Part shown: piece by piece, positions 1-64,000 of the stretch
How the letters are laid out: each line of letters begins with the position of its first letter
Numbering within the stretch: the stretch's first letter is position 1
Assembly (NCBI GenBank): GCA_035998445.1
Contig: DASYHQ010000041.1
Span: forward strand, 62,001-126,000
Direction of reading: 5' to 3'
Length of the DNA: 64,000 nucleotides
Origin: Tepidisphaeraceae bacterium
GTDB lineage: Bacteria > Planctomycetota > Phycisphaerae > Tepidisphaerales > Tepidisphaeraceae
Translations under genes and position numbers: made by a program
Notes under the pieces: generated by a model
Seen by the model: only the letters and a program-made list of their open reading frames with translations
The model's database searches: none
Told to the model about the DNA's origin: nothing

Positions 1-340
1 TCACGTGGGCGATCTTGTTCTTCTTCATCAGGTAGGCGATGCCGTTGGCGTTGGCGCTGACAACGCCGTCCTTGCGCTTCAGCAATGCGGGCAAGTCGAT
101 GTCGATCGAACCGACCTTTAAGCCGTGCTTGGCGAAGTCGTGCTTGGCCTGATGGTAGAACTCGCTGGAGTCCAGGAGCGCCTTGGTCGGAATGCAGCCC
201 CAGTTGGAACAGGTGCCACCGAGGGCCGGCTCCTTTTCAACAATGGCGACGCTCATTCCCAGTTGGGCCGCCCGAATGGCAGCGACGTAACCCCCGGGAC
301 CGGCACCGATAACGACGAGATCGTAGTTGTTTTCGCTCAA
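1..340 (-). CDS. lpdA: Dihydrolipoyl dehydrogenase, N-terminal part (cut by window edge)
   Basis: The flavoprotein E3 subunit reoxidises dihydrolipoamide in pyruvate/2-oxoglutarate dehydrogenase or the glycine cleavage system using FAD and NAD+. The reverse strand reads SENNYDLVVIGAGPGGYVAA (Rossmann GxGxxG for FAD) and then GGTCSNWGCIPTKALL, which is the redox-active CxxxxC motif followed by the IPTK signature of class I disulfide oxidoreductases. About 113 codons are visible of an expected 460-480; the 3' end lies outside the window. No ATG fits. A TTG at 338-340 preceded by an AAAGGA ribosome-binding site about 7 bases upstream is the likely start. Other members of the family (mercuric or glutathione reductase) are less likely because the spacing and sequence match E3. 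The lipoate ligation gene lipB is present in the same window but about 58 kb away. Confidence 0.88.
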   Translation of the reverse strand, partial: MSENNYDLVVIGAGPGGYVAAIRAAQLGMSVAIVEKEPALGGTCSNWGCIPTKALLDSSEFYHQAKHDFAKHGLKVGSIDIDLPALLKRKDGVVSANANGIAYLMKKNKIAHV

Positions 341-439
341 GGCAATCCTTTGGTTTTACCAGCCTCTTGGCTCGCGCGGGATTATAGGGGATGACGGGCG
401 CGGGATCGATACGGCCATCAACTGCTCACTGAAGCAACC

Positions 440-745
440 AAGCCGTTGGCTTCGCGCCTGGCGCAGGATTCGGAGAGGTTAAGTCTTGCAAGTGCATGTG
501 GTTGTGCGGAGGGCAGGCGCGGGCTCGTTGACCCGTCGGGCGCGCAGGTCTACGCTATTGGCCATGTAGCCGCCGAGACCGAGGGCCTGCCAAGGGCCAG
601 CGGTGCGGGGAACCCAAGGGTGCAGGGACGGGCCGGCAGACGTGTGGTCTGCGGGTCAGGTCTGTACCGGGGGCGAAGGGACTCACAAAAGTTCCAGGGC
701 ACTTTCAAGCCCCAGCCCGTCAGCTAACCCCGTAGGCATGTGAAA
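440..745 (+). ncRNA. c-di-AMP riboswitch (ydaO/yuaA class) leader
   Basis: The 580-base gap between the divergent lpdA and the permease holds a structured leader. Its 3' part at 716-737 reads CCCGTCAGCTAACCCCGTAG followed by GC, which matches the highly conserved end of ydaO-yuaA riboswitches (CAGCUAAC, CC/UCGUAGGC). At 605-629 the pattern GCGGGGAACCCAAGGGTGCA with following GGGAC matches the second conserved core (GCGGGGGACCCA-hairpin-GGGGUGAA) with a very short variable hairpin. A hairpin GCAGAC-GTGTG-GTCTGC and a GGCAGGC/GCCTGCC helix lie around these cores. This class binds c-di-AMP, which usually turns expression off, and is known ahead of K+ transporters and cell-wall genes. The 5' boundary is approximate. 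The identification is from motif memory, not from a covariance search. Confidence 0.78.
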
Positions 746-816
746 GGGCGCAGCACGCCGCGCGCCACGTGATGACCTTCTTGAATGACGATCGGGCCCA
801 CGCCTGACTGCTTACT

Positions 817-834
817 TTGCCGCTGAGGCGGCAA
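817..834 (+). promoter_or_regulatory. Hairpin between riboswitch and permease start
   Basis: TTGCCGC-TGAG-GCGGCAA is a perfect 7-bp stem with a 4-base loop, about 80 bases after the riboswitch core and 90 bases before the permease ATG. No T-run follows, so it is not a classical terminator. It could be part of the expression platform. Function inferred only from position. Confidence 0.4.
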
Positions 835-923
835 GGCCGGTGGTAGGGTAGCGCACGTCTGTCTTTTGGTGGTCGGTCACGGAACGCGCGGTTCCTGCCT
901 TCGTTCGACTGGATCAGGCAAAA

Positions 924-2924
924 ATGGAAACGTCTTCGGACAACGGGCGTGAAAAACCGCTCGCGCTGGCCTTGCTGTCGAGTACCCGTCCGCGAACCTT
1001 AAGCTGGAAGCAGGCCGCGGGGCTGCTGTTTGGCGATTGGGGCACCAGCCGCCTGTACGTATTGGGGCTGGCTTTTCTCTTCGCGGGTCGAAGCAGTTTT
1101 TGGCTCATCCTGTCGATGAGCCTGTTGATCCTGGCGGTGGGCTGGGCCTACAGCCAGATCTGCCGGATCTACCCCGACGGTGGCGGTGTGTACAGCGCCG
1201 CCAAGCGGCGCAGCCGCACGCTGGCGGTGGTGGGGGCGCTGCTGCTGTTCGCCGACTACACGATTACCGCCAGCCTGAGCGCGCTGGAGGCGTTCCACTA
1301 CTTCGGCCTGCCCCTTCAGAAGCACGCGATGGTCCAGCAGGCCGTCGCCGCCACGACCAATCCCGGCATCGCCGCACCCGACATGCCCGCGGGCTCGCCG
1401 GCAACCGTGGTCGATGCTGGCGATGCGATCGTGCTGAACCACAAGGCCGCGGCGGCCGAGCACGAGCAGTTGTTCGCCTGGGACTCGCCCGGCCTGTGGG
1501 CGATTGTCGCCATCGGTGCGCTGGGCCTGTTTAACCTGCTGGGCCCGAAACACTCCTCCGCGTTCGCGATCGCCGCGGCGCTGGGGATGATACTCATCAC
1601 AATGCTGATCGTGTTCGGGTCGATCCCGCACGTCGACTGGGGGCAACTGGAGATCGGCCACCTGAACCACGACTTCGGCTCGACGTGGGTCGCGTTTGTC
1701 TCGATCGTGCTGGCGCTGTCGGGCGTGGAAGCGATCGCCAACCTCACTGGCGTGATGAAGAAACCCGTCGGCGCAACAGCGAGCAAGGCGGTGTGGATCG
1801 TCGCGATCGAGGTGGCGCTGTTCAACGTGCTGCTGGCGCTGGTGATGCTCTCGATCTTCCCGCTCGACCGCGAGGCGCACAAGAACGACATGCTCGCCTA
1901 CATCGCCAAGGTGCGCGTCGGTGAGTGGGCCGAGTGGTGCGTGCGCATCGTGGGTGGCGTGCTGCTGCTGAGCGCGACGAACACGGCCATTAACGGGCTG
2001 ATGAGCGTCGTCTACGTCGTCAGCCGTGATGGTGAGTTGCCGGCATTCTTTCAAAAGACCAACCGCTACGGAACCCCTTGGATCGCCGCTGCCCTGGCGA
2101 TGGGCACGCCGGCGTTCGTGCTGTTGTTGGTACACGATCTGGAAAGCCTCGTGGCCCTTTACGCGATCGGCGTGGTGGGCGCCGTTGCGATCGACGTGTC
2201 GCTTTGCGCGATCCACCCGCGCCTGCGCTCGCCTTGGCGCAAGGTGCCGATGGCCACGCTCGGCGTGTTGCTGGTGGCGATCTGGATCACGCTGGCGTTC
2301 ACCAAGCTGCACGCGCTGGCGTTCGTGGGCATCGTGATGGCGATCGGCCTGACCGCCCGCTACGCGACCAAGCAATTGCAGAAGCGCCGCGGGCCCAAGC
2401 TCAGTCTGCTGCGCCAGGCGATCGCTGAGCAGGTGACGAGCGAGGCGATGGGCAAACCGAAGATTTTGCTGGGCACGTACGGCAGCGACCTGCTGGCCTC
2501 CGTTGCGCTGCGCGAGGCGCAGTCGCGCAACGCGACACTTGTGGTCTGCTTCGTACGGCAGGTCGCGCTGTCGTACGGTTACGACGACGGTACGAAACTG
2601 ACGATCGACACCGATCTGGCGGCGCTGCGCACTTTCAGCCGGTTCCTGGAGATGGGCCACGACGCCGGCGTGACGGTGCTGCCCGTCTACGAAAGCGGCC
2701 AAGACGCCGCCGAACTGATCGCCGAGACGGCAGCGCTGTACGGCTGCGAGGAAGTGCTGATCGGCACGAGCCGTCAGGGTGCGCTCTATCACCTGATCAA
2801 GGGCACGTTCCAACGACGGCTCGAAGCGCTGCTGCCGGGTGAGGTGAAGGTGAAAGTCGTGGTGCCCGACGAACCGCCGACCGGTTCACCACCGATGGCC
2901 CAACCGGCGCATGTGCCGGCGTAA
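924..2924 (+). CDS. APC-superfamily permease with C-terminal universal-stress domain, probable K+ or amino-acid transporter
   Basis: A 666-residue inner-membrane protein. Residues about 25-480 contain some twelve hydrophobic segments of the amino acid/polyamine/organocation type. One is preceded by LLFGDWGTSRLYVLG, which recalls the first unwound helix of APC carriers. A further loop contains FVSIVLALSGVEAIANLTGV. Residues about 500-640 form a soluble UspA-like domain (KILLGTYGSDLLASVALREA ... EVLIGTSRQGAL). This layout, an APC transporter plus cytosolic regulatory domain, is shared with K+ importers of the KUP/KimA type and with some amino-acid permeases. The c-di-AMP riboswitch directly upstream favours potassium or osmolyte transport. 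Substrate is inferred from context only. The start has a weak GGATCAGG ribosome-binding site. It is followed by a repeat-filled gap, so it appears monocistronic. Confidence 0.82.
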   Translation: METSSDNGREKPLALALLSSTRPRTLSWKQAAGLLFGDWGTSRLYVLGLAFLFAGRSSFWLILSMSLLILAVGWAYSQICRIYPDGGGVYSAAKRRSRTLAVVGALLLFADYTITASLSALEAFHYFGLPLQKHAMVQQAVAATTNPGIAAPDMPAGSPATVVDAGDAIVLNHKAAAAEHEQLFAWDSPGLWAIVAIGALGLFNLLGPKHSSAFAIAAALGMILITMLIVFGSIPHVDWGQLEIGHLNHDFGSTWVAFVSIVLALSGVEAIANLTGVMKKPVGATASKAVWIVAIEVALFNVLLALVMLSIFPLDREAHKNDMLAYIAKVRVGEWAEWCVRIVGGVLLLSATNTAINGLMSVVYVVSRDGELPAFFQKTNRYGTPWIAAALAMGTPAFVLLLVHDLESLVALYAIGVVGAVAIDVSLCAIHPRLRSPWRKVPMATLGVLLVAIWITLAFTKLHALAFVGIVMAIGLTARYATKQLQKRRGPKLSLLRQAIAEQVTSEAMGKPKILLGTYGSDLLASVALREAQSRNATLVVCFVRQVALSYGYDDGTKLTIDTDLAALRTFSRFLEMGHDAGVTVLPVYESGQDAAELIAETAALYGCEEVLIGTSRQGALYHLIKGTFQRRLEALLPGEVKVKVVVPDEPPTGSPPMAQPAHVPA

Positions 2925-2999
2925 TCATTTGGAAATACGTCGTCTGACGACCATCGTCATCCTGAGAAGGTGATAGAGAACGCGGTGGCGGCTGCCTTC

Positions 3000-3138
3000 C
3001 CGTGGCATGGGCGTCTCGCCCATGCTCGTGGTAGGGCCGGAAGACATAATTGATTGCAGCGGTTTGGTCGGCGCAACAGCCAACCAATGAGATCTCTCAT
3101 TCCAGTCCACACGCATGGGCGAGACGCCCATGCCACGG
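3000..3138. repeat. Palindromic element family B, copy 1
   Basis: Left arm CCGTGGCATGGGCGTCTCGC (continuing CCATG) and right arm CATGGGCGAGACGCCCATGC (continuing CACGG) face each other about 90 bases apart. Each arm is itself a palindrome around GGGCG-TCTC/GAGA-CGCCC. The gap 2925-3249 between the permease and ruvB contains this element and a half copy of family A; nothing else was seen there. Confidence 0.85.
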
Positions 3139-3184
3139 TCGGATCAGACGCGGCATCATTCATCAAGTGCAACGAACTCGATCC

Positions 3185-3218
3185 GGCCCCTCTCCTGGCG
3201 TACCGGGAGAGGGGACCA
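3185..3218. repeat. Solo arm of palindromic element family A (copy A1)
   Basis: GGCCCCTCTCC-TGGCGTACC-GGGAGAGGGGACC is one arm of the family A element described for 8527-8649, without its partner. It ends just 3' of the ruvB stop codon. Confidence 0.75.
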
Positions 3219-3249
3219 GACTTGAAAAACACGCTTTCATCAACGGCTA

Positions 3250-4296
<1,047 letters not shown>

Positions 4297-4443
4297 GGAG
4301 ATCGTTTTAGCAGGTGTGAGGAGGGTCATAAAGAAACCGGTGTGGAAAAGGCAACTTGCCCGCTTGACGCGCGCTTGCCCGCGTTCGATTTGATCGGCAA
4401 TGACGCGCAAACAAGCCCGCGCCCAAACGAGAAAAGAACAGAC

Positions 4444-4553
4444 ATGCCCACGAGCGAAGGAACGTACGTCGGTCGGCGAAACAGAAACATCACCCACGCG
4501 CACGCGGGATCCTCACGAAACATGGCCACCGGCGTTCCTTCGCTCGTGGGCAT
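4444..4553. repeat. 21-bp perfect inverted repeat upstream of ruvB
   Basis: ATGCCCACGAGCGAAGGAAC+G at 4444-4464 is repeated in exact reverse complement at 4533-4553, with a 68-base core. It lies 150-260 bases upstream of the ruvB start. The arms resemble the other small palindromic elements of the window in layout but share no sequence with families A-C. Confidence 0.85.
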
Positions 4554-4731
4554 GAATACCGAACTGATTCCTAACATTATAGCCGTCCGCCCGCGGCGCG
4601 TCGAGCAGAAAAGGGCATGAACATACTTGATGCATGGGTTTCCGGTCCCCTCTCCCGCGTACTCGCGGGGGAGGGCTAGGGAGGGGGCTGCGCGTACGAT
4701 CAGGAACGGGTTGACGCTCCCGCCCCCACCC

Positions 4732-4918
4732 TAGGCACTGTCTGACGGATCGCGCGTGGGCGAGAAGCTTGTCATCCCGACCCTAGCGGTAGCGACCCGA
4801 CCCATCTTCCACGGGCGCGAACCGCTCGTCATTCGAGATCCCTCAGGTCGCCTTAGGCTCCCTTCGGGATGACAACCACCCAGATAGGCACTCATTTTGA
4901 TCCGCCAGACAGTGCCTA
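4732..4918. repeat. 20-bp inverted arms nested inside A2
   Basis: TAGGCACTGTCTGACGGATC at 4732-4751 pairs with GATCCGCCAGACAGTGCCTA at 4899-4918 with one mismatch. They enclose a family C element. Confidence 0.8.
4771..4873. repeat. Palindromic element family C, copy 1
   Basis: Arms GTCATCCCGA... and ...GGGATGAC with an internal GAGATCCCTCAGGTCG. The same internal sequence recurs at 6252-6355 and 50919-50956. Confidence 0.8.
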
Positions 4919-5056
4919 ACCCTCTTCCGGAGTACCGGGAGAGGGGACCGGCGGGACGCGTGGGCGCGGTATGCAGCGGTCGGATTTCTGTAATGAAGGC
5001 ATTGCGCGAATGAGACGCAAATTCCCTGTTCACGGACGACGAACGTCGCCGACGGC

Positions 5057-6178
5057 CTATCCGCCGATGCGGCTCATTTGTTGGTTGCCGCGGGCGCTGT
5101 GGACGTCGGGTTTGAGGCGAACGCAGTCGGTCATCGCGGTCGCGATGCGTTGGTGGCGGGCGGTGGGGGTAAGGTCGCCGGAACGTAGGACGCCGCGCAC
5201 GTCGACCTCGCCACCTTCGAACAGGCACGATCGCAGCACGCCGGTCGCGGTCAGGCGCAACCGATTGCAGGTGCCGCAGAACGGGGCGGACATCGCGCTG
5301 ATAAAGCCAATCCGGCCGCGGGCGCCGTGCAATGCGAGGCGATAGGGGACCGCCGGGCCGACGCCCGCTTCGCTGTCTCGGTCGATCGCGACCAGCGGTC
5401 CGAGTTCCGCCTCGATCACTTGGCGCATCTGCGTTTCCGAGACGAAGACGTCCCCGCGATCCTGCGCGCCGCAGCCACCGGCGGGGCCCAACTCCTCGGC
5501 GTCCACCGCCATGCTGCGGTCGCTCGTTTGCAGCACGGCAGCGTCGCCTAGGGGCATGTATTCGATGAAGCGAACGGTCAAATTGCGGTCGAGCGACAGG
5601 CGGGCGAAGTCGGGCAGTTCGTCGTCGTTCACGCCGCGCATGACGACGCAGTTGATCTTCGTTGCGAGGAAGCCACCCTCAATCGTGCGGTCGAGCCCAC
5701 GCAGCACCGCAGACAGGTCGCCGGTGCGGGTGATCTGCTGGAAGCGGTCTGCCCGCAGCGAGTCGAGGCTGATCGTGATGCGGTCCAGCCCGGCCGACCG
5801 CAGTGGCTGAGCCAGGTCGAAGAGGCGCTGTCCGTTGGTGGTCAGTGAAAGGTCGTCGATGCCATCGATTTGCCGCAGCTTGGCAACCAGATCGACCAAT
5901 CCGTGCCGTACGGTTGGCTCGCCACCGGTCAGCTTAAATCGGCGGATGCCATGCACCTCGATCGCCGCCCGCACGACGTCGGCGATCTCCTCGAAGGTCA
6001 GCACATCGTCCTTCGGCAGCCACGCCACCCCCTCGGCCGGCATGCAGTAGGTACAGCGGTAGTTGCAGCGATCGGTGATGCTGATCCGCAACATCCGAAC
6101 CGCGCCAATCGATCGCGGACCGGTATCAAACCCGGCTGGCGAAGCGGTAACGAGATTCGGCAAGACGGCGAGCTGCAC
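5057..6178 (-). CDS. moaA: GTP 3',8-cyclase MoaA (molybdenum cofactor biosynthesis)
   Basis: This radical-SAM enzyme makes the first molybdopterin precursor from GTP. The N-terminal cluster motif CNYRCTYC (CxxxCxxC) is followed by KLTGGEPTVRHGL. The second cluster CGTCNRLRLTATGVLRSC lies near residue 320, and the chain ends in the double glycine (SRIGG) that MoaA needs for activity. At 373 residues it is slightly longer than usual (about 330) because of an Asp/Gly-rich stretch near residue 240. The frame is open to 6256, but a GTG at 6176-6178 is the better start: on the reverse strand TATAAT lies six bases before it, which suggests a short or absent leader. No other molybdopterin gene was seen in the window. 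Confidence 0.95.
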   Translation of the reverse strand: MQLAVLPNLVTASPAGFDTGPRSIGAVRMLRISITDRCNYRCTYCMPAEGVAWLPKDDVLTFEEIADVVRAAIEVHGIRRFKLTGGEPTVRHGLVDLVAKLRQIDGIDDLSLTTNGQRLFDLAQPLRSAGLDRITISLDSLRADRFQQITRTGDLSAVLRGLDRTIEGGFLATKINCVVMRGVNDDELPDFARLSLDRNLTVRFIEYMPLGDAAVLQTSDRSMAVDAEELGPAGGCGAQDRGDVFVSETQMRQVIEAELGPLVAIDRDSEAGVGPAVPYRLALHGARGRIGFISAMSAPFCGTCNRLRLTATGVLRSCLFEGGEVDVRGVLRSGDLTPTARHQRIATAMTDCVRLKPDVHSARGNQQMSRIGG

Positions 6179-6251
6179 GGTGGGATTATAGCGACCAGCT
6201 TGCGGGAGGTGGCGAAATCTCAGGAACACGATGGGGAGCTGCGTGCTAACT

Positions 6252-6355
6252 GGCATCCCAAGCGGAGCCTAAGGCGACTGGAGGGATCTCGAGTGGCTGG
6301 GAATCGCAAGGCGGGTCGAGATCCCTCAGGTCGGCCAGCCTCCCATTGGGATGAC
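6252..6355. repeat. Palindromic element family C, copy 2
   Basis: GGCATCCCAAGCGGAGCCT ... GAGATCCCTCAGGTCGGCCA ... TGGGATGACA; the arms are inverted and the inner half matches C1 and C3. It occupies most of the gap between moaA and the secreted-protein gene. Confidence 0.8.
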
Positions 6356-6457
6356 ACTTGGCCTATTGCGGCGACCTCTATGGGGTTAAGCGGTACGTGG
6401 CCCGTCTTATAACCCACCTTGTCCACGCATTCGGCCTCCTCCCTAACCTTTGTCCGT

Positions 6458-6485
6458 TTGACCGGTCCATACACTTGGGTACGAT
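6458..6485 (+). promoter_or_regulatory. Sigma70-like promoter for the secreted-protein gene
   Basis: TTGACC (6458-6463), a 16-base spacer ending GGG, and TACGAT (6480-6485). This is 70 bases before a start codon that has a strong AGAGGAG ribosome-binding site. Confidence 0.55.
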
Positions 6486-6553
6486 TCGCATTTCCCAGAG
6501 CCGCGTCGCAGGCGCGCGGGGGACGTGAAGAAACAAATCGAAGAGGAGTCCAT

Positions 6554-8452
6554 ATGAAGGTCCAAGTCGTCCGCCGCGCTACCGCATTGTCCGCGGCCAT
6601 TTTGCTGGCTTTGTCGGGGGTCGCCGGCGCACAGGTGCTTGAACAGTTCCCTGAAGGCGCCATGGGTGGCATGCGCATCAGCAACCTCGGTAAGGTCAGC
6701 ACGAAGGCCGCCGACCTCGCCAAGAAGCTCGGCGTCGACCAGATGTCGCCCGAGGCGGCCGACCCAATGAAGGCGCTGGAGGCCAAGTTCGGCATCAAGG
6801 AAGGCCTCAACGAAGACGGTGACTTCGGCGTGGCGTTCCTCGATCCCACGACGCTCGGCGAAGGCGCCGAGCCGATCATCATGCTCGTGCCGGTCACCGA
6901 TTATCAGGCCTTCCTCGGCAACTTCCCCGACGCCAAGACGACCGGTGAGGTCAGCGAAGTCACCTCGCCCGAGGGCGAGACGTCGTTCGTGAAGTCGTGG
7001 GGCGGCAAGTACGCCGCCATCAGCCCCAACAAGGCGGCCCTGCAACTGAAGCCGGCGCCGATGAAGATCAACGGCCAGCTGGCGACCAAGGAGCTGAACG
7101 AGAAGGACATGGTCTTCTTCGGCAACATGGAGGCCATCCGCGCTAAGGCGCTGCCCATGATCCAGCAGAACCGCGAGAAGTGGATCGCCGAGATGGAGAA
7201 GGACATCCTCTCGCAGGGGCCCGCAATGGCCGACCCCGACGCCGACCCGAACGATCCCGCCGCCGTCGACGAGAACGCGGCCAAGCAGACCGAGATGGCC
7301 AAGAAGTTCATGCCCGTCATCAAGGCTGCGGCCAACCAGGGCATCAACGTCATGGAAGGGTTCCTGCGCGACGCGCAGAGCGCGACCTACAGCCTGAACC
7401 TGACCGACGCCGGCATCAACGGCACGCTCGCCGCCGAGTTCACGCCCGGCTCGTACGCCGGCAAGATGCTGTCCAACATCAAGGGCACCAACGACTCGTT
7501 GCTGAGCGGGCTGCCCGCCGGCAAGTACCTGTTCTTCGGTGGCTCGTCGCTCGATCCGAAGTCGGTCATGCCGGCCGTCAACGACCTGCTCGACCCGGTC
7601 CTGAAGGAACTGAACGCCGTCAACGACGATCAGGCCAAGCCGATCATCCAGGTGCTGGAGTCGGCCAAGCGCATGATGGCCGCCACCACCAGCCAGACGT
7701 TCGGCCTGGTGGCGCCGGCGGGGCAGTTCATGCAGGAAGCGATCCTTCAGTCGATCACGATCACGCGCGGCGACGTCGCGACGATCGACGCGGCCCAGAA
7801 GGAGCTGCTCGAGGCGCAGCAGAAGGTGATGACCCTTGCCCAGGGTCAGGACGCCGCCGGCACCAACACCGTCTTCACGCCCGCCGCGCGGCAGGTGGAC
7901 GGCGTGACGTTCGACCAGTTCAAGACCGAGATCACCGCCGACCCGGACAGCCCCGACGCCGCCCAGGCTCAGCGCATGCTCGGCATCCTGTACGGCCCCG
8001 AGGGCATGACCGGCCTCACCGGCAAGTTGGACGACAAGCAACTGCTGACCGTCGCCGGCCTGTCGCCTGCGGCGCTGAGCAACGTGATCAAGTCGGCCAA
8101 GGCCAACGAGGACGTGGTCGGCAAGACGCAGTCCCTGCAGACCGCCAAGGCGCAGCTGCCCGAGCAGCGCATCGCCACGATGTACATCCCGGTCGACGTG
8201 ATCCTCGGCACCGGCCTGAACTACGCCCAGCAGTTCGGCATGCCGATGAACGTGCAGCTGGCCGAGAACCTGCCGCCGGTTGGCATGACGCTCGCCGCCG
8301 ACGGGTCGGCCATCCGCATGGACGGCCACGTGCCCACGCCGCTCGTGCAGAGCGTGGTCAGCGCCGTCATGCAGCTCTACATGGGCATGGGCGCCGGTGG
8401 CCAGGGTGGCGGAATGGCTCCCGCTCCGCAGCCGGGCGATGACGGCATGTAA
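6554..8452 (+). CDS. Secreted protein of unknown function
   Basis: A 632-residue protein that I do not recognise. The start MKVQVVRRATALSAAILLAL is a classical signal peptide (positive N-region, hydrophobic core) with likely cleavage after SGVAGA. It is preceded by the ribosome-binding site AAGAGGAGTC. The mature part is rich in Ala, Lys, Asp, Gln and Met and has no cysteines in the parts I read. It contains an acidic insert (DPDADPNDPAAVDENAAKQT) near residue 225 and ends in a Gly/Met/Pro-rich tail (MGAGGQGGGMAPAPQPGDDG). Its composition suggests a soluble envelope protein. The track of strong ribosome-binding site, promoter and terminator suggests an abundant single-gene transcript. The 628-residue antisense frame over it is a codon-bias shadow. 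Confidence 0.9.
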   Translation: MKVQVVRRATALSAAILLALSGVAGAQVLEQFPEGAMGGMRISNLGKVSTKAADLAKKLGVDQMSPEAADPMKALEAKFGIKEGLNEDGDFGVAFLDPTTLGEGAEPIIMLVPVTDYQAFLGNFPDAKTTGEVSEVTSPEGETSFVKSWGGKYAAISPNKAALQLKPAPMKINGQLATKELNEKDMVFFGNMEAIRAKALPMIQQNREKWIAEMEKDILSQGPAMADPDADPNDPAAVDENAAKQTEMAKKFMPVIKAAANQGINVMEGFLRDAQSATYSLNLTDAGINGTLAAEFTPGSYAGKMLSNIKGTNDSLLSGLPAGKYLFFGGSSLDPKSVMPAVNDLLDPVLKELNAVNDDQAKPIIQVLESAKRMMAATTSQTFGLVAPAGQFMQEAILQSITITRGDVATIDAAQKELLEAQQKVMTLAQGQDAAGTNTVFTPAARQVDGVTFDQFKTEITADPDSPDAAQAQRMLGILYGPEGMTGLTGKLDDKQLLTVAGLSPAALSNVIKSAKANEDVVGKTQSLQTAKAQLPEQRIATMYIPVDVILGTGLNYAQQFGMPMNVQLAENLPPVGMTLAADGSAIRMDGHVPTPLVQSVVSAVMQLYMGMGAGGQGGGMAPAPQPGDDGM

Positions 8453-8484
8453 CGCCGCGTCTACCGCTTATTACTGATCACACC

Positions 8485-8512
8485 AAGGGCCGCCCCGCAA
8501 CGGGCGGCCCTT
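8485..8512 (+). terminator. Rho-independent terminator after the secreted-protein gene
   Basis: AAGGGCCGCCC-CGCAAC-GGGCGGCCCTT is a perfect 11-bp stem 32 bases after the stop codon. It is followed by TGTTCGTT; the T-run is weak. Confidence 0.75.
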
Positions 8513-8526
8513 GTTCGTTGGTGCCT

Positions 8527-8649
8527 CCGGTCCCTCTCCCGGTACTCCGGGAGAGGTTAGGTGAGGGTGCATTTCCAACGGTTTACGACCTTGTAAGAAC
8601 CAATCACCCTCACCTAACCTCTCCCATGAGTACATGGGAGAGGGACCGG
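8527..8649. repeat. Family A palindromic element, copy A3 (reference copy)
   Basis: The element starts CCGGTCCCTCTCCC-GGTACTCC-GGGAGAGG, continues TTAGGTGAGGGTG, has a core of about 37 bases, and then the reverse complement ending in GGGAGAGGGACCGG. Each end is a palindrome and the two ends form a roughly 40-bp inverted repeat. Ten copies or part copies occur in the window. No open frame is encoded. Confidence 0.9.
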
Positions 8650-8736
8650 AGAATCGCATCCCCGAAAGCTTCGGAGTGCCCGGTCTCTCCTCGCCTTCAA
8701 TCTCCCCGCCAAACCTTCTATGATCACCGACCACCC

Positions 8737-9252
8737 ATGCGTGTCCTCGGCATCGATCCTGGCCTGCAGCTCACCGGTTACGGCGTGATCGAGTCGCACC
8801 CGTTTCGCCCGCGGTTGATCGATGGTGGCGTCATCCGGCTGGCCGCCAAAACGCCGATTGCCTCTCGATTGGTCGAGCTGGAACGGGCGCTGGAGGAGAT
8901 CGTCGTCGAACACCGCCCCGAGCGCGTGGCGGTCGAGATGCTCTACGCGCACTACAACCACCCGCGAACCGCGATCCTCATGGCCCACGCGCGCGGCGTG
9001 ATTTTGCTGGTCGCCGCCCGCCATGGGCTAAGCATCGATGAGCTGCCCGCCAACCGCGTCAAGCAAGCCGTCAGCGGCCACGGCCACGCCAGCAAGCACC
9101 AGATGCAACGGGCGATTCAGTCCATCTTCTCGCTGAAGGACCCACCCGAACCCCCTGACGTCGCCGACGCTTTGGCGATCGCGATCTGCAGCGGTATGAG
9201 TTTGCCGATGGATACCGCGTCGTCGCGACCCTTGCCGCTGCCCGCGGAGTAG
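8737..9252 (+). CDS. ruvC: Crossover junction endodeoxyribonuclease RuvC
   Basis: RuvC is the Holliday-junction resolvase that acts with RuvAB. At 171 residues it has the usual length. Catalytic acidic residues lie in the expected RNase-H-fold motifs: Asp in MRVLGIDPGL (residue 7), Glu in VAVEMLYAHYN, and the C-terminal DVADALAIAIC pair. The frame is open to 8518, but that extension runs through the family A element. The ATG at 8737, directly before the GIDPG strand, is therefore the start. It sits between two family A repeats and is not next to ruvA or ruvB, unlike in many bacteria. Confidence 0.96.
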   Translation: MRVLGIDPGLQLTGYGVIESHPFRPRLIDGGVIRLAAKTPIASRLVELERALEEIVVEHRPERVAVEMLYAHYNHPRTAILMAHARGVILLVAARHGLSIDELPANRVKQAVSGHGHASKHQMQRAIQSIFSLKDPPEPPDVADALAIAICSGMSLPMDTASSRPLPLPAE

Positions 9253-9288
9253 GTGACACACTCCCTCGCAAATCCCTTCCTCTTCGTC

Positions 9289-9404
9289 TGGTCCCCTCTC
9301 CCGGTACTCCGGGGGAGGGCTAGGGAGGGGGCTTGACCGCGGACCCATCGGAGTAGGGCCCCCTCCCTAACCCTCCCCCGCGAGTACGCGGGAGAGGGGA
9401 CCGG
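9289..9404. repeat. Family A palindromic element, copy A4
   Basis: GGTCCCCTCTCCCGGTACTC ... GTACGCGGGAGAGGGGACCG; arms about 40 bases with a short core (GACCGCGGACCCATCGGAG). It fills the gap between ruvC and the AraC-type gene. Confidence 0.85.
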
Positions 9405-9479
9405 AGCAACGGGTCAAAGTCGTTGCCGCCTTCCTGGAGAGAGGAAGAGTATGGCGTAGCTCATCTCGTTTCGCGTCCC

Positions 9480-10352
9480 TCATACCGTCCGCCGAAACAT
9501 CTCCGGGCTCACGCCCACCACCTGCTTGAACTGCTTGCTGAACGTGAACGGGTCGGCATACCCCAACTGATACGCGACCTCTTTGTTGCTTAGCCGATCC
9601 TGCGCGATCAGCACGCGGGCGCGGTCGATGCGCCGGCGGATGCGGTACTCGCCGGGCGAGATGCCGGTGCGCTGGCGGAAGATCTTGCGGAACCGCTCGT
9701 AGCTTAGCCCGTGGCTGGCGGCGAGCGTGGCGGTGTCGAGGCGCTTGTCGAGGTCGCGCGACAACGCGGCGCTCGCCGACTCGATCAGCGTCGCGTGCGG
9801 GTGCGGCGCGTCTCGGCGGCGGTCGGCGTCGTGGGCGTAGGCGAGCAACTCGTGAGCGCGGGCCAGCGTTTGCGCGACGGCGACGTCCGACCCGTGCGAC
9901 AGGTCGTGTACGATGCGCTCGAACTTGTCGATCAGCTCCAGGTCTAACCCCGGCCGCAGCAGCAGGCGCGACAGGTCGATCGTTCCCAATCGCGCCAGTT
10001 CATCGCAGAACCGGCCGTCGAGGGTGATCCAGCACTCGGCCCATTGGCCATCGGGGTCCTGTTCAACCCCGGCAGGGCGGTTGGCGGGCATCTGCAGGAA
10101 GCAACCGGCCTCCACGCGCCTGGTGACACCGTCGCCATCGGTGAACGTGCCCGTGCCGCGCAGCACGTAGACCGCGACGTAGTCGCGCATCACGCGGTCG
10201 CGGTACGAATTGGCGGCCATTGGCTTGCGCATGAACGCGCAACCGCGCACGCCGCCATGTCCGGTCGCGAACGTGCGGTAGACGACCTCGTCCCGCAGCA
10301 CGTGCTGCGGGATGCGGTTGTCGACCGGCGATATTCGGACGGATCGCTTCAT
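9480..10352 (-). CDS. AraC-family transcriptional regulator with cupin sensor domain
   Basis: A 290-residue regulator. The N-terminal half resembles an AraC-type cupin sugar-binding domain (DYVAVYVLRGTGTFTDGDG). The C-terminal 100 residues contain two helix-turn-helix motifs. The second, ending LSNKEVAYQLGYADPFTFSK followed by QFKQVVGVSPEMFR, is the classic AraC signature. The start MKRSVRISP (10352) is chosen; an in-frame ATG at 10394 is possible. It is divergent from the oxidoreductase fusion 140 bases away and is the natural candidate to control it, probably in response to a sugar or sugar acid. Confidence 0.92.
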   Translation of the reverse strand: MKRSVRISPVDNRIPQHVLRDEVVYRTFATGHGGVRGCAFMRKPMAANSYRDRVMRDYVAVYVLRGTGTFTDGDGVTRRVEAGCFLQMPANRPAGVEQDPDGQWAECWITLDGRFCDELARLGTIDLSRLLLRPGLDLELIDKFERIVHDLSHGSDVAVAQTLARAHELLAYAHDADRRRDAPHPHATLIESASAALSRDLDKRLDTATLAASHGLSYERFRKIFRQRTGISPGEYRIRRRIDRARVLIAQDRLSNKEVAYQLGYADPFTFSKQFKQVVGVSPEMFRRTV

Positions 10353-10491
10353 ATCAGGCCCGCGTGGATCTCGATGACCAAATATGACATGCACGCGACC
10401 ATTTATCCAATGGAAAGTGCCGACGGGTACGCTAGCGTTAGTTCAGCGGAAAACCATTCCTGACACACGCAACCACCCACGAGGAACGCAG

Positions 10492-12525
10492 ATGAGCACG
10501 ACGAACAAGGTCAACTGGGGCATTCTCACGACGGGCGCGATCGCGTCCTGCTTCGCGCGCAACCTGGCCGCCAGCCAGACCGGTCGGCTGTTGGCGGTGT
10601 CGTCGCGCGACAAGGCCAAGGCCGACAAGTTCGCCGCCGAATTCAAAGCTGAGCGCAGCTACGGCAGCTACGAGGAGCTGCTGGCCGACACGGACGTGCA
10701 GGCCGTCTACATCTCCACGCCGCACCCGCTGCACACGGAGTGGGCCATCAAGGCGATGGAGGCCAAGAAGCACGTGCTGGTCGAGAAGCCCGTCGCGCTC
10801 AACACCGCCCAAGCGATGGCGATGCTGGAATCGGCGACGGTCAACGACGTGCTGCTGATGGAGGCGTTCATGTATCGCTGCCACCCGCAGACCGCCAAGC
10901 TGGTGGAGCTGATCAAGAACAAGGAGATCGGCGACGTGCGGATGATCCGCGCCTCGTTCGGCTGGCACGGCGGGTTCAACGCCGAAAGCCGCATCTACAG
11001 CAACGAGCTGGCCGGTGGCGGCATTATGGACGTCGGTTGTTATACGACATCGATGGCCCGCCTGATCGCCGGCGCGACGGCCGGTAAGGACTTTGCCGAT
11101 CCCGTGCAGGTGACTGGCGCGGCGCATCTGGGCGAGACGGGCGTCGACGAGTGGGCGATCGCCTCGATGAAGTTCCCCGGCGACGTGCTGGCGCAACTGT
11201 CGACCAGCGTCAGCATGGACCAGGAGGCCGCCGTCACGATCTACGGAAGCGCCGGCAAGATCTCGCTGCCCAACCCGTGGGTCGCCAACCGCGAGAAGGC
11301 GCAGGCCGGCAAGATCATCATGCAGAAGAAGGGGCAGCCCGCGCAGGAGATCGACGTGCCCGCTGACGTAACGAGCTTCACGCTTGAGGCGGACGTCTTC
11401 GGTCGCGCGCTGCTGGCCGGTGAAAAGCAGGCCCCGGCGCCCGCGATGACCTGGGCCGATACGATGGGCAACATTCGCGCGATCGACCGCTGGCGCGACG
11501 CGGTTGGCCTGACCTACAAGATGGAAAAGCCCGAGGGCTACCCGAAGACGACCATCGCCAACCGCCCATTGGCCCGCGGCAAGGGCAACATGAAGTACGG
11601 CCGGATTGCCGGCATCGACAAGGAGGTGTCGCGCCTGGTGATGGGCTGCGACAATCAGCAGAACCTCTCGCACGCCGCCATCATGTTCGACGACTGGTTC
11701 GCCCGTGGTGGCAACACGTTCGACACGAGCTTTATCTACGGCGGTGGCAAGCAGGAACAACTTCTCGGCCAATGGATGGAACTGCGCGGCGTGCGCGACC
11801 AGTGCGTCACGATCGTAAAAGGCCTGCACACGCCCGACTGCTATCCCGCGCGGCTCGAGCACGAACTGCCCAAGAGCCTGGAGCGCCTGCGCACGCCCTA
11901 CACCGACCTGTACGTCATGCACCGCGACAACCCGAAGGTGCCGGTCGGCGAGTTCGTGTCGGTGATCAACGACCACATCAAGGCAGGTCGCGTGAAGGCG
12001 TGGGGGGGCAGCAACTGGACGCCGGCGCGATTTGAGGAAGCCGTCAGCTACGCCAAACAGCACGGCCTGCAGGCGCCGGTGGCGGTCAGCAATAACTTCA
12101 GCCTGGCCCGCATGATCAAGCCGATCTGGGCCGGCTGCATCGCCAGCAGCGAACTCGAGACGCAGAAGTGGCACGCCGCCCACAAGGCCGACGTCGTCCT
12201 GCTGCCCTGGAGCAGCCAGGCGCGTGGGTTCTTCCTGCCGGGCGTGGCATCGCCGGAGCAGCGCGACAACAAGGAGGTCGTCGAGACCTGGTACAGCGAC
12301 GACAACTTCGAGCGCCAGCGGCGCGCCTTCGCGCTGGCCGAGAAGCGGGGCGTGACGCCGATCAACATCGCGCTGGCCTACGTGCTCTGCCAGCCGTTCC
12401 CCACGTTCCCACTGATCGGCCCCCGCCAGCTCAGCGAGACCCGCACAAGCCTGCCCGCGCTGGACATCCAGCTAAGCCAGGGCGAGTTGAAGTGGCTCGA
12501 TTTGCAAGCCGACCAGCCGGCGTAA
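10492..12525 (+). CDS. Fused Gfo/Idh/MocA oxidoreductase and aldo/keto reductase
   Basis: A 677-residue two-domain protein. Residues 1-345 are a Gfo/Idh/MocA NAD(P)-dependent sugar oxidoreductase: Rossmann region WGILTTGAIASCFARNL, then VEKPVALN carrying the EKP motif, then GGGIMDVGCY. Residues about 360-677 form an aldo/keto reductase barrel. It shows the tetrad Asp and Tyr in FDTSFIYGGGK, Lys in IVKGL and His in YVMHRD, and a terminal region LIGPRQLSE that may hold the cofactor loop. The linker is short (GYPKTTIANRPLARGKGNMK). The ribosome-binding site GAGGAACGCAG fixes the ATG. Two redox domains in one chain suggest sequential or coupled oxidation and reduction of a sugar or inositol. Substrate unknown. 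It is divergent from an AraC regulator and followed by a strong terminator. Confidence 0.92.
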   Translation: MSTTNKVNWGILTTGAIASCFARNLAASQTGRLLAVSSRDKAKADKFAAEFKAERSYGSYEELLADTDVQAVYISTPHPLHTEWAIKAMEAKKHVLVEKPVALNTAQAMAMLESATVNDVLLMEAFMYRCHPQTAKLVELIKNKEIGDVRMIRASFGWHGGFNAESRIYSNELAGGGIMDVGCYTTSMARLIAGATAGKDFADPVQVTGAAHLGETGVDEWAIASMKFPGDVLAQLSTSVSMDQEAAVTIYGSAGKISLPNPWVANREKAQAGKIIMQKKGQPAQEIDVPADVTSFTLEADVFGRALLAGEKQAPAPAMTWADTMGNIRAIDRWRDAVGLTYKMEKPEGYPKTTIANRPLARGKGNMKYGRIAGIDKEVSRLVMGCDNQQNLSHAAIMFDDWFARGGNTFDTSFIYGGGKQEQLLGQWMELRGVRDQCVTIVKGLHTPDCYPARLEHELPKSLERLRTPYTDLYVMHRDNPKVPVGEFVSVINDHIKAGRVKAWGGSNWTPARFEEAVSYAKQHGLQAPVAVSNNFSLARMIKPIWAGCIASSELETQKWHAAHKADVVLLPWSSQARGFFLPGVASPEQRDNKEVVETWYSDDNFERQRRAFALAEKRGVTPINIALAYVLCQPFPTFPLIGPRQLSETRTSLPALDIQLSQGELKWLDLQADQPA

Positions 12526-12553
12526 GCTTTTGGCTCACAATGCACGCGAACCC

Positions 12554-12590
12554 CAAGACCTCCGCGACAACCAACGTCGCGGAGGTCTTG
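12554..12590 (+). terminator. Strong terminator after the oxidoreductase fusion
   Basis: CAAGACCTCCGCGAC-AACCAAC-GTCGCGGAGGTCTTG forms a perfect 15-bp stem 28 bases after the stop, followed by TCGTTTCC. Confidence 0.85.
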
Positions 12591-12610
12591 TCGTTTCCAC
12601 GTCCCAATCT

Positions 12611-13183
12611 TCTGTAGGACAGGGATTCCTGCCTGTCTCTCCCTCGTCTTCCTCTCCCCCCGTATTCTCTCTGCCTCCCTTCTGTGGCACAGGCATTCCT
12701 GCCTGTGTCTCTTCTGTCTTTGTTCTCCTGGTGGGGCGGACATTCTCGTCTGCCACGCGGCAGAGCCGCGATCAAATGCAGGGAACCACGAAGGCGCGAA
12801 GACGCGAAGCCGGACACGACGAATTCCGAAGAGCGTTGCGCCAATACGATCGCTTCTGCGCAGCGCCAGCGTAGAGATGGATAGTGTGTTCTTTGACAAG
12901 TCGATGGCTGTACGCGGGACTGAGTTGGTCCCGGTCTCACCCAGCCGATGGTGCAAAATGGTGCACAATGGTGCACAAGTTCGCGTTTTCGCTTGCCCAA
13001 ACCGCCGCCAGGGCGTTGGTTCCGGTTTTCTTCGCGTTTCCTTCGTGCCTCGTGTTTCGTGCATTTGGTAGACAGAAGCGCAACGCAAGTGAGACAGACA
13101 AGGAATGTGCGTCCCAATGGGAAGGCAGAGTACGGGGGGAGAAGCAAAACGGGGGGAGAGACAGACAGGAATGCCTGTCCTAC
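12611..13183. repeat. Gene-free stretch with scattered short palindromes
   Basis: Three copies of a short palindromic unit lie here: 12611-12640 (GGACAGGGATTCCTGCCTGT), 12681-12710 (GGCACAGGCATTCCTGCCTG) and 13160-13183 (AGACAGGAATGCCTGTCC). Between them are GGTGCAAAATGGTGCACAAT with a following GGTGCAC (12951-12977, three near-direct repeats) and AGGCGCGAAGACGCGAAG (12791-12808). Several open frames cross the stretch on both strands, but none shows coding character; they are made of repeat translation. Confidence 0.65.
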
Positions 13184-13211
13184 GAAAAGAGCGAAGCCGC
13201 TGGAGGGCCCG

Positions 13212-13805
13212 TTAGATGCTCTGGCGCATCGCGGTCATGGCTTGGCGCCACTTGCGGGTGGTGGCGGGGGTTTCGTAGGTCAGCACGTCGCCGAGCGTGA
13301 CGTAGTCGCGGCTTTCCAGCGCGCCGCGGATCGAGCGCAATTGGTCACCAAACTCGACCATAAGCGACGAGATCGACTGACCGGCGGCGGTGATGTCGTC
13401 CAGCTTCAGGCGCAGCAGTTGCGCGGTCTTGTCGACCGATTCCTGCGCCGCTTGCCACGTGGTGAAACAGCCGCTTAATTTCTGCATTGCGCCGGCGGGC
13501 TGGTTCTTCTGCAACAGCGCCACGGCCTCACTGCTGAGCCGGTCCGCCTCGGCCATCTGCTGTTCGACCTCGTTCAGCGCCTCGGTCGCGATCTCGCGCG
13601 GGTCGGCGGTCTCGATGAACAGCGTGTGCGCGTCCAGCCGTGAACGCGTCAGGCTGGGGAAGTCGTCGTAGTTGGGCTCGTGCCCGTCGATCAGCAGGTT
13701 CACCACCAACCGGTTGTCGCGCTTCAGGTGCGACAGCAACTGCCCGACCGTCTCCAGCCCAAAAATCTCAGTCTTCATCGCGGCGTGATCTACGGTTACC
13801 GGCAT
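13212..13805 (-). CDS. Hypothetical protein with coiled-coil region
   Basis: A 197-residue protein without recognisable domain. It starts MPVTVDHAAMKTEIFG behind a good AGAAGGAAG ribosome-binding site. Residues 80-110 (EVEQQMAEADRLSSEAVALL) and 140-175 look helical and partly coiled-coil. A predicted beta-rich N-terminus (RLVVNLLIDGHEPNYDDFPS) precedes them. No signal peptide or membrane segment. It is oriented like the histidine kinase gene 180 bases upstream and could belong to the same transcript. Function unknown. Confidence 0.8.
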   Translation of the reverse strand: MPVTVDHAAMKTEIFGLETVGQLLSHLKRDNRLVVNLLIDGHEPNYDDFPSLTRSRLDAHTLFIETADPREIATEALNEVEQQMAEADRLSSEAVALLQKNQPAGAMQKLSGCFTTWQAAQESVDKTAQLLRLKLDDITAAGQSISSLMVEFGDQLRSIRGALESRDYVTLGDVLTYETPATTRKWRQAMTAMRQSI

Positions 13806-13983
13806 GGGGACTTCCTTCTGTTAACGACCTGTTCCAACTTTATCGGACCTTTGGCTGGCAAAGCTTTAATGGAAGGGGAGAACCGTGGGCGGTGGAGAGT
13901 GGGCAGTGGGCGGTGGGCAGGATGACGACCATCGCGTGTTGTGGATGTCGAATTGACGTGCGGCCGACAGCTGCGCCACTTCG

Positions 13984-14811
13984 CTATGCTGCGGATCGAA
14001 TGGGGGGCGTGGCGAGCGCGGGCAGGTAGATGTTGAACGTCGTGCCTTTGCCGACCGTGCTTTCGACTTCAATCCGGCCGCGGTGGTGTTCGACGATCTC
14101 CTTGCAGATCGCCAGGCCCAACCCCGTGCCCTTGGCCTCGCCCTTGCGCGCGGTGCCCTTGGTGGTGAAGAACGGTTGGAAGATCTTCGGCAGCAGTTTC
14201 TCCGGAATGCCCGGGCCGGTGTCGATCACCTGTAATTTCAGTTCGTTCGTGTCGTCGATATGGGTAGCCCGCACCGAGAGCGATCCGCCGCGACCGAGCA
14301 TGGCTTGGCGGGCGTTGATCAGGAGGTTCAGCAGCACCTGTTGCAGTTGGACGGGGTCGCCGGGGACGACGAGGTCGGGCTGCACCTGCACGCGAAGGGC
14401 GATGCCATCCTTCTGCGGGTCGCGGGCCAAAACCATCAGGGTTTCCTCGACGAGCTGCTGCACCGGCACCTGACCGAAGGTCGATTCACCGCGGGCCAGG
14501 CCCAGCATGCTGTTGCAGATCTTGCCGGCTTTTTCGGAACTGGCAAAGGATTTGGCCAAGGCCTTGCGGATCAGGTCCATGTCCGGCTTATCGGAATTGG
14601 CCGACGAAAGGGCGAACTGCGAGTAGCTGACGATGGGGGTGAGCAGGTTGTTGAACTCGTGCGCGATGACGGCCGCGATCGTGCCGATCGTGGCGAGGCG
14701 CTGGCTCTCGGTGAGCTGCTCCTGAAGCATGTCCAACTGCGCCTGCAGGTTCGACAATTGCTCGAGTAGCGAAACGTCGAGGGCCGCGGGCTGGGGACTA
14801 AGTTCACTCAC
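13984..14811 (-). CDS. Soluble sensor histidine kinase
   Basis: A 275-residue cytoplasmic kinase. A short coiled coil (LEQLSNLQAQLDMLQEQLTE) leads into the dimerisation/phosphoacceptor helix IAHEFNNLLTP (H-box, conserved His), then the ATPase domain with N-box LLNLLINARQAM, G1 DTGPGIPE, F-box FQPFFTTK and G2 GTGLGLAI. It lacks membrane segments and a recognisable PAS domain and resembles the catalytic core of NtrB-type or hybrid-system kinases. No response regulator lies beside it, so its partner is elsewhere. The 178 bases after it hold a degenerate GTGGGCRGTGG run at about 13884-13921. Confidence 0.93.
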   Translation of the reverse strand: MSELSPQPAALDVSLLEQLSNLQAQLDMLQEQLTESQRLATIGTIAAVIAHEFNNLLTPIVSYSQFALSSANSDKPDMDLIRKALAKSFASSEKAGKICNSMLGLARGESTFGQVPVQQLVEETLMVLARDPQKDGIALRVQVQPDLVVPGDPVQLQQVLLNLLINARQAMLGRGGSLSVRATHIDDTNELKLQVIDTGPGIPEKLLPKIFQPFFTTKGTARKGEAKGTGLGLAICKEIVEHHRGRIEVESTVGKGTTFNIYLPALATPPIRSAA

Positions 14812-14970
14812 CGTACGGCTGCTATCGGTCCGCAGTGGGGGGCTTCTTCACCACGCCACTATGGGAAATCGGCAATATCCGCTTATGGGACGCCGATCGG
14901 GCAAGTACTGCGCGGTCTCGGGTCCGATCAGCCGTACGGATCGCTCAAGTAGCCTGTTTGTCCCGAAGCA

Positions 14971-15744
14971 TTAGTACCGTGGATCGATGTCGATGCCGGT
15001 GACGCCGACCAGCGTTTCCCGCCGCCCGTCGGCGTGCGTGATGCGGAGGTAACCCTCCGCCGTCACCCCATCCACGCGTGCCGGTGTCTGCGTACCGTGT
15101 CGCCGGAGGGTGATCGTGCGGCCGGGCATGCGGCTCATCTCCATCCATACCGCCGGGAGGTCGGCAGACGACCGCTCTAGCGCATCGATCGCTTTGACGA
15201 GCGAAGCGAAGAAGCCCGGGATGGCGACGTCGCCACCCGTCTGCTGTCGCACCGACGTCGCAATGTTCGCGAGCGGCCCGTCGAACTGCGACTGGCGAAG
15301 ATTGAGGCCGATGCCCATCACCCAAGCGCGGCCTGTGGGGGTGTCGCACGATTCGATCAGGATGCCCGCGATCTTGCGTGTCTGCTCGCTGGTGCCGACG
15401 AGAACGTCGTTCGGCCACTTCAGGTGCGCTGCGATGCCATGATCACTCCGCAGCACCGTCGCCAGCGCCACCGCGGGCAACAGCGATAGCGCCGGCGTGC
15501 GCAGCGGTTCGAGAAAGACGATCGACATCCAAAGGCCGACCGGTTCTGCCGAGTCCCACGGTTTGCCATCACTGCCACGGCCCGCGGTTTGCGCGCCGGC
15601 GATGAAGATGTCACCATCACCGGCGGTGCCTGCCTTCGCAGCGAGTGCAGCGCGGGTGTTCGTCGAATCCGTCTTGTCGTAATAGGTTACCAGCCGATCG
15701 ATGCCGAGGGTGCGCAGGGCGGTGTGGAACGTCCGCTGAATCAT
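14971..15744 (-). CDS. birA: Biotin-[acetyl-CoA carboxylase] ligase (no DNA-binding domain)
   Basis: This enzyme attaches biotin to carrier lysines through biotinyl-AMP. At 257 residues it is a group I ligase without the N-terminal HTH repressor domain. Motifs: TDSTNTRA, the loop GRGSDGKPW (usual GRGRxGRxW), LKWPNDVLV and KIAGILIE. The start is the ATG of MIQRTFHT at 15742-15744, because the upstream in-frame extension runs through a palindromic repeat (15827-15895). It lies directly downstream of the biotin-dependent carboxylase cluster on the same strand and could biotinylate that enzyme as well as acetyl-CoA carboxylase. Confidence 0.93.
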   Translation of the reverse strand: MIQRTFHTALRTLGIDRLVTYYDKTDSTNTRAALAAKAGTAGDGDIFIAGAQTAGRGSDGKPWDSAEPVGLWMSIVFLEPLRTPALSLLPAVALATVLRSDHGIAAHLKWPNDVLVGTSEQTRKIAGILIESCDTPTGRAWVMGIGLNLRQSQFDGPLANIATSVRQQTGGDVAIPGFFASLVKAIDALERSSADLPAVWMEMSRMPGRTITLRRHGTQTPARVDGVTAEGYLRITHADGRRETLVGVTGIDIDPRY

Positions 15745-15826
15745 CTTCAAGCCTAAAGTACACAACGCAGCGCATCGATTGATTGGAGGCATGACGCCTG
15801 CGTCGCGGTTGGCGCAGCCGCATCGC

Positions 15827-15895
15827 CGTACCATGGGCGGCCCGCCCATGCCTTTGCTTCCCAAAAAGGTCACGGGCGGGCCGCCTGTGGTACGG
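15827..15895. repeat. Palindromic element between birA and the allophanate hydrolase genes
   Basis: CGTACCATGGGCGGCCCGCC ... GGGCGGGCCGCCTGTGGTAC; arms inverted with a 20-base core CTTTGCTTCCCAAAAAGGTC. It follows the stop of the small allophanate-hydrolase gene and can form a hairpin in its transcript. Confidence 0.75.
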
Positions 15896-15901
15896 CCGTC
15901 G

Positions 15902-16300
15902 TCATCGCTGCGCGACGTAAGCACGCCAGCCGCCCAAGTGGGTGATCTCCGTCGCGCCCCGCATCGCCCGCGGTTCACAGACGAAGCCTTTCACCGTCGT
16001 GCCGTCCTCCAGTTCCGCGGTCCCGATCGCCAGCGGCGCGGGCACCTCGGCGACGAACGCGCCGAAGGCCTCGGTCGACAGCGACCACACCTCCACCTCG
16101 ATCGCGGCGCCGTCTTCGCCAGTGGTGCCCACGTGGACCAACCCAGGTTTGGGCGGTGTGGTGTTGGCCAGCGCGTACAGCTTGTAACGCGGCGCGGTGC
16201 GCGTTGCGCGCACGAGCCGTCCACCGCGACTGGTGAGCTGATGGTTTAACGGCATGCCGCTGAGGTGCGCGCCAACGACGGCCAACTGGATCTCGTTCAT
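15902..16300 (-). CDS. Allophanate hydrolase C-terminal-domain protein (separate gene)
   Basis: A 132-residue protein that corresponds to the C-terminal domain of AtzF-type allophanate hydrolases ([42 protein letters not shown]). In two-domain enzymes this domain decarboxylates the N-carboxycarbamate made by the amidase domain. Here it is its own gene. Its ATG lies 18 bases after the amidase gene's TGA and in the same reading frame, with an AAAGG ribosome-binding site 6-8 bases upstream. It therefore looks like a split of a once-continuous gene that now restarts translation. No catalytic residues can be assigned by eye. Confidence 0.9.
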
Positions 16301-16318
16301 CAGTGCCTTTCGTAATGT

Positions 16319-17689
16319 TCACGTTGCGCCGGCGAGCGTGCGATATCGCAGCGCCAGCGTACAGAGTGGTTCCTCGTGCCACGCCGGCGCGACGAACGTG
16401 ATGCCGAACGGCAACCCGTTCGGCCGGAACCCCGCGGGCACGGCCAGCGCGCTCAGGTCGAGCAGGTTCACGAAGTTCGTGTAGTAGCCGAGGTTCGCGT
16501 TCAGCGAGATCGGGTCGGCCAGCAGTTCGTCCACGCGGTAGATCGTGCCGGTGGTGGGCAGCGCGAGGATGTCGACCTCGTCCCACACCGGCTCCGTCTG
16601 CCGGCGCAGCGCCGCCAGCTGATAGGTGGCTTCGAACGCGTCGGCAGCGGAGAACTTGCTAGCGCCCTCGATGATCGTGCGCACGACCCTGTGCGTAGCA
16701 TCGGGATGTTCACTGATGAACTTGCCCACCGCGGCGTAACGCTCGGCGACGAATGCGCCGCCGTAGAGCAGGCGGGCGGTGGCGTCGAAGGGCTCGTAGT
16801 CGATCGTCACGCGTTGTCCGCCGATGCGCTGCAACTGTTCGAGCGAGGCGACGTACAGGTCGCGCGCCGCGGTGTCGCCGAAGAACTTCAGCTGGTCCTC
16901 CCGCGGCACACCGAACCGGAACGTCTCACCGTACGCGGCCAGTGATGCCGGTGCCGCCGGTGCCGCGCGCGAGAACGCGTCTTCCGCATCGAAGCCCTGC
17001 GCCACCGCGAGCACGGCCGCGGCATCGGGCACGCGGCCGGCGAAGATCGAGACGCAGTCGAGCGACCGGCACGCCGGCACTACACCGCGGGTGCTGAGCC
17101 GACCCTTCGTGGGCTTCAGGCCGATCAGACTGTTGAACGCCGCCGGCACGCGACCGGAGCCGGCGGTGTCGGTGCCGAGGGCGAAGCTCACGAGCCCGCC
17201 CGCCACCGCGACGGCCGAGCCACTACTGGAACCACCGGAGACGTAGTCGCTGTTGAACACGCACCGCGGCGCGCCGTGAGGCGAGCGCGTGCCGACCAGG
17301 CCGGTCGCGAACTGGTCGAGGTTCGTCTTGCCGACGAAGATCGCGCCCGCGTCCAACAGCCGACGCACCACCGTCGCGTCTTCCGTCGGCGTGTACGCGA
17401 ACGCCGGGCAGGCGGCCGTCGTGGGCATGCCCGCGACGTCGATGTTGTCCTTCACAGCGAACGGGATGCCATAGAGCGCGCGAGCCGGCGAGGGGCCGAG
17501 GCGCTCGAGTTCATCCGCCCGCGTAGCCAGCGCGTCATCGGTCGCGCGGCTGATCCAGACGTGCTCGTGCCGCGACGACGCAAGGCGCGATAGCACCGCC
17601 GCCACAACGTCGCGCGGCCGCACATCACCGCGCGTCAGCTGCTCGCGAAGCGTCGTGATCGAGTCGAGAGATAGAACGTCGTTCTGCAT
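16319..17689 (-). CDS. atzF: Allophanate hydrolase, amidase domain
   Basis: Hydrolyses allophanate to ammonium and carbon dioxide. At 456 residues it is the amidase-signature part only. Catalytic Lys is in FAVKDNIDVAGMPTT, the cis-Ser/Ser pair is in GGSSSGSAVAVAGG, and TDTAGSGRVPAAF is typical of allophanate hydrolases. Family members usually carry a further 150 residues; those are encoded by the next gene in the same frame after a TGA (16319-16321). It is the last step of the carboxylase route encoded just upstream. Transcription from the same leftward unit is likely, across a family B repeat in the 185-base gap. Confidence 0.94.
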   Translation of the reverse strand: MQNDVLSLDSITTLREQLTRGDVRPRDVVAAVLSRLASSRHEHVWISRATDDALATRADELERLGPSPARALYGIPFAVKDNIDVAGMPTTAACPAFAYTPTEDATVVRRLLDAGAIFVGKTNLDQFATGLVGTRSPHGAPRCVFNSDYVSGGSSSGSAVAVAGGLVSFALGTDTAGSGRVPAAFNSLIGLKPTKGRLSTRGVVPACRSLDCVSIFAGRVPDAAAVLAVAQGFDAEDAFSRAAPAAPASLAAYGETFRFGVPREDQLKFFGDTAARDLYVASLEQLQRIGGQRVTIDYEPFDATARLLYGGAFVAERYAAVGKFISEHPDATHRVVRTIIEGASKFSAADAFEATYQLAALRRQTEPVWDEVDILALPTTGTIYRVDELLADPISLNANLGYYTNFVNLLDLSALAVPAGFRPNGLPFGITFVAPAWHEEPLCTLALRYRTLAGAT

Positions 17690-17723
17690 GATTCATCGGG
17701 CCGTTGGCCGGTTCGCCTTTCAA

Positions 17724-17860
17724 CTAGCATGGGCGTCTCGTCCATGACATTGGTAAGGCCAAGAGATTCTGTTTGTGGCCGGGCCTTGGCGTCGGCGCTG
17801 TCTGCCAGAAATTGCGATGCGAGTTCTCTTTACGGTCATGGGCGAGACGCCCATGCTACG
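17724..17860. repeat. Palindromic element family B, copy 2
   Basis: CATGGGCGTCTCGTCCATG and CATGGGCGAGACGCCCATGC arms about 90 bases apart. The core GCGCTGTCTGCCAGAAATTG is shared, inverted, with copy 4 near 44480, which shows that the whole unit and not only the arms is repeated. Confidence 0.85.
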
Positions 17861-17874
17861 TGCGGAGCAGCAAC

Positions 17875-20800
17875 TTACTTCCCCTTCACCACGCACAGCG
17901 TCGTCCCCGGCATCACCATCTGTCCCGGCTTGCACGTGACGCGCAACACCACCCCGTCGCATGGCGAGACGACGGTCGTCTCCATCTTCATGGCTTCCAA
18001 GATCACTAACGTGTCGCCCGCCTTCACCTGCTGGCCTTCGCTGGCGACCACCTTCCACACGTTCGCAACCATGGGCGACTCGGCCGCCTCGGCGCCGGCC
18101 GGAATGTCGATCGCTTCGGCGACCGGGGCGGCGGTGGTGGAGGCCTCTGCCGACGCAGCGGCCTTGAACTCGCCGGCGGCTTCCCATCGCTGCCGCTCGG
18201 CGCCGAAAGCCGCCTGCTGCGTGGCACGGAAACCGGCGATGCTGTCGGCGTTGGCCTTGGTGAACGCGTGGTAATCGCGCAGGCGGAAGGTCGTTTCTTC
18301 CACCTTCAACTTGAACCGGCCCAGCACGAAGTCATCGCGAATCCTCAGCAGTTCATCTGCGGTCACCGGGTAAAACTTCACTTGGTCGAAGAATCTCAGC
18401 AGCCACGGTTTGCCACCGGTGAAGTCGGCGGTCTGCCGCCAGCGGTTGAACTGCTGCACGGTTCGACCGACGAACTGGTAGCCACCGGGGCCTTCCATGC
18501 CGTAGATGCAGAGGTACGCGCCACCGATGCCCACGCTGTTCTCGGCCGTCCACGTGCGGGCGGGGTTGTACTTCGTCGTCACCAACCGGTGCCGCGGGTC
18601 GACCGGTGTGGCCACCGGCGCCCCGAGGTAGACGTCGCCGAGCGCCAGTACGAGATAGCTGGCGTCGAAGACGATCTTGTAGACGTCGTCGATGCTGCTC
18701 AGGCCGTTTACCCGGCGGATGAACTCGAGGTTGCTGGGGCACCAAGGCGCATCCGGCCGAACCGACTGCATGTACTTCTCGATCGCCAGCCGTGTCGCGG
18801 GGTCGTCCCACGACAGCGGCAGATGCACGATGCGCGACGGCACCGCCATGTCCTCGATCGACGGCAGTTGTTCTTCGGCGGCCATCAGCGTGTCGAGCAG
18901 CGTTCGTTGCGGCAGCACGCGGCTGTCGAAGTGAACCTGCAGCGAGCGAATGCCGGGGACAAGGTCGATCACGCCGGCCTGCGGGTGGTCGGCGAACCAC
19001 TGCATGAGCGCGTGGACGCGGAAGCGCAAATCGAAGTCGAGCACCATCGGGCCGTACTCGACGAGGACGTTCTGATCGCCGTTGCGACGGTAGGTGACCA
19101 TGGGGCGGTCGGCGACGGGGTGCGCGGTGTGGAGGAGCGGACTTTGCGGCGGCTGCGTGGCATGGGTTTCTAACCCATGAGCTTGTGCCGAAGACACGGG
19201 TTGGAAACCCGTGCCACGTTGTGAAATCGCTGCGTCCTGCGCGCGTTCCATCTCGTTCGCCTGCGTGTCGCGCAGCGAGACGAACTTCACGCGATCGCCT
19301 GGCCGCAGTTGGCCCATCTTCCAGAGTTCCGCCTGCACGATGGTTACGGGGCAGACAAACCCACCGCAGCTTGGACCATCGGGGCCCAGGATGATCGGCA
19401 TGTCGCCGGTGAAGTCGACGGCGCCGATCGAATAGGCGGTGTCGTGGATGTTGGACGGGTGCAGGCCGGCGTCGCCACCGTCCGGCCGGGCCCACTGCGG
19501 CTTGGGGCCGATCAGGCGCACGCCGGTGCGGGCGCTGTTGTAGTGCACCTGCCAGGCCGTGGCGTAGAGCATCTCGATGTCGGCGGGCAGGAAGAAGTCG
19601 GGCGCGGCGTGCGGGCCGTCGAGAACGCCGATCTGCCAGTCGTTGGTCAGTGGCGGGATGAGGTCGGCGGCCAGGCCCTCATACAGCGGAGCGTCAAGTG
19701 TCGCTTCGTCCGGTTCCGCCAGGTGCAGCACGTCACCGGTGCGCAGCGTGCGCCCACCATGGCCACCGAAGAGGCCGAGCGTGAAGGTCGATCTGCTGCC
19801 GAGGTAGTCGGGCACGTCGATGCCGCCGCGCACGAGCAGATAGGTGCGGCAACCGGCGCCTTGGATCGCGCCTAACTTCAGCGTTGCGCCCGCGGGCACG
19901 TCGAACGCGCACCAGTAGGGCACGGATTGGCCATCCATCGTCGCGGTCATCGGCGCGCCGGCCAGGCAGATGGTCGACTTGCGGTTGAACTTCAGCGTAG
20001 GGCCGGTAATCGTCAGTTCCAGCCCGGCGACGCCCTCGGTGTTGCCGACTATGCGGTTGCCCAGGCGGAACGACAGGTGGTCCATCGGCCCGTTCGGTGG
20101 GATGCCAACGTCCCAGTAGCCCAGCCGGCCGGGGTAGTCCTGCACGGTGGAGAAATTGCCGGCCGCCAGCACGTCGATGCTGGGGTCGTAGTAGTTGAAG
20201 CCGGCCAGCGTCTTCGTGATCACCTTGCCGGCACGGAAGACGTCGGACGCGATGAAGTCGCGCAGGTAGAAGAGGTTCGTCTCGATCCCTTCCAGCCGCG
20301 TGCGCGACAGCGCTGCCGACATCTTCTCGATCGCGGTGTCGCGCGTGTCGGCGTGTACGATCAGCTTCGCCACCAGCGGGTCGTAGTGCGGCGAGACCTC
20401 GCTGCCCGTCTGAACCCAGGTGTCCACGCGCGCATCGGTTGGAAACGTGACTTCGGTTAGCAGGCCAGCAGACGGCTGAAAATTCTTGGCCGGGTCCTCG
20501 GCGTACAGGCGCACCTCGATCGAGTGGCCACGGCTCGTCGACTGAAGCGAGTGAAGCGGCGGCAGGTCGCCTGCGGCCAGGCGCACCATCCATCCGACGA
20601 GGTCGACGTTATGCACCGCCTCGGTCACGGGGTGTTCAACCTGAAGGCGCGTGTTCACCTCCAGGAAGTAGAACTGCTGCGTGATCGCGTCCAGCACGAA
20701 TTCCACCGTGCCCGCAGATCGGTAAGCGACCGCCTTGGCCAGTCGAACGGCGGTCTCCTGAAGCTCACGGCGCGTGCTCTCACTGAGGTGCGGGGCGGGC

Positions 20801-21522
20801 GTCTCCTCGATCACCTTCTGGTTGCGGCGCTGGGCGGAGCAATCGCGCTCGCCGAGCGCGATCACGTCGCCTCGGCCGTCGCCGAAGATCTGCACTTCGA
20901 CATGGCGGGCTTGGGCGATGAACTTTTCCAGGTACATGCCCGCCTGGCCGAAGTGCGACTCGCTTAACCTGCGCACGCTTTCAAACGCCTGGCCGAGCTG
21001 GGCGGCGTCGCTACAGACGCGCATGCCGATGCCGCCACCACCGGCGGTGCTTTTCAGGATCACCGGATAGCCGATTCGCTCCGCGGCGGCCGCGGCGGTG
21101 TCGACGTCGCTTAGCAGATCGGTACCCGGCAACAGCGAGACGTTGTTGGACTTGGCCAATTCGCGGGCCGTGTGCTTCAGGCCAAAGGCGCGCATGTTGT
21201 CGCCCGTGGGCCCGATGAACACGATGCCGGCTGCGGCGCAGGCGTCGGCAAAGCCGGCGTTCTCGCTCAGTAGGCCGTAGCCGGGGTGAATCGCTTCTGC
21301 CCCCGTATCTAGCGCGGCCTGGATGATGCGCTCGGCCTTCAGGTAGCTCTGATCGACCGCCGCGGGACCGATCAGCACGGCCTCGTCGGCTAGATCAACA
21401 TGCTGCGACGCGTGATCCGCCTCGGAGTAGACGGCCACCGACTTCACGCCCAGCCGCTTCAGCGTGCGGATGATCCGGCAGGCGATTTCCCCGCGATTGG
21501 CGATGAGGACTTTCTTGAACAT
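17875..21522 (-). CDS. Biotin-dependent urea/guanidine carboxylase
   Basis: A 1215-residue single-chain carboxylase. Residues 1-450 are biotin carboxylase ([21 protein letters not shown]-grasp loop [11 protein letters not shown]). About 465-765 is the AHS2/KipA-like half of the carboxyltransferase ([20 protein letters not shown]). About 800-1020 is the AHS1/KipI-like half. The C-terminus is the biotin carrier domain ([13 protein letters not shown]; Lys in MKM is biotinylated). This architecture is shared by urea carboxylase and guanidine carboxylase. The flanking DUF1989 pair favours guanidine. Codons 769-789, between the two carboxyltransferase halves, are an in-frame 63-base palindromic repeat. 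The start is the ATG at 21520-21522; the upstream extension is repeat sequence. Confidence 0.93.
19156..19218. repeat. In-frame palindromic element inside the carboxylase gene
   Basis: CGTGGCATGGGTTTCTAACC ... CGGGTTGGAAACCCGTGCCA + CG. It is 63 bases (21 codons), with inverted ends and palindromic arms. On the coding strand it reads [20 protein letters not shown], a sequence out of character with the surrounding enzyme. It lies in the linker between the AHS2 and AHS1 halves. Confidence 0.85.
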
Positions 21523-21548
21523 ATGTTGATCCGAACGCGGCGCCTTCT

Positions 21549-21671
21549 CCGGTCCCTCTCCCATGTACGCATCGGAGAGGCTAGGTGAGAGTGATTTGTG
21601 CTTTGGAGAGCCGTCAGCACTTCGAAATCACCCTCACCTAGCCTCTCCCGGAGTACCGGGAGAGGGACCGG
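21549..21671. repeat. Family A palindromic element, copy A5 (overlaps a gene end)
   Basis: TCCGGTCCCTCTCCCATGTA ... GGAGTACCGGGAGAGGGACC; core contains GTCAGCACTTCGAAAT. Its upstream-facing arm contains the last codons and stop of the neighbouring DUF1989 gene. Confidence 0.88.
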
Positions 21672-22317
21672 AGAACGCTTCTCCATCTCCCGCAATCACC
21701 ACCCGCACCGCCGTCGGGTTGAACGCGTTGCACGGGTTGTTGATCTGCGGGCAGTTGCTGATGACCACCAGTACGTCCTTGGCCGCCACTAGGTCGACGT
21801 ACTTGCCGGGCGCGCTGATGCCGTCGACGATGCCGAGGCTGCCGTCGGGCTCGACGGGCACGTTCATGAACCAGTTGATATTGCTGGTCATGTCGCGCTT
21901 GCCCAGGTCGTGCCACGCCGCGGCGTTCAGGAAGTTGTCGACGCAGGCGTGCTGGTGTTTCGTGTGGTGGCCGTAGCGCAGCGTGTTCGATTCCGGCGAG
22001 CAGGCGCCGCCGATCGTGTCGTGGTACTGGACGTTCGTGCCGGCGATCGTCATCAGCAGGTCGCCGTCGTTGCTGAGCAGTTGCGTGCCGGTGACGAGGA
22101 AAATATTGCGTTGGGTCGCCATGGTGTCCGGGGCGCTGTAGCGCTCGTCGTGATCGGCGGCGTTATAGATCAGGCAATCGACGGCTTGGTTGCCCTCGAC
22201 ATCGATGAGGCGCAGTGTCTGGCCCGCCTTCACCACGTGCGCCCACGGTGCGCGGGCGGGGATGATCTGGTCGTAGACGATGGTGCCATTAAGCGGCTGC
22301 GATTCGATTGCGATCAT
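21634..22317 (-). CDS. DUF1989 protein, probable carboxyguanidine deiminase subunit (UAAP2-like)
   Basis: A 227-residue protein of the family long annotated as urea amidolyase-associated or aminomethyltransferase-like. Paired DUF1989 proteins next to such carboxylases are known as carboxyguanidine deiminase, which converts carboxyguanidine to allophanate and ammonium. Visible family blocks: AGQTLRLIDVEGNQAVDCLI, NIFLVTGTQLLSNDGDLLMT, HDTIGGACSPE and GKRDMTSNINWFMNVPVEPD. The last twelve residues (SGPSPGTPGEAR) and the stop lie inside a family A repeat, so the repeat has replaced the native 3' end. It is followed 112 bases later by the carboxylase gene on the same strand. Confidence 0.9.
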   Translation of the reverse strand: MIAIESQPLNGTIVYDQIIPARAPWAHVVKAGQTLRLIDVEGNQAVDCLIYNAADHDERYSAPDTMATQRNIFLVTGTQLLSNDGDLLMTIAGTNVQYHDTIGGACSPESNTLRYGHHTKHQHACVDNFLNAAAWHDLGKRDMTSNINWFMNVPVEPDGSLGIVDGISAPGKYVDLVAAKDVLVVISNCPQINNPCNAFNPTAVRVVIAGDGEAFSGPSPGTPGEAR

Positions 22318-22327
22318 CGGGTCCTTT

Positions 22328-22448
22328 CCGGTTCCTCTCCCGGTATTCCGGGAGAGGCTAGGTGGGGGTGCTTTCGAACTGCTGACGGTTCTGGTAACTC
22401 GAAATCACCCTTACCCTAACCCTCTCCCGGAGTACCGGGAGAGGGGAT
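22328..22448. repeat. Family A palindromic element, copy A6
   Basis: CCGGTTCCTCTCCCGGTATT ... GGAGTACCGGGAGAGGGGAT; core CTTTCGAACTGCTGACGG is nearly identical to that of copy A7. It fills the gap between the two DUF1989 genes. Confidence 0.88.
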
Positions 22449-22451
22449 CAG

Positions 22452-23282
22452 TCACATCAGGAAATAGTCGTCCACGTTCAGGAACGCCCGCTGCGCTTCG
22501 GGGGAAGCGTTGCGGATCGGGTCATCGGCGCCCGCCGGTTCACTACGGTAGGCAGTGATGCGCAGCGGCGTGCAGGTGTATTGCGGGCGCGGGTCGAGCA
22601 CATGGGGGGTGTTGGCGAACACCACCAGCACGTTCATGTCGGCCCGCAGTTCGACGACGTCGCCGGGCTTGGATGACTTTTCGTTGAACGTCATCGCGCC
22701 GGATTTCTCGATGCGCACGTTCTTGAAGAAGTTCACGTTCGGCATCACGTCGCGCTTGCCCAGTCCGTGCTTGGCCAGCGCGATCAGGAACCGCTCGCGG
22801 GCGTTGGGGTGGGGCGTGTAGTTAGCGCCGGTGCCGTACTTGGCGGCGTTCGTCTTGGGGTTGCTGGCACCGCAGAACGTGTCGTGTTGGCCGCAGGTGT
22901 CATGCAGGATGCTCATCAGCGAACGGCCCATGTCGCTCAGCAGCAGCTTGCCTTGGCCCAGGTAGCCGTTCCACTGCACCTTGATCGTGTCGGCGACATT
23001 CAGACGCTCGAGCGGGCGGTCGGCGTTGTAGATTAGGAAGTTGCAGCAGGCATCGCCGCCGACGTTCGTCAACCGCAGCCGCGATCCGCGTTTCAGCACG
23101 CGCGATGCGTAACCCCCGCCGGCGATCGTCTCTTCCCACAGCACGTCCTGCGGCCGCAAGCCGGGCGGCAGGTCTGTCGCGTTCGACGCGGGCAAGATCG
23201 GCATGTCGTCGGTGACGGTGCCCGCCTGCGCCCGGGCATGCTCGCGGGCCTTCAGCGGTGTTGCGGTGGACGATTCGGGCAC
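22452..23282 (-). CDS. DUF1989 protein, probable carboxyguanidine deiminase subunit (UAAP1-like)
   Basis: A 276-residue DUF1989 member, longer at the N-terminus than its partner. Family blocks: EETIAGGGYASRVLKRGSRL, NVGGDACCNFLIYNADRP, LSDMGRSLMSILHDTCGQHD, and GKRDVMPNVNFFKNVRIEKS. Cysteines and histidines in the DTCGQHDTFCG block are candidates for a metal or catalytic site. Together with the 21634-22317 protein it makes the two-subunit arrangement known for carboxyguanidine deiminase. Which one is the A and which the B subunit cannot be decided by eye. The start at MPESSTATPL is provisional; the first 40 residues are low complexity. Expected to be in one transcript with the regulator gene 37 bases upstream. 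Confidence 0.9.
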   Translation of the reverse strand: MPESSTATPLKAREHARAQAGTVTDDMPILPASNATDLPPGLRPQDVLWEETIAGGGYASRVLKRGSRLRLTNVGGDACCNFLIYNADRPLERLNVADTIKVQWNGYLGQGKLLLSDMGRSLMSILHDTCGQHDTFCGASNPKTNAAKYGTGANYTPHPNARERFLIALAKHGLGKRDVMPNVNFFKNVRIEKSGAMTFNEKSSKPGDVVELRADMNVLVVFANTPHVLDPRPQYTCTPLRITAYRSEPAGADDPIRNASPEAQRAFLNVDDYFLM

Positions 23283-23319
23283 GGCTGTCTCTCCTGATCA
23301 ATCGGTTTCGCCATTTCAT

Positions 23320-23763
23320 CTACTCGTGCAACGGCGGCACGAGCGTGCGCGTCATCGACATGCGCACCTGCTCGACGCCCTTCAATGCCCGCGTCTCGTC
23401 GGCCAGGCGGCTGAGGCGGTGGCCGGGGCCTTGCACCAGCAGGACTTCCAGGCTGTGTTCCCGTTCGAGGAAGACGTGCTGGGAGCTGATGATCTCTTTG
23501 ATGTATCGCCGTTGGATTTGCGCCATGCGCTGGCGCAGGGTGCCGCGGCGCTGGGCGTTGTAGACGAGCGTCATCGTACCGGCGACGACGCGTTCGGGGT
23601 CGGCCGCCAGTTCATCCTCCACCAGCGCGCCGCGGATCAGCTCGGCCAATATCTGCGACCGGCTAGGCAACCGCCGGCGCGTGACGAGCGAATCGAGCTG
23701 TTCCAGCAGCTCGCCGGGCAGCGAGATGCTGAAGCGGGAGATGGGGGCAGAGGTTGCGGACAC
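23320..23763 (-). CDS. NikR-like ribbon-helix-helix regulator lacking most nickel ligands
   Basis: An N-terminal ribbon-helix-helix domain (ISRFSISLPGELLEQLDSLV ... RSQILAELIRGAL) is followed by an ACT-like NikR C-terminal domain (GTMTLVYNAQR, VFLEREHSLEVLLVQGPGHR). Aligned by eye with E. coli NikR, ligand His76 becomes Arg, His87 is kept, His89 becomes Phe and Cys95 becomes Ser. Nickel sensing as in NikR is therefore unlikely; a different ligand is inferred. The frame is open to a TTG at 23820, but a TTGACC-N17-TACATT promoter covers that region. The start is more likely the GTG at 23763 (147 residues). A GTGTTA-N16-TAACAC site overlaps this promoter. It is the first gene before the DUF1989 and carboxylase genes. 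Confidence 0.87.
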   Translation of the reverse strand: MSATSAPISRFSISLPGELLEQLDSLVTRRRLPSRSQILAELIRGALVEDELAADPERVVAGTMTLVYNAQRRGTLRQRMAQIQRRYIKEIISSQHVFLEREHSLEVLLVQGPGHRLSRLADETRALKGVEQVRMSMTRTLVPPLHE

Positions 23764-23783
23764 GGGTGACGCCTTTGTCGGTG

Positions 23784-23811
23784 GTGTTAACAATGTAGGA
23801 TTCGGTAACAC
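23784..23811. promoter_or_regulatory. NikR-type operator candidate, site 1
   Basis: GTGTTA (23784-23789)-N16-TAACAC (23806-23811). The half-sites are exact reverse complements. The 6-16-6 layout is that of the E. coli NikR operator GTATGA-N16-TCATAC. The site overlaps both the spacer and the -10 of the regulator's own promoter, which fits autorepression. Confidence 0.65.
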
Positions 23812-23820
23812 TGGGGTCAA
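23792..23820 (-). promoter_or_regulatory. Sigma70-like promoter of the NikR-like gene
   Basis: On the reverse strand TTGACC (23820-23815), a 17-base spacer and TACATT (23797-23792). It would place the transcript start near 23785 and so excludes the upstream TTG as the start codon. Confidence 0.65.
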
Positions 23821-23836
23821 GGAGATTTTCTGTCGT

Positions 23837-23920
23837 CATTCGTAGGGGCAGGCCTCCGTGCCTGCCCTCTTCCTTTCCCAGGACGACGAGGGCAGGCACG
23901 GAGGCCTGCCCCTACGAATG
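23837..23920. repeat. Perfect 33-bp inverted repeat after the glutamine synthetase gene
   Basis: CATTCGTAGGGGCAGGCCTC ... GAGGCCTGCCCCTACGAATG with an 18-base core. The arms begin four bases downstream of the glutamine synthetase stop. It would form a very stable hairpin and probably ends or limits transcription before the NikR-like gene. Confidence 0.8.
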
Positions 23921-23924
23921 ATTC

Positions 23925-25328
23925 TCAAACGTACGTCAGCATCTCCTCCCGCTCGTCATCGCTTACGCGGTAGAACCCCCGCGACCATTCCTTGTGTTTT
24001 TGCTCGGCGTAGATCTGTTGGAACGATTCGCCGAACGTCTCGGTGACGAGCGGGTCTTCCTCGAACGCGCGAACGGCGTCCAGCAGCGTCGCGGGCAACC
24101 GCTTCACGCGACGCTTGTCGGCGGCGGTCTTGGATAGCGTGTAGAGGTTGTCGTTCAGCGGCTCGCCAGGGTCCAGATTCTCGCGAATGCCTTCCAAGCC
24201 CGCGGCGAGGCTCAGCGCGGCGGCGAGGTAGGGGTTGACGCTCATGTCGACGGCGCGGTTCTCCACGCATGGCCGGCTCATCGGCAGGCGCAGCATCGCG
24301 CTGCGGTTGTTCTTGCCGTAGCAGCGCAGCACGGGGGCCCAGCTCATTTCGGGCAAATCGCCTTGGGCGATCAGTCCCTTGTAGCTGTTGTACGTGGGGC
24401 AGCAGACGGCCGTCAGCGCCGGGGCGTGCTTAAGCAGGCCGGCGACGAAGGCCAGTGCCACACGCGAGCAATTCAGTCCGTATTTCTCGGCTAGCGGGTC
24501 GGCCTTGTCGCCCGCTGAGAACACGTTGTTGCTGGTCGCCACGTCGGCCAGGCTCATGTTGAAGTGCGCGCCGCTGCGGTAGTCGTTGGCGAAGGGTTTG
24601 GGCATGAACGTCGCGATCGCGCCAACCGAGGCGGCCACCTCCTTGGCCATCAGGCGCAGGAAGATCAACCGGTCGGACATCGTCATCGCGTCGGCATAAT
24701 GGAAGTCGAACTCGAACTGCCCACGGCCACATTCTTGGTCGAAGCTGTGGACGCCCCAGCCGAGTTGTTCAATGTAGCGGCACATGGGGTCGAGAAACGG
24801 CATGCTCATCAGTGTCTGCCGTACGTCGTAGCACGCGTTCGGCTGTTTGAAGAGCACCGGCGCCAACGGCACGTACTTGCCCTGCTCGTCCTTCCGCAGC
24901 ACGTAAAACTCGGGCTCGATGCCGAGATTGAGCGTGTAGCCCATGGCCCTGGCCTGCTTCAGCACGTTGCCGAGGATGACGCGCGCCGCGCCGCCGTAGG
25001 GCTTGCCGTGGTGAACGAGGTCGGCGCTGAACCAGGCGTAGCGGGTGTCCCACGGGCAGATCGTGCAGGTGTCGAGGTCCGGAACCGTCTGGCATTCGTC
25101 TTCCTGCGGGCCGACGAGGCCCATGCCTTCACTGGCGCCCACGGTGTACAACTCGCCGCCCTCGCACATCTCTTCGAACCTGGCCAGCGGGACGACCTTG
25201 GCTTTCGGAATGCCGTGGACGTCGACGTAGGCGGCGAAGCAGTATTGCACGCCCTTGGCATGCAGGTCGCGTTTCATCTGGGCGACGCGGGAAGGTTCGG
25301 TGTGGGTCATCAGCTCGTCACGGTCCAT
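23925..25328 (-). CDS. Glutamine synthetase family protein (GlnT-like)
   Basis: A 467-residue member of the glutamine synthetase superfamily. The catalytic domain shows GIEPEFYVL, FDQECGRGQFEFDF (metal-binding Glu residues), FMPKPFANDYRSGAHFNMSL (the Met-Pro-Lys-Pro block before the conserved His), and NNRSAMLRLP with ENRAVDMSVNPYLAAALSLA (glutamate and ATP contacts). It is closer to GlnT/type III-like or gamma-glutamylamide synthetases than to GlnA; the adenylylation Tyr region is not evident. In this cluster it would trap the ammonium released by deimination and allophanate hydrolysis, or glutamylate a related amine. The start MDRDELMTH at 25328 has an AGGA ribosome-binding site. It is separated from the downstream regulator gene by a large hairpin. 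Confidence 0.88.
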   Translation of the reverse strand: MDRDELMTHTEPSRVAQMKRDLHAKGVQYCFAAYVDVHGIPKAKVVPLARFEEMCEGGELYTVGASEGMGLVGPQEDECQTVPDLDTCTICPWDTRYAWFSADLVHHGKPYGGAARVILGNVLKQARAMGYTLNLGIEPEFYVLRKDEQGKYVPLAPVLFKQPNACYDVRQTLMSMPFLDPMCRYIEQLGWGVHSFDQECGRGQFEFDFHYADAMTMSDRLIFLRLMAKEVAASVGAIATFMPKPFANDYRSGAHFNMSLADVATSNNVFSAGDKADPLAEKYGLNCSRVALAFVAGLLKHAPALTAVCCPTYNSYKGLIAQGDLPEMSWAPVLRCYGKNNRSAMLRLPMSRPCVENRAVDMSVNPYLAAALSLAAGLEGIRENLDPGEPLNDNLYTLSKTAADKRRVKRLPATLLDAVRAFEEDPLVTETFGESFQQIYAEQKHKEWSRGFYRVSDDEREEMLTYV

Positions 25329-25392
25329 GGGAACATCCTGTTGCTGAGCGTTTGCAAGTTTCGATCGTCGTCCCAAGCGGGTGGTTTGAGAT

Positions 25393-25517
25393 CCGGTCCC
25401 TCTCCCATGTACTCATGGGAGAGGCTAGGTGAGGGTGACTTCGAACTGCTGACGATCCTCGTAAGAACAGAAGGCACCCTCACCTGGCCTCTCCCGGAAT
25501 ACCGGGAGAGGGACCGG
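25393..25517. repeat. Family A palindromic element, copy A7
   Basis: ATCCGGTCCCTCTCCCATGT ... GGAATACCGGGAGAGGGACC with core ACTTCGAACTGCTGACGATC. Lies between the creatininase and glutamine synthetase genes. Confidence 0.88.
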
Positions 25518-25527
25518 AGCGACCTGG

Positions 25528-26334
25528 TCATCGCGACCACGACAGTGGTGCCGTTTCAGTGCGCGCCGCGTCAACGAGCGCTGCGAGCGCATCGCCCACT
25601 TCGAGGAACAATCGTTTTCCATCCTCGCTCGTCGCGAGGCTCGGTTTGCCGGTCAAGCCGTTCGTACTGGTCTGCGGCACGACGTACGTAAAGATCTTGC
25701 CCGCGGTGCGGTCGGGGTCGTCTTCGATGCGGTCCTGCCGCACGCTGCCGGGCGACAGGAACATCATCAAGGCGGTCTCGGCGCGGTTGGCGTGGAAGTC
25801 GGCGGCGTCGTCGCTGAACTGGTTCCACACCGCCGGCGTGATCTCGAACGTGTTCCGCAGGCCCAAACTGAAGCGCCCGGCGTGCTCGAAGCGGATGCGG
25901 TCAATAGCACAGCGGACGGCGGACGTGTTGCCCCAGTGGCTGTTGACGATCAGCAGCCGTTCGAAGCCCGTGCGGATCAAGAAGTCGGCAATCTCGCGGA
26001 CGGTTAACATCAGCGTTTCGGGCATGAGCGAGAGCGTGCCGGGCCAACGGTCGGTGTGACCCAGCGAGCAGCCGTAGGTGATCGTCGGCAGCACCGGTAC
26101 ACCCGTCTTGGCCGACGCGTACATGCAGAACGCGCCGGCGAACACTGAATCGACGTTCAACGGCAAGTGCGGCCCGTGCTGCTCGGTGGCGCCGATCGGC
26201 AAGATAGCCATCCGCCCTCCGGCGTCGCGGTGCTGTTCCACCTCAGGCCAGCTCATTTCGTCCCACATGATCGCCGGGGCGCCCGCGAGCGATTCGACAA
26301 GCGATCGGATGTCATGGGGTGTTACGCGCTGCAA
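25528..26334 (-). CDS. Creatininase-family amidohydrolase
   Basis: A 268-residue protein of the creatininase/FAPy-deformylase/amide hydrolase superfamily. Metal-ligand motifs: Glu and His in GATEQHGPHLPLNVD, TDRWPGTLSL, NSHWGNTSA and FHANRAETALM. The reaction could be hydrolysis of creatinine or of another guanidino or formamide compound; the family is too diverse to say more. Being in a guanidine/urea cluster, it may release a substrate for the pathway. The annotated start is a TTG at 26334, which lies inside an operator-like site. The in-frame ATG of MWDEMSWPEVEQH, 22 codons later, is a realistic alternative. It is the first gene of the leftward unit. Confidence 0.88.
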   Translation of the reverse strand: MQRVTPHDIRSLVESLAGAPAIMWDEMSWPEVEQHRDAGGRMAILPIGATEQHGPHLPLNVDSVFAGAFCMYASAKTGVPVLPTITYGCSLGHTDRWPGTLSLMPETLMLTVREIADFLIRTGFERLLIVNSHWGNTSAVRCAIDRIRFEHAGRFSLGLRNTFEITPAVWNQFSDDAADFHANRAETALMMFLSPGSVRQDRIEDDPDRTAGKIFTYVVPQTSTNGLTGKPSLATSEDGKRLFLEVGDALAALVDAARTETAPLSWSR

Positions 26335-26346
26335 AGTTCCTCACAC
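26319..26346. promoter_or_regulatory. NikR-type operator candidate, site 2
   Basis: GTGTTA (26319-26324)-N16-TCACAC (26341-26346), at the 5' end of the creatininase gene. Same geometry and nearly the same half-sites as site 1. Confidence 0.6.
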
Positions 26347-26458
26347 TTTCGAGACGAGTCGCCTTCAGCAAGGATCGTGCCGCTGCCGCGCGAGCGGCGT
26401 TGGTGAGGCCGTGGTGCGGGTTGAGCGTTATTGAGGGGCGATGGGGTTCATCCTTAAC

Positions 26459-26478
26459 CGCTGCGCGATCGCGCAGCG
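26459..26478. promoter_or_regulatory. 20-bp perfect palindrome in the divergent region
   Basis: CGCTGCGCGATCGCGCAGCG lies between sites 2 and 3. It could be a second operator or a simple GC-rich cruciform. The 413-base gap 26335-26747 contains this and the two operator-like sites. No guanidine-I (ykkC) riboswitch motifs were seen in it. Confidence 0.4.
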
Positions 26479-26586
26479 GCGCGTTGTCTGCACAACGAAT
26501 GCGCGCAATCGCGGCGCGAGCTGGAGAATGGAGACAAACCCTCAAGCGCGGCTGACGACTTAGAAACGCCGATTTTGACGCTCTCG

Positions 26587-26614
26587 GTGTTACCAACTTG
26601 CTTCGGCATCATAC
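26587..26614. promoter_or_regulatory. NikR-type operator candidate, site 3
   Basis: GTGTTA (26587-26592)-N16-TCATAC (26609-26614), 134 bases upstream of the importer's binding-protein gene. The right half-site is identical to the E. coli NikR half-site. Confidence 0.6.
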
Positions 26615-26747
26615 TTGCTCAGTGGCCGATAGCATGGCTGGCGCGGCCGTGTTGCGTGGGTTGCGGCTGCGCCAGAACGTGCTGCCGGGCCAGTGTTGGC
26701 CACGTGCGTTTTGAGGGTTCTCGCGTCTATTAGGAAGAGGAGCGTTC

Positions 26748-27764
26748 ATGTCCCGTCTGTCCCGCATCGCCGGCAAGATCCGGTCGCTCGCGTTGGCGTT
26801 CTCGTTGGCCGTCCCGCTCGTCGCCGCCGCTCCCGCCGCGGCCGAGCCGTTGAAGATCGGGTACTCGGACTGGCCCGGTTGGGTGGCGTGGGAAGTGGCG
26901 ATCCAGAAGGGCTTCTTCAAAGAGGCCGGCGTGGACGTCGAGTTCACCTGGTTCGAGTACGGCCCGAGCATGGAAGCCTTCGCCGCGGGCAAGATCGACG
27001 CCGTCACGATCACCAATGGTGATGCGCTCGTCACCGGCGCCGGTGGCAAGCCGTCGACCTTGGTGGTGCTGAACGATTACTCGAACGGCAACGACCGCGT
27101 GGTGGGCGGGCCGAACGTGAAATCGATCAAAGACCTGAAGGGGAAAAGCGTCGGCGTCGAATTAAACTTCGTCGGCCATCTGCTGCTGCTCAAGGGGCTG
27201 GAAGCCAACGGTCTGAGCGACACCGACGTGAAGCTCGTGAACTTCCCGACGAACGAGACGCCGCAAGCGCTGGCCTCGGGCGGCGTGGACGCGATCGTGG
27301 CGTGGTACCCGATTTCAGGTCAGGCGCTGCAGCAGGTCGCGGGGTCGACCGAACTGTTCACCAGCCGTGATGCGCCGGGTTTGATCTACGACGGCCTGTA
27401 CGTCAGCCGCGAGAGTTTGGCGTCGAACCGAGATGCGTGGAAGAAGGTGGTGGGGGTGTGGTTCAAGACGGTCGATTTCATCAAGGACCCTGCGACCCGC
27501 GACGAGTCCGTGAAGATCATGGCCGCCCGCGTGAACGTGCCGGCCGAGGAGTACGCCAAGGGACTGGACGGCACCTTCCTGCTCGATCTGGCGGGCAACA
27601 TGGAACGCTTCAAGGAAGGCGACGGTTTGGACAGCATCCACGGGTCGAACAAGACCGTGGACGCGTTCAACACGAAGTACGAGGTGTACAAGGAACCGCA
27701 GGACCTCAAGTCGTACGTCGACGATTCGCTCGTGAAGGAAGTGGCCGCGGAGATGAAGAAATAA
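26748..27764 (+). CDS. ABC importer substrate-binding protein (urea-carboxylase-associated)
   Basis: A 338-residue periplasmic binding protein of the NMT1/SsuA-like type. The signal peptide ends ...APAAAEP. The mature start [20 protein letters not shown] and [18 protein letters not shown] are typical of binding proteins found beside urea/guanidine carboxylases. The ribosome-binding site AGGAAGAGGAG is strong. With the permease and ATPase that follow it makes a complete importer. From the pathway its ligand is probably guanidine or a related small nitrogen compound; the sequence alone does not show this. It is divergent from the catabolic genes with a shared operator region. Confidence 0.92.
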
Positions 27765-27782
27765 GGCGCTGCTAATGATTTA

Positions 27783-27818
27783 AAGCGGCAGGGCCGGTTA
27801 ACGCTGGCCTTGCCGCTT
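27783..27818 (+). terminator. Hairpin between binding-protein and permease genes
   Basis: AAGCGGCAGGGCC-N10-GGCCTTGCCGCTT, 18 bases after the stop, followed by GTCGTG. It is probably a partial terminator or mRNA-stabilising hairpin that keeps the binding protein in excess, as in many importer operons. Confidence 0.6.
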
Positions 27819-27867
27819 GTCGTGTGATAAGTCGATCGAAATCCTCCCCGATCTGCAGGTGTAACGC

Positions 27868-29028
27868 GTGAGGAATCGGACTCCCTGGTTTGGCATACGC
27901 AAGCCGCTCTCGCCGACGCAGGAACTGCTGCTGAAGGCGGCTGCGTTCCTGTTGCCGCTGGGTGTTTGGTGCCTGGTGAGCTACTGCCCATACGTGTGGC
28001 ACCCGATGGTGCGGGTGGATAATGGCGGTGGGTCGACGTTTCTGCGCGAAGGCACGCTGATCGAGCGGCAAGCCTTCGCCGCAGAAAATGGCCGGTTGGA
28101 AGCCGCCGGTAAGGCGCGGGCGACCGGTAAACCGGCCAACCCGATCTTCCTGCCCGCCCCGCACGAAGTGGCTACCGCGCTCTACACCGCGTTCACCACT
28201 GAACCTGCCCGTCGCGGTGATCCTTGGCTTCACGAGAGCCTGGCACACTCCGTCACGATCATCTTCTGGGGCTTCGCATCGGCGGCCATCATCGGTGTGC
28301 CGATTGGCGTGCTGTGCGGCACGTTCAACTTCTTTGCGCGCATCACCGAACCGTTCGTCGACTTCATCCGCTACATGCCGGCCCCGGCGTTCGGGGCGCT
28401 GGCGGTGGCGGTGATGGGCATCAACGACGCGCCGAAGATCGCGATCATCTTCATCGGCACGTTCTTCCAGATGGTGCTCGTGGTCGCCAACACCACCCGC
28501 CTGCTCGACACCGCTTTACTGGAAGCGGCCCAGACGCTGGGCGCCAAGCCCAGGCGGCTGCTGACGCACGTGATCGTGCCGGGCATTCTGCCGAACCTGT
28601 ACAACGACATGCGCATCCTGCTCGGCTGGGCCTGGACGTACCTGATCGTGGCGGAGCTGATCGGCGCCAGCTCGGGCATCAGCTACTTCATCAACCAGCA
28701 GGGGAAGTACCGCCATTACGACAACGTCTACGCCGGCATCGTGCTGATCGGGCTGATCGGCCTCGCGACCGACCAGATCATGGCGATCCTCTTGCCGCAG
28801 CTGTTCCCGTGGACGCCCGCGGGCGCGCGGGCCAAGCGGTGGGGCGTGGGTCGGTTGTTTGCCCGCACCGTGAATGCGCTCGGCTCGCCATGGGACGAAC
28901 GCCTGCCCTGGCGCCACGCCCGGCAGAAGCGGGGCGTGGGCTTCTCCAACCTGCCCGCCAGCCGAACGGTGCCTGCGGAGATGACCTCGCGCGAGAAAGG
29001 TGCGGAACCCGATGTACGGATCGCTTGA
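27868..29028 (+). CDS. ABC importer permease (urea-carboxylase-associated)
   Basis: A 386-residue inner-membrane permease starting at a GTG. It has a first membrane segment at residues 22-40 and a periplasmic insertion of about 80 residues. A binding-protein-dependent transport domain follows (residues 120-320), with the EAA loop EAAQTLGAKPRRLLTHVIVP. The C-terminal 65 residues are a basic cytoplasmic tail. It overlaps the ATPase gene by 17 bases, which suggests translational coupling. Family: taurine/nitrate/urea-type permeases. Confidence 0.92.
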   Translation: MRNRTPWFGIRKPLSPTQELLLKAAAFLLPLGVWCLVSYCPYVWHPMVRVDNGGGSTFLREGTLIERQAFAAENGRLEAAGKARATGKPANPIFLPAPHEVATALYTAFTTEPARRGDPWLHESLAHSVTIIFWGFASAAIIGVPIGVLCGTFNFFARITEPFVDFIRYMPAPAFGALAVAVMGINDAPKIAIIFIGTFFQMVLVVANTTRLLDTALLEAAQTLGAKPRRLLTHVIVPGILPNLYNDMRILLGWAWTYLIVAELIGASSGISYFINQQGKYRHYDNVYAGIVLIGLIGLATDQIMAILLPQLFPWTPAGARAKRWGVGRLFARTVNALGSPWDERLPWRHARQKRGVGFSNLPASRTVPAEMTSREKGAEPDVRIA

Positions 29029-29911
29029 CCTCCCCAGCTACCTCGACTTGCCGCCGGCCGTCTACGACCGGTTCCAGCGCATTCGCCAGCGGCCGCAGGT
29101 GATGGAGGTGCGCGACCTGTCGCGCGTCTTCCACGGGCGCGGCGGGGCGGTGACGGCGCTGAACAAACTGAACTTCGACGTGCGCCGCCGCGAGTTCATC
29201 TGCGTGATCGGCCAAAGCGGGTGCGGCAAGAGCACGCTGATCCGCATCCTCGCCGGGCTCGATGAACCGACCAGTGGCGAGGTGTTGCTCGATGGCAAAG
29301 CTGTCCATGGTCCCGGGGCCGATCGTGGCATGGTCTTTCAGGGCTACACGCTTTTCCCGTGGCTTACGGTGAAGCGCAACGTGATGTTCGGCATGCTCGC
29401 CAAGGGCGTGCACCAGGCCAAAGCCGAGTCGGACGCCCGCACGTGGCTGAACATGGTGGGTTTGACGCAGTTCGCCGACTCGTATCCGCACCAGCTATCG
29501 GGCGGCATGAAACAGCGGGTCGCGATCGCGCGGGCGCTGGCAAACCAGCCGCGCATTTTGCTGATGGACGAGCCGTTCGGCGCGCTGGACGCGCAGACGC
29601 GCTCGCAAATGCAGCATTACCTCCAGCAGATCTGGAGCGCGGTGGACGTGACGATCCTGTTCATCACGCACGACTTGGACGAGGCGATCTACCTTGCCGA
29701 CCGCATCATCGTGCTGGGCGCACGCCCGGGCCACGTGCGGGAGATCATCAACGTGCCGTTGCCCCGTCCGCGCACGCGCGAGCAGATGCTCGACCCGTAC
29801 TTCCTGGCCACCAAGGCCCGGCTGGAAGAACTGATCCACCCGCCGGGCGAAAAGGACGCGGAAGAAATCGACTTCCCGCGGATGGTGCCGGTGGAGGATA
29901 GCATTCTGTAG
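29012..29911 (+). CDS. ABC importer ATP-binding protein (urea-carboxylase-associated)
   Basis: A 299-residue ATPase of the TauB/SsuB type. Walker A GQSGCGKST, Q-loop FQGYTLFPW, signature LSGGMKQRVAIARAL, Walker B ILLMDEPFGALD and H-loop FITHDLDEA. The first 30 residues (MYGSLDLPSYLDLPPAVYDR) precede the usual domain start. A GTG at 29000 is an alternative start. The gene ends the rightward transcript, and a solo family B palindrome lies 70 bases downstream. Confidence 0.94.
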   Translation: MYGSLDLPSYLDLPPAVYDRFQRIRQRPQVMEVRDLSRVFHGRGGAVTALNKLNFDVRRREFICVIGQSGCGKSTLIRILAGLDEPTSGEVLLDGKAVHGPGADRGMVFQGYTLFPWLTVKRNVMFGMLAKGVHQAKAESDARTWLNMVGLTQFADSYPHQLSGGMKQRVAIARALANQPRILLMDEPFGALDAQTRSQMQHYLQQIWSAVDVTILFITHDLDEAIYLADRIIVLGARPGHVREIINVPLPRPRTREQMLDPYFLATKARLEELIHPPGEKDAEEIDFPRMVPVEDSIL

Positions 29912-29981
29912 ACGCGTTCTGGGGAGAAGAAAACGCGAATTCGCGATGGCGCGAAGGAAGCCGCGAAGGTGACGTGTGAAA

Positions 29982-30012
29982 CCGTGGCATGGGCGTCTCG
30001 CCCATGCCACGG
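29982..30012. repeat. Solo family B palindrome, copy 3
   Basis: A 31-base perfect palindrome-like unit, CCGTGGCATGGGCG-TCT-CGCCCATGCCACGG. It sits between convergent genes and could serve as a bidirectional terminator. Confidence 0.85.
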
Positions 30013-30025
30013 TGAAGGCAGACGG

Positions 30026-31363
30026 CTACCTCTGCGTGAACTCGATCCAGTTGAGGGTTTGGCCCTGCTTCTCCAACTGTAACTGCAGGGTTTGCGAACC
30101 CTGGGGCAACTGGACGGTCGTCTCCACATCGCGCCAGCCGGAACCATCCGCGGTGACGTCGGCGAGCGATTCGCCGTTCTTGCCGATCGAGATCTTCCCC
30201 GTGGTGTCGCCGACGCGCAGGCGGACGCGGTAGTCGCCGGCCGTGGTCACGTGCACGTTGTAGTTGATTGTCGCGCCGGTGGCGGTGGTGGCCATTTCCA
30301 GAAAGCCGTCGGCGTCCGTGGTGGGCGCGATCTCCATCTTGTCCATCGTCACGTAGCGCTCGGCCTGCAATCGGCCGGGCAGGCGGTAGTAGAGGTCGGC
30401 ATCGTGAACGGGCATGGCGACGTACGCCTCGCCCAACGCCGTCAGTTCACCAGAGCCCTTTCGGAACAGGCTGATGCTCTGGTTGTCGCCGACACGCTCC
30501 TTGAACCACGCGTACGCCTCGACGTGCTGCGATCGCTCCAGCAGGTCCGTCGACTGCACCAGGTACGTTAGCGCCGCAGCGGAGTTCGGCGTCGACCATT
30601 GGGCGTACTCGGTGATCCACATCGGGCGTTTGAACTCGTCGTGCATCATGCCGATCGCCCATCGCATCTCGCCCAGATGGCCGTAGCTGTGGAACGCGGT
30701 CGCCTCGACGTCGACCTTGCCCATGTGGTGCAGGAACGCCTTCAGGAACGGCACCATGAAGGTGTAGGTGACGTCCTTTTTTTCGATCGGGTCGAACGCC
30801 TTGATGCTGTCGCCCGTGGACGACCCGAGCGCCATGTGCGGCCCGATGGTGCGCAGCTTGTGCTGGTCGGCGACCGCCTTGATGCGTTTGTACGCGTCGG
30901 CGGATTCCTTCGGGGTGATGAAGGCCTGGCCCTTCAGGTTCGGCTCGTTCAGCGCCAGCACGGCCCGCGGCTTATGACCCGCAGCGAGGTAGCTCTTCAA
31001 CCCCCCGAGCCGCTCGGCGTCGCCGCCCCACACCATTGGCACGAACTCGACGTTCACGCCCTGCGGCGGCAGGTCGCTGGGCGAGTAGTGCCAGTTGTAC
31101 CACCACGACACGCCCGGCGCGATCTCGCGGAAATCGTCGGCCGACAGCTGATTAGCGCACAAGCCGCGCTTGTGGCTCTGCACCGTCGCCTCGCAATCGA
31201 CGATCCGCTCGGCGGACGCCTTTTGCGCATCCTGAGCGATCGCCGGCGTGGCGACGATCATCGCCAGCAGCAGCATCGCGGCGCTACGGCGCGATCGGCG
31301 GGCGACCGTCGCAATGGTGGGGCTGGTGATGGGCGCAGTTTCCTCGGTCGTGCAATTTCGCAT
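30026..31363 (-). CDS. Secreted beta-1,3-glucanase (GH128-type) with CBM6-like domain
   Basis: A 445-residue secreted glycoside hydrolase. After a signal segment (SAAMLLLAMIVATPAIAQ) comes an Asl1-like/GH128 catalytic domain: RGLCANQL, SWWYNWHYSP, FVPMVWG, LALNEPNL (likely acid/base Glu), FHSYGH and MWITEYAQW (likely nucleophile Glu). Residues about 325-445 (RLQAERYVTMDKMEIAPTTD ... WRDVETTVQLPQGSQTLQLQ) form a beta-sandwich like family 6 carbohydrate-binding modules. GH128 enzymes cut beta-1,3-glucans such as laminarin or curdlan. It is last in a leftward set after a sugar importer. The product oligosaccharides are the likely cargo. Confidence 0.85.
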   Translation of the reverse strand: MRNCTTEETAPITSPTIATVARRSRRSAAMLLLAMIVATPAIAQDAQKASAERIVDCEATVQSHKRGLCANQLSADDFREIAPGVSWWYNWHYSPSDLPPQGVNVEFVPMVWGGDAERLGGLKSYLAAGHKPRAVLALNEPNLKGQAFITPKESADAYKRIKAVADQHKLRTIGPHMALGSSTGDSIKAFDPIEKKDVTYTFMVPFLKAFLHHMGKVDVEATAFHSYGHLGEMRWAIGMMHDEFKRPMWITEYAQWSTPNSAAALTYLVQSTDLLERSQHVEAYAWFKERVGDNQSISLFRKGSGELTALGEAYVAMPVHDADLYYRLPGRLQAERYVTMDKMEIAPTTDADGFLEMATTATGATINYNVHVTTAGDYRVRLRVGDTTGKISIGKNGESLADVTADGSGWRDVETTVQLPQGSQTLQLQLEKQGQTLNWIEFTQR

Positions 31364-31418
31364 TCTGGTGGTCCTTCTGGTGTTGTGTGACAGACGCGTT
31401 GGTGAAAGTTCTGGCGAC

Positions 31419-32378
31419 TTAACCCTTCATGCCGGTGGTCGCGATGCCCTCGATGAACGTACGCTGGGCGACGAAGAACAGGATCAGCACCGGCAGCACG
31501 ACCAGCACGCTGGCGGCCATCAGCTGGTGCCACGGGGTGCCGCCGTGCTGGCTTTGGAAGTTCTGCAAGCCCAGGGCGAGCGTGAACTGCTCGGGGCGTT
31601 GCAGGTAGATCAACGGGCCAAGGAAATCGTTCCAGATGCCCATGAATGCAAACAGCGCCACGACGCTCAGCGCCGGCTTCGCCAGCGGTAGAATAATGCG
31701 GAAGAAGATGCCCGCCTCGCTGCAGCCATCGATGCGGGCGGCTTCGGACAGCTCATCCGGAATCGTGATGAAAAACTGCCGCAGCAGGAAGATGTTGAAC
31801 GCCGACCCGAACCACGCCGGCAGCCAGAGCGGCTTGAACGTGCCCAGCCACGGTTCACCGGTCACGTCGCCGAACCACTTGAACAGGCTGAAGATCGAGA
31901 CCATGGTGACGGGGAACGGCACCATCATGGTGGCCAGCATGATCGCGAACATCACGCCGCGCCCGCGGAACTTGATCTTGGCAAAGCCATAGGCCACCAC
32001 CGCGCTCGACAGCGTCGTGCCGATCACCGCCAGCGTTGCGATGATGACGGTGTTGCGCGTCCAGAGCAGGAAGTTGGCCTTGGGGTTGGTCAGCACGTCC
32101 GAGTAGTTGTTCCACTGGAACGGGCGTGGGATGAAGGTCGGCGGGAACGCCATCGCGTCCTCCAGCGTCTTCAGGCTGGTCGCCAGCATCCACAGGAACG
32201 GCACGATCGCGCCGGTGCAGATGACGATAAGCACCAGGTGCACCAACGGCCGGCCGAACACCAGGCGCCGGCCGCGCTTGGATTTAGCCGACGCGGCGTA
32301 CGCCGTCAGCGCCACGCCTTCCTGCAACGGCGGCGTACCGATCGTCGTCTCGGGTTTGCTGGTGGGAATAGTGCTCAT
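31419..32378 (-). CDS. Sugar ABC importer permease (MalG/LacG type)
   Basis: A 319-residue carbohydrate-type permease with six hydrophobic segments. Residues about 50-75 carry the first, VHLVLIVICTGAIVPFLWML. The EAA loop is ELSEAARIDGCSEAGIFFRI. The start MSTIPTSKPE at 32378 avoids overlap with the upstream permease gene; the frame is open to 32456. No sugar ATPase gene lies nearby, so the importer probably uses a shared MsmK/UgpC-like ATPase encoded elsewhere. Confidence 0.94.
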   Translation of the reverse strand: MSTIPTSKPETTIGTPPLQEGVALTAYAASAKSKRGRRLVFGRPLVHLVLIVICTGAIVPFLWMLATSLKTLEDAMAFPPTFIPRPFQWNNYSDVLTNPKANFLLWTRNTVIIATLAVIGTTLSSAVVAYGFAKIKFRGRGVMFAIMLATMMVPFPVTMVSIFSLFKWFGDVTGEPWLGTFKPLWLPAWFGSAFNIFLLRQFFITIPDELSEAARIDGCSEAGIFFRIILPLAKPALSVVALFAFMGIWNDFLGPLIYLQRPEQFTLALGLQNFQSQHGGTPWHQLMAASVLVVLPVLILFFVAQRTFIEGIATTGMKG

Positions 32379-32416
32379 TGCTCGTATCACCCTATACAGC
32401 GCATTCGGCTGTTCGT

Positions 32417-33319
32417 TTACTTCCCTTGGTAATGTACCCAGTGCTTGCTCGTCCAAGCGGCGATGGCGGTCAGGATCAACACGATCAACAACTGCACCCA
32501 GGCCAGCGCGCTGGCGTAGCCCATCTTCAGGTCTCTGAACGCGCTGTCGTACAGGTACATGGTGTAGAAGTAGGTCGACCGTGCCGGGCCGCCACCGGTC
32601 ATGATGTACGGCGTGCCGAAGACCTGCAGCGTGCCGATGATCGCCATCACCAGGTTAAAGAAGATCACCGGACTGATGCTCGGCAGCGTCACGTGCCACA
32701 CCTGCCGGAATGAATTCGCCCCGTCCAACTCGGCCGCCTCGTACAGTTCGCGAGGCACGTCCTGCAGGCCGGCGAGGTAGATGATGACCGTGTTGCCAAT
32801 GCCCCAGAAGCTCATCAGCACCAGCGCGGGCATCGCCCAGGTGATATCGCTGAGCCAGCCGGGTGGGTTGTCAACGCCAACCGCACGCAGCGCGACGTTG
32901 ATCAGCCCCAGTTTCGCGTTGAACAGCCAGAGCCACAGCATCGCCGACGCCACCGCTGGCACCAGCGAGGGCAGGAAGATGATCGTGCGGTAGATGAACT
33001 GCCCGCGGATCTTCGTGTTCAGCAGGATCGCCACGCCCAGCGCGATCACCATGCCCAGCGGCAGCGCCAGGGCCGCGTAGATGAACGTGTTGCGCAGCAC
33101 CTGCCAGAAAATGGGGTCGTTCCACAGCTCGCGATAGTTGGCCAGCCCGATGAACGTTGGCTTCTGCAGCATGGGGTAGTCGCAGAAGCTGTAGTACAGC
33201 GACAGCGCCACCGGCACCGCGGTGAACGCGACGAAGCCGATGATCCATGGGGAAACGAAGGCCAAACCCTTCAGCAGGTTCTTAGACTCTACGGAGCGTG
33301 CTCGGGACAGGCTGGGCAT
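32417..33319 (-). CDS. Sugar ABC importer permease (MalF/LacF type)
   Basis: A 300-residue inner-membrane partner of the following permease. Six membrane segments, typical opening LAFVSPWIIGFVAFTAVPVA and LSLYYSFCDYP, and the EAA loop ELYEAAELDGANSFRQVWHV. It starts 20 bases after the binding-protein stop and ends 38 bases before the next permease, consistent with one operon. Confidence 0.94.
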   Translation of the reverse strand: MPSLSRARSVESKNLLKGLAFVSPWIIGFVAFTAVPVALSLYYSFCDYPMLQKPTFIGLANYRELWNDPIFWQVLRNTFIYAALALPLGMVIALGVAILLNTKIRGQFIYRTIIFLPSLVPAVASAMLWLWLFNAKLGLINVALRAVGVDNPPGWLSDITWAMPALVLMSFWGIGNTVIIYLAGLQDVPRELYEAAELDGANSFRQVWHVTLPSISPVIFFNLVMAIIGTLQVFGTPYIMTGGGPARSTYFYTMYLYDSAFRDLKMGYASALAWVQLLIVLILTAIAAWTSKHWVHYQGK

Positions 33320-33339
33320 AGCTTGGGCTCGCGAAATGG

Positions 33340-34722
33340 CTAGTTGGACGCTGTGACGTCACCCGCATCACGGCGTTGTTGTTGCCGCTGCATGAACTGG
33401 TCGTACTTGGCCTGCAGTGTGGCCTGCACCTCTTTCAGGCCTTCCTCCGGCGTGGTCTGAAGCAGCGCCAGCCGTTGGACGAAGTTGTTCAGTTCAGCGC
33501 CAACCTCGGGCAGGATCGGCACCGGTGGCGACGTGTGCGCGTTCGGGCTGGCTGCGAGTCGCTCGAACAGGCGGATGTGCGGGTTGCGGTGCGTCGTCAT
33601 GAACGTTTCGCTGACGTTGGCCAGCGGCGACGTCTTGCAGTGCAGGTTGCAGAGCTTCTCCATCACGTCCTGCCGGTTCACGTAGGCGATAAATTCGAAC
33701 GCCTCGTTCTTGTGCCTGGCCCCGCGCGGGATCACCAGCACGTCGGCGGTGCAATAGGTAACGTCGTCCAGCCCCGGCACGGCGGCGGGGAACGGCGCCG
33801 CGGCCCACTGGCCGTCCATCGACGGCTTGAGGTTGTGAATGAAGTTGGCCATGAACGTTCCCTGTTTCACCATGGCCACGGTGCCGGCGACGAACGGGTT
33901 CTGCGGTGAATCGAACCCGCCGAAGCCGGTGCGGAATTCGGTCATCGCATCTTTGCCGAGCTTCTTGGAATAGCTTTGCACCCACTCGTACGACCTGATG
34001 ACGGCCGGGTCGGTGAACGTAAATCGCTTGTTGCGCTCGTCCCACCAGTTGCCGCCGAACCACAGGCAGGTGTAGTCGAGGTACCAGCCCGGTTCCAGCG
34101 GCAGGTAACCCGTGCGGATGATGTTCCCGCGAGCGTCGACCTCATCCAGGGCGCTAGCGTAGGCGTCCAGTTCGCTTAGAGTGCGCGGGGCTCGATCCGG
34201 ATCGAGCCCCGCGGCGCGAAGGGCGTCCGCCCGCTTGGCGAACAGATCCTTGTTGTAGTGCAGCGCGACGTTGTAGGGCGTGCTGACCAGCGCGTAGAGC
34301 TTGCCGTCGTACTTGCACCCTTCCCAGAAGACCGGTTTGTACGTCGCAGCCGTGATGCCGTGGGCGGCCGCAAGTTCGTCCAACGGTTCAAGCGCGTCCA
34401 TCGCGGCGAACTGGGGGACGTTGGGCGTCCAGAGCCCGGCGATGTCCGGTGGCACCCCCGCCGCGGTGGCAATCAGCGTCTTCTGGTTCACGCTGCTGGT
34501 CGACAGGTAGCGGACGAAGATGCCCTTGTCCCGGCCGACCGTGTCGTTGAACGCGTCGACGATCTGCCGCATCTGCGACTCTTCGTTGCCGGTCCACTTT
34601 TCCCAATAATCGACCACGACGCGATCGTCCGGCACGCTGGCGTTGCCGCGTGGGCCCACGAGCATCAGCAGCGCAGCGCACAGGACCAACAGGAGAATGA
34701 CGCCCGACTTGATGATTCTCAA
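33340..34722 (-). CDS. Sugar ABC importer substrate-binding protein
   Basis: A 460-residue extracellular solute-binding protein, family 1. The N-terminus MRIIKSGVILLLVLCAALLM looks like a signal or lipoprotein-like anchor, but no clear lipobox Cys follows. Family features: VVVDYWEKWTGNE, IPRGARHKNEAFEFIAYV, aromatic residues (WYLDYTCLWFGGNWW) fit for stacking sugars. Its ligand is inferred from the neighbouring beta-1,3-glucanase and alpha-galactosidase and could be gluco- or galacto-oligosaccharides. Confidence 0.93.
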   Translation of the reverse strand: MRIIKSGVILLLVLCAALLMLVGPRGNASVPDDRVVVDYWEKWTGNEESQMRQIVDAFNDTVGRDKGIFVRYLSTSSVNQKTLIATAAGVPPDIAGLWTPNVPQFAAMDALEPLDELAAAHGITAATYKPVFWEGCKYDGKLYALVSTPYNVALHYNKDLFAKRADALRAAGLDPDRAPRTLSELDAYASALDEVDARGNIIRTGYLPLEPGWYLDYTCLWFGGNWWDERNKRFTFTDPAVIRSYEWVQSYSKKLGKDAMTEFRTGFGGFDSPQNPFVAGTVAMVKQGTFMANFIHNLKPSMDGQWAAAPFPAAVPGLDDVTYCTADVLVIPRGARHKNEAFEFIAYVNRQDVMEKLCNLHCKTSPLANVSETFMTTHRNPHIRLFERLAASPNAHTSPPVPILPEVGAELNNFVQRLALLQTTPEEGLKEVQATLQAKYDQFMQRQQQRRDAGDVTASN

Positions 34723-34815
34723 CGTTGCGGCCTCACGCGAACCGAGTGATCGAATTGCAACTGGCCGCTAAAGCGGCCAGTCCGGCGAAAGGGTGCCGAA
34801 GTGTCGTACGGAAGG

Positions 34816-35568
34816 TTACCACTTCGTGATGAAGTTTGCCTTCGTCAAACCACCTTTTCGGAACGATTCCACGTGCCCGTCGACGAACGCCGCTGCGACG
34901 GCCGTGTTGCGATTGTGGCGATAGCGAAGCCCCGATGGCCCCGCGTACTCCGGACCATCCTTGTCGGCAGCAACGACGTAGACCGGGTCGCTCAGCTTAT
35001 GCCCGTTGGCTTCGAACCACGTCCGGTCGTTGAACGAATTGATATCGTTGTCGTCCTTGTATTGGAAGCTGGCTCCGAAATTGTCGGTGTTGACCCAACT
35101 GCCCCAAGAGAAGTTCTCTCGTCCGTCACCCAGTAAGAGAGCACGAGAAGGATGCCGTATCTGCGACATCTTCCGCCCTTCCCCTGGGAAATTTAACCAA
35201 GGCATCGCATTATTATTGAATGCGAAGGTGATCGGGTTCTTCTGGGTTACAAACGTCAAATTCTCATTACGGTTCGGGCACGTCCAGATCTTCGTTCCGT
35301 TAGAACCGTCGCCACGGCTGAGGAAGTACGAAGTCAGTTCGAGGTCGATAAACTCAGTCTTCGGCATCCACCCGCGCTGGTCGGCGACGTACATCTGGAT
35401 CGCCAACGCGATCTGGCGCTGGTTGCTGAGGCACGCGACCGTGTTGCCTGCCTCACGCGCTTTGCCCAGCGAGGGCAAGAGGATCGAGATCAGCACCGCG
35501 ATGATTCCGATGACGACCAGCAGTTCAACTAAGGTGAACGCGCGGCCACAGTGGGGGCGCGTAAGCAT
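34816..35568 (-). CDS. Prepilin-like secreted protein (N-methylation motif)
   Basis: A 250-residue protein. MLTRPHCGRAFTLVELLVVI is a type IV prepilin/pseudopilin N-terminus, cut before Phe and followed by a 20-residue hydrophobic helix. The body contains SNQRQIALAIQMYVADQRGW, four cysteines or fewer, and the terminal AFVDGHVESFRKGG motif common in the abundant planctomycete prepilin-like (DUF1559-related) proteins. Such proteins occur in large numbers near polysaccharide genes, perhaps as surface display or uptake pseudopili. Here it sits inside the sugar-importer unit. Confidence 0.9.
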   Translation of the reverse strand: MLTRPHCGRAFTLVELLVVIGIIAVLISILLPSLGKAREAGNTVACLSNQRQIALAIQMYVADQRGWMPKTEFIDLELTSYFLSRGDGSNGTKIWTCPNRNENLTFVTQKNPITFAFNNNAMPWLNFPGEGRKMSQIRHPSRALLLGDGRENFSWGSWVNTDNFGASFQYKDDNDINSFNDRTWFEANGHKLSDPVYVVAADKDGPEYAGPSGLRYRHNRNTAVAAAFVDGHVESFRKGGLTKANFITKW

Positions 35569-35670
35569 GGGGTATGTCCTCCGTACCGCGATGACGTTCA
35601 GGGCGAATTGTCGAGAAGGCGATGGACGGCGCGTTAACGCCGTCCATCGCAGAAGCGTTCGGCGTAAGGG

Positions 35671-36429
35671 TTACACCGCGCGGCGACGACGGGTCAGGCC
35701 GGTCAGGGCCGCCAGGCCCACGATGGCAAGGCTGGCCGGCTCGGGGACGGCCGTCGCGCTGGTCGTCAGCGTCAACAGTGGCTTTTCGAAACCGCGACCC
35801 GCGTTTGCCGTGAGCAGTTCGTAGGCGTTGTTACCGCCCGGGATCGGGTCGAGCGTGTAGTTGACGCGGAGGAACGCGTACTGCCCGGCGTTGGCGCCAC
35901 CGGCGTAAGCGCTGTTCAGGTACGCGACCAACCCAGCATCGCCTGCCTCGTTGGTGTTCACGAACCCTTCGGTGTCGCTCACGCGGATCGGAGTGGCAGC
36001 GGTGAGGAACGATTGTTGAACCAGCACGGCGTCGGTCGTGTCCAGCGTGCCTTGGTAGTAATCGCCGGGGAGCACGGTTGGATCGGTGCGCACGCCCAAG
36101 CCGTACAGATCCGCATCGGCGGGGGTGCCCACGAGGCTGTACAATTGCGTGCGCAAGTTCGCCGCGGTGATCACCTCGCCGACCGGCAGGGTCGGCAGCA
36201 GGAACGGCATCACGTAAGCACCGCCACCCGGCGCGAAGAACTCGCCAATGCGCGCCGCGAAGTTACCCACGTCGTTCGCCTCTGGCGCACCGACCGTGCC
36301 GAGGTTCCGCGTGTCGACCCGAGTGTCAGCCGCGTTTGGGGTGATGTCGATCACCGCCGCGCCTGCATTCGTAGCAACCACCGACCCGGCCACCACGCTC
36401 ACCAATCCGATTAGACAGTTCATACGCAT
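35671..36429 (-). CDS. PEP-CTERM sorting-signal protein
   Basis: A 252-residue exported protein. Signal peptide MRMNCLIGLVSVVAGSVVAT ends near NAGA. The body is beta-rich and Thr/Asp/Gly-rich (GVRTDPTVLPGDYYQGTLDT). The C-terminus VPEPASLAIVGLAALTGLTR plus RRR is a full PEP-CTERM signal (VPEP, hydrophobic stretch, basic tail) processed by exosortase. It is probably a surface or extracellular-matrix protein. It heads the leftward set that continues with the prepilin-like protein and importer, which suggests a role at the cell surface in polysaccharide capture. Confidence 0.93.
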   Translation of the reverse strand: MRMNCLIGLVSVVAGSVVATNAGAAVIDITPNAADTRVDTRNLGTVGAPEANDVGNFAARIGEFFAPGGGAYVMPFLLPTLPVGEVITAANLRTQLYSLVGTPADADLYGLGVRTDPTVLPGDYYQGTLDTTDAVLVQQSFLTAATPIRVSDTEGFVNTNEAGDAGLVAYLNSAYAGGANAGQYAFLRVNYTLDPIPGGNNAYELLTANAGRGFEKPLLTLTTSATAVPEPASLAIVGLAALTGLTRRRRAV

Positions 36430-36864
36430 CTGCTCTGCTCCCGTTTCCTGAAAATTGCCCGGCCGACCGTATGGGGGTCACTTCCGGTGTCGCAATGTTT
36501 TGTGCGGGCATGCCCGTTCGGTTCACACGCGTGAGCTCGCTTCGGACATGACGAAAGGCCCCTGACGGCCCGCATTCGACTGACGTGCTGAATCGAACTG
36601 ACCAATTCACCATGTTGTCATCGCTGAGTTGCGTCGGCGATACATTGGCGGAACAGTTCAATTCGGAACGTATGTAATCTACCGCTCTTCCGAGAGTGAT
36701 GCGTTCCGTTTCACGCAGAAACATTTCACGATTTGCGTCAGGTTTAAGGCAGGTATTCCCGTTTCTTGCCAATCGGTATGGCATTGCCCCGTCAAGTAGG
36801 CTGATGGTTTAAACAGGGACGTGGGAATGCCGGTGTCCGTTGTTGTAGAGGGTTTTCCAATCAT

Positions 36865-36894
36865 CGACCTAATTACCGATTTGCGGCTATGATC
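36865..36894 (+). promoter_or_regulatory. Possible promoter of the hybrid regulator gene
   Basis: TCGACC (36865-36870)-N18-TATGAT (36889-36894), 75 bases before the start. The rest of the gap 36430-36969 shows no gene; a GGGCATGCCC palindrome lies near 36506. Confidence 0.35.
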
Positions 36895-36969
36895 GCCTTG
36901 CCGATCGCGACAGTGCCGACTGTGCCGGTACGGTCGTTTCAAGTCGCATGAGTCCGCTCGAGGGCGAAC

Positions 36970-38157
36970 ATGGCAAAGACAGTCGAACCGAAGCAGATTG
37001 GGCTGTTCCTCCCACCCACGCTGGGTTACTTCGGTGACGTCGTGCTTGGCATTCAGGAATACGCGCGTTCCGTTGGCAATTGGGTGGTCGAGGTTTGCCC
37101 GACCATCGACATCGCGCGGGCGACGTGCGAGAGCTGGGTGCCCGACGGCGTGCTGGTGAGCGGCATGGACGGCGACTGGCGCGCGTTCCTGCCGAACCTG
37201 AACACGAACATCGTGCAGATCGGCGGTCACGCCATCGAGGGCGTCGCGCGCGTCAGCACCGACAACTTTGCGATCGGGCGGACCGCGGCCGAGCACTTCC
37301 TGGAGCGGGGGCTCAGGCGGTTCGCGTTCTGCGGTTACGACCAGACCGACTGGTCGGATGAACGAGAGGCGGGCTTTGGTCAGGTGCTGTCGGCCCGCGG
37401 GCTGGAGTACATCCCGTTCCGAGGCAAGTTGGGCGAGATATTCGCTGGCGCCGTGACGGGTTCACTGGCCGCGTGGGTGCGGTCGCTCCCCAAGCCGTGC
37501 GCGATCTTCGCCTGTCACGACCGCGCCGCGATGCTGCTGGCCAACGCCTGTGCGTACCTGAAGGTCCACGTGCCCGAGGAGGTCGCGATCCTGGGCGTGG
37601 ATAACGACCAGTTGGAATGCGGCTTTGCGTGGCCGCCTATTTCCAGCATTCTGGGATCGGCCCGGCGGGTGGGGTTTGAGGGGGCGGTGTTGCTGGACGA
37701 ATTGATGCGGGGCGCGACGAAGCCCGAGCAATCGTTCTTCGTTCCCCCCGCGGGCGTGGCGGTGCGGCAATCGACCGACGTGTTGGCGACCGACGACGCC
37801 GACCTGCGCGCGGCGTTGAGGTTCATTCGTGAGCACGCGACCGATGCGATCGACGTGCCGGAGGTCGTGAACGCCGTGCTTATTTCCAGGCGGAAGCTCG
37901 AGCGCAAGTTCCGCGACATCCTGAACCGCACACCGCACGAGGAAATCCTGCGCGCCCGCACCGCCCACGCAAAGATGTTGCTGCTGAGCACGCGGTTGAG
38001 CGTGCTGGAGATCGGCCTGCAGTGCGGCTTCCCGAGCGCGTCGAAATTCTCGACGGTCTTCACGCGCGAGGTCGGCGTGGGCCCGAAGCTGTTCCGTCGC
38101 CTCTATAGCACCCGCAGCGCCGCCGACCCGGCCGACCATCGCGGGACGGTGATGTGA
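36970..38157 (+). CDS. LacI-like/AraC hybrid transcriptional regulator (XylR type)
   Basis: A 395-residue regulator. Residues 1-285 are a periplasmic-binding-protein-like effector domain of the LacI/GalR type (IGLFLPPTLGYFGDVVLGIQ, STDNFAIGRTAAEHFLERGL, EVAILGVDNDQLECGFAWPP). Residues 295-385 are an AraC double helix-turn-helix (DVPEVVNAVLISRRKLERKF, LSVLEIGLQCGFPSASKFST). This layout is that of E. coli XylR. It probably senses a sugar and controls the flanking carbohydrate genes: the leftward importer and glucanase set and the rightward alpha-galactosidase gene 82 bases downstream. Confidence 0.93.
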   Translation: MAKTVEPKQIGLFLPPTLGYFGDVVLGIQEYARSVGNWVVEVCPTIDIARATCESWVPDGVLVSGMDGDWRAFLPNLNTNIVQIGGHAIEGVARVSTDNFAIGRTAAEHFLERGLRRFAFCGYDQTDWSDEREAGFGQVLSARGLEYIPFRGKLGEIFAGAVTGSLAAWVRSLPKPCAIFACHDRAAMLLANACAYLKVHVPEEVAILGVDNDQLECGFAWPPISSILGSARRVGFEGAVLLDELMRGATKPEQSFFVPPAGVAVRQSTDVLATDDADLRAALRFIREHATDAIDVPEVVNAVLISRRKLERKFRDILNRTPHEEILRARTAHAKMLLLSTRLSVLEIGLQCGFPSASKFSTVFTREVGVGPKLFRRLYSTRSAADPADHRGTVM

Positions 38158-38239
38158 GGGGGCGGCGGCGAAATTCTCCTCGACGCGTTTCTCTCGGACA
38201 GTTTTGACCCACTGTCGCCGCTCGCCATAATCCCGGTCT

Positions 38240-40258
38240 ATGACCGACCGATCGACCGCAGCCACCGCCACCGGACCCGAGGATTGTTACGCCCACATCG
38301 AGGACGCTGATGTGCTCGTTGTGGGCAACGGGCTCGTCGAACGGGCCTGGCAAGTGCGGCAAGGCGTGCTGACGGCGGTTCGACTGCTGGACAAAACCAC
38401 GGGCCATCAATGGGCCATCGCGACGGTGCCCGTGGGCATACCGGCTCCGGCGGCCGCGAAGATCACGACATTTGAGACGGTCATCGTCGCCAATCATCCG
38501 GTAAGCCGGCCATCGCTGCGTGTGCGATTCGGCGCAGGTGACGGGACGACCTACCACGTCGAGATCTTCCCCAGCTCCGCGGGCGTAGCCGTATCTACCA
38601 CCGGTGGAAGCGTACGGGCGGCAGCGCGATCGGCGGGCAAGGCCGACGTGGCAGCGCCCAGCGGTGTGGAGGTCGACGCGCCGGCCGTGGCTGACCAGCA
38701 GCGCGATCCGCGGGCGGCCGACACGGTCGAACAACTGAAGCTCGACGCGCTGCACCTGCGGTTCACGCACGTCACGCTCGTCGACCAAACCGACGTGCAC
38801 GACAACCTCGCCATCGATCGCCAATGGTTGCTGCACCCCAGCAAGCATGCGATTGAACTTCAGGGCAACCTGGCCTTCTTCGAGGGCACGCTCCATGGTC
38901 ACGGGCTGATCCTGCTGCGCCTGGCGCCGCTGCCCCACGCGCGGCCGGTGCGCGCGGACGTCGATCTCACCGTGAAGGGCGGCCTGATCACCGTGCTGGG
39001 TCGCGGTGGCGATGGGGAAGGTGGTGGTTACCCGAGCGTCATCATTCCCTATAGCGGTGGCCGGGCCGGTCGCATCGCGGCGCTGCAACGCTACCAGCGG
39101 CAGGTGCGCCCGTACGTGGCGGGGCGCGATGCGCGGTTCCTGTCCAACACGTGGGGCGACCGCTCGCGCGACGCGCGCATCCGTGAAGACTTCATGCACG
39201 CCGAGATTATTGCCGGCCAGCGGCTGGGCGCCGAGGTCATTCAGATCGACGACGGTTGGCAGCGCGGCCGCACGGCAAACTCGGCCGAGAAGGGGGGCGT
39301 GTGGAACGGCTTCTGGGCCAGCGATGCGCGGTTCTGGGACGCTCACCCCGAGCGCCTGCCCAACGGGCTGGCGCCGCTGGTGGACGCCGCGCGCGATCGC
39401 GGGATGAAGTTTGGCCTTTGGTTTGCCCCCGACTCGTCCGACGACTTCGCCAACTGGGAGCGCGACGCCGATCAGATCCTGTCGCTCTACCGCGAGCAGG
39501 GCATCGAATACGTGAAGATCGACGGCGTGAAGATGCACACGACGACCGGCGAGCGCAATCTCCGGCGGTTCTACGACAAGGTGTTGGCCGGCTCGAATGG
39601 GCAGGTCGTCTTCGACCACGACGTGACCGCCGAGGTTCGGCCGAGCTACTTTGGCGTGATCGACATCGGCACGATCTTCGTCGAAAACCGCTATACCGAT
39701 TGGCGCGGCTATTGGCCGCACCACACGTTGCGCAACCTGTGGCAGTTGGCGCAACACGTCGACCCCGCACGACTGCGCATGGAGTTCCTGAACAACGCAC
39801 GCCACGCCGCCAACTACACCGGCGACCCCCTCGCCCCGGCCTGCTACGCGCCAGATTACCTGTTCGCCACCGTCATGTTCGCCAGCCCATTGGGTTGGTT
39901 CGAGATGTCGAACCTGCCCGAGAGCTACTTCGAGAAGGTCGCACCGCTCGTCGCCATCTGGATGCAACATCGCGACGCGATCTTTAGCGGCACGATCATC
40001 CCCATCGGCGCCGCACCCGACGGCACCCAATGGACCGGCTTCGTCTCCCGTCCACAGGATGGCGGGCCCGGCGGCTACGCGCTGCTGTTCCGCGAACTGA
40101 CGACGCGCGACACGTTCGAATTGGACTTGTCGGAACTCGGCATGCGAACGGAAAGCTCGGTTCGCTTGGCCGGTGCGGGAGACATCTCAAGGACGAGCGG
40201 CGGCACGATTCGCGTGTCGATCCCCGCCAGCCTGCAGTACGTGTTCATCCAGTTGTAG
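38240..40258 (+). CDS. GH36-type alpha-galactosidase
   Basis: A 672-residue cytoplasmic glycoside hydrolase; no signal peptide. An N-terminal beta-sandwich domain (1-320) precedes a TIM barrel: GAEVIQIDDGWQRG, GMKFGLWFAPD, and YVKIDGVKMHT, where the Asp of KID is the expected nucleophile, followed by VVFDHDVTAE and RYTDWRGYWPHHTLRN. A C-terminal beta domain follows. It hydrolyses alpha-galactosides (melibiose, raffinose or galactan side chains); related GH36 specificities such as alpha-N-acetylgalactosaminidase cannot be excluded. It follows the hybrid regulator gene on the same strand. Confidence 0.87.
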   Translation: MTDRSTAATATGPEDCYAHIEDADVLVVGNGLVERAWQVRQGVLTAVRLLDKTTGHQWAIATVPVGIPAPAAAKITTFETVIVANHPVSRPSLRVRFGAGDGTTYHVEIFPSSAGVAVSTTGGSVRAAARSAGKADVAAPSGVEVDAPAVADQQRDPRAADTVEQLKLDALHLRFTHVTLVDQTDVHDNLAIDRQWLLHPSKHAIELQGNLAFFEGTLHGHGLILLRLAPLPHARPVRADVDLTVKGGLITVLGRGGDGEGGGYPSVIIPYSGGRAGRIAALQRYQRQVRPYVAGRDARFLSNTWGDRSRDARIREDFMHAEIIAGQRLGAEVIQIDDGWQRGRTANSAEKGGVWNGFWASDARFWDAHPERLPNGLAPLVDAARDRGMKFGLWFAPDSSDDFANWERDADQILSLYREQGIEYVKIDGVKMHTTTGERNLRRFYDKVLAGSNGQVVFDHDVTAEVRPSYFGVIDIGTIFVENRYTDWRGYWPHHTLRNLWQLAQHVDPARLRMEFLNNARHAANYTGDPLAPACYAPDYLFATVMFASPLGWFEMSNLPESYFEKVAPLVAIWMQHRDAIFSGTIIPIGAAPDGTQWTGFVSRPQDGGPGGYALLFRELTTRDTFELDLSELGMRTESSVRLAGAGDISRTSGGTIRVSIPASLQYVFIQL

Positions 40259-40369
40259 CAGCTTAGTCCATTGCACGCCGAGCGCCTTCGCGCGAAGCGA
40301 GGAGCGCACGCCGCCTCGAGCCGGGTACGTCGATTTGATTGCGCCTTCGTCAGCCAACAGAATGTCGAT

Positions 40370-42061
40370 ATGCGTAAGCCGGCACGTGTGAGCAACCCAC
40401 CGAGCGAGTCGCCGTCGACCCCGGTAAGCGCGATCGACGAAAGCACGACGGCCGCGCGGCCGGGATGGTTGTTGCCGGCGGTGCTCGCGTTGGTCGTGAT
40501 CGCGTTCGGCCGGATCGTGTTCAACGAGTTCGCCGGCTTCGACGACCCTGCCACGATCTACGGCAACGAACGCCTGAACCCGCCAACGCTGACGGGCCTG
40601 GTGTGGCACTGGGCGCACCCGCACCTGAACATCTACATCCCGCTCACGTTCACGCTGTGGAGCACGCTGGCGTCGGTGGCGTACCTGTCGACGCCGGACG
40701 AGCAGGGGATCTACCTCAACCCGTTCGTCTTTCATGCCGCTAGCCTGCTGGTGCACGTGGCGAACACGGGTCTGGTCTTTCATCTGCTGCGACGCATCAT
40801 CGGTGGTCGCGCCATCGGCGCGGCGGTGGGGGCGTTGCTGTTCGGCTTGCACCCGCTGCAGGTGGAGTCGGTCGCGTGGACGTCTGGAATGAAGGACGTG
40901 CTGTACACGTTCTTCTCGTTGCTGGCGCTTCTGGGTTACGTCGACCACGCGAACGCCGACGGCGCCGCCAGTCGCCGTTCGTATTGGCTGGCGACCACGG
41001 GCCTTGTGTTGGGCATGCTGTCGAAGCCCACTGCGATGGTCGTGCCGATCTTGGCCGGCGCGATCGACCTGCTGCTGTTGCGCCGGTCGCTTCGGCAGGT
41101 GTGGGCATCGCTGTGGCCGTGGTTCCTGCTGTCGACGATCTGCGCGGTCGTGGCCCGGCTGGTGCAGCCGGCGTCGATGGTCCCGACGGCGCCGCTATGG
41201 GCCCGACCGTTCGTGGCGATGGACGCGATCGCGTTCTACCTGTGGAAGCTCGTTGCGCCCTGGGGTCTGGCGATCGACTACGGTCGCACGCCAATGCGCG
41301 CGATGGAATCAGGCTGGTTCTGGGTCGGCGTAAGCATAACGCTGACCGTCGCGCTGGCGGTGGTGCTGCTCGGTCGCCGGCGGCCGTGGTTGATCGCTGG
41401 CGCGATCATCGCGCTGGTGCCGATCCTACCCACAAGCGGTCTAGTGCCGTTCGAGTTCCAAGGCTATTCGACCGTTGCCGACCACTACGTTTACCTGCCG
41501 ATGCTCGGGGTGGCCCTAGTGCTGGCCGCAATCGTTTCGCGTCACTCCAACCGTTTAGTGGTGGGGGTTTGCTCGGTCGGCGCAGTAGTGCTGGGGCTGC
41601 TGAGCTTCGTGCAGGCGGGAACCTGGAAGAACGAAGAGGCCGTGTGGAGGCGCACCGTGCAGGTGAACCCAAACAGTTGGACCGGCTATAAGAATCTGGC
41701 GGTCATCGCTCGTCAGCGGGGCGACCTGCAGACCGCCGAGGATCACCTGAATCGTTCGATCGCGGCTCATCCGCAGATCGTGGCGTCGCGTGCCGAACTG
41801 GCCATCCTGCTGACCTCGCAGCGGCGGCACAGCGAGGCGATCGAGCAATTGCAGACGATCCTGGAACTGGCGCGCACGGTGCCATACATGCGCAACATGC
41901 CGCTGGCCGGCACCTACGCGCAGATCGGCCTTAACCAGCTCGCGCTGAAGCAACCGGAAGCTGCGATTCTCGCGTTCGAACGTGCGCTAATAGAGCAACC
42001 GGGACATGCGGTGGCGCAAGAAGGGCTCGTTGATGCAAGGGTCGCGCTGGCCGTCCCGTGA
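40370..42061 (+). CDS. Membrane GT-C glycosyltransferase-like protein with TPR repeats
   Basis: A 563-residue integral membrane protein. It has about ten hydrophobic segments between residues 25 and 420. After the first, the loop motif FAGFDDPATIYGN holds the acidic pair expected of GT-C enzymes using lipid-linked sugars, followed by HWAHPHLNIYIPLTF. FGLHPLQVESVAWTSGMKDV is characteristic of the TMTC/TPR membrane family. The C-terminal 140 residues hold three or four TPR units (GYKNLAVIARQRGDLQTAED, and two more). It probably glycosylates exported proteins. Donor and acceptor are unknown. The ATG at 40370 is chosen over the open frame from 40271 because the extra 33 residues are basic and uncharacteristic. 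Confidence 0.85.
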   Translation: MRKPARVSNPPSESPSTPVSAIDESTTAARPGWLLPAVLALVVIAFGRIVFNEFAGFDDPATIYGNERLNPPTLTGLVWHWAHPHLNIYIPLTFTLWSTLASVAYLSTPDEQGIYLNPFVFHAASLLVHVANTGLVFHLLRRIIGGRAIGAAVGALLFGLHPLQVESVAWTSGMKDVLYTFFSLLALLGYVDHANADGAASRRSYWLATTGLVLGMLSKPTAMVVPILAGAIDLLLLRRSLRQVWASLWPWFLLSTICAVVARLVQPASMVPTAPLWARPFVAMDAIAFYLWKLVAPWGLAIDYGRTPMRAMESGWFWVGVSITLTVALAVVLLGRRRPWLIAGAIIALVPILPTSGLVPFEFQGYSTVADHYVYLPMLGVALVLAAIVSRHSNRLVVGVCSVGAVVLGLLSFVQAGTWKNEEAVWRRTVQVNPNSWTGYKNLAVIARQRGDLQTAEDHLNRSIAAHPQIVASRAELAILLTSQRRHSEAIEQLQTILELARTVPYMRNMPLAGTYAQIGLNQLALKQPEAAILAFERALIEQPGHAVAQEGLVDARVALAVP

Positions 42062-42087
42062 TGAAGCCGGCGAGGTGCAGGACTTCC

Positions 42088-43779
42088 TCAATTGCTGAGC
42101 GTCGTCGTCCACGCCAGCGTCGCGGCAGTTATCAGCAGGAGCACCAGCCCGACATGCAGCAGCCCGATCTGTCGGTCGAACCGGTGCGTGCGGTCCGGCG
42201 ACTCGGCCAGCGATTGCACGAACTGCATGCGGCTGGCGATGCTGCCGTGGATCCATTCCGGCCGGGCCAGGGGGATGTTGTTCACGACGGCGACGCGGCG
42301 CAACGCCGATGCGAACAAGGTCGCGCCGTACGGGCTGACGGTGTTCGGCGGCAGCACCGCCGTGGCCGGTTCGGCGCCGGCGATCGTGCGGGCGGCAAAG
42401 ACGTCGGCCTGCCGCTCGAACCGCCGGCTAACGAACCCGAAGCTGATCCAGAACAGCGCCAGCCCCGCGAGCACCTGCGCCAACTGCAGCCATTCCGAGT
42501 TCCCCAGCCGGCCGACCAGCCAAGCGTTGGCCCATTCGCCGGGCCCCAGACTAAGCAGGGTGAAGATCGCGACCAGCCCCACGTACCACAGCATGTGGCG
42601 GTGCCGCACGTGTCCGATCTCGTGCGCGAAGACGGCTTCGATCTGCGCATCGCTCATCGTCTCCAGCAGCACGTCGGTCATCAGGATGTACCGCACGCGC
42701 GGGAACAAGCCCATGACGGCGGCGTTGCCCATCAGGCCGTTCGTCTGCCAGAGCAGGATGCCGCGAGCCTGCATTCCTGTGCGGTCGCACAGTCGCTGCA
42801 GCCGGTCGCGCAACGGACCATTAGGCAAGGGCTTCGTATCGAGCACGCGGCACAGCAGGATGGGCGCAAACGCGAAGACCGTCACCAATGCGATCACCGA
42901 CGCGGCCGAGTCGACGCCTTCGGTGATGGGCAGACCGGGATCAACCATGCGGGCGATCACCACGACCACGTCGCGCAGCGCGATGACCAGCAGGATCGGC
43001 AAAATCACAAACAGCACCTGCAGCCGCACGTTCGCGGTCAGGTAGCGCAGGAAGCGGGGTGGCGCGTGGACGGGCAGGCCGGCTTCCAGTTGAAGCAGCA
43101 TGTTCTGCTCGCGAATCGCCCGGTCGGCTGGGTACTGCGACCACCAGAGCCCGACCCACGCCAAAATCGCCGGCGCAATGCCGATCAGCACGTTCGGCAG
43201 CTTCACCGGCCATGCTGCGGGCACCACGCCGAGGCGTTCGTGGACCAGCCATCCCCAGCCCAGCCAGAAGACGCCCACGCCGAAGGCCAGGGGGACCATC
43301 ATGCGGGCGAAGAGCATCATCTTGTGGAACCGCCGCAGGTTCAGGTGCGCGTCGAACAAACCGACGCTGCGCGCCAAAGCCCGGCTCCAAAGGCCCATCA
43401 TGAGGATCAGAATGACGTAGAACCCAAAGAACCCTGCCAACCCCGTCCGCAGGTCGGCCGGCTGGTGCGGCGCAGTGGCGCCGGTGCCGCTGGCCATCCA
43501 GAGCACCACCACGAGCAGTAGGAAAAGCATCGACACGCGAGTTAAGCGTAGAAGCGCGTCCCATGCATGTCGAGCAAGGTCAGGGCGCGCCACCAGATTA
43601 TCGAAAAGCGAGGTTAATCGGCGGACGCTTCGGGTCGAAAGTAGGGGGGATGGCTGAAACGCGACAGGAAGTTCGCGTTTGGCGGATCGACGAATTACTG
43701 AGCCGCTGGCGCGCATGAAATCGCTCGGATGAGCGATCAATGTCCTCCCGCGGTCCCATAACCCAATTTGCATCCCCAA
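42088..43779 (-). CDS. M48-family membrane metalloprotease
   Basis: A 563-residue membrane protein with eight or so hydrophobic segments. Zinc motif HEIGHVRHRH (HExxH) lies at about residue 385, and the third ligand Glu is in RRFERQADVFAA (ExxxD) 75 residues later. Just before HExxH, FPRVRYILMTDVLLETMSDA is typical of Ste24/HtpX peptidases. The long N-terminal membrane region makes it closer to Ste24-like than HtpX. The likely role is membrane-protein quality control. Starts within the first 22 residues are uncertain (MGMQIGLW or MRASGSV). It is convergent with the TPR gene, 26 bases apart. Confidence 0.92.
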   Translation of the reverse strand: MGMQIGLWDRGRTLIAHPSDFMRASGSVIRRSAKRELPVAFQPSPLLSTRSVRRLTSLFDNLVARPDLARHAWDALLRLTRVSMLFLLLVVVLWMASGTGATAPHQPADLRTGLAGFFGFYVILILMMGLWSRALARSVGLFDAHLNLRRFHKMMLFARMMVPLAFGVGVFWLGWGWLVHERLGVVPAAWPVKLPNVLIGIAPAILAWVGLWWSQYPADRAIREQNMLLQLEAGLPVHAPPRFLRYLTANVRLQVLFVILPILLVIALRDVVVVIARMVDPGLPITEGVDSAASVIALVTVFAFAPILLCRVLDTKPLPNGPLRDRLQRLCDRTGMQARGILLWQTNGLMGNAAVMGLFPRVRYILMTDVLLETMSDAQIEAVFAHEIGHVRHRHMLWYVGLVAIFTLLSLGPGEWANAWLVGRLGNSEWLQLAQVLAGLALFWISFGFVSRRFERQADVFAARTIAGAEPATAVLPPNTVSPYGATLFASALRRVAVVNNIPLARPEWIHGSIASRMQFVQSLAESPDRTHRFDRQIGLLHVGLVLLLITAATLAWTTTLSN

Positions 43780-43869
43780 TTATCAAAACTACCCAAATTA
43801 CCAAAGTGAATTGGCAAGTCGGTCGATACTCTGGGTGTACAGTTCACCAGTTTAACAGGAGTACCCACG

Positions 43870-44325
43870 ATGACGACCCTGCACGAGATGACCGCGAAGT
43901 ATCAAGCCGCCGTTGCCGCTCACAAGGAAGATGAGCGCCGCGAGTTTCGGCGGCATGATTTGGAACAACAGGGCATCGCGGTCGATCGTTACGACGGGTC
44001 GAAGCGGGGCGGCAAGACCTTCGGCCAACTGGTGGACCTGTCGGCCGGTGGGGCCCGCATCCGCACGACGGCGGCCAACGTGAAGCCCGACAGCCAGATC
44101 CGCGTCCGCCTCACGCTGCCCGACTACGCCGGCATCTGCCCGTTCGTGGACACGACGGGCGCCCAGGCTAAGCCGAAGAAGGAATGGGTCGGTTGGATGG
44201 CCGTCAGCCGCGTGCTGCCGGTGGACGGCAAGCAGGTCGACGTCGCCGGCCGCCTGATCGACATGGAAGAGATGGACCGCGGCATGCTCAAGCTTTACCT
44301 GAGCACGCAGCCCCTGGCGGCGTAA
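43870..44325 (+). CDS. PilZ-domain protein, c-di-GMP receptor candidate
   Basis: A 151-residue single-domain protein. RREFRRHDL supplies the RxxxR motif at about residue 25 and DLSAGGARI the (D/N)xSxxG motif 35 residues later, the two c-di-GMP contacts of PilZ domains. ISR/KLYLS ends the barrel. The ribosome-binding site AACAGGAG is good. No motility or polysaccharide-synthase gene is adjacent. It is a monocistronic gene with its own terminator. Confidence 0.92.
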   Translation: MTTLHEMTAKYQAAVAAHKEDERREFRRHDLEQQGIAVDRYDGSKRGGKTFGQLVDLSAGGARIRTTAANVKPDSQIRVRLTLPDYAGICPFVDTTGAQAKPKKEWVGWMAVSRVLPVDGKQVDVAGRLIDMEEMDRGMLKLYLSTQPLAA

Positions 44326-44360
44326 GCCGCTGGCCGGCCAGTCACAAAACAAACTTGAAC

Positions 44361-44401
44361 GCGACGACGTTGGCAGTCGGTGGCCGGCGTCGTCGCTTTT
44401 T
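44361..44401 (+). terminator. Rho-independent terminator of the PilZ gene
   Basis: GCGACGACG ... CGTCGTCGC stem (9 bp, with an inner GGC/GCC) directly followed by TTTTT. The best-formed terminator in the window. Confidence 0.88.
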
Positions 44402-44429
44402 ATGCGCCCCGATCGGACGTCTGCTCCGA

Positions 44430-44570
44430 CCGTGGCATGGGCGTCTCGCCCATGCCTGTGGAACGAACGGGCATCCCAATTCGTGGCAGACAGCGCTGAC
44501 CGAAGCGGCAACCCGCTAAATCCTATTCTGACCTCACCGCGATCATCGTCGAGACGCCCATGCGATGTGC
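44430..44570. repeat. Palindromic element family B, copy 4
   Basis: CCGTGGCATGGGCGTCTCGC at the left, a degenerate GTCGAGACGCCCATGCGATG at the right, and a core (GAATTCGTGGCAGACAGCGC as CAATTCG...) matching copy 2 in inverted orientation. Confidence 0.8.
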
Positions 44571-44582
44571 GGCCCGCGAGCC

Positions 44583-45332
44583 TCACGCGTCGCGGCGAAT
44601 GCCCATCGCGCTGCAATGGAACGCCACCGCTTCGCGGACGTGTTCGTTCCAGTAATCCCAGTTGTGGGCGCCGGGGAACTCGCGATACGTGTGTTGAACG
44701 CCAGCCTCCTTCAGGCCAGCGATGAACTTCACGTTGTCGGCGTACAGGAAATCATCGACGCCGCAATCAATCAATAACTGAGGCAAATTGCCCGCGGCGC
44801 TGGCGCGGCGGGCCAGGTGCAGCAAATCGTGGTTCGCTCCGGACGGCGTCGCGCCGAAGATGCGGTGGAACTCGGCATTGCCTTCGTCGAACCCTTTCGT
44901 GCCGGCCAGCACCGCGCCGGAATGACTGTTGGCGCTGACGAATCGGTCCGGGTAGGCCAGCGCCGTCCGCAGCGCGCCGTAGCCACCCATCGACAGGCCA
45001 CCGATGCAGCGCTTGTCGCGCGACGCGATGGTAGGGAAGACGCGGTCGATTACGTCGACAAGTTCCTGGCCGATGTGCTGGCCGTACTTTGGACCCTGTT
45101 CATGGTCGGTGTAGAACCCGCGCCCGCCGTCGGGCATGACGACGATGAGCGGCAGGCCATCGATGTCCATCTCGATGCGCGTCCGGCGCAGCCACATCGT
45201 GCTGTCGTCGGACAGGCCGTGGAGCAGGTAGAACGTCGCGCACCGCTCCGGCCGATGCTCCGGCAGCAATACCTGCGTCTCGACCTGCTTCTGAAGCACC
45301 CGGCTGAACCAGCGGAAGTTGATGAGGGCCAT
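44583..45332 (-). CDS. Esterase D/feruloyl-esterase-like alpha/beta hydrolase
   Basis: A 249-residue cytoplasmic alpha/beta hydrolase. Nucleophile elbow GGLSMGGYGALR (GxSxxG), acid in DCGVDDFLYADN and catalytic His in PGAHNWDYW. The opening YLLHGLSDDSTMWLRRT is typical of the S-formylglutathione hydrolase/XynZ-like esterase family. Substrate not clear; tributyrin-type esters or feruloylated sugars are possible. The start MALINFRW at 45332 is chosen because the upstream extension is non-coding in character. Confidence 0.9.
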   Translation of the reverse strand: MALINFRWFSRVLQKQVETQVLLPEHRPERCATFYLLHGLSDDSTMWLRRTRIEMDIDGLPLIVVMPDGGRGFYTDHEQGPKYGQHIGQELVDVIDRVFPTIASRDKRCIGGLSMGGYGALRTALAYPDRFVSANSHSGAVLAGTKGFDEGNAEFHRIFGATPSGANHDLLHLARRASAAGNLPQLLIDCGVDDFLYADNVKFIAGLKEAGVQHTYREFPGAHNWDYWNEHVREAVAFHCSAMGIRRDA

Positions 45333-45463
45333 GGGGAACCGAAATGAGGAATCGTGATCCGTTCGCGCGTCACGCGACGCGGTGACGTGGCAGTGTACTG
45401 ATGATCGCGTTGATGCCCAATGATGGCAGTGGGGCGTCATCAATAGAGCGTTGGCGCTTTTCT

Positions 45464-45731
45464 GGCCCCCTCTCCCGCGTACTCGCGGGGGAGGGCTGGG
45501 GTGGCGGCTGCGAGCAGGGGGCACCTTACCGTAGCGTCTGGGTGCCACGGTTTGGTACTCCAAGCCGTGCCGTCGGGGAGACGCAGCCGACACCGCTTGG
45601 AGCACCAAACCGTGGCACCCAGAGGACAAGCCGCTACAGGAATAGGTCCGCCGCTCTAAATTCCAATCGCGACGCCAAGATGCTCCGCCCCCTCCCTAAC
45701 CCTCCCCCGGAGTACCGGGAGAGGGGACCGG
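45464..45731. repeat. Family A element (copy A8) with a nested palindrome
   Basis: Outer arms GGCCCCCTCTCCCGCGTACT ... GAGTACCGGGAGAGGGGACC enclose a second inverted repeat at 45538-45622. The 419-base gap 45333-45751 contains nothing else recognisable. Confidence 0.82.
45538..45622. repeat. 28-bp inverted repeat nested inside A8
   Basis: CTGGGTGCCACGGTTTGGTA ... CACCAAACCGTGGCACCCAG with one or two mismatches. Unrelated to families A-C. Confidence 0.82.
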
Positions 45732-45751
45732 AACGGGCGACTCACCCGGTA

Positions 45752-46693
45752 TCACCACTCATCGCTCGGCCTGCGCAGCACGAGCGCAGCCAGGCTGCGC
45801 CAGGCGCCCAGGTTCACTAGGCGGGCGCGGACGGCCCGCACGCCGGTGCTGATCGAGCGGCTTTTTTCGCCGGCGCGGTGCTCGCGCCAGCTGGCGGCGA
45901 TCAGCATGCGCTGGATCTCCGACGCCGCCTTGCTCGGGGGTGATACCAGATCCTCGGGCGGCAGGGGTGGGCAGTTGCGCTGCACGTCATCGCCACCCGC
46001 AAGGCGCTGTTGCTGAAAGTGCCGCGCGGTGCGCTCGTAGAAGACGCGGGCGGCGTCGGATTGCTGGCTGGTGATCGAGGCGCTGTGCAGGCGGTAGACG
46101 TAGCACTGGCGCGGGTCGTACCACACGCGCGCGTGTTCGCCGAGCCGCAGTTGCAAATCGATGTCCTCGGCCGTTACGAAGTACGGGCGGAACCCGCCGA
46201 TTTCCCGGTAGATGCTGGCGCGCACGAGGTACGTGCCCAGGTGCGTGCGGTTGCGCCCGGCGCGCAGCTCACCGGTGATCTCTTCAGCCGCGCCGCCGCA
46301 CTCGAGGTCGACGACGCGCTGCCCTTTGCCGGTGATCGTCGAGTAACACCCGCAGATGGCGGCGTACTCGGGGTGGTCGCTCAGGAAGGTCGATTGCCAG
46401 GAGAGGCGGTCGTCGGTGTACAAATCGTCGGCATCGCAGCGGGCGATGAACTCACCGGTCGCGATCTCCAAGCCCCGGTTCAGCGCGACCGACACGCCGC
46501 CGCACGGACCGGCGATCATGCGCACGCGCGGGTCGCCAAGCTGGCGCACGATGTCGGCCGACCCATCGGTCGAACCGTCGTCGATCACGACCACTTCCAG
46601 ATCGACGTTCTTCTGTGACAGGACCGACGCAAGCGCCGCGCGGACGTATCGCTGCGCATCGCGCATTGGCATGAGGACGCTGACTCGCTTCAT
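45752..46693 (-). CDS. Family 2 glycosyltransferase
   Basis: A 313-residue GT-A-fold glycosyltransferase: MKRVSVLMPMRDAQRYVRAA, VVIDDGSTDGSADI (nucleotide-sugar Asp), ARCDADDLYTDDRL (metal-binding DxD) and TAEDIDLQLRLGEH (ED catalytic base region). Cytoplasmic, no membrane segment. The C-terminal 60 residues are basic and may contact the membrane. It probably adds a sugar in polysaccharide or lipid-linked glycan synthesis. No other glycan gene is adjacent, so the product is unknown. Confidence 0.92.
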   Translation of the reverse strand: MKRVSVLMPMRDAQRYVRAALASVLSQKNVDLEVVVIDDGSTDGSADIVRQLGDPRVRMIAGPCGGVSVALNRGLEIATGEFIARCDADDLYTDDRLSWQSTFLSDHPEYAAICGCYSTITGKGQRVVDLECGGAAEEITGELRAGRNRTHLGTYLVRASIYREIGGFRPYFVTAEDIDLQLRLGEHARVWYDPRQCYVYRLHSASITSQQSDAARVFYERTARHFQQQRLAGGDDVQRNCPPLPPEDLVSPPSKAASEIQRMLIAASWREHRAGEKSRSISTGVRAVRARLVNLGAWRSLAALVLRRPSDEW

Positions 46694-46871
46694 GAGGTGT
46701 GCCCGACGAATCAAAGGTGAGCGGAGCGTGGAACTTCACTCGGCCGGCCGGTTCCCGGGGCTTGGGCAGAGGGTGCTTTAGTCTACCATCAAGCTGAGCG
46801 GCGTGTACATATTGGATGCAGCGACGTCAGGAATCGGACCAGCGCGCCCGCGCCGAACATTGCGAATGCCG

Positions 46872-47462
46872 TTAGATCGCCTTGCGGCCAGACGAAACTG
46901 GCGCGGCTTTGCCGTTCGAACCCCCCGTGCGGGATTCGGTGACCGTCGCGATGCGGTCGCTGATGCGGTACAGCAGGCCCGTGAGCAGTTGTTGTTCCTG
47001 TTGGCTCAGGCCGGACATCATCGAAGCGATGCGCTCGTAGTAACCGGGCATCGCACCATCGAGGAAGGTCTGCCCCTTGGTCGTCAACGAGACGGTCGCC
47101 TTGCGGCGGTCGTGGCGGTCGAGCGAGCGCTTGATCAGTCGATCGCGCTCCAGCCGGTCCAGCAGGCCGGTCATTGTGGCGCGGGTGACCCCGGCGCGGT
47201 CGGCCAGCACCGACGGGCTCAATGGTGTCTTGGGGTCGCGGTTTAAGATGGTCAGAACGGACATGCGGCCGGCGGTCATCTTGATTTGCGCCAGGTACGT
47301 GTCAAACGCCAACAGGCCGTCCGTGCTGACGCGGAACAGCATCAGCGCCGCTTCGACGGCGGAGGGTTCAATCTGCGGGTACCGCGCGGCCCGCAGGCGT
47401 AGTTCTTCGTATCGAGGCAGGTCGCGCAATGGAAAGATCGATCCGTTCTCTGGCGTGCTCAT
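46872..47462 (-). CDS. MarR-family transcriptional regulator
   Basis: A 196-residue winged-helix protein. TAGRMSVLTILNRDPKTPLS, then PSVLADRAGVTRATMTGLLD (recognition helix) and LERDRLIKRSLDRHDRRKAT (wing, conserved D-RR) are MarR hallmarks. A 45-residue N-terminal extension is present. The start MSTPENG at 47462 has GGTGGGG upstream. The promoter region carries a CTATTGTATAG palindrome. Ligand and targets are unknown; the 2-hydroxyacid dehydrogenase gene upstream on the same strand is a possible target. Confidence 0.9.
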   Translation of the reverse strand: MSTPENGSIFPLRDLPRYEELRLRAARYPQIEPSAVEAALMLFRVSTDGLLAFDTYLAQIKMTAGRMSVLTILNRDPKTPLSPSVLADRAGVTRATMTGLLDRLERDRLIKRSLDRHDRRKATVSLTTKGQTFLDGAMPGYYERIASMMSGLSQQEQQLLTGLLYRISDRIATVTESRTGGSNGKAAPVSSGRKAI

Positions 47463-47549
47463 CTCGTCCCCACCCGTGGTTCGTAAGGTCGCCGTCAGGA
47501 ATCTAGGGGTATTCCCCTCAACAAGATTTAATATAGAGAAATGCACGCC

Positions 47550-47560
47550 CTATACAATAG
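47550..47560. promoter_or_regulatory. Candidate MarR operator
   Basis: CTATACAATAG (reverse CTATTGTATAG, a perfect inverted repeat with 3-base centre), 88 bases before the MarR gene start and in AT-rich DNA. Confidence 0.35.
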
Positions 47561-47577
47561 CTTTCAATCCCCCACAT

Positions 47578-48525
47578 TTAGGGGGCGGGAAAGCGTGGCT
47601 TTTCCCCGCTTATGACCGCCAATACGTCGCGGACGACCCAGCTCATGTTCTCGATCGCTGTGTAGGTGCGGGCGGCTAAGTGGGGCGTCAGGAGGACGTT
47701 ATCGAGGCCCAGTAGGGGGAAGCCGGCCTCGGGTGGCTCAGGATGGAAGACATCGATCGCAGCGCCCGCGAGCCGATTGCCGCGAATGGCATCGGCCAGA
47801 GCAGCGGCGTCTAGGACCTCGCCTCGACTGGTGTTGATGACGATGGCATCCGCCTTCATCATCGCCAGCTGAGCTTGCCCGACGAGGTTGTGGTTGCCCG
47901 GCAGCATCGTCACATGGATGGAGAGGATGTCGGCTTGGCGGTAGAGCGTCTCCTTGTCGACGGCGATCGCGGGGAAGTTTAAGCCGCTGATGTCCAGCAG
48001 ATCGTTGTAGATCACCCGCATGCCGAACCCGTTGGCGGCGATCTGCCCCAGCCGGCGGCCAACCCGGCCCATCCCCAGAATACCCATCGTCAGCTCGTTC
48101 AACTGGCGCCCCCGCACCGTGTCGCGGACCCGCTTGAATTCCTTGGGCGAGTAGACGGCATCCTTGAAAAACGCCCATGGCCGCAGCAACTGCAACAGGT
48201 ACCCAAAGACGAAATCACCCACCGCAAGCGTGTTCGCATCGGGCGTATAAACGACCTCGACGCCGTGGCGGCGGCAGGCGGCGACGTCGATGTTCTCGAT
48301 GCCCACGCCACCTCGTCCCACCACGCGCAACCGCGGCGCCTTGGCCAGCATCGCCTCGTTCACCTTCGTGTACGTGCGGACGACCATTCCGTCGGCGCGG
48401 GCCAGTTGGGCGTCGAACGCCGGGTCGTTGTAAGCGACCTCAACCACCTCCGCGTGCTCGCGAAGCCAATCCAACGGTGTGCGGTCGGAACCTTCGGTGA
48501 CGAGGATGACGGGGCGTGGGTTCAT
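47578..48525 (-). CDS. D-2-hydroxyacid dehydrogenase (SerA-like)
   Basis: A 315-residue NAD-dependent dehydrogenase. Rossmann GILGMGRVGRRLGQ; catalytic Arg in NTSRGEVLDAAAL, Glu in FHPEPPEAGFP and His in LLTPHLAART. The length fits phosphoglycerate dehydrogenase without the ACT regulatory domain, or a glyoxylate/hydroxypyruvate reductase. The substrate cannot be decided. It lies between the small membrane-protein gene and the MarR regulator gene. Confidence 0.92.
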   Translation of the reverse strand: MNPRPVILVTEGSDRTPLDWLREHAEVVEVAYNDPAFDAQLARADGMVVRTYTKVNEAMLAKAPRLRVVGRGGVGIENIDVAACRRHGVEVVYTPDANTLAVGDFVFGYLLQLLRPWAFFKDAVYSPKEFKRVRDTVRGRQLNELTMGILGMGRVGRRLGQIAANGFGMRVIYNDLLDISGLNFPAIAVDKETLYRQADILSIHVTMLPGNHNLVGQAQLAMMKADAIVINTSRGEVLDAAALADAIRGNRLAGAAIDVFHPEPPEAGFPLLGLDNVLLTPHLAARTYTAIENMSWVVRDVLAVISGEKPRFPAP

Positions 48526-48553
48526 CGGCTGAAACTGAAAAAGGTGAGAAAAC

Positions 48554-48991
48554 TTATTCGGTGGGGCCCGAACTCTCCGGCGGGGCGAACCGGCCCTTGA
48601 GCGTCATGCGAAACATGCGGTCGTTCTGTAGGTTCACGAGTTTGTCCAGCGCGTGTTCCTCGGACCGCGACGCTTTGACCTGATACACGCCGGGCTCCAG
48701 GAAGAAGCGGGCGGTGTAGCCGTTGTCGGCGTCGATCTCCTCTTTCACCATACCCACCTCGGTGCCGTCCGGGCGCACGCGCGCCACCTGCACGAGCACC
48801 CCCGCGGCCGCTGCATCGGCTTCAACCACGATCATGCTCGATGGCTCGGTCCAGTACAGCCATTGCACGTAGATCAGCGTCACCATCAGGAACGCGACCA
48901 CGACCACGAACGTCACGATCGACGCGATCATGAACGACCGCGCACGGGACTCCGGCGACGGGTGGGACGCAGTTGGGCTGGGTTCAGTCAC
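48554..48991 (-). CDS. Small membrane-anchored protein of unknown function
   Basis: A 145-residue protein I do not recognise. One membrane helix (residues about 20-45, MIASIVTFVVVVAFLMVTLI) follows a Ser/Pro-rich cytoplasmic N-terminus. The remaining 95 residues, outside the membrane, look like a single beta-sandwich (ARVRPDGTEVGMVKEEIDAD, FFLEPGVYQVKAS). It is 28 bases upstream of the dehydrogenase gene, in the same direction, so probably co-transcribed. Confidence 0.82.
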   Translation of the reverse strand: MTEPSPTASHPSPESRARSFMIASIVTFVVVVAFLMVTLIYVQWLYWTEPSSMIVVEADAAAAGVLVQVARVRPDGTEVGMVKEEIDADNGYTARFFLEPGVYQVKASRSEEHALDKLVNLQNDRMFRMTLKGRFAPPESSGPTE

Positions 48992-49072
48992 GTTGGTTGA
49001 GATTCCTGCAAAGCCCGCGCGATCAGCAAGTACTTATTTTGTCGGTCCAGTGGACGGATTGCAATGAACCTC

Positions 49073-49158
49073 CTTTTCGCCGCCGGAACGCAGCTCCGCG
49101 CTTTTTCCGGTACCCGATAAGCAAAAAACGCGGAACCGCGTTCCGGCGGCGAAGAAGG
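49073..49158. repeat. Inverted repeat ahead of the poly-C gene
   Basis: CGCCGCCGGAACGCAGCTCC ... GGAACCGCGTTCCGGCGGCG with a core containing CTTTTTCCGGTACCC. The gap 48992-49258 holds only this element. Confidence 0.8.
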
Positions 49159-49258
49159 TGTAGAGCGAAACCAGTTCCGGAACCGCGGTGTGAACCTGCC
49201 AGGTATGGCCCAATGGAACGCTACTTGCAACGGATTAGCTCGTTTAACCTGAGGAGCA

Positions 49259-49788
49259 ATGTACATGGCACAAAACACCCCCCCAATACCCCCGGCCGCG
49301 ACCAAGGCAAGGTCGGCAGCGACCCTGACGCGGCCAAGAAGGTCGGTGGCAAGCTGGATTTCGGCAACGCGGTGCACCGCGACGTGGTACGCGAAAATGA
49401 AGATGACCCGATCGATCGCCCCGCGGGCAGTGCTCCGGGTGCCGGCATGGACCCCGGCCGGCGAACCGTGGGCGTGGGCTCATCGGGCGCTGGTGGTGAC
49501 GGCTCGAGCAGTGGTGGCGATATCGATACCGACTTCGTCGGCGTCGCCGGTGGGGCGGGTCTGGCCCAGTCACCCACCGACCACGTCACAAAGGGCCCCG
49601 CCTCCACCGACGGCACCAGCGACGAATTCGCCGGTGGCGAGCACGCCAAGGGCGACAACGCGCTGCCCCGCGGACAGATTGGCGGAGACCCGATGAAGGT
49701 CCGCGGCTCCACCAATTCACCGCCCGACGCTTACACCGGGCGTGCGGGGGCGGATGAGAACACGTACGACGAGCAGGATACGAAGTAG
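49259..49788 (+). CDS. Low-complexity Gly/Asp-rich protein, probable frameshift at a poly-C tract
   Basis: The coding frame reads GRDQGKVGSDPDAAKKVGGK ... GAGADENTYDEQDTK. It is a hydrophilic, Gly/Asp/Ser-rich, probably disordered protein of about 175 residues with no known domain. The only start with a good ribosome-binding site (GAGGAGCA-ATG at 49259) is one base out of this frame. The two join if the run of seven Cs at 49278-49284 had eight, giving MYMAQNTPPNTPGRDQG. Either the tract is phase-variable, the sequence lost a C, or the real start is the ATG at 49213 in frame. Function unknown. Confidence 0.6.
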
Positions 49789-49907
49789 CTGTCGTGGTCG
49801 TTGCCGTCCCGCAGGCATTGAAAAATTATCGGACCCGCGCGATTACGGTCGATGACCGTAGCGTGCGGGTCCGCCTTCGTTTGAGGGCTCCGCGCATCAG
49901 GAGCCTT

Positions 49908-50765
49908 ATGACGACGATCACCGAAACGCCTGCCGCCGCCGCCGCTGACAGCGAACAACTCGTCTCCGCGTGGGACGAGGTTGCCCAAGAACTGACCGCA
50001 ATTCCGTTGTTGCTGGAGCGCGCGCGTTACGCCGCCACGATCCGCCCGATCCTGCACCTGCCCAAGGCCGCCGAGATTCTGGAGGCCGGCTGCGGCGCGG
50101 GGCGCATCCTGCGCACGCTGGACCGCATGGGATACGGGAACCTGACCGGCCTTGAGATCAGCCAGGCCCGGTTGAACTACATTGCCCAGGCCGGCCCGCG
50201 CAACGCGAAGCTCGTCTGCAGCAGCGAGGTGCCGTTCGCAGCGAACACGTTCGACGCCGTCCTGACCGCTGCCGCGATCGAGCACGTGACCGACCCGAGG
50301 CAGTGGCTGAAGGAACTGGCGCGCGTCACCCGCCCGGGGGGCGTGATCTCGATCACGACCGACACCTACATGTGGAAGTGGCTGCAGTCGTTGGGCCTTT
50401 ACCAGACGGTTCAACCGCTTGACGGCGCGATCTGGCCGTACAAGCTGGCCTTCTGGGGCCGCCAGGCGGGCCTGCGCTTGCGCGCGTGCGGCGGATTCGT
50501 GAACGTCGACCGACAGCGCTGGTACTTCCTGCGGCAGATGAAGCGCCTCGTCTCCGCCCGTCGCTGGTACCGCAAGTGGAAGGGGGGCTATGCCCGCGTC
50601 GACCCGTGGGGCCATGTGCCCGCGGTCGACGAAGCCTCGATCGTGGATGCGACCCACGACTTCCCCATGAGCGCCGACGTCGACCTTCAGGCCTGCGTCT
50701 GGGCTTATGAATGCTACTACTGGTTCGAAAAGCCCGCGATGGGCGCGATGCGCCTGGCGGCGTAG
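49908..50765 (+). CDS. SAM-dependent class I methyltransferase
   Basis: A 285-residue methyltransferase. Motif I ILEAGCGAGRILRTLD, GLEISQARLNYI, motif II/III region TAAAIEHVTDPRQWLKELAR and VTRPGGVISI are UbiE/Methyltransf_11 features. The C-terminal half (KRLVSARRWYRKWKGGYARV) is basic and may bind lipid or nucleic acid. The ATG at 49908 is preceded by CAGGAG; the frame is open from 49794. Acceptor unknown. Confidence 0.88.
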   Translation: MTTITETPAAAAADSEQLVSAWDEVAQELTAIPLLLERARYAATIRPILHLPKAAEILEAGCGAGRILRTLDRMGYGNLTGLEISQARLNYIAQAGPRNAKLVCSSEVPFAANTFDAVLTAAAIEHVTDPRQWLKELARVTRPGGVISITTDTYMWKWLQSLGLYQTVQPLDGAIWPYKLAFWGRQAGLRLRACGGFVNVDRQRWYFLRQMKRLVSARRWYRKWKGGYARVDPWGHVPAVDEASIVDATHDFPMSADVDLQACVWAYECYYWFEKPAMGAMRLAA

Positions 50766-50776
50766 GGGGGAGTTGG

Positions 50777-51052
50777 AAATCCCAAGCCCCAATGCCAAGC
50801 AAATGACCAAGTCCCAAGTTCCAAAGCCGAAGCGCCGCGGCTTGCCGCGTACTATCATCCGAAGCGGAGTGGTAACGACTCGAGCGATCTCGTTAGACGG
50901 GCACGCGTCAGCCACTGGGAGATCCCTCAGGTCGGCAAGCTTCCCATCGGGATGACATTTGACGCGGGCGGACATTCCTACCATCCCTGGTAATCCTCGC
51001 ATCTTTGGGATTTAACGTTTGGGATTTTGTTTGGCATTGGGGCTTGGGATTT
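50777..51052. repeat. 22-bp perfect inverted repeat enclosing a family C fragment
   Basis: Left arm 50777-50798 (AAATCCCAAGCCCCAATGCC+AA) and right arm 51031-51052 are exact reverse complements. Between them lies the half element C3 (50919-50956). The 387-base gap before purD holds no gene. Confidence 0.82.
50919..50956. repeat. Palindromic element family C, half copy 3
   Basis: GAGATCCCTCAGGTCGGCAA followed by GCTTCCCATCGGGATGACA; matches the right half of C1 and C2. Confidence 0.75.
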
Positions 51053-51152
51053 CTTATTTGAAGTTCGGCATTCGTCCAAACGCGTTCCCATCCTTCCCCC
51101 CCGCGTCTTCCGCCGGTATCCTGCGCCGCGCAATTTCGCGAGAGGGTGCTGA

Positions 51153-52421
51153 ATGAAGGTGTTGCTCGTTGGTAACGGTGGCCGGGAACATGCGATCGCG
51201 TGGAAACTCGCCGATTCACCGCACGTGACGGCGTTGTACGCGGCCCCGGGCAACCCGGGCACTGCGCAGGTCGCCGACAACGTCGATCTGGCCGTCACCG
51301 ACTCTGCGGGCATCCGCAAGTTTGTGAAGAACACGGGGATCGACCTCGTCATCATCGGCCCCGAAGATCCACTGGCCGGCGGGCTGACCGACCTGCTGGT
51401 GGCTGACGGCGTGAAGGTGTTCGGCCCGACGAAGGACGGCGCCCGCATCGAGGCCGACAAGTGGTTTGCCAAGGAGCTGATGCGCCAGCAGTCGATCCCG
51501 ACCGCTGAAGCGCGCAGCTTCACGAACCCCGACGCCGCGGTGGAATACGTGACCGTGCGCGACTCGCCGGTCGTCATCAAGGCGGCAGGACTGGCCAAGG
51601 GCAAAGGTGTCACGGTCTGCTACCGCACCGCCGACGCAATCGACGCGATCGACCAGATCATGCGCAAGAAGGTGCACGGCGACGCCGGCAGCCGCGTGGT
51701 GATTGAAGAAATGCTGCAGGGGCCGGAGGTGTCGATCCTGGCCCTCGTCGACAAGCGCAACATTTACGTGCTGGAGACCAGCCAGGACCACAAGCCCGTG
51801 GACGATGGGGACACCGGTCCAATGACCGGCGGCATGGGCGCCTATTCCCCGACGCCAGTCATCACGCCCGCAATGCTCGCGCAGATCGAGCGCGACGTGC
51901 TGGTGCCCGCGGTCGACGGCCTCGTGCGCGACGGCATCGAGTACAAGGGCGTCCTCTACGCCGGCCTGATGCTGACCGCCGCCGGCCCGAAGGTGCTGGA
52001 ATTCAACTGCCGCTTCGGCGATCCGGAAACGCAGCCGTTGATGATGCGCCTGAAGTCCGACGCCTTCGAAGTGATGATGGCCGTCGCCGAGGGGCGTTTG
52101 GACGAGATCACGCTGGAATGGGACCCGCGCCCTGCGATGGCGGTCGTCGCCACCAGCAAGGGCTACCCGGGCAAGTACCCCAGCGGCCTGCCGATCACCG
52201 GCATCGAAAAGGCCGACGCGCTGCCCGACGTAAAGGTCTTCCAGGCCGGCACGAAATCCGAAGGCGGCAAGATCGTCACTGATGGCGGCCGCGTGTTGGC
52301 CGTCACGGCGCTCGGCAACACCATCGCCGACGCGCAGAAGCGGGCCTATCAGGCGATGGAGCTGATCCATTTTGAAGGCATGCACTTCCGCCGGGACATT
52401 GGGCGGCAGGCACTGCGGTAG
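51153..52421 (+). CDS. purD: Phosphoribosylamine-glycine ligase PurD
   Basis: Second step of de novo purine synthesis: phosphoribosylamine + glycine + ATP to GAR. At 422 residues it has standard length: N-terminal MKVLLVGNGGREHAIAWKLA (dinucleotide fold), ATP-grasp region VVIKAAGLAKGKGV, EEMLQGPEVSILAL, the PurD signature RFGDPETQPLMMRL and substrate region DHKPVDDGDTGPMTGGMGAY. The ribosome-binding site GAGAGG lies ahead of the ATG. It heads a tight four-gene rightward unit (gaps of 20, 16 and 9 bases). Confidence 0.97.
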   Translation: MKVLLVGNGGREHAIAWKLADSPHVTALYAAPGNPGTAQVADNVDLAVTDSAGIRKFVKNTGIDLVIIGPEDPLAGGLTDLLVADGVKVFGPTKDGARIEADKWFAKELMRQQSIPTAEARSFTNPDAAVEYVTVRDSPVVIKAAGLAKGKGVTVCYRTADAIDAIDQIMRKKVHGDAGSRVVIEEMLQGPEVSILALVDKRNIYVLETSQDHKPVDDGDTGPMTGGMGAYSPTPVITPAMLAQIERDVLVPAVDGLVRDGIEYKGVLYAGLMLTAAGPKVLEFNCRFGDPETQPLMMRLKSDAFEVMMAVAEGRLDEITLEWDPRPAMAVVATSKGYPGKYPSGLPITGIEKADALPDVKVFQAGTKSEGGKIVTDGGRVLAVTALGNTIADAQKRAYQAMELIHFEGMHFRRDIGRQALR

Positions 52422-52441
52422 CCACGTCGAAAGGCTCGTTT

Positions 52442-52807
52442 ATGATCCTTGGCCTACGCACAGCGATCTATCCCGTCGCCGACCTGGCAGCAGCGAAGGC
52501 TTGGTACGGCCAGGTGCTGAACGCCAAGCCCTACTTCGACGAGCCGTTCTACGTGGGCTTTTCGTCGGGCGGGTTCGAGCTTGGCCTGTTGCCGAGCGAA
52601 GAGGCTGGCATCGGTGGGGTGCAAGCCTACTGGGCCGCTGTCAGCGTCGCCGACGAGTTCGCCCGTTTGGTCTCGCTGGGCGCCACGGTCCATGAGCCGC
52701 CGCGTGACGTCGGGGCCGGCATAAAGGTCGCGTCGGTCATCGACCCGTTCGGCAACCGGTTCTCGATCATCGAGAACCCGCACTTCAGCATCGAAGCCGT
52801 GCGATGA
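52442..52807 (+). CDS. VOC/glyoxalase-superfamily protein
   Basis: A 121-residue single vicinal-oxygen-chelate domain: LRTAIYPVADLAAAKAWYGQ, FELGLLP, and VIDPFGNRFSIIENP (last beta-alpha-beta unit). The classic metal ligands of glyoxalase I are only partly in place, so it could be an enzyme or a small-molecule binding/resistance protein. Co-transcribed with purD. Confidence 0.9.
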   Translation: MILGLRTAIYPVADLAAAKAWYGQVLNAKPYFDEPFYVGFSSGGFELGLLPSEEAGIGGVQAYWAAVSVADEFARLVSLGATVHEPPRDVGAGIKVASVIDPFGNRFSIIENPHFSIEAVR

Positions 52808-52823
52808 ACGGCGGGCGGATATC

Positions 52824-53633
52824 GTGCCAACCGTACAAAGCATCGACTCCTCGGATGACCCCCGCGTCCTGCCATTTCGGCTGTTGAAGGAACGCGACCT
52901 CGCGCGTGAACATGGTCTTTTTATCGCCGAGGGTGAAAACCTTCTAAAACGGTTGATCGACAGCCCGCTGACCGTCGACCGCGTTCTCCTATCCGATCGG
53001 CGGGTTGAGGAGATGGCACCGATCGTGCCGGCGGGGGTGCCGGTGTACGTCGCGACCGACGCGATGCTGCGCGACGTGATCGGCTACAAGTTCCACAGTG
53101 GCGTGATCGCCGCGGGCGTGCGGCCGGCGGTGCGGTCGATCGATGAAGTGGTGCCGCGCGATCGCGCGGTGCTCACGCTCGTCGTGCTGCCGGAAATCGC
53201 CAACGCGGAAAATCTAGGGTCCCTCTTTCGCATCGCTGCGGGGTTCGGGGCGGATGCGGTGATCCTCGGCGAACGCTCGGCGGACCCGTTCTGGCGGCAG
53301 TGCGTGCGCGTGTCGATGGGGAACGTGTTCAGGATGCCATTGGTGCGGTCGACGGACCTGCTGCGCGATTTAAACCGGCTGCGCCAGGAGTGGGGCGTGT
53401 CGGTCGTCGGCACGGTTTTGGACGAGCGCGCCGAACCACTGGCGACCTACGCACGCGACGCGAAGACGGCCATCCTGTTCGGCAACGAGGCGCAAGGGTT
53501 GGACGCCGCCACGATCGCGGCGTGCGACCGGCACGTGACGATCCCGATGAAGCTCGGCACCGATTCACTGAACGTCGCGGTCGCCGCGGGAATCGTGATG
53601 TACGAACTGACGCGGGTACGCGCTTTGCCATAA
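52824..53633 (+). CDS. SpoU-family RNA 2'-O-methyltransferase
   Basis: A 269-residue TrmH/SpoU (SPOUT-knot) methyltransferase starting at a GTG. An N-terminal substrate-binding domain (LLKERDLAREHGLFIAEGEN) resembles that of RlmB/TsnR. Motif 1 is NAENLGSLFRIAAGFGADAV (Asn-Gly-Arg), motif 2 ILFGNEAQGL and motif 3 IPMKLGTDSLNVAVAAGI, which together form the knot and SAM pocket. It methylates a ribose in rRNA or tRNA; the site is not predictable. Confidence 0.93.
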   Translation: MPTVQSIDSSDDPRVLPFRLLKERDLAREHGLFIAEGENLLKRLIDSPLTVDRVLLSDRRVEEMAPIVPAGVPVYVATDAMLRDVIGYKFHSGVIAAGVRPAVRSIDEVVPRDRAVLTLVVLPEIANAENLGSLFRIAAGFGADAVILGERSADPFWRQCVRVSMGNVFRMPLVRSTDLLRDLNRLRQEWGVSVVGTVLDERAEPLATYARDAKTAILFGNEAQGLDAATIAACDRHVTIPMKLGTDSLNVAVAAGIVMYELTRVRALP

Positions 53634-53642
53634 GATGCCTGC

Positions 53643-54260
53643 ATGGCACGCGCAACCGTATTGGCGATGTGGGCGTTCATGTTGTTCGCGATCCACGGCT
53701 GCGGCCGAAGCGATGAATCGACGATCGCAGAACAACCTGCAACGCAATCGGCCACGGAGCCCGCTTCGCCCACGACGGTGGCCCCCAGTTCGACGCTCAT
53801 CATCGACGGCAAGCCCGTCGCGTTCCCCGGTAGCAGTCTTGGCGTTACCGATACCGGCGAAGCGCTGACGCTGCTGCTCTACTCGCCCGAATTCGCCCTT
53901 CAGGATGACCCGACCGCCAACACGGTCCTGCTGAACATGACGGTGGAAGCCGACGCACCGAGCGATCTGCCCACGGCCAGCGTTCGTCTGGTCGGCACTG
54001 CGGCCGGCAATGAGAACGACACGCCCAACGGGCTCTTCCTGAACGGCAGCGCCACGCAGCTGTTGCCCCTAGATGTGCAGGTGACGTTCAGCGGCGATCC
54101 CAACGGCGTCATCGTCGCCCACCTGTCCGGCAAATTTGCCGCGATGACGAACGGCACGGCCGAGCGTACGGTGACCGTTACCGGCACCCTCGCCGCCACC
54201 GTCGACCGCGAGGGCACCAGCGACGCGGCCCCGCCGACCACGGTGCCGCTGGAACCGTAG
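53643..54260 (+). CDS. Putative lipoprotein of unknown function
   Basis: A 205-residue exported protein. MARATVLAMWAFMLFAIHGC resembles a lipoprotein signal with Cys20, although HGC is an imperfect lipobox. A Thr/Ser/Pro-rich linker (30-50) precedes a beta-rich domain (LTLLLYSPEFALQDDPTANT ... ERTVTVTGTLAATVDREG). It starts nine bases after the methyltransferase gene, so it is the end of the purD transcript. No family recognised. Confidence 0.82.
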   Translation: MARATVLAMWAFMLFAIHGCGRSDESTIAEQPATQSATEPASPTTVAPSSTLIIDGKPVAFPGSSLGVTDTGEALTLLLYSPEFALQDDPTANTVLLNMTVEADAPSDLPTASVRLVGTAAGNENDTPNGLFLNGSATQLLPLDVQVTFSGDPNGVIVAHLSGKFAAMTNGTAERTVTVTGTLAATVDREGTSDAAPPTTVPLEP

Positions 54261-54267
54261 AATATTG

Positions 54268-54560
54268 AACCGCCGAGACGCGGAGGACTTCGGAGTACCT
54301 CAGAGGGTGTTATTAAGTCTGGCCCCTCTCCCATGTACTCATGGGGGAGGCTGGGAGGGGGTGATCTCGAACGACGACAAGTGTCAGCCGTTCGAAATCG
54401 CCCCCTCCCAGCCTCCCCCGGCGTACCGGGAGAGGGGCCGGAGCGAGTCCGTCCGGCTCAATGAACACCCTCTCAGGATGACGGCGTGCGTCGGTTGAGG
54501 CGTAGTGCAAACCCGCGTCTCCTCTCCCTCCGTCTCCGCGTCCTCCGCGTCTCCGCGGTT
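54268..54560. repeat. Three-layer concentric palindrome before fumC
   Basis: Outer arms 54268-54288 and 54540-54560 (AACCGCCGAGACGCGGAGGA+C, one mismatch), middle arms 54298-54311 and 54464-54477 (CCTCAGAGGGTGTT, one mismatch), and the inner family A copy A9 at 54321-54441. The gap 54261-54587 contains only these. The outer arm ends 27 bases before the fumC start. Confidence 0.8.
54321..54441. repeat. Family A palindromic element, copy A9
   Basis: GGCCCCTCTCCCATGTACTC ... GCGTACCGGGAGAGGGGCCG with core ATCTCGAACGACGACAAG. Confidence 0.85.
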
Positions 54561-54587
54561 AATCCTTCGTCATTCACCGGAGCACCC

Positions 54588-56015
54588 ATGCCATCAACCA
54601 CACGAACCGAACGCGACTCGATGGGCGAGATGACCGTGCCGGCCGACGCGCATTACGGCGCCAGCACCGCCCGGGCGGTCGAGAATTTTCCGATCTCCGA
54701 CCTGCGCTTCAGCCGGCGGTTCATCGCGGCGCTGGGCATCGTGAAGTGGGCATGTGCCGATGCGTCGGCGGGCTTAGGGTTGATCAACGACCAGCGCAAG
54801 TCGCTCATTCAGCAGGCGTCCCAGGAGGTGATCGACGGCAAGCTCGACGCCGAGTTCGTCGTCGACATCTTTCAGACCGGCAGCGGCACCAGCACGAACA
54901 TGAACGCCAACGAGGTGATCGCCAGCCGGGCCAACGAGATCGACACCGGCCAGCGCGGCGGGAAGGCGCCGGTCCACCCCAACGACCACGTGAACATGCA
55001 GCAGAGCAGCAACGACGTCATCCCCACCGCGATGCACGTCGCAGCGGCCACGGCGCTGCAGGCCAACCTGCTGCCGGCGCTGCAGCATTTGCACGATGCG
55101 CTGGCGGCAAAGGCCAAGGCGTTCGACGACGTGGTGAAGATCGGCCGCACGCATTTGCAGGACGCCACGCCGATCCGCGTGGGGCAGGAACTGTCCGGTT
55201 ACGCGCAGCAGGCGCTGCTGAGCGCGCAGCGCTGCCGCCGGGCGGTCGAAGCGCTGCGCGAACTGCCGCTGGGCGGCACCGCGGTCGGCACGGGCATTAA
55301 TGCGCATCCGGAGTTCGCCGCCAGAGCGATTGCCGTCATCTCGCAGCGCACGGGCGTTTCGTTTGCCGAGGCGGCCAACCACTTCGAATCGCAGGCGGCC
55401 AAGGATGCGATCGTGGAGGCCAGCGGGCTGCTGAAGACGATCGCGATCAGCCTGTCCAAGATCGCCAACGACATCCGCTGGCTCGCCAGCGGGCCGCGGT
55501 GCGGGCTGGGCGAGTTATCCATCCCCGCGACGCAGCCGGGCAGCAGCATTATGCCGGGCAAGGTGAACCCGGTGATGAGCGAGATGGTGCTGCAGGTGAG
55601 CGCGCAGGTCGTCGGCAACGATGCGACGATCGCCTTCGCGGGCAGCGGATTGGGGAGCACGTTTGAGCTGAACGTGATGATGCCGGTGATGGCGTACAAC
55701 CTGCTGCAGTCGATCGATTTGCTCGCCAGCGCGAGCCGTGTGTTCGCCGACCGCGCCGTCGCGGGGCTGGAGGTGAACCGCGAGCGCTGCGAGTCGCTGG
55801 TCGAGCAATCGCTGGCGATGTGTACGTCGCTAGCGCCCAAGATCGGCTACGACAAGGCCGCCGAGATTGCCAAGGAAAGCTTCAAAACCGGCAAGACGGT
55901 GCGGGAGGTGGCGTGCGAACGGAAACTGATGAGCGACGATGAGCTGAACAAGCTGCTCGACCCCATCCGCATGACCAGCCCGCAGGCGGATGTTGTCGGA
56001 AGCGGGGGTGGGTGA
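54588..56015 (+). CDS. fumC: Class II fumarate hydratase FumC
   Basis: The iron-independent fumarase of the citric acid cycle, interconverting fumarate and malate. It is 475 residues long. GSGTSTNMNANEVIASRA, NMQQSSNDVIPTAMH (substrate site), RTHLQDATPIRVGQE and the superfamily signature GSSIMPGKVNPVMSEM (mobile SS loop with catalytic Ser) are all present. The start MPSTTRTERDSMGEM at 54588 has a GGAG ribosome-binding site; the open frame upstream translates the concentric repeat. Aspartase has the same signature but differs in the N-terminal blocks, so fumarase is preferred. Confidence 0.95.
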   Translation: MPSTTRTERDSMGEMTVPADAHYGASTARAVENFPISDLRFSRRFIAALGIVKWACADASAGLGLINDQRKSLIQQASQEVIDGKLDAEFVVDIFQTGSGTSTNMNANEVIASRANEIDTGQRGGKAPVHPNDHVNMQQSSNDVIPTAMHVAAATALQANLLPALQHLHDALAAKAKAFDDVVKIGRTHLQDATPIRVGQELSGYAQQALLSAQRCRRAVEALRELPLGGTAVGTGINAHPEFAARAIAVISQRTGVSFAEAANHFESQAAKDAIVEASGLLKTIAISLSKIANDIRWLASGPRCGLGELSIPATQPGSSIMPGKVNPVMSEMVLQVSAQVVGNDATIAFAGSGLGSTFELNVMMPVMAYNLLQSIDLLASASRVFADRAVAGLEVNRERCESLVEQSLAMCTSLAPKIGYDKAAEIAKESFKTGKTVREVACERKLMSDDELNKLLDPIRMTSPQADVVGSGGG

Positions 56016-56022
56016 CGAATTG

Positions 56023-56162
56023 CCGTGGCATGGGCGTCTCGCCCATGCAGGCGGTTATGCCAGAGAATTCTTTTTGCTGGCTGCGGCTTGATCGAAGCGG
56101 GCTGCCACTAAAAGCATTGCCCGTTCCAGTCCACATGCATGGGCGAGACGCCCATGCCACGG
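56023..56162. repeat. Palindromic element family B, copy 5
   Basis: CCGTGGCATGGGCGTCTCGC ... TGGGCGAGACGCCCATGCCA with the extension CCGTTCCAGTCCAC before the right arm, shared with copy 1. Lies between the convergent fumC and lipase genes. Confidence 0.85.
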
Positions 56163-56178
56163 TCGGAGCAAGCCGTAC

Positions 56179-57414
56179 CTACCGCTGCAGCCGATCCCGA
56201 ATCACGTCCCACGACAATGGCGGTTGGCCGTCGATGGGTTGGAACAGCTCGTTGTGGTCGGCGTGCAGCACGACGCGGTCGCTGACGCCGTCAAGCTTCG
56301 TGCTGCGCAGCGAGACCGGCCCGTCGCTGCGACTGTTGCGGTTCTTCAGGCGGTCGCTGAAGCGTTCGATCCCGCGCACGGTTTGGCGGAAGCCCCACAA
56401 ATGTTCGGCGCGGTCGGGGATCGCCTTCTCCAGCGCGCCCACGGTACGGCCCGCGATGCGCCACGCCGGGTGACGGTCGCCGGCGATGATCGTGTACTTC
56501 ACACCATCGCGGCGGGGCTGGGCATTCAGCGTCTCGATGAACGCGGAGTTCGGCGCCAGATCGGTGCCGGCCTCGCCGAGGCCGTCGGTGATCATCCAAC
56601 TGGGCCGCCATTCGGGCTGGTTGCGCCACAGCGAATAGTGCTCGTCCAGTTCCAGCAGAAACCGATATTTCGCCCAGCGGCTGCCTGCGTTGGGTGGGCC
56701 GATGAGGATCAGGTGGTCGATGCCGCCGGCGTAGGCGTCGCTTTCGATGTAGACGCGGGTGACGAGCGAGCCCATGCTGTGTGCGACGATGTCCACCCGC
56801 ATGTCCGGAAACATCTGCCGAAACGCCTCGTAGTGCTTGGCGAACAGCCGGCCACTGTCGGCGATCGGTTGGTCACTGGGATAGCTGAACCAGCCCACCT
56901 GATACCCCTCGCTGCGCAGCAGGTCACCTAGGCAGAGCCACTTTTCACGATCCGAATCCAACCCGTGCACCAGCAGCACCGTTCGGCGGGCGGGGTCGAT
57001 CTTGTGCGGTAGCAACAATCCCATCGTGCGGTTCTGCGCGGCCGTCGCTTCGGGCGCCACGGTCGCGGTGAACGTGCGCACCGCGGCCTTGGTGGCTTCG
57101 GTATTCGCAGGCAGTTTTTCGGTGTCGTAATGAATAATTGCCGCATCAGGCGTGAACTTGAGCGTGCACCCTGCGCCAAGGGCCGCATTCAACGCATGGA
57201 CGATGCGCGAGCCGTCCAGCGACTTCACGTCGATCGCGGCCACGGGGCAGTTCACCGCCGGCAGCCCAAGCTGGGCCATCGCGGCCGAAAGGTCCAGCAA
57301 TTCCAGCTTTCCGTCCTTCAACGGCACATGAATCTGCTTTGGCGCCGCCATGGCGGGCATGGCAGTGGCCAAGGTGAGCGTGATCAGCAAAGCAAACAGG
57401 CGTTGGCACATCAT
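56179..57414 (-). CDS. Secreted alpha/beta hydrolase (lipase-like)
   Basis: A 411-residue exported protein. Signal peptide MMCQRLFALLITLTLATAMP with cleavage near AMAA; ribosome-binding site AAGGAG. Residues 30-125 are an N-terminal domain of unknown role. The hydrolase fold starts with VLLVHGLDSDREKW (oxyanion), then the nucleophile elbow VAHSMGSLVTRVYI (GxSxG-like, AHSMG) and a final His likely in LHADHNELFQP. Family resembles PGAP1/triacylglycerol lipase-like hydrolases. It acts outside the cytoplasm; substrate unknown. It is divergent from the GntR-type gene. Confidence 0.88.
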   Translation of the reverse strand: MMCQRLFALLITLTLATAMPAMAAPKQIHVPLKDGKLELLDLSAAMAQLGLPAVNCPVAAIDVKSLDGSRIVHALNAALGAGCTLKFTPDAAIIHYDTEKLPANTEATKAAVRTFTATVAPEATAAQNRTMGLLLPHKIDPARRTVLLVHGLDSDREKWLCLGDLLRSEGYQVGWFSYPSDQPIADSGRLFAKHYEAFRQMFPDMRVDIVAHSMGSLVTRVYIESDAYAGGIDHLILIGPPNAGSRWAKYRFLLELDEHYSLWRNQPEWRPSWMITDGLGEAGTDLAPNSAFIETLNAQPRRDGVKYTIIAGDRHPAWRIAGRTVGALEKAIPDRAEHLWGFRQTVRGIERFSDRLKNRNSRSDGPVSLRSTKLDGVSDRVVLHADHNELFQPIDGQPPLSWDVIRDRLQR

Positions 57415-57613
57415 CGGAAACTCCTTTTTCCACTTCGCTGGGCAAAGGGACTGGCAATAAAAATCAGAAGTCCCATAATAGGCTTGCTCGGCCGCAACTA
57501 TCTGCGGGAGTGCGGGGATTCCCTGTATCCGCTTGCTGCTTTTTACAGGACCGTGGATTTTAGCTGCAAGTCTGCGACTACGGATGACGAAATTGTGTGA
57601 GTTACTGCACTGT

Positions 57614-57635
57614 ACGCGATTATGTTTTATCGCGT
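57614..57635. promoter_or_regulatory. Candidate GntR operator
   Basis: ACGCGAT-TATGTTTT-ATCGCGT, perfect 7-bp arms with an 8-base AT-rich centre, 59 bases before the GntR-type start and 200 bases before the divergent lipase gene. Confidence 0.45.
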
Positions 57636-57693
57636 AGGTCATAACGATGATGTGGAGCCGCGATGGGGCGTCTTCACAGTGGGAGATGGCACG

Positions 57694-58725
57694 ATGTCGA
57701 ACGATGATGGTTCAGTCACGCCTGACGGTAAGTCGGAGCTTTCTTACAAATTCCAGCGATTGCGCGAACGCATCCGGGCCGCGGTCACTTCGGGTGAACT
57801 GCACGGCAAGCTGCCTGGCGAGCGCACGTTGGCCAAGCGGTTTGGCGTGAACGCCAAGACGCTGTCCAAGGCGCTGACCGACCTGGCCGCCGAGGGCCTG
57901 CTGGACCGCAGCATTGGCCGTGGCACCTACGTGAAAGGGACCGGCCCGCAGGCAGTCACCAGCCAGGGCCGCTGGCTCGTGCTGGCCACACCGACGCAGG
58001 CCGATGGGTCGTTCGTGCGCAAGCTGACCGCAGCCGCGCCCGACCTGCAGGTGTACACAGAGGGGCAGTGGAACCTTCGTCCCAGCTTCCTGCAGCCGTT
58101 CACGGCCGTCGTGAGCCTCGATCCGTCGGTGCCGGAGTCGCTGTTGCGCGATCTGGTCGTGCGGAACATGACGGTGGTGACGGTCGATTATCAGCCGAAG
58201 ATCTTCTCGATGCACGCGGTGCTCGACGACTCGTTCGCCAATGCCGCCACGCTGTCGCGCACGCTGTTGATGGATGGCCACCGGGCGTTCATCGCGATCG
58301 AGGACAAGGACGACGCCTCGATCAGCAAGGCGCTGCGCACGACCGCCCAGCGCATCGCGCCCGAGGCGACGGTCGACAGCCTGAGCCCGAGCGAGGTCGG
58401 CTCGCTGGCCGGCGGCTCGTCGCTGGGGCCCGTCGCGATCGTCTGCGAATCGTGCGATCTCGCGACCGACCTGCGAGCCCGCCTGGGCGATCGCAGCGAC
58501 ATCACCGTCTTTGCCGTCGGCTGCACCGATGGCCAGCCCGCGGTCGCCGGTTGCTACACCAACGAGCGCAACAAGGTCGCCGCGATCGTGGCCACGCTGT
58601 CTGAGCCACCGGCCCGCCCGACCGCCGTCTGGCTGGCCGGGGAAGTGGTGACGCAGGTCGCGACGCAGAGCAGCCCGCGACCGGTCAGCACGATGAACCG
58701 CCAGAACGTCGCCATGGCGTCGTGA
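57694..58725 (+). CDS. GntR-type winged-helix regulator with LacI-like effector domain
   Basis: A 343-residue regulator. Residues 15-85 are a GntR winged helix (YKFQRLRERIRAAVTSGELH, LPGERTLAKRFGVNAKTLSK, LTDLAAEGLLDRSIGRGTYV). The rest (95-320) resembles the LacI/AraR periplasmic-binding-protein fold, much diverged (VTVDYQPKIFSMHAVLDDSF, VAIVCESCDLATDLRARLGD). AraR of Bacillus has the same order. The effector is likely a sugar or related metabolite. The start MSNDDGS has GGGAG upstream. A palindromic operator candidate in its own promoter region suggests autoregulation. Confidence 0.87.
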   Translation: MSNDDGSVTPDGKSELSYKFQRLRERIRAAVTSGELHGKLPGERTLAKRFGVNAKTLSKALTDLAAEGLLDRSIGRGTYVKGTGPQAVTSQGRWLVLATPTQADGSFVRKLTAAAPDLQVYTEGQWNLRPSFLQPFTAVVSLDPSVPESLLRDLVVRNMTVVTVDYQPKIFSMHAVLDDSFANAATLSRTLLMDGHRAFIAIEDKDDASISKALRTTAQRIAPEATVDSLSPSEVGSLAGGSSLGPVAIVCESCDLATDLRARLGDRSDITVFAVGCTDGQPAVAGCYTNERNKVAAIVATLSEPPARPTAVWLAGEVVTQVATQSSPRPVSTMNRQNVAMAS

Positions 58726-58771
58726 TAAGTGCGGCGACTTGAGGCCGCATAGCATGAAACTATCGAAATAG

Positions 58772-58793
58772 GGGCAGGCCGTCGGGCCTGCCC
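58772..58793 (+). terminator. Terminator after the GntR-type gene
   Basis: GGGCAGGCC-GTCG-GGCCTGCCC, 9-bp perfect stem, followed by TTCTTCG, 47 bases after the stop. Confidence 0.75.
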
Positions 58794-58885
58794 TTCTTCG
58801 TTACCGATCCTCCCGGGGCGTTCGCTTTCTCCACCAGCCACCTCACCATTTCGCGCGACCGATCCGGCGCGACTACAATCGTCCC

Positions 58886-59551
58886 ATGATCGTTCGCGAC
58901 CTTGGACAGATGCCTTATCGTGATGCGTGGGCCGAGCAGCAGCGCGTGCACGAGGCGGTCGTGGGCGGGGCCGAGGAGCAGTTGCTGCTGGTCGAGCATC
59001 CACCCGTCGTCACGCTCGGGCGTCGGCCGGACGTGGTGCGGAACCTAATCTCCACGCCCGAACAACTGGCCGCGCGCGGGGTGGAACTTGTTGAAACCGA
59101 CCGCGGGGGTGATGTCACGTTCCACGGGCCGGGGCAACTGGTGGCTTACCCGATCGTGCGACTGATCGACCATCAATTATCAGTCGGGGGCTACGTCCAC
59201 CGGTTGGAGGACGCGATCGTGTCGGCCTTAGGTAACCTGGGCATTCCGGGCCATCGCGATGCGTGCGCGGTAGGGGTGTGGGTAAAGCCCACCGACGACC
59301 AGCCGGCCGCCAAAGTCGCCGCCATCGGCGTGCGCGTACGGCAGGGGGCCACGCTGCACGGGTTGGCGTTGAACGTGACTACCGATCTGGCGTTCTTCGA
59401 CCTCATCATCCCCTGCGGATTGAAGAACCGGCCTGTAACCAGCATCCAGCGTCTGCTGTCGCCGCAGGAAGTCTCGATAACGCGAGTAAAGCGTGTGCTG
59501 GCGGACCGGTTGACCGCGGTGTTTCAAGGTACGCCGTCGGCGGTCGGATGA
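58886..59551 (+). CDS. lipB: Octanoyltransferase LipB
   Basis: Transfers octanoyl from acyl carrier protein to lipoyl domains, the first step of lipoate assembly on E2 and H proteins. At 221 residues it has the family's normal length. Signature RGGDVTFHGPGQLVAYPI, catalytic Lys in KVAAIGVRVR and catalytic Cys in FDLIIPCGLKN form the Cys/Lys dyad. No clear ribosome-binding site. Partner enzyme lipA was not seen in the window; the lipoate-using dihydrolipoyl dehydrogenase is at the window's left edge. Confidence 0.96.
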   Translation: MIVRDLGQMPYRDAWAEQQRVHEAVVGGAEEQLLLVEHPPVVTLGRRPDVVRNLISTPEQLAARGVELVETDRGGDVTFHGPGQLVAYPIVRLIDHQLSVGGYVHRLEDAIVSALGNLGIPGHRDACAVGVWVKPTDDQPAAKVAAIGVRVRQGATLHGLALNVTTDLAFFDLIIPCGLKNRPVTSIQRLLSPQEVSITRVKRVLADRLTAVFQGTPSAVG

Positions 59552-59591
59552 CGCGCTGAGCCAGAGCATTGTCAGATAAGATGTAGCGTTT

Positions 59592-59711
59592 GGTCCCCTC
59601 TCCCGCGTACTCGCGGGGGAGGGTAAGGGAGGGGGGCCTTTGCGGCTATCGAGCGTTTTACCGTTCGGCCCCCTCCCCAGCCCTCCCCCGGAGTACCGGG
59701 AGAGGGAGCCA
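59592..59711. repeat. Family A palindromic element, copy A10
   Basis: GGTCCCCTCTCCCGCGTACT ... GGAGTACCGGGAGAGGGAGC with core TTTGCGGCTATCGAGCGT. Lies between the convergent lipB and ABC exporter genes. Confidence 0.85.
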
Positions 59712-59734
59712 GAGGTCGCTTCGATCTTGATGAT

Positions 59735-61576
59735 TCACGCATGGGCCGCGAACTGCTTATAGAGGTGGGCGTACTTGCCGCCTTTATCGACCAGTTCATC
59801 GTGCGTGCCGCGTTCGACGATGTGGCCGGCGTCGATCACGAGGATCTGGTCGGCGTTCATGATCGTGCTGAGGCGGTGGGCGACGATGAACGTCGTACGG
59901 CCGGTCAGCAGGCGTTCGAGCGAGGTCTGGATGATCGCCTCGGTGGTCGTGTCGACGGCGCTGGTCGCTTCGTCGAGCATGAAGATGCGCGGGTCGGCCA
60001 GGAAGGCGCGGGTGAAGCAGATCAGTTGCCGCTGACCCAGGCTCATGTTCGCGCCACGCTCGCCTACCTCGGTGTGGTAGCCGTCCTTCAGCAGGCCGAT
60101 CGCGTCGTGCGTGCCCAGCGCGTTGGCGGCGGCGATTACGTCGTCCAATGTGGCTTCCGGGCGGGCGTACTTGATGTTGTCCAACACCGTGCCGGTGAAC
60201 AGGTAGTTCACCTGCAGCACGAGGCCCATCTGCTTGTGCAGCGACTCGCCGGTGACGTAGCGGATGTCGTGACCGTCCACCAGCACGCGGCCGCTCTGCG
60301 ATTGGTAGAAGCGCGCGATCAACGAGATGATGCTGCTCTTGCCACTGCCCGTTGCGCCCACGAGCGCGATCGTCTGACCCGGCTGCGCCTCGAATGACAC
60401 GCCGTGCAGCACGGGGCGGTCGGCGTTGTAGCCGAAGACGACGTTCTCGAATCGCACGTGACCCGTGATCGGGGGGATGGGTTTGGCGTCCGTGGCGTCC
60501 TGCACTTCAGGCGTGGCGTCGAGCAGTGCGAAGACGCGCTCGGCGCCCGCCATCGACATCATCAGCTGGTTGTAGAAGTTCCCGAACGCGATGATCGGGT
60601 TCATGAAGTAATCCCAGTACAGGAATGCCGCCACCACCTTGCCCACGCTGCTGATGCGTCCGTCGACCACGAGGTACGCGCCGTACGCCAAGATCGTCAC
60701 CTTGCCGATAAACCCCAGCAGCTGCAGCAGCGGCTGATAGACGCCGTTGATGCGGGCGGCGTGCATGTTGTTGGCAGTGTTCTCCTCCTGCAGACGGTTG
60801 AACTCGCCGACGTTGGCGTTCTGCCGGTTGAACGCGGTGACGACGCGGATACCGGTGATGTTCTCGGCAAGGTTGGCGCTGACGCGCGTGAACCCCTCGC
60901 GCACCTGTTGCCACATGTTGCCGCTCTTGCGCAGGTACATGCGGTTGGCGACGAATAGCACCGGGCCGATCCACGCGACCGCGAGAAACAACCGCCAGTC
61001 GGTCGAGATGAGAAAGCCCGCAGCAATCACCATCTGCAGCGTCCAGATCGTGACGTGGTGAATGCCCCAGACGTTCACCTCGCGCATGGCGTTGACGTCG
61101 CTCGTGCAACGGCTGATGACGCGGCCGAGCTTCGTCTTGTCGTAGAAGCTCATGCTGAGCCGCTGCAACTGCGCGAAGATCGCCCGGCGGGTGGCGAACT
61201 GCACGCGCTCGCCGGCGCCGGTCATGATCAGGATGACGAACCGCTGCATGATCAACGCCGCCGTCAGCACGACCGCCCAGAGCAGCACGACGTTCACGAC
61301 GTGCCGCACCGATGGCACCTGCCCCTCCAACTGACCGCTCGCGTGATCGATGATGTGCTGCGTGAACAGCGGGCTAAGCATCTCCAGCGCGACCATCGCC
61401 ATGCCCAGCAGCGTGCCACCGATGTAACGCCAGCGGAACGGCCAGAGGTTCTGGCCCATGCGGCGCAGCAGCGCCAAATCGATCTGCTTGTAACGTTGGT
61501 CTTCCGGCTCACCGGAGTCGGCCTGTGCGGACGCCGGCTTGGCTGCAGTGGTGGATGTGCGGGCGACTGTCGTCAT
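59735..61576 (-). CDS. ABC exporter subunit with intact catalytic Glu and altered signature
   Basis: A 613-residue half-transporter: six membrane segments (residues about 45-330) followed by an ATPase domain. Walker A GATGSGKSS, Q-loop LVLQVNYLF, signature changed to MSLGQRQL (normally LSGGQ), Walker B FMLDEATSAVD with the catalytic Glu, H-loop VAHRLS. Together with the gene 44 bases upstream it forms a heterodimer of the BmrCD/LmrCD type with one impaired ATP site. Likely cargo: drugs, lipids or peptides; not defined. It ends at a family A repeat. Confidence 0.94.
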   Translation of the reverse strand: MTTVARTSTTAAKPASAQADSGEPEDQRYKQIDLALLRRMGQNLWPFRWRYIGGTLLGMAMVALEMLSPLFTQHIIDHASGQLEGQVPSVRHVVNVVLLWAVVLTAALIMQRFVILIMTGAGERVQFATRRAIFAQLQRLSMSFYDKTKLGRVISRCTSDVNAMREVNVWGIHHVTIWTLQMVIAAGFLISTDWRLFLAVAWIGPVLFVANRMYLRKSGNMWQQVREGFTRVSANLAENITGIRVVTAFNRQNANVGEFNRLQEENTANNMHAARINGVYQPLLQLLGFIGKVTILAYGAYLVVDGRISSVGKVVAAFLYWDYFMNPIIAFGNFYNQLMMSMAGAERVFALLDATPEVQDATDAKPIPPITGHVRFENVVFGYNADRPVLHGVSFEAQPGQTIALVGATGSGKSSIISLIARFYQSQSGRVLVDGHDIRYVTGESLHKQMGLVLQVNYLFTGTVLDNIKYARPEATLDDVIAAANALGTHDAIGLLKDGYHTEVGERGANMSLGQRQLICFTRAFLADPRIFMLDEATSAVDTTTEAIIQTSLERLLTGRTTFIVAHRLSTIMNADQILVIDAGHIVERGTHDELVDKGGKYAHLYKQFAAHA

Positions 61577-61620
61577 GGATAACTGCCTTCGCGCGATCGA
61601 AGCGGACGCACCGTCGATTG

Positions 61621-63672
61621 CTACATGTCCTGGTGTCCCCGCCCGCCTTCGCGGGCGGCGGTGGTGACGGCGTTCACGGCGCGGTTGTCGCTCACGCGGC
61701 GCATGTGGGACGGGTTGTTGTCGTCGGTCCGGCTGTCGGGTTGCAGTTGGACGGCGGCGATCTCGCGGTAATGGCCGTCCTCGGCCATCAGCTCGTCGTG
61801 CGTGCCCATCTGGGTCACGCGGCCGCTCTCGAGCACAATCACGCGATCGGCGCGCTTGGCGGTCGACAGGCGGTGGGCGATCACGAACGTCGTGCGGCCG
61901 TACATCGCGAACTTCATGCCGCGGCGGATCAGGTCTTCGGTCTCCGGGTCCACGGCGGCGGTCGCGTCGTCCAGCACCAGGATGCGCGGGTTGGACAAGA
62001 TCGCCCGCGCGATCGCCAGGCGCTGCCGTTGCCCACCCGACAGGCTGCTGCCGCGCTCGGCCAGCACGGTCTGGTACCCGTGGGGCATCTGCTCGATGAA
62101 CTCGTGCGCCTGGGCTAACCGGGCCGCCGCCTCGACGGGGCCACCGCTCATGTGCGGGCGGCCGTAGGCGATGTTGGCCTCAACGGTGTCGCTGAACAGG
62201 TACGTCTCCTGGAACACGAACGCGACCTCGCTGCGCAGCTGGCTGAGCTCGCACTGCTTGATGTCCATGCCGTCGACGCGGATCGTGCCGTGCTGGGGGT
62301 CGTAGAAGCGGGCCAGCAGGTTCACGAGCGAGGTCTTGCCCGCGCCGGTCGGCCCGACGATCGCCACTACGCTGCCGCCGGGCACCTCGAAGTCCAGGTC
62401 GCGCAGGACCGGCTTGGCGGGGTCGTAGCCAAATGTGACGTTCTCGAAGCGCACGTGCCCCGGCCCCGGGGGCAGCGGGCAGCACTCGGGGTGCTCGACC
62501 ACGGTCGGCGGCGCCATCAGGATCTCGTACAGGCGGCGCGCCGAAACGATGGCCGCCTGGTACTGCTCGTTGATCGCGCCAACCTGCTGTAACCGGCCCA
62601 GAATGACGCCCATGCTGGCGCCCAGGATCAGGAAGTCACCCGCGTTCAGCTTGCCCTTGATGATCAAGATGCCAGCGGCCAGGAACAGTGTGAGGTTGCT
62701 GGCGGTCGCGATGCCGCGCACGACGGGTGTGAAGTTCGCAAACAGCCTGATGCGGCTTTGCACGCGCCCGAAGAACGAGTCGAGGTTCTCACCGTACTTG
62801 GCGATCTCCTTCTCCTGCGTTGCGAACGCCTTCACAACGTGAACGCCAGCGATATTTTCAGTGATTAGCGAGACGTTGCGGTCCTCGGCTTCCATCACCG
62901 CCTGTCCGGCCGGCTGCGCCTTCTTGCCGAACCGCAAGATGTACCACGTCCAGATCGGCAGCGGCGCCAGCGCCAGCAGCGCCACCCAAGGCGACCGCGA
63001 CAGCAGCAGGATGATGTTGCCCGTCACCATCATCACGATGTCCAAGCTGATCAGCAGCGCGGTCTGGAGGAACGCGCGAACGTTCTGCAAATCGGTCAGC
63101 GACCGGTTGATGAGCTGGCCGCTGGAGAGCGCATCGTGGAACTTGAATCCGACTCGCTGCACCTTGTCGTAGACGGCCTCTCGGAGGTAGTAGACCATCG
63201 TCATGCTCATCTTCATCTCGAAGGTGATGCGCAGGTAGCGCAACACGAGCAGGCCGAGGGTCAATCCGATCAGCAGCATCACGACCGACCGCAGCGCGAC
63301 GATCTGCGGGTCATCCGAGGCCAGGAACGCCCAAAAGCTCTGGCCGGTCTGCGGCTTGGCCACCAGTTGCTGAATCCGGTCTACGATGCTGCCACTGACG
63401 CCGATCGACAGCACCTCGGCCGTGTTGCCGAGCACCACGAACGTACAGCAGAGGAACGCCAGCCCCTTCACCGGCGACAGGAAACGCAGCATCCACGAGA
63501 ACAGCTGCCAGTTCGAGACCTTCTTGGCCTCGTACAGCAACACGTCCGGTGGCACCGACGGATCGGTGGCGCTGGCTTGGGATACAAAGGGTTGATTCGA
63601 AACAACTGCGGATTTGGTCGCCACGGTGCCTACGCCATCCTTGGGGAATGCGGGATACGCTACCTTGCTCAC
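61621..63672 (-). CDS. ABC exporter subunit with degenerate Walker B
   Basis: A 683-residue half-transporter. After an N-terminal cytoplasmic region come six membrane segments (about 75-365) and the ATPase domain with Walker A GPTGAGKTS, Q-loop FVFQETYLF, canonical signature LSGGQRQRLAIARAIL, and Walker B LVLDDATAAVD, where Asp replaces the catalytic Glu. H-loop VIAHRLS. The start is uncertain. The frame is open to 63987, but codons before the GTG at 63670-63672 (VSKVAYPAF) lack coding character. The region 63673-64000 shows no supported gene. Confidence 0.92.
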   Translation of the reverse strand: MSKVAYPAFPKDGVGTVATKSAVVSNQPFVSQASATDPSVPPDVLLYEAKKVSNWQLFSWMLRFLSPVKGLAFLCCTFVVLGNTAEVLSIGVSGSIVDRIQQLVAKPQTGQSFWAFLASDDPQIVALRSVVMLLIGLTLGLLVLRYLRITFEMKMSMTMVYYLREAVYDKVQRVGFKFHDALSSGQLINRSLTDLQNVRAFLQTALLISLDIVMMVTGNIILLLSRSPWVALLALAPLPIWTWYILRFGKKAQPAGQAVMEAEDRNVSLITENIAGVHVVKAFATQEKEIAKYGENLDSFFGRVQSRIRLFANFTPVVRGIATASNLTLFLAAGILIIKGKLNAGDFLILGASMGVILGRLQQVGAINEQYQAAIVSARRLYEILMAPPTVVEHPECCPLPPGPGHVRFENVTFGYDPAKPVLRDLDFEVPGGSVVAIVGPTGAGKTSLVNLLARFYDPQHGTIRVDGMDIKQCELSQLRSEVAFVFQETYLFSDTVEANIAYGRPHMSGGPVEAAARLAQAHEFIEQMPHGYQTVLAERGSSLSGGQRQRLAIARAILSNPRILVLDDATAAVDPETEDLIRRGMKFAMYGRTTFVIAHRLSTAKRADRVIVLESGRVTQMGTHDELMAEDGHYREIAAVQLQPDSRTDDNNPSHMRRVSDNRAVNAVTTAAREGGRGHQDM

Positions 63673-64000
63673 CCTCAACGTCAATAGCGAAAGCGAAAAT
63701 GGAGTGAAGCGGACGCCTGTAGCGCGTCTGGACTTGGGTCTGATAACGGTAGACCTTGCCCGGACGTGAGGCGTCTTCAGCTTAGCTGAGCACGCCAAAG
63801 CAGTTGTGAGCACCCTTTGGAACTGGCTTGTACGAACACGTTTCCCTCGTCGTCCAACACGACCGCGCGACGTCGTACAACGCGCGCACGGATCAGTTCC
63901 CCCATCTTCCACGGCGCGGTCGGAAAAACGTCCGGATTTCCCCTCGCGCGCCCTTCCAATGCTCCGCACGAGCCCAATTTCAATCATATGTTTCGCGTGG

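Follow-up and report, generated by a model that had tools for sequence, protein, structure and literature searches.

The locus raises the question of what a protein with the fold of the nickel sensor NikR controls when its nickel ligands are missing and its neighbours are genes of guanidine degradation. It lies in a stretch of 64,000 nucleotides, analysed as a whole and referred to as the window, with the following features.

15902..16300, minus strand: C-terminal part of allophanate hydrolase (AH_C), a separate small gene (PF21986)
16319..17689, minus strand: allophanate hydrolase, amidase part (PF01425)
17875..21522, minus strand: biotin-dependent carboxylase of the guanidine type (TIGR02712 above cut-off; signature residues)
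21634..22317, minus strand: UAAP2 (DUF1989), one carboxyguanidine deiminase subunit (TIGR03424 above cut-off)
22452..23282, minus strand: UAAP1 (DUF1989), the other carboxyguanidine deiminase subunit (TIGR03425 above cut-off)
23320..23763, minus strand: NikR-like regulator (RHH_1 and NikR_C), ligand positions R76, H87, F89, S95
23784..23811, minus strand: operator site 1, GTGTTACCGAATCCTACATTGTTAACAC on the minus strand, an exact match over the promoter of the NikR-like/guanidine operon
23792..23820, minus strand: predicted sigma70-type promoter TTGACC-N17-TACATT, read from the sequence
23925..25322, minus strand: glutamine-synthetase-like ligase (PF00120; TIGR03105 at 450 bits, under its cut-off of 469.6)
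25528..26265, minus strand: creatininase-family amidohydrolase (PF02633), likely ATG start at 26265
26319..26346, minus strand: operator site 2, an exact match upstream of the creatininase and glutamine-synthetase-like genes
26587..26614, plus strand: operator site 3, an exact match upstream of the ABC importer operon
26604..26619, plus strand: tentative sigma54-like element of the -24/-12 type, CGGCATCATACTTGCT, overlapping the right half of site 3
26748..27764, plus strand: ABC importer, substrate-binding protein of the SsuA/NMT1 family (profile matches)
27868..29028, plus strand: ABC importer, permease (profile match)
29000..29911, plus strand: ABC importer, ATPase (profile match)

Three dyads at the operon heads of a guanidine cluster

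The substrate of the pathway can be read from its carboxylase. Asp at K. lactis positions 1330 and 1584 separates guanidine from urea carboxylases (PMC11410670). The window carboxylase, which has the TIGR02712 architecture, carries both (D703 in DFTGD and the Asp of LALGDVYLG) and meets the guanidine-carboxylase criterion by this sequence signature; the system is therefore a guanidine and not a urea system. The first-pass annotation had spoken of guanidine/urea carboxylation: the guanidine part holds, and urea, which the Asp signature does not support as substrate, is dropped. The guanidine-type Asp is present in every readable carboxylase of the compared clusters, and the database name 'urea carboxylase' for these enzymes would need correcting. 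The paired DUF1989 proteins UAAP1 and UAAP2, the criterion for CgdAB, are likewise found in the window. The importer matches those of comparison guanidine clusters with 49-67% identity for the binding protein and 56-71% for the permease; the creatininase-family protein scores under the cut-offs of the named equivalogs.

The same annotation had proposed three GTGTTA-N16-TMAYAC sites, one over the promoter of the NikR-like gene, one at the 5' end of the creatininase gene and one before the importer genes. All three, each 28 bp in length, match the pattern at these coordinates with zero mismatches. Site 1 covers the -10 element and most of the spacer of the predicted sigma70-type promoter (minus strand; -35 TTGACC at 23820-23815, 17-base spacer, -10 TACATT at 23797-23792) and ends approximately 20 bases before the GTG start of the NikR-like gene at 23763, so that the proposed overlap holds for a predicted promoter. 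A similar arrangement, with TTGACA-N16-TAAAAA, is seen at locus L085, and in genome G249 the position orthologous to site 1 carries the perfect palindrome GTGTTACGTTTCACTAAAAATGTAACAC. The claim for site 2 holds in part: the site lies upstream of the creatininase gene, about 54 bases before its likelier ATG (26265), and the less likely alternative start, the TTG at 26334, falls within the site. Site 3 precedes the importer genes as proposed, with the ATG 133 bases downstream.

Within the whole genome (5,844,885 bases), exact matches to GTGTTA-N16-TMAYAC occur at three sites only, the three operon heads of this one cluster, and the claim that the sites stand only where transcription of the cluster would begin holds for all 5.84 Mb. 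With one mismatch permitted, the genome-wide number of matches equals the control level. The three dyads are genuine sites confined to the cluster; this is shown by computation and does not rest on binding data. We note that a one-mismatch site at C63:43492 was considered as a fourth member of the regulon and rejected, as it is located inside an ORF with neighbours that look unrelated.

A NikR-like protein without the nickel site

Both halves of NikR, the N-terminal ribbon-helix-helix (PF01402) and the NikR_C domain (PF08753), are recognized in the regulator above gathering scores. The best match among solved structures is 2bj1 (P. horikoshii NikR, E 1e-22), and the top Foldseek matches are NikR throughout. 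At 103.8 bits the regulator remains under the 105-bit cut-off of the best NikR equivalog, and further under those of other equivalogs. The two-domain architecture and the fold are those of NikR from E. coli, P. horikoshii and H. pylori, and the DNA-contact strand R-x-S-x-S is shared with the P. horikoshii protein. The genome as a whole yielded no other NikR_C protein, and the idea of crosstalk with another NikR was therefore rejected.

The square-planar nickel site (H76, H87, H89 and C95 in E. coli numbering) is not preserved: where NikR has HHHC, the window regulator has RHFS. In the main set, all 27 members that could be read have serine in place of C95, and H87 is invariant; position 76 varies among the family (R/T/A/S/V/L/Y/H/Q). 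Two Acinetobacter proteins have Q/H/Q/V at the ligand positions, and two members from Verrucomicrobiota retain all but one of the ligands (HHH-S), and weak metal binding may persist in them. In the tree, the nickel-blind proteins are on one side of a branch with support 99/98. Loss of the nickel ligands and grouping of the nickel-blind family in one clade are shown by computation, and the patterns form a graded series (HHHS, YHHS, RHFS, xHFS) that illustrates how metal binding is lost from a metal sensor. The database names 'CopG family protein' and 'nickel-responsive regulator' would need correcting for these proteins. No obvious guanidinium pocket is legible from the sequence, because different family members have different residues in place of the ligands.

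Metal sensing might also have persisted in altered form: the protein would then be a NikR variant with a different metal held by H87 together with newly acquired ligands, and would couple guanidine use to metal supply. In favour of this reading are the invariant H87 of the main set, the HHH kept in two proteins from Verrucomicrobiota, and the existence of a nickel-dependent guanidinase elsewhere (PMC11410670). Against it, three of four ligands are gone and position 76 is drifting in the main clade; moreover, the carboxylase route requires biotin and ATP, not nickel. We consider this reading very unlikely. Control of nickel uptake or of nickel enzymes is not indicated either, as exact sites are found at the guanidine cluster only.

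Conservation and ancestry of the operator

At least 24 NikR-like clusters share guanidine-degradation genes, distributed over Planctomycetota, Verrucomicrobiota, Alphaproteobacteria and Acinetobacter, and all relatives from the genome scan with a visible neighbourhood adjoin either UAAP1-UAAP2-carboxylase or the importer. The family includes culturable bacteria (Novosphingobium, Sphingobium, Asticcacaulis); Caulobacter vibrioides, widely used in the laboratory, gives a signal for NikR_C as well as for UAAP1. Most of these clusters have the same dyad before the regulator gene, the importer genes or both: with at most 2 mismatches it is found upstream of 23 of 28 regulator genes and 18 of 19 importer genes, as compared to 3 of 112 internal genes and 5.8% of random windows as controls. 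Scanning the spacer length places 48 of 58 upstream regions at spacer 16, with 1-10 at other spacers except for 32 at spacer 19, a peak we read as a by-product of repetitive half-sites. In nine further genomes the strict dyad is nearly confined to the cluster. In Novosphingobium, several of the second regulator-gene copies are without a clear dyad. Because the clusters are related by descent, these counts do not represent independent events.

The operator itself is not new. GTGTTAC-[N13/14]-GTAACAC has been proposed for the nickel-sensing NikR of deltaproteobacteria (PMC545781), and the DNA sites of the window meet this definition (27-28 bp inverted repeat, N13/14 between 7-base half-sites). 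The consensus is alike, whereas the genes are not: the deltaproteobacterial operator heads nickel transporter (nikMQO) and hydrogenase genes, that of the window the guanidine cluster. Nickel-type NikRs of related Planctomycetota have the same operator before nikMQO-like operons; a survey of nickel-type NikRs finds a dyad with at most 2 mismatches at 11 of 29 loci, a rough figure, since only loci in the right orientation were considered and the best dyad anywhere upstream was taken. The class GTGTTAC-N14-GTAACAC is common to NikR and the window at the level of DNA sites, with binding inferred, and represents a known NikR operator kept from nickel-sensing sister proteins. The proposal of a NikR-shaped operator consequently holds, as a known element.

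That the dyads are chance matches or sites of an unrelated factor would be favoured by the derivation of the motif from the three sites themselves. It is contradicted by the genome-wide and cross-phylum tests and by the match to the known NikR consensus, and is all but excluded. The genome scan and the conservation check had been set in advance and yield no refutation, the dyad preceding orthologous genes in other phyla. A nickel-blind NikR-like regulon is supported genome-wide and across phyla; binding, direction of control and ligand are inferred.

Guanidine riboswitches and the proposed mode of control

Guanidine-II riboswitches occur in 8 of 11 Planctomycetota guanidine clusters without the regulator, at the corresponding operon heads, and these riboswitch-bearing heads carry no dyads. 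Both riboswitch and dyad are missing from the remaining 3 of 11, one of which lies on a contig that begins at UAAP1. Conversely, no guanidine riboswitch is found in 18 NikR-like clusters (that of the window and 17 further tested). The window has none at gathering score and its cluster none at E up to 1, by which a hidden guanidine riboswitch was rejected; the microRNA entries listed by the same search match long hairpins by chance. Acinetobacter has both elements, with a dyad and a guanidine-I riboswitch located in a single leader. The regulons of guanidine-I/II riboswitches comprise the same genes (guanidine carboxylase, carboxyguanidine deiminase, allophanate hydrolase, ABC importer), and the riboswitches stand at the equivalent operon heads; the window cluster has a DNA-binding protein, with control inferred, instead of an RNA. 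The exchange between clusters with and without the regulator is shown by computation, and the protein seems to have replaced the riboswitch, a case of a protein-DNA switch and an RNA switch substituting for each other on homologous operons. This exchange could be reached by comparison only, beyond the view of a single sequence.

In the reading we consider likely, the protein at 23320-23763 would descend from a nickel-sensing NikR, having kept the DNA-binding half and the operator GTRTTAC-N14-GTAAYAC, lost the nickel site, and become a local regulator of guanidine import and degradation, a predicted regulon that differs from the nickel transport of NikR. It would bind the three dyads that head three operons: site 1 for its own gene, both carboxyguanidine deiminase subunits, the guanidine carboxylase and allophanate hydrolase, site 2 for the creatininase and the glutamine-synthetase-like ligase, and site 3 for the ABC importer. 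Most likely it would be a repressor occupying these promoters, its own included, and would be released when guanidine or a pathway product fills the reshaped nickel pocket; in the lineage of the window it would do the work of guanidine riboswitches. Binding, repression and ligand are inferred.

A 2025 review (PMC12186494) lists riboswitches as the sole known guanidine receptors besides enzymes and transporters, and raises the possibility that transcription factors binding guanidine exist as well; the NikR-like family is a concrete, testable candidate. A bolder reading, which could as well be wrong as right, is that it constitutes the first transcription-factor family to sense guanidine directly, with a NikR pocket rebuilt for guanidinium (or carboxyguanidine/allophanate), a family that would have spread over at least three phyla along with the pathway and traded places with guanidine riboswitches on homologous operons; guanidine binding is inferred. 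The system had been proposed as undescribed, and no earlier account of a NikR-like guanidine regulator was found in the open-access literature searched, subscription papers being outside this scope.

An alternative that remains possible keeps dyad binding and repression but changes the signal: the protein would respond to general nitrogen status or to some other compound, such as allophanate, a molecule of the creatinine type or a signal linked to glutamine synthetase, and not to guanidine. The glutamine-synthetase-like ligase and the creatininase in the cluster favour this; in addition, sigma54-like promoters lie beside all six Acinetobacter dyads and site 3, and promoters of this kind are frequently associated with nitrogen limitation. 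Against it, the corresponding operon heads of related clusters are occupied by guanidine riboswitches, which, with the leader shared by dyad and guanidine-I riboswitch in Acinetobacter, points to guanidine as inducer, and glutamine synthetase and creatininase genes were not found in the other NikR-like loci. RpoN is encoded in the genome of the window. A sigma54 promoter as general partner of the dyad was rejected: such elements are limited to Acinetobacter, the L133 importer, L136 (weakly) and window site 3.

Finally, the regulator could be an activator rather than a repressor. The distance of site 3 from its gene and two Acinetobacter leaders, in which the dyad lies just upstream of the sigma54-like promoter, would favour activation, which we nevertheless regard as unlikely: in both Planctomycetota genomes the sites in front of the regulator gene itself either overlap its core promoter or directly adjoin its start codon, and 4 of the 6 Acinetobacter dyads begin 21-26 bases past the first base of the sigma54 element and cover the position at which transcription is expected to start.

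Operator sites and their conservation

Three inverted repeats (dyads) of the form GTGTTA-N16-TMAYAC, which the first-pass annotation had read as the regulon of a nickel-blind NikR-like protein, are all exact matches:

23784-23811: site 1, before the regulator operon; on the minus strand it reads GTGTTACCGAATCCTACATTGTTAACAC
26319-26346: site 2, before the creatininase and glutamine-synthetase-like (GS-like) genes
26587-26614: site 3, before the ABC importer genes

As to a random genome-wide frequency, which would have refuted that reading, the exact pattern is confined to these three sites in the entire genome (5,844,885 bases, 64 contigs); with one mismatch allowed, the number of genome-wide matches is at control level, not above that of the reversed pattern. 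The regulator gene starts with GTG at 23763, preceded by an AAAGG ribosome site, and its predicted TTGACC-N17-TACATT promoter has the -10 box and most of the spacer under site 1. The long reading frame of the creatininase opens with a TTG inside the site 2 dyad. A start at the ATG at 26265 (MWDEMSWPEV...) is more plausible and places the dyad about 54 bases upstream of the gene, a minor correction to the annotation, which had the site at the gene's 5' end. Two long near-perfect hairpins lie between operons, at 23836-23921 (37-nt arms, 97%) and 25392-25518 (26-nt arms, 92%); they are probably repeat elements and might serve as terminators. A c-di-AMP (ydaO/yuaA) riboswitch is found at 578-753 (57.3 bits).

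The dyads are conserved before the orthologous genes of relatives, a test the annotation had set and which is passed. When the 350 bases before each gene are searched for the best dyad, it has two mismatches or fewer at 23 of 28 regulator genes and at 18 of 19 importer genes; the background is 3 of 112 for the remaining genes of these clusters and 5.8% for random windows. A scan of 58 upstream regions gave 48 hits at spacer 16 and 1-10 at other spacers, except 32 at spacer 19, read here as an artefact of how repetitive the TTAC/GTAA half-sites are; shuffled sequences gave about 3 to 5. Nine of 10 further genomes have one or two copies each of the strict palindrome RTRTTAC-N14-GTAAYA, on the cluster contig with one exception (genome G748, contig 133).

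The operator consensus itself is not new. It matches GTGTTAC-[N13/14]-GTAACAC, already put forward as the NikR signal of deltaproteobacteria (PMC545781). The same dyad stands at nickel-type NikRs, with ligands HHHC, of related Planctomycetota (loci L002, L003, L004, L058, L060 and L072), and in genomes G008 and G004 the genes behind it resemble NikM, NikQ and NikO (identified by eye). The operator was therefore most likely inherited from nickel sensors. In Erythrobacteraceae (L117:17429-17456; also L118, L121 and L124) an extra dyad after the allophanate hydrolase precedes a gene resembling, by eye, a sterol-desaturase-type membrane enzyme.

The regulator and its relatives

The regulator combines RHH_1 and NikR_C domains. 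Its best match among solved structures is P. horikoshii NikR, and NikR structures also rank first in a structure search with its AlphaFold model (mean pLDDT 86.7). It misses the cut-offs of the NikR equivalog models, by little for the best of them (103.8 against 105) and clearly for the others. While domains and fold are those of nickel-sensing NikR, the E. coli nickel ligands H76, H87, H89 and C95 correspond to R, H, F and S. With three of four ligands replaced, the inference that the protein is nickel-blind is supported by its sequence. No other NikR_C protein was found in the genome, hence no nickel-type NikR competes for the sites.

Some 400 genomes of the class and as many of the phylum were sampled, and the only other clear orthologue among them is that of genome G249 (59% identity). 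A scan of 84,980 species yielded 21 loci, spread over Sphingomonadales, Caulobacterales and Verrucomicrobiota. From plasmid records came Asticcacaulis, more Novosphingobium and Sphingobium and, at a greater distance (30-32% identity), Acinetobacter. Wherever the neighbourhood is visible, the regulator adjoins UAAP1, UAAP2 and the carboxylase, usually together with allophanate hydrolase and an ABC importer. In all 27 readable members of the first set, position 95 is serine and 87 histidine; position 76 varies among R, T, A, S, V, L, Y and H, position 89 among F, V, L and H. Verrucomicrobiota include two HHH-S proteins (L135 and L136, Chthoniobacteraceae) and one YHH-S protein (L133, Opitutia), possibly intermediate states of the nickel site, as if the cysteine went first. 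The Acinetobacter proteins, aligned by eye, have Q, H, Q and V. In a tree with 31 nickel-type NikRs the nickel-blind proteins fall on one side of a branch (support 99/98), adjoining nickel-type proteins of Planctomycetota. We note that in five Novosphingobium loci (L119, L125, L128, L129 and L131) the importer is preceded by a second copy of the NikR-like gene; most of these copies have no clear dyad themselves. Caulobacter vibrioides, a control genome and a standard laboratory species, has matches for both NikR_C and UAAP1 and may carry the same regulator.

Guanidine genes and exchange with riboswitches

The annotation had assigned the operon to guanidine or urea carboxylation; guanidine held, urea is not supported. 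Aligned to K. lactis urea carboxylase, the carboxylase has Asp in place of the K. lactis Asn at position 1330 (residue 703, DFTGD), and Asp also at 1584 (positions counted from the alignment). These two residues are the criteria by which a guanidine carboxylase is called (PMC11410670; see also PMC12186494), and no readable carboxylase of the set lacks Asp 1330. The UAAP1-UAAP2 pair is the equivalent of carboxyguanidine deiminase (Schneider et al. 2020, as cited in PMC11410670). The remaining enzyme is:

17689-15902, minus strand: allophanate hydrolase, in two parts, an amidase gene and an AH_C gene

Here a stop codon is followed by a ribosome site and an ATG, so the parts appear to be separate genes; relatives mostly have one fused protein. 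With these enzymes the operon encodes, as inferred from sequence, the entire route from guanidine to ammonia.

No guanidine riboswitch was found with Rfam in the window at gathering score, in its cluster at E up to 1, or in 17 further NikR-like clusters. Conversely, eleven other Planctomycetota clusters with UAAP1-UAAP2, whose importer proteins are 49-71% identical to those of the window, have no NikR-like gene nearby and no dyad with up to one mismatch, except one inside a gene. Eight of the eleven have guanidine-II riboswitches ahead of the importer and/or UAAP1 operon, the same operon heads that the dyads hold in NikR-like clusters. These counts describe a pattern; the clusters are related and are no independent trials. 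In one of them, L173, a guanidine-II element shares its strand with GS-like (58%) and creatininase (53%) genes some 1.5 kb away, and site 2 thus fits as a true regulon member. L173 also has another, divergent guanidine-II riboswitch, with a Rieske-type oxygenase behind it; all three genes, in the stretch L173:1570-6711, may be new members of the guanidine regulon.

The NikR-like protein is a testable candidate for a protein counterpart of guanidine riboswitches. The protein fold and the kind of operator were known; the loss of nickel sensing and the guanidine regulon are undescribed in the open-access literature searched, which offered no link of NikR to guanidine or to this carboxylase cluster.

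Proposed mode of control

The regulator is likely an autorepressor, a reading from sequence alone without binding data, because in both Planctomycetota genomes the dyad lies over the core promoter of the regulator gene, and at 4 of 6 Acinetobacter sites over the expected transcription start. The protein would sit on dyads over promoters, its own included, and repress until released by a ligand, for which our best guess is guanidine or a compound closely derived from it. This inference rests on the usual induction of such catabolic genes by their own substrate and on the response to guanidine of the RNA switches in the same place. No clear guanidinium pocket is readable from the regulator sequence, and R76, H87 and S95 would be just as compatible with a negatively charged intermediate, for instance carboxyguanidine or allophanate.

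Both systems are found together in two Acinetobacter guanidine clusters with the distant nickel-blind protein, each with three dyads:

L179:4154-21490
L180:4833-17192

In both, the guanidine-I riboswitch before UAAP1 has one dyad immediately upstream of it, the other two dyads precede the regulator and importer permease genes, and sigma54-like promoters adjoin every dyad. The sequence thus hints at a triple control by dyad, sigma54-like promoter and riboswitch. L179 also has an SMR transporter, and a 2OG-Fe(II) oxygenase and a hypothetical protein that resemble the methylguanidine demethylase pair.
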